DNA of 26,477 nucleotides, taken from the IMG/VR virus record IMGVR_UViG_3300022752_000334, positions 1 to 26,477 of that record. The stretch is one strand, 5' to 3'. How positions within the stretch are numbered: position 1 is the first letter of the stretch; the number at the start of each line of letters is the position of its first letter. The notes beneath the pieces were generated by a model. That model was not told the DNA's origin, ran no database searches, and saw only the letters and a list, made by a program, of their open reading frames with translations. The position numbers and the translations under genes are program-made. Origin of the DNA: a virus. Positions 1 to 26,477 of this stretch are shown here, one piece after another.

Positions 1-2
1 AT

Positions 3-338
3 AATGCCAATCAAAGCACCATTATCTATGAGTGGTATGAAGGTGATATTAATATTGCTGGAGCAGCAATTACTGCTTGGAATTCATTAGGAACAAAATT
101 ACAATATAGAGTATATCAAGATAAGTATAGTAGTAATGCGGGAAACACCTTTACACAAAATACTTCTGTTATGAGACACAGTGGAGTTATTATTGGAAAA
201 AATACTTCAAATGATGAAGGACCAGCAACTATGCATGGTGGAGCAACTCCAAATATGCTTACACTTTGTATGAAAAGAGTTGATAATAGCACTAAGTTAG
301 ATGTGTGGTTTGCTTTTACTTGTAAGGAATTGGCATAA
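3..338 (+). CDS. 3' end of an unrecognised gene, probably a virion protein
   Basis: The reading frame is open from the first bases of the window to a TAA at 336-338, giving the last 111 residues of a protein whose start lies upstream. The visible part is rich in Asn, Thr, Ser and Gly, with short beta-like stretches such as LQYRVYQDKY and HSGVIIGKNT. It ends in DVWFAFTCKELA. This composition suits a secreted or virion surface protein, and the position just before the head genes in a T4-like late region points the same way. I do not recognise a family. The coding frame is clear; the structural role is inference from composition and neighbours. Confidence 0.6.
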   Translation, partial: NANQSTIIYEWYEGDINIAGAAITAWNSLGTKLQYRVYQDKYSSNAGNTFTQNTSVMRHSGVIIGKNTSNDEGPATMHGGATPNMLTLCMKRVDNSTKLDVWFAFTCKELA

Positions 339-373
339 ATGAACTGGGAAGAAATTACTAGGTAAACAAAAAT

Positions 374-381
374 AATAAATA
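374..381 (+). promoter_or_regulatory. Candidate T4-type late promoter (AATAAATA)
   Basis: AATAAATA lies 24 bases before the ATG at 406. It differs from the T4 late promoter octamer TATAAATA at one base. T4-like phages read such octamers with the late sigma factor gp55, which is encoded in this window. Its place in the only gap before a probable virion gene supports it, but an AT-rich octamer can occur by chance. Confidence 0.5.
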
Positions 382-405
382 ACTATTAAATGTATTATAA
401 GAATA

Positions 406-963
406 ATGACTCATAGACCAGTTGGTATTGCAACCACAATTGCTATTAGTGCCACATCATCAGCATCACCAGCATTTTCAGTGCAATCAAATGTGTTGAG
501 GTTGGTTACTGTTGGTAATGGAGCACATGTAGCAATTGGAACTAATCCAACTGCTACGACAAATGATTATTATATTCCTGTAGGACAAAGTGCAACTCTT
601 TCAATTGCTCCTGTAAATTCCAATACTATTGCTGGAATAACAACAGGAACTACAACAATAATTGATTTTCTTGAAGGAACTGCAAGTCCATTTGAACCTG
701 GAGATTGTGTCACCTTGACTTGCTCTGATCAACCTTATTATAATGTTTCACATATTGCAGTGACCGCAGTAAACAGAAACTCTGATAATTCTGGTTACTT
801 CTCTGAAAGAATTACATTGGGATATAATTCCAGTGGAATTGCAACTGCATATACATCAACTGTTGGCACTTTAAGAAAATCTCTTAAAGTAGCAGCAAGA
901 ACTGATACTGCTACGCCAGCAGTTTTACATCTCCAACAAGTACAAATTACCAGTCAAGCATAA
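406..963 (+). CDS. Small probable virion protein upstream of gp21
   Basis: This encodes 185 residues dominated by Thr, Ser, Ala, Gly and Val. It has alternating beta-strand-like segments such as NVLRLVTVGNGAHVAIGTN and DYYIPVGQSATLSIAPV. I see no Walker motif, membrane span or obvious catalytic residues. The composition resembles a beta-sandwich decoration or fibre-like protein. It sits directly before the prohead protease, one base apart, behind a candidate late promoter at 374-381, so co-expression with head genes is likely. The role is inferred from composition and context. It could equally be a neck or tail accessory protein. Confidence 0.65.
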   Translation: MTHRPVGIATTIAISATSSASPAFSVQSNVLRLVTVGNGAHVAIGTNPTATTNDYYIPVGQSATLSIAPVNSNTIAGITTGTTTIIDFLEGTASPFEPGDCVTLTCSDQPYYNVSHIAVTAVNRNSDNSGYFSERITLGYNSSGIATAYTSTVGTLRKSLKVAARTDTATPAVLHLQQVQITSQA

Positions 964-964
964 A

Positions 965-1615
965 ATGAAAATACTCAGAGAAGAAATCGAATCGGTCGAA
1001 TTTATCGTTGAACAAAAAAACGGTAAAAAATCACTTTATATAGAAGGTGTTTTTCTTCAGGGTGATATTCGAAATCGTAATGGACGTATGTATCCAATGG
1101 AGGTATTGCGTCGTGAAGTTTGTAGATATAATGAAAACCACATTCAATCTGGAAGAGCTCTGGGAGAACTTGGACATCCAGATGGTCCAGTTGTAAACTT
1201 AGATCGTGTTTCTCATAAAATTATTTCATTAAAAGAAAATGGATCTAATTTTGTAGGTAAAGCAAAAATTCTTTCCACTCCAATGGGAAAAATTGCAGAA
1301 TCATTAATTAATGAAGGTGTTAAACTTGGAGTTTCTTCTCGTGGAGTTGGATCGCTTCGCTTGACTCGTGAAGGAGTTAATGTTGTTGGGGAAGATTTTA
1401 TGCTTGCAACTGCTGCAGATATCGTAGCAGATCCTTCGGCTCCAGATGCTTTTGTTTCTGGAATTATGGAAGGAAAAGAATGGGTTTGGGATGGAGGAAT
1501 ACTCAGAGAAAAGTTTGCACAAAAAACTTACAAGACAATTAATACTCTTGTAGATCAAAAAAAACTTGAAGAAAATAAACTTCAACTTTTTAACGATTTT
1601 CTCACAAATCTTTAA
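965..1615 (+). CDS. 21: Prohead core protein protease gp21
   Basis: This is the T4-type prohead protease, which cleaves scaffold, capsid and internal proteins after the Glu of (L/I)xE sites during head maturation. It has 216 residues, close to the about 212 of T4 gp21. The N-terminal part has the family-like stretch GVFLQGDIRNRNGRMYP (residues 28-44). The fold uses a herpesvirus-assemblin-like His/Ser pair: the His is visible in LGHPDG (His71), and the Ser is Ser124 or Ser125 in GVSSRGVGS. Asp152 in AADIVADPSAP is a candidate third residue. The start ATG follows the preceding stop by one base without a clear Shine-Dalgarno, so translation may be coupled. Family assignment is firm; the exact catalytic Ser is inferred by spacing. 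Confidence 0.95.
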   Translation: MKILREEIESVEFIVEQKNGKKSLYIEGVFLQGDIRNRNGRMYPMEVLRREVCRYNENHIQSGRALGELGHPDGPVVNLDRVSHKIISLKENGSNFVGKAKILSTPMGKIAESLINEGVKLGVSSRGVGSLRLTREGVNVVGEDFMLATAADIVADPSAPDAFVSGIMEGKEWVWDGGILREKFAQKTYKTINTLVDQKKLEENKLQLFNDFLTNL

Positions 1616-1617
1616 AT

Positions 1618-1625
1618 TATAAATA
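1618..1625 (+). promoter_or_regulatory. T4-type late promoter (TATAAATA) before gp22
   Basis: An exact match to the T4 late promoter octamer TATAAATA starts three bases after the gp21 stop and 38 bases before the gp22 ATG. A second overlapping copy, AATAAATA, lies at 1622-1629. The intergenic position before a scaffold gene needed in large amounts makes this one of the best late promoters in the window. Confidence 0.75.
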
Positions 1626-1662
1626 AATATAGATTAAAACTAAGGTTAATCGGAGAGTTCAA

Positions 1663-2844
1663 ATGTCTCGTGGAGATTTACAAGAAATGGAAGTAGGCAC
1701 TAAGCAATCCAAAACTGCTGTTAACGCAAGTGCTAAAGCTGCTGATCCAATGCCTAAATTGACTACTGGGGGTGCATCAGCATCTTGGACAGATCTTGGT
1801 GGTCCAACACCCGAAAATTATAAACCAGATGATGATTCTGCAAAGTTAAATATGGATGGGGCAGGATTAAAGTCAGTAAAAAATGTTGTGAATAAAGGTG
1901 CCAAACCAGGAATGCCAATGGCAGCTGGGGTGAAAGAAGAGTATGAAGATGATGATCTCTTAGAGGCTAAAGAAGAGGAGGAAGAAGAAGAGGAGGAAGA
2001 AGAAGAGGAGGAAGAGGGTGGTAAAAGGCGTCGTAAAAAGATGGCCGAAGCACGTAAAATGAAAAAAAGTAAAAAAGAGGAAGAGGAAGAGGAAGAGGAA
2101 GAAGAAGAAATGGAAGAATCTTTCCAAATTGAAGAGGATGTCAATGCTCTTCTTTCTGGTGAAGAGCTCTCTGAAGAGTTTAAAGAAAAAGCAAAAACTG
2201 TCTTTGAAGTTGCTTTAAAAACAAAAGTTTTTGAAATTAGAGAATCTCTTGAAAATCAATATGCTCAAGCACTCGCTGAAGAAATTGAGTCAGTGAAAAT
2301 CGAGCTTCAAGAAAGAGTTGATGCATACCTTGAGTATGTTGCTGATGAATGGATCGAAGAAAACAAACTTGCTGTTGAGCAAGGATTAAAAACAGAAATG
2401 ACCGAATCATTCCTTTCAGGATTGAAAGGTCTTTTTGAAGAGCATTATGTAGAAATCCCTGAAGATAAATATGATGTCGTCTATAGTATGGTAGAAAAAC
2501 TTGATGACATGGAAACAAAACTCAACGAACAAATTGAAAAGAATATTTCTCTGAATAAGAGATTGGCAGAATCAGTTGCTGATGGGATTGTTAGTGAAAT
2601 TTCTGAGGGTTTAACACTTACTCAGAAAGAAAAATTAATTTCTCTTGCTGAAAATGTTGAGTTTGAGGGTGAAAACGATTTTCGTGAAAAGATTGAAACT
2701 CTAAAGGAATCATATTTTCCAAGAGTATCTGTCCAAAACAGAAATTCAGAAAATTTAAATGAAGGTGTAAATAGCGATTCTCCTGAATATACAGGATCAA
2801 TGGCTACTTACTTAAATGCTCTGGGTGCTGTAACTAAAAAATGA
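1663..2844 (+). CDS. 22: Prohead core scaffolding protein gp22
   Basis: This is the scaffold around which the prohead shell assembles; it is later degraded by gp21. The 393 residues are longer than the about 269 of T4 gp22. The extra length is in the N-terminal third: a Gly/Ala/Pro-rich segment, then a run of 15 Glu (around residues 104-118), a very basic patch (KRRRKK to KKSKK) and a second run of 11 Glu. The rest is acidic and strongly helical, as expected for a scaffold, with many LxE-type sites such as LSEE and LAEE that gp21 could cut. A Shine-Dalgarno GGAG (1652-1655) lies seven bases before the ATG. Assignment rests on the acidic helical composition and the position between gp21 and gp23. 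Confidence 0.9.
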   Translation: MSRGDLQEMEVGTKQSKTAVNASAKAADPMPKLTTGGASASWTDLGGPTPENYKPDDDSAKLNMDGAGLKSVKNVVNKGAKPGMPMAAGVKEEYEDDDLLEAKEEEEEEEEEEEEEEEGGKRRRKKMAEARKMKKSKKEEEEEEEEEEEMEESFQIEEDVNALLSGEELSEEFKEKAKTVFEVALKTKVFEIRESLENQYAQALAEEIESVKIELQERVDAYLEYVADEWIEENKLAVEQGLKTEMTESFLSGLKGLFEEHYVEIPEDKYDVVYSMVEKLDDMETKLNEQIEKNISLNKRLAESVADGIVSEISEGLTLTQKEKLISLAENVEFEGENDFREKIETLKESYFPRVSVQNRNSENLNEGVNSDSPEYTGSMATYLNALGAVTKK

Positions 2845-2853
2845 ATTTAAGAT

Positions 2854-2862
2854 TATAAAATA
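2854..2862 (+). promoter_or_regulatory. Possible degenerate late promoter before gp23
   Basis: TATAAAATA lies in the short gap between gp22 and gp23, 28 bases before the gp23 ATG. It is the late octamer TATAAATA with one extra A. A promoter is expected here because the capsid protein is needed in great excess over the scaffold, but the extra base makes this uncertain. Transcription from 1618 alone might suffice. Confidence 0.35.
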
Positions 2863-2890
2863 AACCCAAACAAAACAAAGGTAAAAACAA

Positions 2891-4306
2891 ATGTTTGAAA
2901 ACATTCAACAATTACAAGAGAAGTGGAAACCACTTTTAGATTATGAAGGTCTCGATTCAATCAGAGACTCCCATCGTAGAGCGGTAACTGCTGCCCTCTT
3001 AGAAAACCAAGAAAAATTCCTCAGAGAGGAAAGAGCATTCATGTATGAGTCCCCAGTTGGACTTTACGAATCTCCAACCAACTCAGCTAATGCTGCTGGG
3101 GCATCTGGCGGTTTCAGTGGATCTGCTTCGGCTGCTGGTCCTGTAGCCGGTTTCGATCCAGTTTTGATTTCTCTGATCAGACGTTCAATGCCAAACTTGG
3201 TCGCTTATGACCTCGCTGGTGTGCAACCAATGAATGGTCCTACTGGACTCATCTTCGCAATGCGCTCACGCTACACCAACCAGTCTGGTGCAGAAACCTT
3301 CTTCAATGAAGTTGATACTGCATTCTCTGGAGAAAACTCAACCTTCAGTGCAACTGCAGGTTTCTCTTCAGCAACATCTGGTTTTGGTACCACCGCACAA
3401 CAAGGCACAAATCCAGGTCTTCTCAACCCAGAAGCAAGCCAAGCACAAAATACCTACAGCGTAGGTCAGGGCATGGTAACTGGTGATGCAGAAAACCTTG
3501 GCGTAGCTGCTGGTCCACAGTTTAATGAGATGGCATTCTCAATCGAGAAAGTCACCGTAACTGCAAAGTCACGCGCTTTGAAAGCTGAGTATTCACTTGA
3601 GCTTGCACAAGACCTTAAGGCAATTCATGGTTTAAATGCAGAAGCAGAATTAGCAAACATTCTTTCAAGTGAAATTCTTGCTGAGATCAATCGTGAAGTT
3701 ATCAGAACCATCTATAAGGTTGCTGAATCAGGTGCTGCTGTTGGAACTGCTAACGCTGGCACATTTGACCTTGACGTTGATTCAAACGGTCGTTGGTCAG
3801 TTGAGAAGTTTAAGGGTCTTCTTTTCCAAATCGAGCGTGATGCTAACGCAATCGCACAAAGAACTCGTAGAGGAAAGGGTAACATCATCATGTGCTCTGC
3901 TGACGTTGCTTCAGCATTGACCATGGCTGGTGTCCTCGATTATACCCCTGCACTCAATGCAAACCTGAATGTTGATGATACTGGCAATACTTTTGCTGGC
4001 ACCATCAATGGTAAGTATAGAGTATACATTGATCCATATTCTGCAAACGTATCTTCAACTCACTACTACGTTGTAGGTTATAAGGGCACATCTCCTTATG
4101 ATGCAGGTATCTTCTACTGCCCATATATTCCTCTTCAAATGGTTCGTGCCGTTGGTGAGAATACCTTCCAGCCAAAAATCGGGTTTAAGACTCGTTATGG
4201 CATGGTTGCTAACCCATTCGCTGCTGGTACAACTCAGGGCATGGGCGGTCTGTATCCTAACGCAAACCGTTACTACAGACGTGTTGCTGTTACCAACCTA
4301 ATGTGA
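2891..4306 (+). CDS. 23: Major capsid protein gp23
   Basis: This is the T4-type major capsid protein, which forms the hexameric lattice of the head. It has 471 residues, somewhat shorter than T4 gp23 (521). The N-terminal propeptide is charged and helical (MFENIQQLQEKWKPLL, then RDSHRRAVTAALLENQEKF). It is followed by a Gly/Ser/Ala-rich linker. The best gp21 cleavage site in front of that linker is LYE at residues 58-60, matching the (L/I)xE rule. The body contains capsid-like stretches such as RRSMPNLVAYDLAGVQPMNG and FSIEKVTVTAKSRALKAEYS. Codon use here has more C-ending codons and higher GC than the neighbours, as expected for the most abundant phage protein. A terminator follows directly. 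Confidence 0.97.
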   Translation: MFENIQQLQEKWKPLLDYEGLDSIRDSHRRAVTAALLENQEKFLREERAFMYESPVGLYESPTNSANAAGASGGFSGSASAAGPVAGFDPVLISLIRRSMPNLVAYDLAGVQPMNGPTGLIFAMRSRYTNQSGAETFFNEVDTAFSGENSTFSATAGFSSATSGFGTTAQQGTNPGLLNPEASQAQNTYSVGQGMVTGDAENLGVAAGPQFNEMAFSIEKVTVTAKSRALKAEYSLELAQDLKAIHGLNAEAELANILSSEILAEINREVIRTIYKVAESGAAVGTANAGTFDLDVDSNGRWSVEKFKGLLFQIERDANAIAQRTRRGKGNIIMCSADVASALTMAGVLDYTPALNANLNVDDTGNTFAGTINGKYRVYIDPYSANVSSTHYYVVGYKGTSPYDAGIFYCPYIPLQMVRAVGENTFQPKIGFKTRYGMVANPFAAGTTQGMGGLYPNANRYYRRVAVTNLM

Positions 4307-4327
4307 TCCATTTTTTAAGATCTCTTC

Positions 4328-4356
4328 AAGACCCCCTTTATAGGGGGTCTTTTTTT
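4328..4356 (+). terminator. Intrinsic terminator after gp23
   Basis: A nine base-pair stem, AAGACCCCC (4328-4336) with GGGGGTCTT (4343-4351), closes a TTTATA loop and runs into a T-tract up to 4356. It is 21 bases after the gp23 stop. This is a textbook rho-independent terminator that would insulate the heavily transcribed capsid gene from the genes that follow. Confidence 0.9.
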
Positions 4357-4357
4357 A

Positions 4358-4365
4358 TCTAAATA
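4358..4365 (+). promoter_or_regulatory. Late promoter (TCTAAATA) before the gp3-like gene
   Basis: TCTAAATA lies immediately after the T-tract of the gp23 terminator and nine bases before the ATG at 4375. The same octamer occurs at 13253-13260 before another probable virion gene. It differs from TATAAATA at one base. The very short leader leaves little room for a ribosome binding site, so the true start of transcription would have to be close to the ATG. Confidence 0.55.
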
Positions 4366-4374
4366 ATTCAAAAA

Positions 4375-4941
4375 ATGGCAAAGAATAAACCATTTCAAAG
4401 ACAGTTAGAAAACAGAAATTTTCTAGCTCCAAATGGATTTAAATTTATCTTAGCAAACTATCCGCAGGTAGATTTTTTTTCAAATGAATGTAACATTCCA
4501 GAAATCACTCTTGGTACAGCAATTCAACCAACATATTTAAAAGATATCGATATTCCTGGAGATAAATTAGTGTATGAAGATTTTACACTAAAATTTATCG
4601 TTGATGAAGATATGAAGAATTATACTCAAATTCATAATTGGATGCGAGGTCTTGGTTATCCAGAAAGTATTCAAGAAATTATAAATTTAAAAAAAGATAA
4701 TGAATATGTTACAGAATCTTACGTAAATACTGATATTCAATATTATTCTGACGGTACTTTGCAAATATTAAATAGCAGTTTTTTACCAAAGTTTTTAGTA
4801 AAATTTTACCAACTGTTTCCAATTTCTTTGTCAACTTTAAGATTTGATGCTACAATTAATGATATAGATTATTTGACTGCAGAAGTGACTTTCAAATACA
4901 CCTTATACGACATTATGGACACTTTTGGAAATAGAGTATGA
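4375..4941 (+). CDS. 3: gp3-like tail completion and sheath stabiliser protein
   Basis: This 188-residue protein starts nine bases after a late promoter octamer. In T4-like cyanophages the gene between gp23 and UvsY is normally gp3, the protein that caps the tail tube and sheath before the tail joins the head. T4 gp3 has about 176 residues. Visible features are an N-terminal FLAPNGFKFILANYPQVDFF stretch, IPEITLGTAIQPTYLKDI, and an aromatic-rich segment around NYTQIHNWMRGLGYP. The C-terminal strand TAEVTFKYTLYDI is typical of a tail-tube-like beta fold. Members of the tube fold resemble each other, so a gp19-like tube protein is the main alternative. The assignment rests mainly on position. 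Confidence 0.65.
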   Translation: MAKNKPFQRQLENRNFLAPNGFKFILANYPQVDFFSNECNIPEITLGTAIQPTYLKDIDIPGDKLVYEDFTLKFIVDEDMKNYTQIHNWMRGLGYPESIQEIINLKKDNEYVTESYVNTDIQYYSDGTLQILNSSFLPKFLVKFYQLFPISLSTLRFDATINDIDYLTAEVTFKYTLYDIMDTFGNRV

Positions 4942-5369
4942 ATTTGGAAATGATTCAAGAAATGTGGTCTAAAGATTCAATTATTGATCCAGATAATCTG
5001 CATCAAGAATCTTTAAAAGTACCACAATTACATGCAAAATATTATGAAATATACAATAATATAAGTTTATTAAAAACAAAAGCAGAAAAGTTAAGAAAAA
5101 ATATACGTCATGAAAGATATGAATATTATTCTGGAAAAGCGGATCCGGAAGTTTACGTAGAAAATCCATTCCCCAAAAAAATTAGAGACAAAGATACTCT
5201 ACAAAAATATCTTGATGCTGACGATAAGTTATCTGAAATAACTCTCAAAATTGACTACTATGAAACTCTTATAAATTACTTACAGGATATTCTCAAGGTA
5301 ATTGTAAATCGCACTTATCAAATTAAGAATGCCATAGAATTTATGAAGTTTCAGTCTGGGTATGGTTGA
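4938..5369 (+). CDS. uvsY: Recombination mediator UvsY
   Basis: UvsY loads the recombinase UvsX onto single-stranded DNA coated with gp32. The 143 residues are close to the T4 length (137). The N-terminal signature region reads MIQEMWSKDSIIDPDNLHQE followed by SLKVPQLHAKYYEIYN. It is followed by a basic helical segment (KTKAEKLRKNIRHERYEYY) and a C-terminal coiled-coil-like helix (LDADDKLSEITLKIDYYETL) that probably mediates oligomerisation. The ATG overlaps the previous stop (ATGA) and the 3' end overlaps UvsW by eight bases, so translation of the three genes is probably coupled. UvsX, the partner, is encoded at 23306. Confidence 0.92.
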   Translation: MNLEMIQEMWSKDSIIDPDNLHQESLKVPQLHAKYYEIYNNISLLKTKAEKLRKNIRHERYEYYSGKADPEVYVENPFPKKIRDKDTLQKYLDADDKLSEITLKIDYYETLINYLQDILKVIVNRTYQIKNAIEFMKFQSGYG

Positions 5370-6825
5370 TATTAAAATTGTAAAAAAGAATGAAGTTTAT
5401 ATTAAATTAATTTGTGAGACACACATTTTATATGAGCTTGCCCCACACTTTACATTTGAAGTGCCTGGAGCTAAATTTATGCCCCAATATAGAAGTAAGC
5501 ACTGGAATGGAGAAATAAGATTACTTTCAACTCATACAGGAGAAATTTACGCAGGACTTTTAGATAAAGTAATTTCTCTTGCAGAGCAATACAATTATAC
5601 TTACGAGTTTGAAGATAATAAATTTTATGGGTTGCCTTTTGAAGTCAACGAATTTATTTCAAAAGAAGGCACTAAAGATTTTATAAATTCGATATGCAAT
5701 CTTTCACCAAGAGATTATCAAATTGATGGTGTATATGATTCATTACGTCATAATAGAAAACTTTTGATAAGCCCAACTGGATCAGGAAAAAGTTTGATGA
5801 TATATTCTCTTGTGCGATATTATGTCGAAAGAGGGAAAAAGATTTTGCTTGTAGTTCCTACAACATCTCTTGTAGAACAAATGTATAAAGATTTTCAAGA
5901 CTATGGTTGGGATGCTGATTTATATTGCCACAAAATTTATTCTGGAAAAGAAAAAAATAGTGATTTTCCGGTAACAATTACAACTTGGCAATCCATTTAT
6001 AAATTGGAAAGATCTTTCTTTAAAGATTATGAAGTTGTCATAGGAGATGAAGCGCATCTATTTAAATCAAAATCTTTAATCTCAATCATGACAAAATTGG
6101 ATCAAGCAAAATATAGATTTGGATTTACTGGCACTCTTGATGGTACGCAGACTCACAAATGGGTTTTGGAAGGCATATTTGGGCCTTCATACAAAATCAC
6201 AAAAACTAGTGAATTAATGGAGAAAGGTCATTTATCCAAATTAGATATTAAAATTTTACTTCTTAAACACAAATCAGAAAAATTTGAAACATACGAAGAT
6301 GAAATTCAATATTTGATTTCTCACCAAAAAAGAAATAAATTTATTCGAAATCTTGCTTTAGATTTAAAAGGCAATACTTTAATACTTTATAGTAGGGTTG
6401 ATACCCATGGTGCATTATTATTTGAGTTGATAAATAATAGTGTTGAAGAAAGTAGAAAAGTTTTTTTTGTCCATGGTGGAGTGGACGCTGAAAGTCGAGA
6501 AGAAGTTCGATCGATTACAGAAAGGGAAAATAATGCAATTATCGTTGCTTCTTACGGAACGTTTTCTACCGGAATAAATATTAAAAATTTACATAATGTT
6601 ATTTTTGCTTCCCCAAGTAAATCTAGAATTAGAAATCTTCAATCTATAGGAAGAGTTTTAAGAAAAGGAAAAAATAAAACTGGAGCAATATTATATGATA
6701 TCTCTGATGATATTAGCTCAAAAACTAGAAAAAACTATACACTCAATCATTTAATAGAAAGAATTAAAATTTATAATGAAGAAAATTTTAATTATGAAAT
6801 AATTAAAATCAACTTAGAAAAATGA
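5362..6825 (+). CDS. uvsW: RNA-DNA and DNA helicase UvsW
   Basis: UvsW is a superfamily 2 helicase that unwinds R-loops and remodels branched DNA; in T4 it helps switch from origin-dependent to recombination-dependent replication. The 487 residues match the T4 protein (about 503). An N-terminal domain of about 110 residues contains the family-like FMPQYRSKHWNGEIRLL. The Q-motif-like LSPRDYQ (114-120) precedes Walker A PTGSGKS (138-144). Walker B is DEAH (229-232), motif III is FTGT, and motif VI is QSIGRVLRKGK near the C-terminus. The helicase core is complete. The gene overlaps UvsY by eight bases and the next gene by four. Confidence 0.95.
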   Translation: MVDIKIVKKNEVYIKLICETHILYELAPHFTFEVPGAKFMPQYRSKHWNGEIRLLSTHTGEIYAGLLDKVISLAEQYNYTYEFEDNKFYGLPFEVNEFISKEGTKDFINSICNLSPRDYQIDGVYDSLRHNRKLLISPTGSGKSLMIYSLVRYYVERGKKILLVVPTTSLVEQMYKDFQDYGWDADLYCHKIYSGKEKNSDFPVTITTWQSIYKLERSFFKDYEVVIGDEAHLFKSKSLISIMTKLDQAKYRFGFTGTLDGTQTHKWVLEGIFGPSYKITKTSELMEKGHLSKLDIKILLLKHKSEKFETYEDEIQYLISHQKRNKFIRNLALDLKGNTLILYSRVDTHGALLFELINNSVEESRKVFFVHGGVDAESREEVRSITERENNAIIVASYGTFSTGINIKNLHNVIFASPSKSRIRNLQSIGRVLRKGKNKTGAILYDISDDISSKTRKNYTLNHLIERIKIYNEENFNYEIIKINLEK

Positions 6826-7217
6826 CAGAAGAAGAATTTTATGCAACAATCAAATTAATCTCCGGAGAAGAAATTTTCTGTAAGACTTCCTATTCTGAAG
6901 AGGGAGATAGGATTTTATTGATTATTTCAAATCCAATTATAGTAGAAGAAATCAAAGATAAACTTGATACAATTCATGGATATAGACTAACCCCATGGTT
7001 AAAAACAACTATCGAAGACATGTTTATTGTAAATTTGGATAAAGTGATTACAATTTCCGAATCCTCAGATAAGGAGATGATATCAATGTATGAAAGTTAT
7101 CTTGAAAAAATTGATAAGATAAAATCAAATCGTGCTAATATTAGTAAAAAAATGGGATACTTATCTTCAGTTGAAGAAGCTAAAGATACTTTAGAAAATC
7201 TCTTTAATAATAGTTAA
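6822..7217 (+). CDS. Small Sm-like-looking protein after UvsW
   Basis: This encodes 131 residues of unknown function. The pattern suggests a small beta-barrel: a strand IKLISGEEIFCKT, then ILLIISNPIIVEEI, then RLTPWLKTTIEDMFIV and DKVITISE, followed by a helical tail with MYESYLEKI. The order of a SGEEI-type strand, a NPIIV-type strand, a PW or PY turn and a VIT strand followed by MYE recurs in two other genes here (20131 and 20453). I read all three as one family. The barrel pattern recalls Sm/LSm-type RNA-binding proteins, but no diagnostic motif proves this. Translation is coupled to UvsW by an ATGA overlap. Confidence 0.75.
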   Translation: MTEEEFYATIKLISGEEIFCKTSYSEEGDRILLIISNPIIVEEIKDKLDTIHGYRLTPWLKTTIEDMFIVNLDKVITISESSDKEMISMYESYLEKIDKIKSNRANISKKMGYLSSVEEAKDTLENLFNNS

Positions 7218-7247
7218 TGTACCTTTTCAACCTTCACAAAGGTCATT
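7216..7247 (+). terminator. Imperfect hairpin after the UvsW operon
   Basis: AATG-T-ACCTTT (7216-7226) can pair with AAAGGT-CATT (7238-7247), giving a ten base-pair stem with one bulged T and an 11-base loop. No T-tract follows, so it is not a canonical intrinsic terminator. It lies between the UvsY-UvsW operon and the gp55 promoter, and may slow the upstream transcript or protect its 3' end. Confidence 0.35.
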
Positions 7248-7266
7248 ATACACATAATTTAGACTC

Positions 7267-7295
7267 TTGTCAATCACTTAAGTAAATGTTATAAT
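7267..7295 (+). promoter_or_regulatory. Early sigma70-type promoter for gp55
   Basis: TTGTCA (7267-7272) is followed after exactly 17 bases by TATAAT (7290-7295). Only one base differs from the bacterial consensus. The start of transcription would be near 7302, leaving about 18 bases before the gp55 ATG. The host housekeeping RNA polymerase would read this before any phage sigma factor is made, which fits a gene that itself encodes the late sigma factor. Confidence 0.85.
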
Positions 7296-7319
7296 AAATG
7301 TAAGAATTGAGAAAAATAG

Positions 7320-7814
7320 ATGATCACCACTACAGTCATGATCAAAAAGAAAAAATCCGAACATTACGTTAACAATAAAGACTTTTTGGAAGCAATGATT
7401 GAGTACAAGAAACTTGTACAAAAGTGTCAAGAAAACGAAGAGGATCCCCCTCAAATTCCAAGGTACATTGGTGAGTGCTTTTTAAAAATTGCAAATCATC
7501 TTTCTTTTAAACCAAATTTTGTAAATTATATGTTTAAAGATGATATGATTTGTGATGGAATTGAAAATTGTGTTAGATATATTAAAAATTTTGATCCAGA
7601 AAAATCTCAAAATCCTTTTGCATATTTTACACAAATTATTCACTATGCTTTTTTAAGAAGAATACAGCAAGAAAAAAAGCAGTTGGAAATTAAAAACAAA
7701 ATTCTTGAGAAAAAAGGATTTTCTGAAGTTTTTGTTGACGATGGTATTGACGGATCCAATTCATCAGACTATAATACTATCAAGGACGCTGTGCATTTTA
7801 AACTTCGTAATTAA
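7320..7814 (+). CDS. 55: Late transcription sigma factor gp55
   Basis: gp55 is the minimal sigma factor that directs host RNA polymerase to late promoters, with the sliding clamp gp45 as activator. The 164 residues are close to the T4 length (185). Visible features are VNNKDFLEAMIEYKK near the N-terminus, IPRYIGECFLKIANHLSFKPNF, and a sigma region 2-like segment around FDPEKSQNPFAYFTQIIHYAFLRR. The last is the part that contacts the core enzyme and the -10-like octamer. An alternative start at Met7 lacks a Shine-Dalgarno, while the first ATG has GAGAA upstream, so I keep the first. The gene sits behind a strong early promoter and before gp47 with no gap. Confidence 0.93.
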   Translation: MITTTVMIKKKKSEHYVNNKDFLEAMIEYKKLVQKCQENEEDPPQIPRYIGECFLKIANHLSFKPNFVNYMFKDDMICDGIENCVRYIKNFDPEKSQNPFAYFTQIIHYAFLRRIQQEKKQLEIKNKILEKKGFSEVFVDDGIDGSNSSDYNTIKDAVHFKLRN

Positions 7815-8849
7815 ATGAAAGTAGCAATCATCACAGACACTCATTATGGATGCAGAAGAGGGTCTAAACTATTTCAAGATTATTTTGAATTATTTTATAA
7901 AAATGTTTTTTTTCCTACCTTAGAAAATCTTGGAATAACCACAGTCATTCATTTGGGAGATGTTTTTGATAGCCGTAAGTCAATTGATTATCAAAGTTTG
8001 GAGTGGTCTAAGAGAGTTGTTTTTGACCCTCTTTTAAAATATGATGTGCATATGTTAATTGGAAATCATGATGCATATTATAAAAATACAAACGATACTA
8101 ATTCTCCAACTTTACTTCTTAAAAATTATTCAAACATTATCAAATATGTTAATCCACAATCTGTAAAAATTGGTGATTTAGATATTCTTTTGTTGCCATG
8201 GATTTGTGAAAACAACGAAGAAAAAGCAATTAAATTAATTAAATCTAGCAATTGTAAAATTGTAATGGGGCACTTAGAATTGTCTGGATTCAATGCTTAT
8301 AGAGGCCATACTATGGAAGATGGTATGAATTCTGAAATTTATGAAAACTTTACAAAAGTATTTTCTGGACATTATCATACACGATCTGACAATGGTAAAA
8401 TTTTTTATCTAGGCAATCCATATGAAATGTTTTGGAATGACGTAAATGATACTCGTGGGTTTCATATTTTTGATACCGAAACCTTAGAGCATGTTTCTAT
8501 AAACAATCCATATAGAATGTTTTATAACATTTATTATGAGGATACAAATTATCAAACTTTTGATACACGAGAATATGAGGGAAAAATTGTAAAAGTTATC
8601 GTTAGGAAAAAAACGGATTCAAAGAAATTTGAAAAGTTTATCGATAAACTTTATGCTGCAAATATTGCGGAATTGAAGATTGTAGAAAATTTTCAAATTC
8701 AAGAATCTGAAAATTTTGAAGCTTTTGAATCCGAAGATACAATTTCAATTTTAGATAGATATGTAGAGGAGGCTGAAATTAATCTTGATAAATCTAGTAT
8801 CAAAAAATTAATTCAAGAAATCTATCAAGAAGCATGTCAAATAGTCTAA
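7815..8849 (+). CDS. 47: Recombination endonuclease subunit gp47
   Basis: gp47 is the Mre11-type nuclease subunit of the gp46-gp47 complex, which resects DNA ends to start recombination-dependent replication. The 344 residues match T4 (339). All metallophosphoesterase motifs are present: DTHYG (8-12), GDVFD (48-52), GNHD (83-86), GHLE (152-155) and GHYH (185-188), so the two-metal active site looks intact. The ATG follows the gp55 stop without a gap. A one-base gap separates it from the small gene that precedes gp46. Confidence 0.96.
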   Translation: MKVAIITDTHYGCRRGSKLFQDYFELFYKNVFFPTLENLGITTVIHLGDVFDSRKSIDYQSLEWSKRVVFDPLLKYDVHMLIGNHDAYYKNTNDTNSPTLLLKNYSNIIKYVNPQSVKIGDLDILLLPWICENNEEKAIKLIKSSNCKIVMGHLELSGFNAYRGHTMEDGMNSEIYENFTKVFSGHYHTRSDNGKIFYLGNPYEMFWNDVNDTRGFHIFDTETLEHVSINNPYRMFYNIYYEDTNYQTFDTREYEGKIVKVIVRKKTDSKKFEKFIDKLYAANIAELKIVENFQIQESENFEAFESEDTISILDRYVEEAEINLDKSSIKKLIQEIYQEACQIV

Positions 8850-8850
8850 T

Positions 8851-9123
8851 ATGTTTATTCTAACAATCGATGGGAAAGAAGATGAAGGAGCCTATTCTGT
8901 AATAGATGACAACGGTGAGACAATTTTATATATTTTTGAAGAAGAGGATGATGCAGTAAGATATGCTATGATGTTGGAAGAAGAAGGATATCCTGAAATA
9001 AGTGTTATAGAGGTTGATGACAACTTAATATTTCAATCTTGCGAAATTTCTGGATACAGATATGCGGTTATTACCAAAAATGATATTGTGATTCCCCCCC
9101 AAAACAATGGTAATTTTTCATAA
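8851..9123 (+). CDS. Small DUF3110-like protein between gp47 and gp46
   Basis: This encodes 90 residues. The segment EEEDDAVRYAMMLEEEGYPEISVIEVD resembles what I recall of DUF3110, a small family common in cyanobacteria that has a similar DDA-RYA-LLE-P pattern. The function is unknown. It is acidic and lacks catalytic motifs, membrane spans or cysteine pairs. It lies between the two subunits of the recombination nuclease and overlaps gp46 by 17 bases, so it is co-translated with them. T4 also has small genes at this place, but I cannot show that they are related. The family link is from memory and would need a profile search. Confidence 0.7.
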   Translation: MFILTIDGKEDEGAYSVIDDNGETILYIFEEEDDAVRYAMMLEEEGYPEISVIEVDDNLIFQSCEISGYRYAVITKNDIVIPPQNNGNFS

Positions 9124-10819
9124 AATTCGTTGGAAAAATTTTCTTTCCACTGGAAATCAATTCACTGAAGTTGATTTTACTAAAAATAAAACAAATTTAA
9201 TCATTGGTACAAATGGTGCAGGAAAAAGCACCGTATTAGATGCTCTTACCTTTTCTCTTTTTGGGAAACCTTTTCGTAAAATTAATAAACCACAACTTAT
9301 TAATTCTGTAAATGAAAAAGATTGTAGAGTTGAGATTGAGTTTTCTATCGGAAAAACTAATTGGAAAGTTATACGAGGAATCAAACCCGCAATTTTTGAA
9401 ATTTGGAGAAATGATGAATCTCTAAATCAATCATCAGCATCTCTCGATCAGCAAAAATGGTTGGAGCAAAATGTCTTAAAAATGAATTACAAATCATTTA
9501 CTCAAATTGTGATTCTGGGTAGTAGTACTTTTGTGCCATTTATGCAACTACCAGCGGCACATCGTAGGGAAGTGATTGAAGATCTTCTTGATATTAAGAT
9601 TTTTTCTTCGATGAATGTTTTAATTAAAGAAAAAATTCGTGAAATCAAAGAAGACATTAAAATCTTGAATCTTAAAAAAGAATCTTTTATTGATAAAGTA
9701 AAGATGCAAGAAGAGTTTATTGAAGAACTTGAGCATCGCGGAAATTCCAATATAAATGCCAATAAAGAAAAGATTGCCAATTTAGACGTTGAGGTTGGTA
9801 ATCATATGGATGAAAATATTGAGATTTCTAATAAATTTCAATTATTAGAAAAACAACTAGAAGAGTATGTTGGAGCAACAGATAAGATTCGTAAGTTGGG
9901 AAATCTTAAAGGAAAAATCTCTCAAAAAATATCTACGATTACTTCTGATCATAAGTTTTTCACAGAGAATACAGTATGCCCAACTTGCACTCAAGAAATA
10001 GATGATGACTTTAGAATAAATAAAATTAACGACGCTCAAAATAAAGCAAAAGAGTTGCAATCTGGTTATCAAGAACTGGAAGAAGCAATTAAAGAGGAAG
10101 AAGAGAGAGAGCGTCAATTCACTTCTTTGTCAAAGGAAATTAAAAAACTTACAGATGGAATTTCTCAAAACAATATTAAAATTTCTGGATATAGAAAACA
10201 AATCAAAGATCTTGAATCTGAAATTCAAAAAATTGCCGAAAACTTGGAAAATAGAAATACTGAGCATGATAAGTTAGAATCTTTTAAAAATAATTTAAAA
10301 ACTACATACGATGATCTTGTTTCTAAGAAAGATATCATTAACTATTATGACTTTACTTATAGTTTGTTGAAAGACAGTGGGGTGAAATCTAAGATTATTA
10401 AAAAGTATCTTCCTTTGATAAATCAGCAAGTCAATCGTTATTTGCAGATGATGGACTTCTATATCAACTTCACCCTTGATGAGGAATTTAACGAAACCGT
10501 TCAGTCACCTGTTCACGAAGATTTCTCTTATGCTTCTTTTAGTGAAGGAGAAAAAATGAGAATTGATTTGGCACTTCTTTTCACCTGGAGAGAAGTTGCA
10601 AGAATGAAGAATTCTGTAAATACGAATCTTCTCATTATGGATGAGGTATTTGATTCTTCACTTGATGGATTTGGAACAGAAGAGTTTCTTAAAATCATTC
10701 GTTATGAGATTAAAGATGCTAACATTTTTGTCATTTCTCATAAGACAGGATTAGAGGACAAATTTGAAAGTGTCATAAGGTTTGAAAAAGTCAAAGGTTT
10801 TAGTAGGATGGTTGAATAA
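9107..10819 (+). CDS. 46: Recombination endonuclease subunit gp46 (SMC/Rad50-type ATPase)
   Basis: gp46 is the Rad50-like ATPase partner of gp47. The 570 residues match T4 (560). Walker A is GTNGAGKS (34-41). Two coiled-coil arms of about 120 residues each flank a zinc-hook CPTC (291-294), through which two molecules dimerise. The ABC signature FSEGEKMR is at 478-485 and Walker B LLIMDE at 508-513, followed by the conserved ISHK. All parts needed for ATP-driven opening of the nuclease are visible. The start ATG lies inside the end of the preceding small gene, so initiation is probably coupled. A GTG-started small gene follows without a gap. Confidence 0.96.
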   Translation: MVIFHKIRWKNFLSTGNQFTEVDFTKNKTNLIIGTNGAGKSTVLDALTFSLFGKPFRKINKPQLINSVNEKDCRVEIEFSIGKTNWKVIRGIKPAIFEIWRNDESLNQSSASLDQQKWLEQNVLKMNYKSFTQIVILGSSTFVPFMQLPAAHRREVIEDLLDIKIFSSMNVLIKEKIREIKEDIKILNLKKESFIDKVKMQEEFIEELEHRGNSNINANKEKIANLDVEVGNHMDENIEISNKFQLLEKQLEEYVGATDKIRKLGNLKGKISQKISTITSDHKFFTENTVCPTCTQEIDDDFRINKINDAQNKAKELQSGYQELEEAIKEEEERERQFTSLSKEIKKLTDGISQNNIKISGYRKQIKDLESEIQKIAENLENRNTEHDKLESFKNNLKTTYDDLVSKKDIINYYDFTYSLLKDSGVKSKIIKKYLPLINQQVNRYLQMMDFYINFTLDEEFNETVQSPVHEDFSYASFSEGEKMRIDLALLFTWREVARMKNSVNTNLLIMDEVFDSSLDGFGTEEFLKIIRYEIKDANIFVISHKTGLEDKFESVIRFEKVKGFSRMVE

Positions 10820-10975
10820 GTGTCACAAGACAAAGGTTGGATAGATAGATTTGTTGATAAAATAAGTGACTGGATGGATTCACTCACAGAGAAAAATGAA
10901 AACTCCAAACTGGCAACACAATTCTGGGAAACCCCAGAAAAGAAAACTGAAACCACAAGCACTGAGGCAAGCTAA
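10820..10975 (+). CDS. 51-residue protein after gp46, GTG start
   Basis: A short frame starts with GTG directly after the gp46 stop and ends at a TAA at 10973-10975. It encodes 51 residues beginning MSQDKGWIDRFVDKISDWMD and ending in a Thr/Ser/Glu-rich tail. The first half would form an amphipathic helix with regularly spaced Trp, Ile and Phe. It has no cysteines and no known motif. The zero gap to gp46 and the protein-like composition make it more likely real than chance. Overlapping frames in the same stretch read as basic, low-quality sequence. The function is unknown. It may be an accessory of the nuclease or merely carried along. Confidence 0.6.
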   Translation: MSQDKGWIDRFVDKISDWMDSLTEKNENSKLATQFWETPEKKTETTSTEAS

Positions 10976-11008
10976 AGCACGACTTGCCCAGTTTAAAAAG
11001 CGTCACAT

Positions 11009-11029
11009 GGGTCGCCCAAAAGGCGACCC
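11009..11029 (+). other. Perfect hairpin just before the VWA protein gene
   Basis: GGGTCGCC (11009-11016) and GGCGACCC (11022-11029) pair perfectly around a CAAAA loop. The stem is GC-rich in an AT-rich region. It is followed by TTCGTTGTATT rather than a T-tract, and the ATG at 11041 comes 11 bases later with no Shine-Dalgarno between. It may be a decayed terminator of the gp46 operon or an RNA structure that controls translation of the next gene. Confidence 0.7.
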
Positions 11030-11040
11030 TTCGTTGTATT

Positions 11041-13257
11041 ATGGATTCATACGATACGAAACAAATGCCTGTCCGTCACGAAATCAAGTCTCAACTTGCC
11101 AAGTTGCTTGCTACTGAGGATCTTATAGTAGAGCATAAGAAAGTTTCTACTGCTTGCTTCAATGTTCATACGCGGGTGCTGACTCTTCCTCTGTGGGAAA
11201 AGGCAAGTGATACTGTTTATGATTTGCTTGTTGGACATGAAGTTGGACACGCCCTTTTTACTCCAGATGAGGATTGGACTGTTAAGGTAAAAGTTCCTGC
11301 TCAGTTTGTAAATGTAGTTGAGGATGCTCGCATTGAAAAGTTGATGAAACGCAAGTATATGGGACTTGCAAAGACTTTCTTTAACGGATATAAAGAGCTG
11401 AATGAAGAAAATTTTTTTCAACTCGAAGATCAAGATATTTCCAAATTTAATCTTGCCGACCGTGCAAATCTTTATTTTAAGGTTGGTAATTTTATAAAGT
11501 TGGATTTTAATAGCAAAGAAAAAGAAATTGTTGATTCGATTTCTTCTGCAGAATCCTTTGCGGATGTCTTGATTGCTGCAGAAGAACTTTATAAGTATTG
11601 TAAGAAAGAAAAAAAACAGCAGCAAAAAGTTCCTGACTTTGATTCTCATGAGCAACAAGGTGATTCTCAGTCTCCTGCCAACGAAATTGTGGAGAGTAAT
11701 GACTCCTTTTCAGAAGAAGAAGATGAGAGTAATAATTCCCAGGAACAACCTGGAGAAACCGACTCTTATGGTGGGACTGCTCAAGGTGATGAAGTTCAAA
11801 ATATTTCTAATGATGAAGAAGAACCCGAAGTTCTCACTGCAGATTCCTTGGAGAATAAACTTCGTGACTTGATTAATCATGATGGATATGAAAACGTTTA
11901 TGTTGAGATTCCTCAAGTCAATCTTGATACCGTGATTGGTAAAAATGCAGATGTTCATAAAGATATAGATGCATCTTTTAATCACCAACAAAAATTATAT
12001 GAGGAAAATCTAAAAAATAATTATAAGCATCTTCCAATTGGTAATTTGTTTGAAAATGTGGATATTGGATTTAAAAAATTCAAATTGTCTGCTCAAAAAG
12101 AAGTCAACTATCTAGTAAAAGAATTTGAGTGTCGTAAGGCAGCAGATTCTTATGCTCGTGCTACCACTGCTCGCACAGGAGTTCTTGATACATCTCGTCT
12201 TCATTCTTACAAATACACGGAAGATTTGTTTAAGAAAGTTTCTGTAATTCCTGATGGTAAAAATCATGGATTGATTTTTATTCTTGACTGGAGTGGATCT
12301 ATGGCAGGTGTTATTCAAGACACCTGTAAACAACTTTTTAATCTTGTTTGGTTTTGTAAAAAAGTTGCAATTCCTTTTGAGGTTTATGCTTTTACAAATG
12401 AATGGCGTCGTGGTGAATATGACTACGAAACTCAAACTTATAGTCCAGCAGATCGTACTCCTCACTATGAAGCAAAAGAGGGATTGATTAAAATTGAGGA
12501 AACTTTTACTTTGATGAATCTTCTTACCAGTAAAGTTTCTAGTAAAGAGTTGGAACATCAAATGCTTAATATTTGGCGTTTGGCTTTTTGTTTTGGCAAT
12601 TCTTATCGTGTTCATTATACTTGTTCAAATCGTTTAGCTCTTTCTGGAACTCCTTTGAATGAAGCACTGATGACTCTTCATCAGATTCTTCCTAAGTTTC
12701 AACGAGAAAATAAACTTCAAAAAGTTCAATGTATTGTACTGACAGATGGCGAAGCAAATTATTCTCCTTATCACGTAGAAATTAAACGTGGATATAATTC
12801 AGACTCTTATATTGGATCTCGTGGTATCAATCCAGATAAAACTTTTCTTCGGGATCGTAAACTTGGAATTACCTATAAATTTGATTATGGGTATCAACAA
12901 TTTACTGAAGTTCTTCTTCGTAATTTGAAAGATAAGTTTCCTTCTGTAAACTTTATTGGTATTCGTATTCTTGAAGGACGTAATGTAAATCGGTTTATTA
13001 CTCTTTATCACAATCAGCGTGATAAGCAATATGAAGTGATTCAAAATGATTGGAAGAAACTGAAAAGTTTCACTATCACTAACTCTGGTTATGATGCTTA
13101 CTTTGGACTTTCTTCTTCTGTTCTTTCTCAGGATGCTGAGTTTGACGTTGCCGATGATGCCACCAAGTCTCAAATCAAATCTGCCTTTGTTAAATCCCTT
13201 AAAACTAAAAAACTGAATAAAAAAGTTTTGGGAGAGTTCATTTCTCTTGTTGTCTAA
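11041..13257 (+). CDS. CobT-like protein with HExxH metallopeptidase motif and VWA domain
   Basis: The ATG at 11041 gives 738 residues; the frame extends upstream only through a TTG inside the hairpin region. The N-terminal domain has the zinc-binding motif HEVGH (66-70) and, 24 residues on, EDARIE (94-99), which could supply the third ligand as in gluzincins. A linker rich in Glu, Gln, Ser and Asp (about 195-265) follows. The C-terminal part has a VWA domain with a complete metal-binding MIDAS: DWSGS (416-420), Thr537 in SGTPLNEAL and Asp569 in VLTDGE. CobT of cobaltochelatase has a similar acidic linker plus VWA layout. The CobS-type ATPase partner is encoded at 14052. Peptidase activity is inferred from motifs only; cobalt chelation itself seems unlikely without CobN. 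Confidence 0.85.
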   Translation: MDSYDTKQMPVRHEIKSQLAKLLATEDLIVEHKKVSTACFNVHTRVLTLPLWEKASDTVYDLLVGHEVGHALFTPDEDWTVKVKVPAQFVNVVEDARIEKLMKRKYMGLAKTFFNGYKELNEENFFQLEDQDISKFNLADRANLYFKVGNFIKLDFNSKEKEIVDSISSAESFADVLIAAEELYKYCKKEKKQQQKVPDFDSHEQQGDSQSPANEIVESNDSFSEEEDESNNSQEQPGETDSYGGTAQGDEVQNISNDEEEPEVLTADSLENKLRDLINHDGYENVYVEIPQVNLDTVIGKNADVHKDIDASFNHQQKLYEENLKNNYKHLPIGNLFENVDIGFKKFKLSAQKEVNYLVKEFECRKAADSYARATTARTGVLDTSRLHSYKYTEDLFKKVSVIPDGKNHGLIFILDWSGSMAGVIQDTCKQLFNLVWFCKKVAIPFEVYAFTNEWRRGEYDYETQTYSPADRTPHYEAKEGLIKIEETFTLMNLLTSKVSSKELEHQMLNIWRLAFCFGNSYRVHYTCSNRLALSGTPLNEALMTLHQILPKFQRENKLQKVQCIVLTDGEANYSPYHVEIKRGYNSDSYIGSRGINPDKTFLRDRKLGITYKFDYGYQQFTEVLLRNLKDKFPSVNFIGIRILEGRNVNRFITLYHNQRDKQYEVIQNDWKKLKSFTITNSGYDAYFGLSSSVLSQDAEFDVADDATKSQIKSAFVKSLKTKKLNKKVLGEFISLVV

Positions 13258-13260
13258 ATA
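13253..13260 (+). promoter_or_regulatory. Late promoter (TCTAAATA) overlapping the VWA gene stop
   Basis: TCTAAATA includes the TAA stop of the preceding gene and lies 20 bases before the ATG at 13281. It is identical to the octamer at 4358-4365 before the gp3-like gene. It is the only late promoter-like site in this part of the window and stands directly before the gene whose N-terminus looks like a capsid-targeting signal. Confidence 0.6.
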
Positions 13261-13280
13261 CCTAAAAAGTATCTGCTTAT

Positions 13281-13793
13281 ATGAAAACCTTTCAAGAATT
13301 TGTGCAAGAATGTTATTCCATTCAGGAAACTTCTCTTACTCGCGTAATGAGCAAGTCTAAGAAAAGTGGTATGGCAATTATGTCTGCTCAAAGAGGAGAT
13401 AAATCTAAAGCAGAAAATAAGGCACGTTCAAGACAACTTGAAAAAGATGTAAGAGGTGCTGGGTTACCAGGACCTACTAAAGTCTCTGGAAGATATACTG
13501 AAAATCCAGGAACTTCACAAGAGAAAAAAGTAGGAGAGAAATCTCACGTTGTTTCTTCTGGTAAAATGGGCAAAAGAAAATTTAAAAAGACAATTGAAAA
13601 ACTTGGTAAAAAGTACGACCAAGATTCAGTACTTCTACAACGTAAACCAGGTGGAAGTTCCACACTTAAAGGAACTTCTAAAACATCTTGGCCTGGGCAG
13701 GGAAAGAATGTTAAAATAGGAAGTATGAAACCAGGTAGAACTGGTGAATTTGATACCAAAGTTAAAAACAAAACATTTACAGTCGAAACTTAA
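13281..13793 (+). CDS. Probable internal head protein with capsid-targeting sequence
   Basis: This encodes 170 residues. The N-terminus MKTFQEFVQECYSIQE is strikingly like the capsid-targeting sequence of T4 internal proteins, which I recall as beginning MKTYQEFI. It ends in IQE (14-16), a fit to the (L/I)xE rule for cleavage by the prohead protease gp21. The remaining 154 residues are very basic and rich in Lys, Gly, Ser and Arg, with little hydrophobic core, as expected of a DNA-associated head protein. A late promoter octamer lies 20 bases upstream. I infer that it is packed into the prohead, cut after Glu16 and retained or injected with the DNA. The final role could be anti-host or DNA-condensing. 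No enzymatic motif is seen. Confidence 0.75.
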   Translation: MKTFQEFVQECYSIQETSLTRVMSKSKKSGMAIMSAQRGDKSKAENKARSRQLEKDVRGAGLPGPTKVSGRYTENPGTSQEKKVGEKSHVVSSGKMGKRKFKKTIEKLGKKYDQDSVLLQRKPGGSSTLKGTSKTSWPGQGKNVKIGSMKPGRTGEFDTKVKNKTFTVET

Positions 13794-13794
13794 A

Positions 13795-13980
13795 ATGAAA
13801 TCTAAATTTCCATTTGATCATATAGTTAAATACGATACCAAAGAAGTTTGGGTAAAGTGTGATAGTGCTATCACCGCTATGGGAATTTCTGCTATGGTAG
13901 AAAAATACTATCCAGGATATAAAGGTCATATTGGTAGTAAAGAGTATCTTGAGACACTTCGAAACCAGTTGGCAAACTGA
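13795..13980 (+). CDS. 61-residue unknown protein
   Basis: The ATG at 13795 is the best start, one base after the preceding stop. The frame continues upstream inside the previous gene only as an overlapping shadow. The product begins MKSKFPFDHIVKYDTKEVWV and contains AITAMGISAMVEKYYPGYKG and a C-terminal helix KEYLETLRNQLAN. It has one Cys and no known motif. It could be a small adaptor or DNA-associated protein. The short spacing suggests co-expression with the internal head protein from the late promoter at 13253. I do not recognise the family. Confidence 0.65.
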   Translation: MKSKFPFDHIVKYDTKEVWVKCDSAITAMGISAMVEKYYPGYKGHIGSKEYLETLRNQLAN

Positions 13981-14012
13981 CCACGGGGGATCTTTTGGTT
14001 CTCTTTTTCAGT

Positions 14013-14018
14013 TATAAT
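14013..14018 (+). promoter_or_regulatory. Possible -10 element before cobS
   Basis: TATAAT stands 33 bases before the cobS ATG in a short gap between genes. No good -35 box lies at the right distance; the best is TCTTTT at 13991-13996 with a 16-base spacer. It may be a -10-dependent early or middle promoter that needs an activator. A chance match in AT-rich DNA is possible. Confidence 0.4.
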
Positions 14019-14051
14019 GATAAGGTTGAAACAAAGAAAAATCTTCTAATC

Positions 14052-15143
14052 ATGGCACTTTCTTCTGACTACATCCGCACTTCTCTTCAAGCACTTTATG
14101 GCAATAATGTTACTGGAGCAGACATTCGTGCATGGTGTGCTCTGAATGATTCTAATTACCAAACTGTATCTAAAAAACTAGAACAATTTAAGACTGGTCG
14201 CGGTAAATGGAATCTCGAAGTCACTCAACAAAAAGTTGAAGAAATCGAACGTAATTTCCAAGCGCCTGCTGTGATTCCTCCTGTAGAACAAACACTCATT
14301 CCCAAAAAAGATGATACCTTTGTCAAGTTTGGTAACTTTAACGATATTAAAAAAATTATTCAGTCCCGTCTTTTTTATCCTACGTTCATTACGGGTCTTT
14401 CGGGTAATGGTAAAACGTTTAGTGTGGAGCAAGCTTGTGCTCAATTGGGTCGTGAGTTGATCCGTGTAAATATTACAGTAGAAACTGATGAAGATGATCT
14501 TATCGGTGGTTTCCGTCTTGTTAACGGCGAAACTGCTTGGCACAATGGACCAGTCATTGAAGCCATCCAGAGAGGTGCTGTATTGCTTCTTGATGAGATC
14601 GACCTCGCAAGTAATAAAATTCTCTGTCTCCAACCTATCCTTGAGGGAAAGGGAGTTTTCCTTAAAAAAATTGGAAAGTTTGTCACCCCAACTCAGGGGT
14701 TTAACGTCATCGCAACCGCCAATACTAAAGGCAAGGGTTCAGACGATGGTAGGTTCATTGGAACTAACGTGCTCAACGAAGCCTTTCTAGAAAGATTTCC
14801 CGTGACCTTTGAGCAGTCCTATCCCGCCCCTACAACTGAGCAAAAGATCCTGGAAGGCATCGCTCTGGACCTTGGTGTGGAAGACCGTGACTTCTGCAAG
14901 CGCCTGGTTGATTGGGCAGACATCATCCGCAAGACCTTCTATGATGGTGGCATTGAGGAAATCATCAGCACCCGCCGTTTGGTTCATATCATCCGTGCTT
15001 ATAGCATCTTTCAAGATAAGGCAAAGGCAATTCAAGTTTGTGTAAATCGTTTTGATGACGAAACCAAGCAAGCATTTCTTGAACTGTATGACAAGGTTGA
15101 TGCCGATTTTCAACTTCCTGTTGACGAACAGTCTCCATTCTGA
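14052..15143 (+). CDS. cobS: CobS-type AAA+ ATPase
   Basis: The ATG at 14052 gives 363 residues and a start MALSSDYIRTSLQALYG; an upstream TTG in the same frame is less likely. cobS is a hallmark gene of T4-like cyanophages, named after the ATPase subunit of cobaltochelatase. Walker A is GLSGNGKT (115-122) and Walker B LLLDEID (178-184). The sensor-1 region is NVIATANTKGKG and an arginine-finger candidate follows in LERF. This is the MoxR/CobS clade, whose members usually drive a VWA-domain partner. Such a partner is encoded at 11041, separated by two small genes. GC content rises clearly in the last third. Whether it acts in cobalamin synthesis or in remodelling a phage target cannot be told from sequence. 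Confidence 0.92.
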   Translation: MALSSDYIRTSLQALYGNNVTGADIRAWCALNDSNYQTVSKKLEQFKTGRGKWNLEVTQQKVEEIERNFQAPAVIPPVEQTLIPKKDDTFVKFGNFNDIKKIIQSRLFYPTFITGLSGNGKTFSVEQACAQLGRELIRVNITVETDEDDLIGGFRLVNGETAWHNGPVIEAIQRGAVLLLDEIDLASNKILCLQPILEGKGVFLKKIGKFVTPTQGFNVIATANTKGKGSDDGRFIGTNVLNEAFLERFPVTFEQSYPAPTTEQKILEGIALDLGVEDRDFCKRLVDWADIIRKTFYDGGIEEIISTRRLVHIIRAYSIFQDKAKAIQVCVNRFDDETKQAFLELYDKVDADFQLPVDEQSPF

Positions 15144-15149
15144 TAGAAT
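15121..15149 (+). promoter_or_regulatory. Sigma70-type promoter inside the cobS 3' end
   Basis: TTGACG (15121-15126) and TAGAAT (15144-15149) are separated by exactly 17 bases; each differs from consensus by one base. The -35 lies in the last codons of cobS. Transcription would start near 15156 and read the DUF3310 and sliding clamp operon, which suits early expression of replication genes. Confidence 0.65.
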
Positions 15150-15155
15150 AAACAC

Positions 15156-15197
15156 ATGAAAATTAATTTCATCATTCATAAATTATTAACAAAATGA
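15156..15197 (+). other. Leader with 13-codon ORF and small hairpin
   Basis: Downstream of the promoter an ATG opens a 13-codon frame (MKINFIIHKLLTK). Its TGA overlaps the ATG of the next gene in an ATGA. The first bases, ATGAAA (15156-15161) and TTTCAT (15167-15172), form a six base-pair hairpin. The arrangement could couple translation, or simply be an untranslated leader. No Shine-Dalgarno precedes the ORF. Confidence 0.3.
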
Positions 15198-15679
15198 CTA
15201 CAGATTGTAAAATTTCATTTACTGAATCGGCTCTTCCTGGGGGCAATTGGGCAACCCAATGGGATGAGTGTGGAAGTGATCAAGGCACCCTTGCATTGAA
15301 GAGTATTAATGCTCCAATGGGAGAAGATCATATTTCATTTAATACTTCTCCTACCTTTAATGTTAATGTGTCAGATAATAACTTTTGGAAGTTTGGTGAA
15401 AACAAAACTCTAAAATCTGTTGAAAATTATATCAAAAGCACTTACAATTCTCATTATGCTTCTGAGAATTCAAAAGTTCAAGTTCTTGATATCATCGATG
15501 CCATTGGTGATGGTGTTCCTTTCTGCCGTGATAATCTCATCAAATATTCTTCCCGCTTTGGTAAGAAGGATGGGATGTCCAAACTTGACGCATTGAAGAT
15601 TATTCATTACGGTGTTCTTCTGTATCACTTTGCTGGATTTAATAATGAAACTGCGAAATCAAACTATGAAACTTTCTGA
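15194..15679 (+). CDS. DUF3310-family phage protein
   Basis: This encodes 161 residues. The C-terminal half fits DUF3310, a family found in many phages: it opens with YNSHYASENSKVQVLDIIDA and continues with CRDNLIKYSSRFGKKDG and a helix LDALKIIHYGVLLYHFAG. These give the HY, Q-DIID, KY-R-GKKDG and LKK-type positions. The family is sometimes labelled a nucleotide kinase without firm evidence. The N-terminal half has Gly, Trp and Asn and no clear domain. The gene leads the replication operon and overlaps the sliding clamp gene by 14 bases, so expression with gp45 is coupled. A role in nucleotide metabolism is possible but unproven. Confidence 0.75.
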   Translation: MTTDCKISFTESALPGGNWATQWDECGSDQGTLALKSINAPMGEDHISFNTSPTFNVNVSDNNFWKFGENKTLKSVENYIKSTYNSHYASENSKVQVLDIIDAIGDGVPFCRDNLIKYSSRFGKKDGMSKLDALKIIHYGVLLYHFAGFNNETAKSNYETF

Positions 15680-16331
15680 TAAAACTCTTTCATTTCTTAA
15701 AAACTTTTCTTCGATTAACCAATCAATCCTTTTCAAGCAAGGAAATAAACTTCGCACAATCAGTGTGATGAAAAACATTCTTGCAGAGGCAACAATCACA
15801 GAGGAGTTTTCTAAGGACTTTGGTATCTATGATTTAAACCAGTTTCTTAACGGACTGAATTTGCATAAAGCGCCGGAATTGGATTTTAGTAATGATAGGT
15901 ATGTAGTCATCAAAGAAGGAAAAATGCGATCAAAGTATTTTTTTGCTGATTCTAGTGTGATTGTTACTCCTCCCGATAAAGATATCGAGTTTCCTAGTGA
16001 AGATGTTTGTTTCGAGTTGAGCACTGAGCAACTGGACAAACTTCTGAAAGCTGCAGCAGTCTATCAACTTCCTGATATCTCTGCTGTAGGTGAAGCAGGT
16101 GTTGTGAAACTGGTTGTTCGTGATAAAAAGAATGACACTTCAAACGATTTTTCAATCGTTGTTGGAGAAACGGAATCTGAGTTTATCTTCAACTTCAAAG
16201 TAGAAAACATCAAAATTCTTCCTGGAACTTATGAAGTTGTTGTGTCACAAAAACTTTTGTCACGATTTACCTCTAAGAATCACGATCTAACTTATTGGAT
16301 TGCATTGGAACCTGATTCAACATTTGAATGA
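15666..16331 (+). CDS. 45: DNA polymerase sliding clamp gp45
   Basis: gp45 is the trimeric ring that tethers DNA polymerase and, with gp55, activates late transcription. The ATG at 15666 gives 221 residues (T4: 228), starting MKLSDKTLSFLKNFSSINQS, and lies inside the end of the preceding gene. Typical clamp features are LRTISVMKNILAEATI, the acidic region around CFELSTEQLDKLLKAAAVYQ, and the C-terminal IALEPDSTFE. The last strand and tail match the gp45 family. The stop overlaps the next ATG (ATGA). With gp44, gp62 and gp43 it forms the replisome core in this window. Confidence 0.94.
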   Translation: MKLSDKTLSFLKNFSSINQSILFKQGNKLRTISVMKNILAEATITEEFSKDFGIYDLNQFLNGLNLHKAPELDFSNDRYVVIKEGKMRSKYFFADSSVIVTPPDKDIEFPSEDVCFELSTEQLDKLLKAAAVYQLPDISAVGEAGVVKLVVRDKKNDTSNDFSIVVGETESEFIFNFKVENIKILPGTYEVVVSQKLLSRFTSKNHDLTYWIALEPDSTFE

Positions 16332-16837
16332 ATATTTTTGTTACTAACCAATTTCCTGCTGAAAGTGCTATTTGTCTTCCTGACAAACACATAGTCAAAA
16401 TGCCACTTGAATGTTGCCAGATGTTATCCATCGTAGCATCCAAGTGGTATCACAATTATGGACCAGTTCACAAAGCAGATGGTAATCCTTATGCAACTGA
16501 AAAAGGTGCATTTCGTAATCATCCTTGCACTCAATGGGCAGCAAAAACAATTGACAATGCTTATTGGTTAATTAAATGGGGAATGAATCTCTGTGATGAA
16601 TATTCTGTTCGTTACGGCAAGACTCATTCGTGCTATAATACTCTTTTGGAGGCATATTATTTGTTTCCCAAAGGAAAATTAACAAATGTAACTCCATTTG
16701 CTCGTGCTATGCCCGACGAATGGAAATATGATAATACGATTGATACTTTTGAGGCATACAGAAGATATATTGCATCCAAACCTTGGGTTGCATCCAACTA
16801 TCTTCGTATTCCTGAACGCAAACCTGATTGGATTTAA
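16328..16837 (+). CDS. Conserved phage protein between gp45 and gp44, possible DNA glycosylase-like
   Basis: This encodes 169 residues beginning MNIFVTNQFPAESAICLPDK, then HIVKMPLECCQMLSIVASKW, then NHPCTQWAAKTIDNAYWL and EYSVRYGKTHSC. The DKH-VKM-E-CQMLS and HPC-W-N-YWL pattern is shared with a family of phage proteins that has been labelled pyrimidine dimer DNA glycosylase in some annotations. I know this only from memory, and the catalytic residue is not clear. The many conserved His, Cys and Trp suggest an enzyme. It is embedded in the clamp operon with an ATGA start and three bases before gp44, so it is made together with the replisome. A DNA repair role is plausible, not shown. Confidence 0.65.
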   Translation: MNIFVTNQFPAESAICLPDKHIVKMPLECCQMLSIVASKWYHNYGPVHKADGNPYATEKGAFRNHPCTQWAAKTIDNAYWLIKWGMNLCDEYSVRYGKTHSCYNTLLEAYYLFPKGKLTNVTPFARAMPDEWKYDNTIDTFEAYRRYIASKPWVASNYLRIPERKPDWI

Positions 16838-16840
16838 ATT

Positions 16841-17788
16841 ATGAGTCGTAATGAATTTTTGTGGGTTGAGAAGTATCGCCCCAAAACAATTGAAGACTGT
16901 ATTCTTCCCGAAAATATTAAGAAAACCTTTAAAGACTTCCTAAACAAAGGCGAAGTGCCAAACTTGCTTCTCGCAGGACCTGCTGGTTGTGGAAAGACTA
17001 CAGTGGCAAAAGCACTCTGCAATGAATTGGGAGTAGATGTTTATGTCATTAATGGATCCGACGAAGGTAGATTCCTTGATACTGTCAGAAATAATGCAAA
17101 AAACTTCGCTTCGACCGTATCGCTTTCGTCAACTGCTAAACACAAAGTCATCATCATTGATGAGGCAGATAACACAACCAACGACGTTCAACTCTTGTTA
17201 CGGGCATCTATTGAGGAATTTTCTAACAATTGCAGATTCATCTTTACCTGCAACTACAAAAACAAAATTATCGAACCCCTTCATTCTCGATGTGCCGTCG
17301 TTGACTTCACCATCAAAGGAAAGGAAAAAGCAAATCTTGCAGCAGGATTCTACGGTCGTCTTCAAGACATCCTTCAAAAAGAAAATATCAAGTTTGATAA
17401 CAAAGTTATTATCGAACTCATTAACAAACATTTCCCCGATTGGAGAAGAGTCCTCAATGAGTGCCAACGCTATTCGTCAGCAGGAGAAATCAACTCTGGC
17501 ATTCTTGCAACTTTTAGTGATGTAAAAGTAAATGATCTCCTTACGTATCTCAAAGATAAAAACTTTTCTGAAGTCCGTAAATGGGTGGTCAACAATTTGG
17601 ACAATGATTCTTCTGTTTTGTTGCGCCGCATTTATGATGCACTTTATGAGTCTCTTGTTCCTAATTCTATTCCTGCTGCTGTTTTAGTCATTGCTAAGTA
17701 TCAGTATCAAATTGCTTTTGTTGCCGATCAGGAGATAAATCTTCTTGCTGCTCTTACTGAAATTATGTGTGAGTGTGAATTCAAATGA
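16841..17788 (+). CDS. 44: Clamp loader large subunit gp44
   Basis: gp44 is the AAA+ subunit of the gp44-gp62 clamp loader. The 315 residues match T4 (319). The RFC-type opening FLWVEKYRPKTIEDCILP is followed by Walker A GPAGCGKT (46-53), Walker B with DEAD (107-110), sensor 1 FTCN (135-138) and the arginine-finger SRC (149-151). The C-terminal collar helices are present. All catalytic parts look intact. Its 3' end overlaps the Dam gene by four bases (ATGA). In T4 the next gene is 62; here a methylase intervenes. Confidence 0.96.
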   Translation: MSRNEFLWVEKYRPKTIEDCILPENIKKTFKDFLNKGEVPNLLLAGPAGCGKTTVAKALCNELGVDVYVINGSDEGRFLDTVRNNAKNFASTVSLSSTAKHKVIIIDEADNTTNDVQLLLRASIEEFSNNCRFIFTCNYKNKIIEPLHSRCAVVDFTIKGKEKANLAAGFYGRLQDILQKENIKFDNKVIIELINKHFPDWRRVLNECQRYSSAGEINSGILATFSDVKVNDLLTYLKDKNFSEVRKWVVNNLDNDSSVLLRRIYDALYESLVPNSIPAAVLVIAKYQYQIAFVADQEINLLAALTEIMCECEFK

Positions 17789-18687
17789 AGTCTCTTAAAA
17801 CTCCTTTGAGGTACCCTGGAGGTAAATCCCGTGCTTGTGAAAAGATGAGTATTTATTTTCCAGACCTCCGTAATTATACTGAATTTCGAGAACCTTTTCT
17901 TGGTGGTGGCAGCGTTGCAATTTATATCACTAAGAAATATCCAAACATTAAAGTGTGGGTAAATGATCTTTATGAACCTCTTGTAAACTTCTGGCAACAA
18001 CTCCAGATGTTTGGTGCTGATCTTTCCAATATACTTGCATCTTTTAAAAGTATGTGCAATACTCAAGATGAAGCAAGAAAACTTTTCCTAAATTCTAAGG
18101 AAAGTATCAATGATAAGACTATTCCAAATTTCAATCGTGCTGTGGCTTTCTATATTGTCAATAAATGTAGTTTCAGCGGTCTTACGGAGAGTTCTTCATT
18201 TTCTGCACAAGCATCAAACTCAAACTTCTCTATGCGGGGAATTGAAAAACTGCCTGAGTATTCAAAAATAATTGAACATTGGAAAATCACTAACTATTCC
18301 TATGATTATTTGATGGATGGAAACATGGGTGCTTTTATGTATCTCGATCCTCCTTATGACATTAAGGACAATCTCTATGGGAACAAAGGATCAATGCACA
18401 AAGGATTCGATCACGATAAGTTTGCTGCTGATTGTGATTCTTGTTTTATGGATCAGTTAATCAGTTATAATTCTGATCAACTGGTTAAAGACCGTTTTAA
18501 GAACTGGAACGCTGCTGAGTTTGATTTAACTTATACTATGAGATCAGTTGGAGAATATATGCGTGAGCAAAAGGAAAGAAAAGAACTTCTGCTTTTTAAT
18601 TATAATAAAAATCCAAAAATTCAATTTAATTTTGATGGATGCTACAACTATGATAGATTAAAAAAAGCGGGGTTGGTCGATGGCTGA
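17785..18687 (+). CDS. dam: DNA adenine methyltransferase (Dam family)
   Basis: This encodes a 300-residue D12-class N6-adenine methyltransferase. It shows the Dam start LRYPGGKS (8-15), the S-adenosylmethionine loop REPFLGGGSVA (35-45), VNDLY (58-62) and the catalytic DPPY (187-190). The region between holds FNRAVAFYIVNKCSFSGL, typical of the target-recognition part. The length is normal and I see no disruption. The target may be GATC, as for T4 Dam, but that needs an assay. GATC is frequent in this window. The gene is fitted between gp44 and gp62 with overlaps of four and eight bases. Likely roles are protection from host restriction or marking of replicated DNA. Confidence 0.93.
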   Translation: MKSLKTPLRYPGGKSRACEKMSIYFPDLRNYTEFREPFLGGGSVAIYITKKYPNIKVWVNDLYEPLVNFWQQLQMFGADLSNILASFKSMCNTQDEARKLFLNSKESINDKTIPNFNRAVAFYIVNKCSFSGLTESSSFSAQASNSNFSMRGIEKLPEYSKIIEHWKITNYSYDYLMDGNMGAFMYLDPPYDIKDNLYGNKGSMHKGFDHDKFAADCDSCFMDQLISYNSDQLVKDRFKNWNAAEFDLTYTMRSVGEYMREQKERKELLLFNYNKNPKIQFNFDGCYNYDRLKKAGLVDG

Positions 18688-19051
18688 ACTTAAAGACTGG
18701 TTAAATTCTATTAATTTTACCAAAGAAAACTTATCTGAAGATATCAAGTCTTATGCTCCATATATTATCAATCGGTGTTTATCTGGACATATCGATTGCA
18801 TAATGTATGTAAATGAAATCAATATAAATCATCATCTTGATAAAGATTTACAATATTCGTTTTATCTAAATACTTTGAGGAAAAGGAAGAGATTTTCTCC
18901 CTGGCTCCGAAAAGATAAAGTCACAGACTTAGAATGTGTAAAACAATACTATGGTTATAGTAATGAAAAAGCATCCCAAGCACTGAAAATTTTATCAAAG
19001 GCACAAATAGATTTCATTAAACAACGACTTGACATTGGAGGATCAAAATGA
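18680..19051 (+). CDS. 62: Clamp loader small subunit gp62
   Basis: gp62 is the non-ATPase subunit that completes the clamp loader with gp44. The 123 residues are shorter than T4 gp62 (187). It starts MAELKDWLNSINFTKENLSE and contains YAPYIINRCLSGHIDCIMYV and NEININHHLDKDLQYSFYLN, a pattern seen in cyanophage gp62, followed by a basic stretch RKRKRFSPWLRKDK. The position right before RegA and after gp44 (with Dam inserted) supports the call. The ATG lies inside the end of dam, and the stop overlaps the regA start. Confidence 0.9.
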   Translation: MAELKDWLNSINFTKENLSEDIKSYAPYIINRCLSGHIDCIMYVNEININHHLDKDLQYSFYLNTLRKRKRFSPWLRKDKVTDLECVKQYYGYSNEKASQALKILSKAQIDFIKQRLDIGGSK

Positions 19052-19485
19052 CTACTACGGTAGAACCTATTGTGAAGTGGGAACCAAATCAAATGGTGGA
19101 AATCACTTTAAATGAACCTGATGATTTTCTAAAAGTGCGTGAGACTTTAACTCGTATTGGAGTCGCATCACGTAAAGAAAAGAAACTTTATCAGTCTTGT
19201 CATATTTTGCATAAGCAAGGCAAGTATTATATTGTTCATTTTAAAGAACTGTTTGCTTTGGATGGAAAACATGCAAACCTGACTATAAATGATGTTCAGA
19301 GACGCAATAGAATCACAAGACTTCTTTTTGATTGGGGATTAATTGAAGTCAATAATCCCGATTTGATTGCTGATATTGCTCCACTTAATCAAATTAAAGT
19401 CATTGCCTTTAAAGAAAAAGGAGAATGGACTTTAGAAACCAAATATAATATTGGTAAAAAGGGTAAAGTAGAAGAAACCGAATGA
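19048..19485 (+). CDS. regA: Translational repressor RegA
   Basis: RegA binds the start regions of early phage mRNAs and represses their translation, including its own in T4. The 145 residues exceed the T4 length (122), with extra sequence at both ends. Family features are VEITLNEPDDFLKVRETLTR, IGVASRKEKKLYQSCHIL, YIVHFKELFALDGK and RRNRITRLLFDWGLIEV. The basic residues in the middle form the RNA-binding face. A strong GGAGG Shine-Dalgarno lies seven bases before the ATG, within the end of gp62. It is the last gene before a terminator, closing the replication operon. Confidence 0.95.
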   Translation: MTTTVEPIVKWEPNQMVEITLNEPDDFLKVRETLTRIGVASRKEKKLYQSCHILHKQGKYYIVHFKELFALDGKHANLTINDVQRRNRITRLLFDWGLIEVNNPDLIADIAPLNQIKVIAFKEKGEWTLETKYNIGKKGKVEETE

Positions 19486-19491
19486 TAAAAA

Positions 19492-19515
19492 GCGGGTTTT
19501 ACACCCGCCTTTTTT
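19492..19515 (+). terminator. Intrinsic terminator after regA
   Basis: GCGGGT (19492-19497) pairs with ACCCGC (19503-19508) around TTTAC. One C and six T residues (19510-19515) follow. An A-rich stretch before the stem could pair with the T-tract, so it may also work on the other strand. It lies six bases after the regA stop and ends the replication operon. Confidence 0.9.
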
Positions 19516-19540
19516 GTAAGAAGTATTATAATTATATAAG
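19512..19540 (+). promoter_or_regulatory. Weak promoter candidate before hsp20
   Basis: The gap between the regA terminator and hsp20 contains the AT-rich run TATTATAATTATATAAG. TATAAT at 19527-19532 lacks a matching -35. TATAAG at 19535-19540 has TTTTGT 17 bases upstream. A promoter is needed here because the terminator precedes it, but I cannot choose between these. The palindrome CCTTAAGG (19545-19552) follows and might be an operator. Confidence 0.35.
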
Positions 19541-19592
19541 GATGCCTTAAGGGTCCACACAATCAAACCTCGCTTTTAAAGGAGCTACTCAA

Positions 19593-20027
19593 ATGACTAA
19601 CCTTGCACGTTACACTGCTGCGGATCTTCCTGCCCTGATGGATAGGATTACTCGTAATAGTATTGGAATGGACGAATATTTTGATCGTCTATTTAATCTT
19701 CACGAAACTACTTCCAATTACCCACCTTATAATTTTATCAAAGTAAGCAATGTTGAATCCCGATTAGAACTTGCACTTGCAGGATTTAGAAAAAAAGAAG
19801 TATTTGTTTATACTCAAGATGGTAAACTTTTTGTCGAAGGTCAAAAAGAAGACAAAGAAACGCAGTCCAACTACCTTCATAAAGGTTTGGCTCAACGGTC
19901 ATTTACACGATCCTGGACACTCTCTGATGACACAGAAGTTAGATCAGTTGATTTTGAGGATGGACTTTTAACAGTCACTCTTGGAAGAATTGTTCCAGAA
20001 TCACATAAGAGAAAAGATTATCTATAA
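19593..20027 (+). CDS. hsp20: Small heat shock protein Hsp20
   Basis: Cyanophages of the T4 type commonly encode this holdase chaperone, which keeps unfolding proteins soluble during infection. The 144 residues hold an N-terminal arm (about 1-48), then an alpha-crystallin domain: YNFIKVSNVESRLELALAGF, EVFVYTQDGKLFVEGQK, a YLHKGLAQRSFTRSWTLSDD segment and VDFEDGLLTVTLGRIVP. The C-terminal IxI-type anchor is weak (RIVPE). A clear AAAGGAG Shine-Dalgarno stands before the ATG. It is a single-gene unit between two terminators, so it can be regulated separately. The late promoter octamer overlaps its stop. Confidence 0.95.
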   Translation: MTNLARYTAADLPALMDRITRNSIGMDEYFDRLFNLHETTSNYPPYNFIKVSNVESRLELALAGFRKKEVFVYTQDGKLFVEGQKEDKETQSNYLHKGLAQRSFTRSWTLSDDTEVRSVDFEDGLLTVTLGRIVPESHKRKDYL

Positions 20028-20030
20028 ATA
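20023..20030 (+). promoter_or_regulatory. Late promoter octamer (TATAAATA) overlapping the hsp20 stop
   Basis: An exact TATAAATA includes the stop codon of hsp20. A late transcript from here would meet the terminator hairpin at 20058-20092 after about 20 bases. It therefore cannot drive a downstream gene unless the terminator is read through. This suggests either a chance match or a short RNA. Confidence 0.45.
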
Positions 20031-20036
20031 ACAATG

Positions 20037-20098
20037 AGCTAAACTATCGTCGCCGCAGGGAGGTAACTGGCAAAATCCAGTTGACACCTCCCTTTTTT
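20037..20098 (+). ncRNA. Possible short late transcript
   Basis: If the octamer at 20023-20030 is active, RNA would start near 20037 and end at the T-tract at 20098, giving about 60 nucleotides. It would consist of a single-stranded 5' part and the strong hairpin. No reading frame of note is present (ATGAGCTAA only). The candidate rests wholly on the arrangement of promoter and terminator. Confidence 0.2.
20058..20098 (+). terminator. Long-stem terminator after hsp20
   Basis: GGGAGGT-AACTGG (20058-20070) pairs with CCAGTT-GAC-ACCTCCC (20077-20092), a 13 base-pair stem with a three-base bulge and a CAAAAT loop, followed by six T residues. This is a strong intrinsic terminator. Its 3' arm also contains the -35 box of the next promoter. 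Confidence 0.9.
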
Positions 20099-20109
20099 AA
20101 TGGTATAAT
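20081..20109 (+). promoter_or_regulatory. Consensus early promoter for the gp43 operon
   Basis: TTGACA (20081-20086) and TATAAT (20104-20109) with a 17-base spacer match the bacterial sigma70 consensus at all 12 positions. Transcription should start near 20116, leaving a leader of about 15 bases that carries only the Shine-Dalgarno GAGGTG. It is the strongest promoter in the window and should fire at once after infection to make the small regulators and DNA polymerase. Confidence 0.92.
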
Positions 20110-20130
20110 TAAAATATTGAGGTGAATACT

Positions 20131-20484
20131 ATGACTGTAAAACTTTTGTTGTTAAAATCTAATGATGATGTAATCGCGGATGTGCATGAATTATCTGTTG
20201 AAGAAAAAACTGTTGGATATCTTTTAAAAAAACCATATATTGTAAAAATTAAAACTGCCGAAGTTTTATTTGAAAATACAACAAGTAATGGAAATAATGT
20301 TGCTGTAACATTTTATCCATATATGCCATTATCTGATCAAAAAGAAATTCCAATTCCTTCTGATTGGGTAGTTACTATTGTCGAACCAATTAACCAAGTT
20401 AAGGAAATGTATGAAGAAAAAATCAATCAACAATCTCAAACTAGTAATTTTAATGAATCAACAGATTCTACTCTCACAAATTAA
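20131..20484 (+). CDS. Small Sm-like-looking protein, first gene of the polymerase operon
   Basis: The ATG at 20131 has GAGGTG at a good distance; an in-frame GTG at 20122 lies inside that Shine-Dalgarno and is rejected. The 117 residues begin MTVKLLLLKSNDDVIADVHE, then VGYLLKKPYIVKIKTAEVL, then FYPYMPLSDQKEIPIPSDW, VVTIVEP and a helix with MYEEKI, ending in a Gln/Ser/Thr/Asn-rich tail. The order of elements matches the genes at 6822 and 20453. It resembles a small beta-barrel of Sm type, which would suit an RNA-binding regulator. The position as first gene behind a consensus early promoter means it is made very early. The function is unknown. Confidence 0.75.
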   Translation: MTVKLLLLKSNDDVIADVHELSVEEKTVGYLLKKPYIVKIKTAEVLFENTTSNGNNVAVTFYPYMPLSDQKEIPIPSDWVVTIVEPINQVKEMYEEKINQQSQTSNFNESTDSTLTN

Positions 20485-20686
20485 AGAAATTGATGCAGAT
20501 CTTGGACAACCAGACTGTCAACTTATAAATCCCTTTTTGGTAGATCAATCGACAGAAACAATAATCCCTTGGTTATTAAACTTTTCATCTCAAGATATTT
20601 TTATGATTCACTCGGATAAAATATTAACTATTGCATCTCCGAGCCCTAAATTTTTGAAACTTTACGAAGATAGTATTACAGAATGA
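20453..20686 (+). CDS. Small Sm-like-looking protein before gp43
   Basis: The ATG at 20453 gives 77 residues beginning MNQQILLSQIKEIDADLGQP, with LINPFLVDQ, IIPWLLNFSSQDIFMIHSDK, ILTIASPSP and LYEDSI. It overlaps the preceding gene by 32 bases in another frame and gp43 by four (ATGA). The NPFLV, PW, ILT and LYE positions line up with NPIIV, PW, VIT and MYE of the gene at 6822. An upstream TTG would add 25 residues of shadow-like sequence and is rejected. The family is unknown. The long overlap suggests strict translational coupling with both neighbours. Confidence 0.7.
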   Translation: MNQQILLSQIKEIDADLGQPDCQLINPFLVDQSTETIIPWLLNFSSQDIFMIHSDKILTIASPSPKFLKLYEDSITE

Positions 20687-23178
20687 GATTTTATACAAAC
20701 GTTCAAATGATCGGAGATAACTTTTTAGTTCGTGGATATGAAGATGGAAAAAGCTTCATGACGAAAGAAAAGTTTAATCCGACTTTTTTTGTTCCTTCTA
20801 ATAAGGAAACAAAGTATAAAACTTTGACGGGGGAATGTGTTGAATCTATTCAACCGGGATATGTTCGTGATTGTCGAGAATTTGTTAAAAAATATGAAAA
20901 TATAGATAATTTCAAAATTTATGGAAATGATAGATATATCTATCAATATATTTCAGAAAAGTATTCGGAAGATGAAATCAAATTTGATATTAATAAAATT
21001 AAACTTTTGACTTTGGATATTGAGGTTGCTTCTGAGGAAGGATTTCCAGATGTAGAATCTTGTTCGGAAGAAATTCTTACAATCACAATTCAAGATTATG
21101 CCACTAAAAAAATTATTACTTGGGGAGTAAAACCATTTAACAATACTCAAAAAAATGTAAAATATATTCAATGCTCTTCTGAGCATCATCTTCTTTCTCA
21201 TTTTATTGATCATTGGGACGCAAATATTCCTGAGGTTATTACTGGATGGAATATTCAACTATATGACGTGCCTTATATTTGTGGAAGACTGTATAGGGTT
21301 TTGGGAGAAAAACAAATGAAACGTTTTTCTCCCTGGGGACTAGTAAGTCAAGATGAAATTTATATTTCGGGAAGAAAAAATATTGTTTATGATGTTGGGG
21401 GAATTACTCAACTTGACTATTTGGAATTGTATAAAAAGTTTACATATACAAATCAAGAGTCTTATCGTCTAGATCATATTGCTTTTGTTGAATTGGGGCA
21501 GAAAAAACTAGATCACTCTGAATTTGATACTTTTAAAGATTTTTATACTCAAAATTGGCAAAAGTTTGTTGAATATAATATTGTTGACGTAGAGCTTGTT
21601 GACCGATTGGAAGACAAAATGAAATTGATTGAGCTCGCAATTACTATGGCATACGATGCAAAAGTTAATTTTGCTGATGTATTTTATCAAGTTAGAATGT
21701 GGGATAATATAATCTACAATTACCTCAAAAAAAGAAATATTGTTATTCCCCCTAAGGAGAAAACTTCTAAAAATGAAAAATATGCTGGTGCCTATGTAAA
21801 AGAACCTAAACCTGGAGTGTATGATTGGGTGGTTAATTTTGATTTAAACAGCCTATATCCACATTTAATTATGGAGTTTAATATTAGCCCAGAAACTCTT
21901 GTTGATGAAAGACATCCAACAATCACTGTAGATAAAATTCTGAATCAAGAACTTTCTTTTGAAACGTATAAGGACTATGCGGTATGTGCAAATGGAGCAA
22001 TGTATCGCAAAGATGTTCGTGGGTTTCTTCCAGAACTGATGGAAAAAATGTATAACGACCGAGTTATTTTTAAGAAAAAAATGCTTGTCGCTAAACAACA
22101 ATATGAAAAAACTCCAACAAAAGAAATAGAAAAGGAAATTGCTAGATGTAATAATATTCAAATGGCAAAAAAGATTTCTTTGAATTCTGCTTATGGTGCA
22201 ATTGGTAATCAGTATTTCCGTTATTATAAACTTGAAAATGCTGAAGCAATTACTTTAAGTGGCCAGGTTGCAATTCGTTGGGTTGAAAATAAGATGAATG
22301 TTTACTTAAACAAACTTCTCAAAACGGAGAATATTGATTATGTTATTGCTTCTGATACTGATTCCATTTATCTTCATATGGGTCCTTTGGTCGAGACTAT
22401 ATTCAAAGGAAGAGAGAAAACTACTGAAAGCGTTGTTTCGTTCCTTGATAAGATCTGTCAGATGGAACTTGAGGAGTATATTGAAGGTTGCTACCAAGAA
22501 TTGGCCAACTACGTAAATGCATATGACCAAAAGATGCAGATGAAACGAGAGAATATTGCTGATCGTGGAATCTGGACTGCTAAAAAAAGATACATTCTTA
22601 ATGTCTGGGATAGTGAGGGTGTGCGATATAAAGAACCAAAACTGAAGATGATGGGCATTGAGGCAGTCAAATCTTCTACACCAGCACCTTGTCGTCAAAT
22701 GATTAAGGATGCTTTGAAACTAATGATGAGTGGAAGTGAAAATGATGTAATTAATTTTATTGATAAGAGTCGAAGAGAATTTAAAAATTTATTACCACAG
22801 AATATTGCATTTCCAAGAACCGCATCTGATGTTCAAAAATATTCGTCATCTTCAAACATATATGCGCCCAAAACTCCAATTCATGTGAGAGGGGCTCTTT
22901 TGTTTAATCATTACATTAAACAAAAAAATCTTACTCACAAATATTCTTTGATTAATAATGGTGAAAAAGTTAAGTTTATTTTTTTAAAGAAACCAAACAC
23001 AATCCATGAGAATGTAATTTCTTTCATTCAAGATTTTCCTAAAGAGTTGGGACTTGACAAATATATCGATTATGACTTACAATTTGAGAAAGCATTTCTA
23101 GATCCACTCAAAGCAATTCTTGATGCAATTGGGTGGAGTGTAGAAAAAACTGTAAACCTTGAATCATTTTTTGCCTAA
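20683..23178 (+). CDS. 43: DNA polymerase gp43
   Basis: This is the family B replicative polymerase. The 831 residues are somewhat shorter than T4 (898). The exonuclease motifs are intact: LDIEVA (Asp112, Glu114), GWNIQLYDVPYI with Asp195, and YNIVDVELVD with Asp302. Polymerase motif A is NFDLNSLYP (Asp387), motif B KKISLNSAYG and motif C SDTDS (Asp558, Asp560). Both synthesis and proofreading should work. The extreme C-terminus NLESFFA looks like the short hydrophobic tail that contacts the sliding clamp in T4-type polymerases. The start overlaps the preceding stop and the end touches a 42-residue frame (TAATG). Confidence 0.97.
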   Translation: MRFYTNVQMIGDNFLVRGYEDGKSFMTKEKFNPTFFVPSNKETKYKTLTGECVESIQPGYVRDCREFVKKYENIDNFKIYGNDRYIYQYISEKYSEDEIKFDINKIKLLTLDIEVASEEGFPDVESCSEEILTITIQDYATKKIITWGVKPFNNTQKNVKYIQCSSEHHLLSHFIDHWDANIPEVITGWNIQLYDVPYICGRLYRVLGEKQMKRFSPWGLVSQDEIYISGRKNIVYDVGGITQLDYLELYKKFTYTNQESYRLDHIAFVELGQKKLDHSEFDTFKDFYTQNWQKFVEYNIVDVELVDRLEDKMKLIELAITMAYDAKVNFADVFYQVRMWDNIIYNYLKKRNIVIPPKEKTSKNEKYAGAYVKEPKPGVYDWVVNFDLNSLYPHLIMEFNISPETLVDERHPTITVDKILNQELSFETYKDYAVCANGAMYRKDVRGFLPELMEKMYNDRVIFKKKMLVAKQQYEKTPTKEIEKEIARCNNIQMAKKISLNSAYGAIGNQYFRYYKLENAEAITLSGQVAIRWVENKMNVYLNKLLKTENIDYVIASDTDSIYLHMGPLVETIFKGREKTTESVVSFLDKICQMELEEYIEGCYQELANYVNAYDQKMQMKRENIADRGIWTAKKRYILNVWDSEGVRYKEPKLKMMGIEAVKSSTPAPCRQMIKDALKLMMSGSENDVINFIDKSRREFKNLLPQNIAFPRTASDVQKYSSSSNIYAPKTPIHVRGALLFNHYIKQKNLTHKYSLINNGEKVKFIFLKKPNTIHENVISFIQDFPKELGLDKYIDYDLQFEKAFLDPLKAILDAIGWSVEKTVNLESFFA

Positions 23179-23306
23179 TGATTAAACTGAATTATTATAT
23201 CAAAGAGTTTCCAAACACAACACTCTTTAAATTTTTTAAAACCGAAGAAGCAGTAGAGATGTTTAAATCACAAAATCCAGATTATGTTTTTATTGGAGAT
23301 AAGTGA
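23178..23306 (+). CDS. 42-residue protein between gp43 and UvsX
   Basis: This short frame starts in a TAATG overlap with the gp43 stop and ends in a TGATG overlap with the uvsX start. It encodes MIKLNYYIKEFPNTTLFKFF, then KTEEAVEMFKSQNPDYVFIG and DK. It looks like a beta-hairpin followed by a helix and a strand. Filling the whole gap with perfect coupling at both ends makes a real gene likely. No motif reveals a function. Confidence 0.65.
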   Translation: MIKLNYYIKEFPNTTLFKFFKTEEAVEMFKSQNPDYVFIGDK

Positions 23307-24307
23307 TGGATTTTCTTAAAGATATTGTAAAAGAAATTGGGGGAGACTATACTCAACTGGCATCAGAAATTGATGAGACCGAAACTTATGTTGATACAGG
23401 TTCATACATTTTTAATGCACTGGTTTCGGGTAGCATTTTTGGTGGTGTATCTGGCAATAAGATTACTGCTATTGCTGGAGAGTCTTCTACTGGAAAGACT
23501 TTTTTCTCTCTCGCCGTGGTTAAGAATTTTCTTGATACTCATTCCGATGGTTACTGTCTCTACTTCGACACTGAGGCTGCCATCACTAAATCTCTTGTAG
23601 AATCTCGTGGAATTGATACTTCTCGTCTTGTCGTTGTTAATGTCGTTACAATAGAAGAGTTTCGCACAAAGGCACTTAAGGCAGTTGATATATATCTTAA
23701 GAAACCATTAGAAGATCGCAAACCTTGCATTTTTGTATTAGACTCTCTTGGTATGCTTTCTACTGAAAAAGAAATTACTGATGCACTTAACGATAAACAA
23801 GTTCGTGATATGACCAAATCTCAACTGGTCAAAGGTGCATTCCGAATGCTCACACTCAAACTAGGTCAAGCAAATGTCCCCCTCATTGTCACAAATCATA
23901 CATACGATGTCATCGGAGCTTACGTACCAACTAAGGAAATGGGAGGAGGTTCTGGACTCAAATATGCAGCAAGCACGATCATTTATCTCAGCAAAAAGAA
24001 AGAAAAGGATGGAACAGAAGTGGTCGGCAATATTATCAAGGCTAAGACTGCTAAATCGCGTTTGAGTAAAGAAAATAAAGATGTTGAAATCCGCCTATTT
24101 TACGATGAGCGCGGTCTTGATCGTTACTACGGTCTTCTTGAGCTTGGTGAGATTGGTGGACTTTGGAAAAATGTAGCAGGGCGTTATGAGATTAACGGTA
24201 AAAAACTTTATGCCAAAGAAATCTTTAAAGATCCAGAAAAATATTTTACTGCCGAAGTAATGCAGGCACTTGACGAAACTGCACAAAAAGAATTTAGTTA
24301 TGGTTAA
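23306..24307 (+). CDS. uvsX: Recombinase UvsX
   Basis: UvsX is the RecA-like strand-exchange protein of T4-like phages, loaded by UvsY. The ATG at 23306 is chosen because it overlaps the preceding stop; a GTG three bases upstream is less likely. The 333 residues are shorter than T4 UvsX (about 391), mainly at the C-terminus. Walker A is GESSTGKT (58-65) and Walker B FVLDSLGML (143-151). A loop L2-like segment with GGGSGLKYAAS follows, and GNIIKAKTAKSR supplies basic DNA-contact residues. The protein appears complete and active. The stop overlaps the next gene by eight bases. Confidence 0.95.
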   Translation: MDFLKDIVKEIGGDYTQLASEIDETETYVDTGSYIFNALVSGSIFGGVSGNKITAIAGESSTGKTFFSLAVVKNFLDTHSDGYCLYFDTEAAITKSLVESRGIDTSRLVVVNVVTIEEFRTKALKAVDIYLKKPLEDRKPCIFVLDSLGMLSTEKEITDALNDKQVRDMTKSQLVKGAFRMLTLKLGQANVPLIVTNHTYDVIGAYVPTKEMGGGSGLKYAASTIIYLSKKKEKDGTEVVGNIIKAKTAKSRLSKENKDVEIRLFYDERGLDRYYGLLELGEIGGLWKNVAGRYEINGKKLYAKEIFKDPEKYFTAEVMQALDETAQKEFSYG

Positions 24308-24857
24308 ATTATCTGATTTAATCAAAGTATATGATAATTCTTTAGAACCTAAAGTTTGTGTTGAATTAGTCAACATTTTCGAAAATCTAAAAGAACTTCA
24401 TGAAAGAATTGAGAATAATAAAAAACCAAATTTTACTCAATTAAACCTAACAGAAGTTTCTAAAAATGATAAAAAAATAAATTCAATACACCAACTTTTA
24501 ATTAAAAAAACTTTTGAATATAAAAAAGATTATTATAATTTTATTGATGAAAGATGTTTTCCTTTAGAAAATACTTTTGAACAGTTTCGTATCAAAAAGT
24601 ATTTGAATGATGGCAATGATACCTTTGACTGTCATGTTGATGTCACAGATTATGCATCAGCAAGAAGATTTCTTTCTTTTATGTGGTATCTTAATGATGT
24701 TGAAGATGGTGGTGAAACCATATTTAATAATCTTTCTATAAAACCCGAAACTGGTAAACTGATTGTATTTCCACCTTTATGGATGTTTCCTCATATAGGT
24801 AAACCTCCATTGAGTAATAATAAGTATATTCTAAGCACCTATTTGCACTATAAGTAA
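24300..24857 (+). CDS. 2-oxoglutarate and Fe(II)-dependent oxygenase
   Basis: The ATG at 24300 gives 185 residues; the longer frame upstream lies inside uvsX. The iron-binding triad is visible as HVD (His112, Asp114) and His165 in FPHIGKP, with Lys175 as the likely 2-oxoglutarate contact. The domain reads RFLSFMWYLNDVEDGGETIF and TGKLIVFPP, typical of prolyl 4-hydroxylase-type enzymes. Such oxygenases are common in cyanophages, and their substrates are unknown; protein or nucleic acid hydroxylation are both possible. It lies between uvsX and gp41 with overlaps at both ends, so it is made with replication proteins. Its base composition is more AT-rich than uvsX, suggesting a later insertion. 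Confidence 0.9.
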   Translation: MVKLSDLIKVYDNSLEPKVCVELVNIFENLKELHERIENNKKPNFTQLNLTEVSKNDKKINSIHQLLIKKTFEYKKDYYNFIDERCFPLENTFEQFRIKKYLNDGNDTFDCHVDVTDYASARRFLSFMWYLNDVEDGGETIFNNLSIKPETGKLIVFPPLWMFPHIGKPPLSNNKYILSTYLHYK

Positions 24858-26233
24858 TGGATAAAGTTGAATTTCTAATTCTTAGAAACCTCATTTATAA
24901 AGAAGAATATCTTAGAAAAGTAATACCTTTTATTAAAGCAGAATATTTTGAAGACAGCAATCAAAAAATTGTTTTTGAAGAAATTTTAAAATTTGTGCAA
25001 AAATATAATCAACTTGCTACAAAGGAAGTTCTTTGTATTGAAGTTGAAAAGCGTAAAGATATTACTGATACTTCTTTTAAAGAAATCACTCAGATGATTA
25101 GTTATCTGGATGATGAACCTACAGAGTTTAATTGGTTAGTCGATACGACTGAAAAGTGGTGTCGTGATCGTGCTATCTATCTTGCTCTTATGGAGTCTAT
25201 TCATATTGCAGACGGAAAAGATGAAAAGAAAAATCGTGATAGTATTCCCAGTATTCTTTCCGATGCTCTTGCTGTATCTTTTGATACTCATATTGGGCAT
25301 GATTATCTGCTAGACTATGAGAAACGTTATGAGTCCTATCATAGAAAGGAAGAAAAAATTGAATTTGACCTGGAATTTTTTAACAAAATCACAAAAGGTG
25401 GTCTACCTAACAAGACTCTCAATATCGCTCTTGCTGGTACGGGTGTCGGAAAAAGTCTCTTTATGTGCCATGTGGCTTCTTCCGTCTTATTGCAAGGCAG
25501 GAATGTTCTCTATATCACTCTTGAAATGGCAGAGGAAAGAATTGCTGAAAGAATTGACGCAAATCTTTTGAATGTCAATATTCAAAATATTTCCGAATTG
25601 CCCAAACAAATGTTTGAGAGTAAGGTTACAAACCTCGCAAAGAAAACTCAAGGCACTCTTATAATTAAAGAGTATCCTACTGCATCTGCTCATAGTGGAC
25701 ATTTTAAGTCACTTCTTAACGAGTTAGCACTTAAGAAATCATTTAGACCTGATATCATTTTTATTGATTACCTTAATATTTGTGCTTCCTCTAGGTATCG
25801 AGGAAATAGTAACATCAATTCTTATACATTTGTCAAGGCAATTGCTGAAGAACTTAGGGGACTTGCCGTTGAGTCTAATGTCCCAATCGTCTCCGCCACT
25901 CAGACCACTCGTTCGGGTTATGGTAACTCTGATGTTGAACTTACTGATACTAGTGAATCGTTTGGTCTTCCTGCTACTGCTGATCTTATGTTTGCCCTTA
26001 TTAGCACTGAAGAGTTAGAAGGACTTGGACAAATTTTGGTAAAACAACTTAAGAATCGTTACAATGATCCAACTATGAATAAAAGATTTGTTGTAGGAAT
26101 TGATCGCGCAAAAATGAGACTTTATGATGTAGATCAGACTGCACAAAACGATATTCTTGACAATGGGCAAGAAGAGGAGTATGATAACGAAGAAAAGAAA
26201 CCTAAGAAAACGTTTGAGGGATTTAAGTTTTGA
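24857..26233 (+). CDS. 41: Replicative helicase gp41
   Basis: gp41 is the DnaB-type hexameric helicase that opens the replication fork and pairs with the primase gp61. The 458 residues match T4 (475). The N-terminal domain (1-150) is helical. The RecA-like core has Walker A AGTGVGKS (193-200), a LYITLEM segment and Walker B IIFIDYLN (300-307), followed by an arginine-finger region near QLKNRYNDP and RFVVGIDRAKMRLYDVD. The C-terminal tail is acidic then basic (EEEYDNEEKKPKKT). The ATG overlaps the oxygenase stop by one base (TAATG). No primase or loader gp59 is in the window. Confidence 0.95.
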   Translation: MDKVEFLILRNLIYKEEYLRKVIPFIKAEYFEDSNQKIVFEEILKFVQKYNQLATKEVLCIEVEKRKDITDTSFKEITQMISYLDDEPTEFNWLVDTTEKWCRDRAIYLALMESIHIADGKDEKKNRDSIPSILSDALAVSFDTHIGHDYLLDYEKRYESYHRKEEKIEFDLEFFNKITKGGLPNKTLNIALAGTGVGKSLFMCHVASSVLLQGRNVLYITLEMAEERIAERIDANLLNVNIQNISELPKQMFESKVTNLAKKTQGTLIIKEYPTASAHSGHFKSLLNELALKKSFRPDIIFIDYLNICASSRYRGNSNINSYTFVKAIAEELRGLAVESNVPIVSATQTTRSGYGNSDVELTDTSESFGLPATADLMFALISTEELEGLGQILVKQLKNRYNDPTMNKRFVVGIDRAKMRLYDVDQTAQNDILDNGQEEEYDNEEKKPKKTFEGFKF

Positions 26234-26477
26234 TTAACATTACTAAAGAAAAACTAGATAGCGGATACATTAAATTTACTATGAATGAAAGCAAAGTTAT
26301 CGACACAAAAAAATATATTGAGTTTGTTGGACAGACTACAAGTTCTGCAAGTAGTGACTTTGCCGCACTTCTTGCACGTATGACCGAACTTGAAGTGTCG
26401 GATGATGCAAATATTCCTCGTCTTTTAACTGCTGCTCTTGGTATGACTGCAGAAGCAGGTGAATTTACTGAGGTTGT
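26230..26477 (+). CDS. mazG: MazG-like nucleotide pyrophosphohydrolase, 5' part
   Basis: The frame runs from a TTG that overlaps the gp41 stop to the window end, giving 82 residues. The segment IPRLLTAALGMTAEAGEFTE carries the AEAGEFTE part of the MazG-type fold, where Glu residues bind Mg2+. Cyanophage MazG proteins hydrolyse nucleoside triphosphates and may alter nucleotide pools or alarmone levels. An ATG at 26281 is an alternative start and would remove 17 residues without touching the core motif. The rest of the catalytic helices lie beyond the window. The family call rests on this one motif plus typical cyanophage content. Confidence 0.75.
   Translation, partial: MINITKEKLDSGYIKFTMNESKVIDTKKYIEFVGQTTSSASSDFAALLARMTELEVSDDANIPRLLTAALGMTAEAGEFTEV

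Follow-up and report, generated by a model that had tools for sequence, protein, structure and literature searches.

A cyanophage gene that joins a probable T4-type capsid-targeting leader to a predicted SAM-lyase domain

The DNA analysed here (the window), 26,477 bases long, is a virus record of the T4-like cyanophage type. Its plus strand carries a real open reading frame at 13281-13793, which starts with ATG and encodes a 170-residue protein with the N-terminus MKTFQEFVQECYSIQE. The gene sits between a VWA-type gene (10984-13257, a peptidase by its PHROG label) and a gene for a CobS-like ATPase (13995-15143), and much the same VWA / CobS-like placement of a SAMase gene is found in the Prochlorococcus phage P-TIM68. 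Directly 3′ of the gene, at 13795-13980, lies a small uncharacterised ORF (ATG start, about 61 residues) that has no match in Pfam.

Table 1. Positions in the window of the gene's features and of the head genes presumed to act on its product.
Feature	Position	Strand	Basis or remark
Late-promoter octamer TCTAAATA	13253..13260	+	20 bp before ATG; overlaps the stop codon of the VWA gene
Capsid-targeting-like leader, residues 1-10 (MKTFQEFVQE)	13281..13310	+	Comparison with T4 ipI/ipII/ipIII
Spacer, residues 11-16, with second candidate gp21 site IQE/T	13311..13328	+	Junction motif in relatives
Predicted mature SAM-lyase domain, residues 17-170	13329..13790	+	PF23780; profile match to 7ock; Foldseek
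Active-site G70-x-Y72 (Svi3-3 G56, Y58)	13488..13496	+	Invariant in alignment with T3 SAMase
Catalytic E86 (Svi3-3 E69, T3 E68)	13536..13538	+	Invariant
Q114-D115 (Svi3-3 Q104-E105)	13620..13625	+	Q114 invariant
Prohead core protease gp21 (Peptidase_S77), presumed processing enzyme	965..1615	+	Pfam 3e-34, PHROG 207
gp22 scaffold/core protein, presumed docking partner of the leader	1663..2844	+	Pfam T4_CASP 1.9e-78
gp23 major capsid protein, LYE-60/S at the T4-type cleavage position	2891..4306	+	Pfam Gp23 2.7e-150

Judged by sequence and profile comparison, the body of the protein is a SAM-lyase domain with a complete set of active-site residues. The Pfam family S-AdoMet_lyase (PF23780) matches residues 33-156 at 9.8e-15, with a score of 55.1 bits against a curated cut-off of 28. 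A family profile built without T3 has the T3 SAM lyase 7ock as its best PDB match (E 6.6e-4). This match needed the family profile rather than a single sequence, plain phmmer with the one protein giving no genuine match in the PDB. The AlphaFold model is of moderate confidence (pLDDT 63.8, with best core blocks of 76-89) and fits the GlnB-like alpha-beta fold of 8bb1, 7ock and 6zm9. These three phage SAM lyases were the only Foldseek hits with E < 0.001 (4.7e-5 to 6.6e-4, prob 1.00). PADLOC returned no match.

At least 534 relatives are present among viral contigs. Two diversity scans led to few loci. In alignment A2, which includes T3 SAMase as given in the T3 record, invariance is limited to M1, A36, R38, N46, G70, Y72, E86, Q114 and L129. 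The active-site set conserved in the SAM lyase family is G56, Y58, E69 and Q104 in Svi3-3, where mutants of the catalytic E69 lose activity (PMC7877911). The corresponding G70, Y72, E86 and Q114 are kept in all relatives, including some that are about 30% identical, and D115 is invariant in alignment A1 and nearly so in A2. Mutants of T3 SAMase at E68 reportedly lose complementation. The activity predicted for the 13281-13793 product is conversion of SAM to methylthioadenosine and homoserine lactone.

Two other identities were considered and rejected. The fully conserved active site speaks against a generic DNA-binding protein, and a SAM-dependent methyltransferase, the label of PHROG 2226, was set aside because that label belongs to the T3 SAM lyase family. 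The T3 gp0.3 protein itself (L190:901-1359) is called a SAM-dependent methyltransferase in PHROGs and RefSeq, yet it is a SAM lyase, and the label misleads phage annotation. The T4-GC 110 proteins of P-SSM2 (P-SSM2_114, L085:4001-4510) and S-SSM5 (S-SSM5_107, L086:3803-4510), annotated as hypothetical, also match the SAM-lyase family, the latter at the Pfam cut-off.

The N-terminus was likened in an earlier note on this DNA to the capsid-targeting sequence of T4 internal proteins, and the comparison bears this out. In the T4 record ipII and ipIII begin MKTYQEFIAE/A and ipI begins MKTFKEFTSTTTPVSTITE/A (MKTFKEF...ITE), where the slash marks the cut or junction. T4 propeptides are 10-19 residues long and follow an L/I-x-E cleavage rule; residues 4 and 7 carry targeting, residues 8 and 10 carry processing, and Asp at position 10 blocks processing and leaves targeting intact (PMC9026906). 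The window leader has F4, F7, V8 and E10, and its form is kept in homologues. The same note placed the cut at IQE. That site, IQE-16, is indeed the better match to L/I-x-E, but it is not the sole candidate, since VQE-10 occupies the position used in T4 ipIII. At the T4-equivalent site the P3 residue does not obey the strict L/I rule, being V in the window and, in many relatives, M.

Homologues lacking both the leader and an IxE site had been named as evidence that would speak against head targeting, and the claim survived this comparison. In 124 of 125 distinct relatives [ILMV]xE stands directly before the enzyme start [ST]S[LI]xR, and among the 114 relatives of the MK type residue 7 is F without exception and residue 4 is F or Y in all but one. 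Leader length in the 125 ranges from 9 to 227 residues. It is exactly 10 in 54 of them (for example MKTYKEFMQE/SSLSR), and 60 of the 61 leaders longer than 10 have I or L as the P3 residue of the junction. Asp stands at position 10 in ten leaders, each of which carries an additional IQE at the junction. In five relatives (L022, L034, L053, L065 and L159) 50-210 mostly charged residues are inserted behind the leader, which is still N-terminal and still followed by xE at the junction. This arrangement is hard to reconcile with the leader as a mere part of the fold. The leader also lies outside the part of the fold that is modelled with confidence, since residues 1-20 have pLDDT < 50. Exceptions are L017 and S-SSM5, in which the leader-like stretch is internal (in S-SSM5 behind a 64-residue extension), and the T4-GC 110 proteins of P-SSM2 and S-SSM5, whose junction is LCE/G. 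Several of the leader-enzyme inserts (in L034, L053, L065, L022 and L028) share a recurring module, PGxGPxxRAREDR ... LKPGETYxxFAKR.

No other annotated ORF of the window has an N-terminus like MKTFQEF, and a position-specific scoring matrix (PSSM) of the leader passes 0.3% of internal 9-mers in one cyanophage proteome at a low cut-off. A leader arising by chance was rejected, as the leader is accompanied by an S77 protease, a junction site and a late promoter. The late promoter octamer and the strongly basic mature part that the earlier note had described were both confirmed (Table 1; pI 10.5, GRAVY -1.1, K+R 37 versus D+E 13). Moreover, TAAATA occurs no more than 60 nt upstream of the start codon, at -21 to -40, in 90 of 109 distinct relatives (83%), against a background of 3.8% of random windows. 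The presence of this core upstream of most relatives indicates late expression.

The gene at 965, taken in the earlier note for a prohead protease, does encode a Peptidase_S77 of the T4 gp21 type. An enzyme of this family is encoded by all eight sampled phages with a leader-type SAMase, including phages of Alishewanella, Microcystis and Prevotella (Lak); none was found in T3, whose SAMase has no leader. In T7-like phages the T3-type SAMase is mostly matched from the query's first residue. Residues 17-170 of the window protein contain no L/I-x-E, and the mature domains of 18 representatives contain 4 where shuffles predict 13.6, although these sequences are related and the comparison yields no clean p-value. 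By the same measure the non-head proteins of the window have 91 (82.7 expected) and the gp22 scaffold has 16 (8.9 expected). The T4-type cleavage position of gp23 reads LxE/S or LxE/A in the window, S-CREM2 and S-SCSM1, which makes Ser after the cut plausible for this phage.

The proposal of an ejected or DNA-bound head protein therefore stands in part: head targeting and gp21 processing are supported comparatively, whereas the cargo appears to be a SAM-lyase domain and not a generic basic DNA-bound protein. From the leader, enzyme family, intact active site, conserved junction, late-promoter motif and S77 protease co-occurrence, all of them computed, we infer the targeting, cleavage, ejection, enzyme activity and biological target of the 13281-13793 product. 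It is probably a SAM lyase, expressed late, whose T4-style leader directs it into the head and is cut off by gp21, and which depletes SAM after early ejection.

The protein resembles T4 IPI, IPII and IPIII in having an MK-T-[FY]-x-E-F leader of 10-19 residues ending in xE, a genome-encoded head protease of the same family, a small, very basic body and a late-type promoter. It differs in carrying a SAM-lyase-family enzyme rather than a protein inhibitor as its cargo, in having V as P3 at the first site where T4 has I, and in that its packaging is predicted from sequence. With the phage SAM lyases T3 gp0.3, Svi3-3 and Orf1 (PF23780) it has in common the fold and the active-site Gly, Tyr, Glu and Gln. 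T3 SAMase, however, starts directly with the domain and is the product of an early gene in a phage without an S77 prohead protease.

An unlikely but still appreciable alternative is that the SAM lyase works, like that of T3, solely within the infected cell where it is made, and that MKTFQEF is the N-terminal helix of this SAMase branch, resembling T4 by chance. SAMases of T7-like phages do act without packaging, and the N-terminus is homologous across the branch, so its conservation alone is no proof of targeting. Yet a helix belonging to the enzyme would hardly lie outside the confidently modelled domain, keep its terminal place across the long insertions described above, or recur in the same form on unrelated virion enzymes. 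The late-looking expression of the window gene likewise contrasts with the early T3 SAMase gene, and a homologue from S-CREM2 has been found in virions.

That homologue, S-CREM2 gp6, is 51% identical to the window protein over the N-terminal domain, has the leader MKDFDSFLEE, the junction LEE/SSLSR and TATAAATA upstream, and differs in having about 240 extra C-terminal residues. The S-CREM2 study lists it as a ‘SAM hydrolase’ detected in virions by 19 unique peptides and proposes that it shields entering DNA from restriction; in its accessible passages we found no mention of a targeting signal or processing site (PMC10665884). With this published mass spectrometry added to the comparative evidence, the head-targeted, gp21-processed part of the reading is well supported.

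The S-CREM2 authors themselves were unable to rule out that abundant non-structural proteins had been carried over (PMC10665884). Contamination by abundant late proteins could explain SAMase-type proteins in virions, with the xE junction belonging to the enzyme fold, an explanation we consider improbable. A PSSM trained on relatives of the window protein and T4 leaders, hence on sequences from elsewhere, was scored over all 219 S-CREM2 ORFs. Its top five (gp154, a cytidylyltransferase; gp136; gp14, a kinase; gp6; and gp13) are all virion proteins. The five ORFs besides gp6 that have the leader motif are likewise all virion proteins (Fisher 6e-4, for a motif picked after the list had been seen), and the motif is found in 0 of the 167 ORFs absent from virions. 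Similar leaders are carried by the kinase, the cytidylyltransferase, gp13, gp15 and gp136 of these virions. When all S-CREM2 proteins were compared by rank on the same data, significance was not reached (p 0.62), since the majority of structural proteins lack a leader; only the top ranks are informative. In S-SCSM1, where the enrichment test was set beforehand, the outcome was neutral: three genes scored PSSM > 0 and one of the three, an NMNAT that starts MKSFLQFLKEA, is in virions, which is not significant.

Least credible, on a par with contamination, is packaging of a protein that condenses DNA or helps to assemble the head and whose SAMase fold is degenerate or inactive, for although the mature part is very basic and T4 IPIII seemingly acts in head assembly (PMC9026906), a structural role would not need G70, Y72, E86 and Q114, which are invariant even at about 30% identity.

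A packaged and ejected SAM lyase would work as follows. Late in infection, the MKTFQEF leader would let the freshly synthesised enzyme dock in the prohead core of gp22, and gp21 would cut after VQE-10 and/or IQE-16 to leave the mature enzyme free inside the head. There it would stay until it leaves with the DNA, and on ejection it would turn host SAM into methylthioadenosine and homoserine lactone before phage genes are transcribed. The loss of SAM may starve SAM-dependent restriction or other methyl-dependent defences. SAM-AMP signalling and SAM synthetase itself are further possible targets. T4 IPI is an ejected anti-restriction protein (PMC3012670), while T3 SAMase acts on SAM synthetase and its own anti-restriction role is disputed (PMC8406200). 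A T4 head holds about 360 copies of each IP (PMC9026906) and Svi3-3 processes 9.5 SAM per second at 1 mM (PMC7877911). If 0.2 mM SAM and a cell of 0.5-1 fL are assumed, we estimate that a T4-like dose working at saturation could clear the SAM pool in about one minute, and would take longer when unsaturated.

The window also encodes a D12-type, SAM-dependent DNA adenine methylase (Dam; 17785-18687), 4 kb from the SAM lyase. With the lyase packaged, SAM would be destroyed at entry and needed by this methylase only later, and such timing, if real, suggests how a phage with a SAM-dependent Dam methylase affords a SAM destroyer. In S-CREM2 and S-H34 (L082, L083) an adenine methylase gene lies one or two genes from the SAMase gene, again placing a SAM consumer beside a SAM destroyer.

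CTS internal proteins, phage SAM lyases and one virion-associated SAMase are already known separately. A search of the literature that was light on subscription journals and preprints turned up no paper in which leader and SAM lyase are combined in one family whose processing junction is conserved. The leader offers a sequence-based reason for the packaging of a virion SAM hydrolase, where the S-CREM2 study leaves packaging versus contamination undecided. If the reading is correct, virion-borne, pre-emptive SAM depletion would be a widespread counter-defence in aquatic phages, and the leader would be a signature for other injected enzymes in unannotated genomes.

A broader proposal, for which we see an even chance, is that in T4-like cyanophages and in the S77-protease phages of Alishewanella, Microcystis and Prevotella (Lak) a common cargo leader, MKxFxxF[ILM]xE, brings entire enzymes of metabolism and defence into the head (SAM lyase, kinase, NMNAT/cytidylyltransferase and possibly a Cas9-like nuclease). 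This would turn the virion into an injector of enzymes, rewiring the host before phage transcription, with SAM removal as one part of it. In S-CRM01 (L191) matching leaders occur on a kinase and a cytidyltransferase.

Unrelated non-structural virion proteins share an MKxFxxF[LI]xE-like N-terminus in S-CREM2 (gp12-gp15, L090; gp136 and gp154, L092), and in the Cas9-like nuclease gp12 of that phage RFASFMAEA lies about 17 residues from the N-terminus. The best PSSM scorer of S-SCSM1, gp30, is not flagged as a virion protein; this 106-residue product (L195:44215-44535) has a very strong leader, MKTFKQFMSES, is encoded between virion-protein genes and is a candidate small internal head protein.
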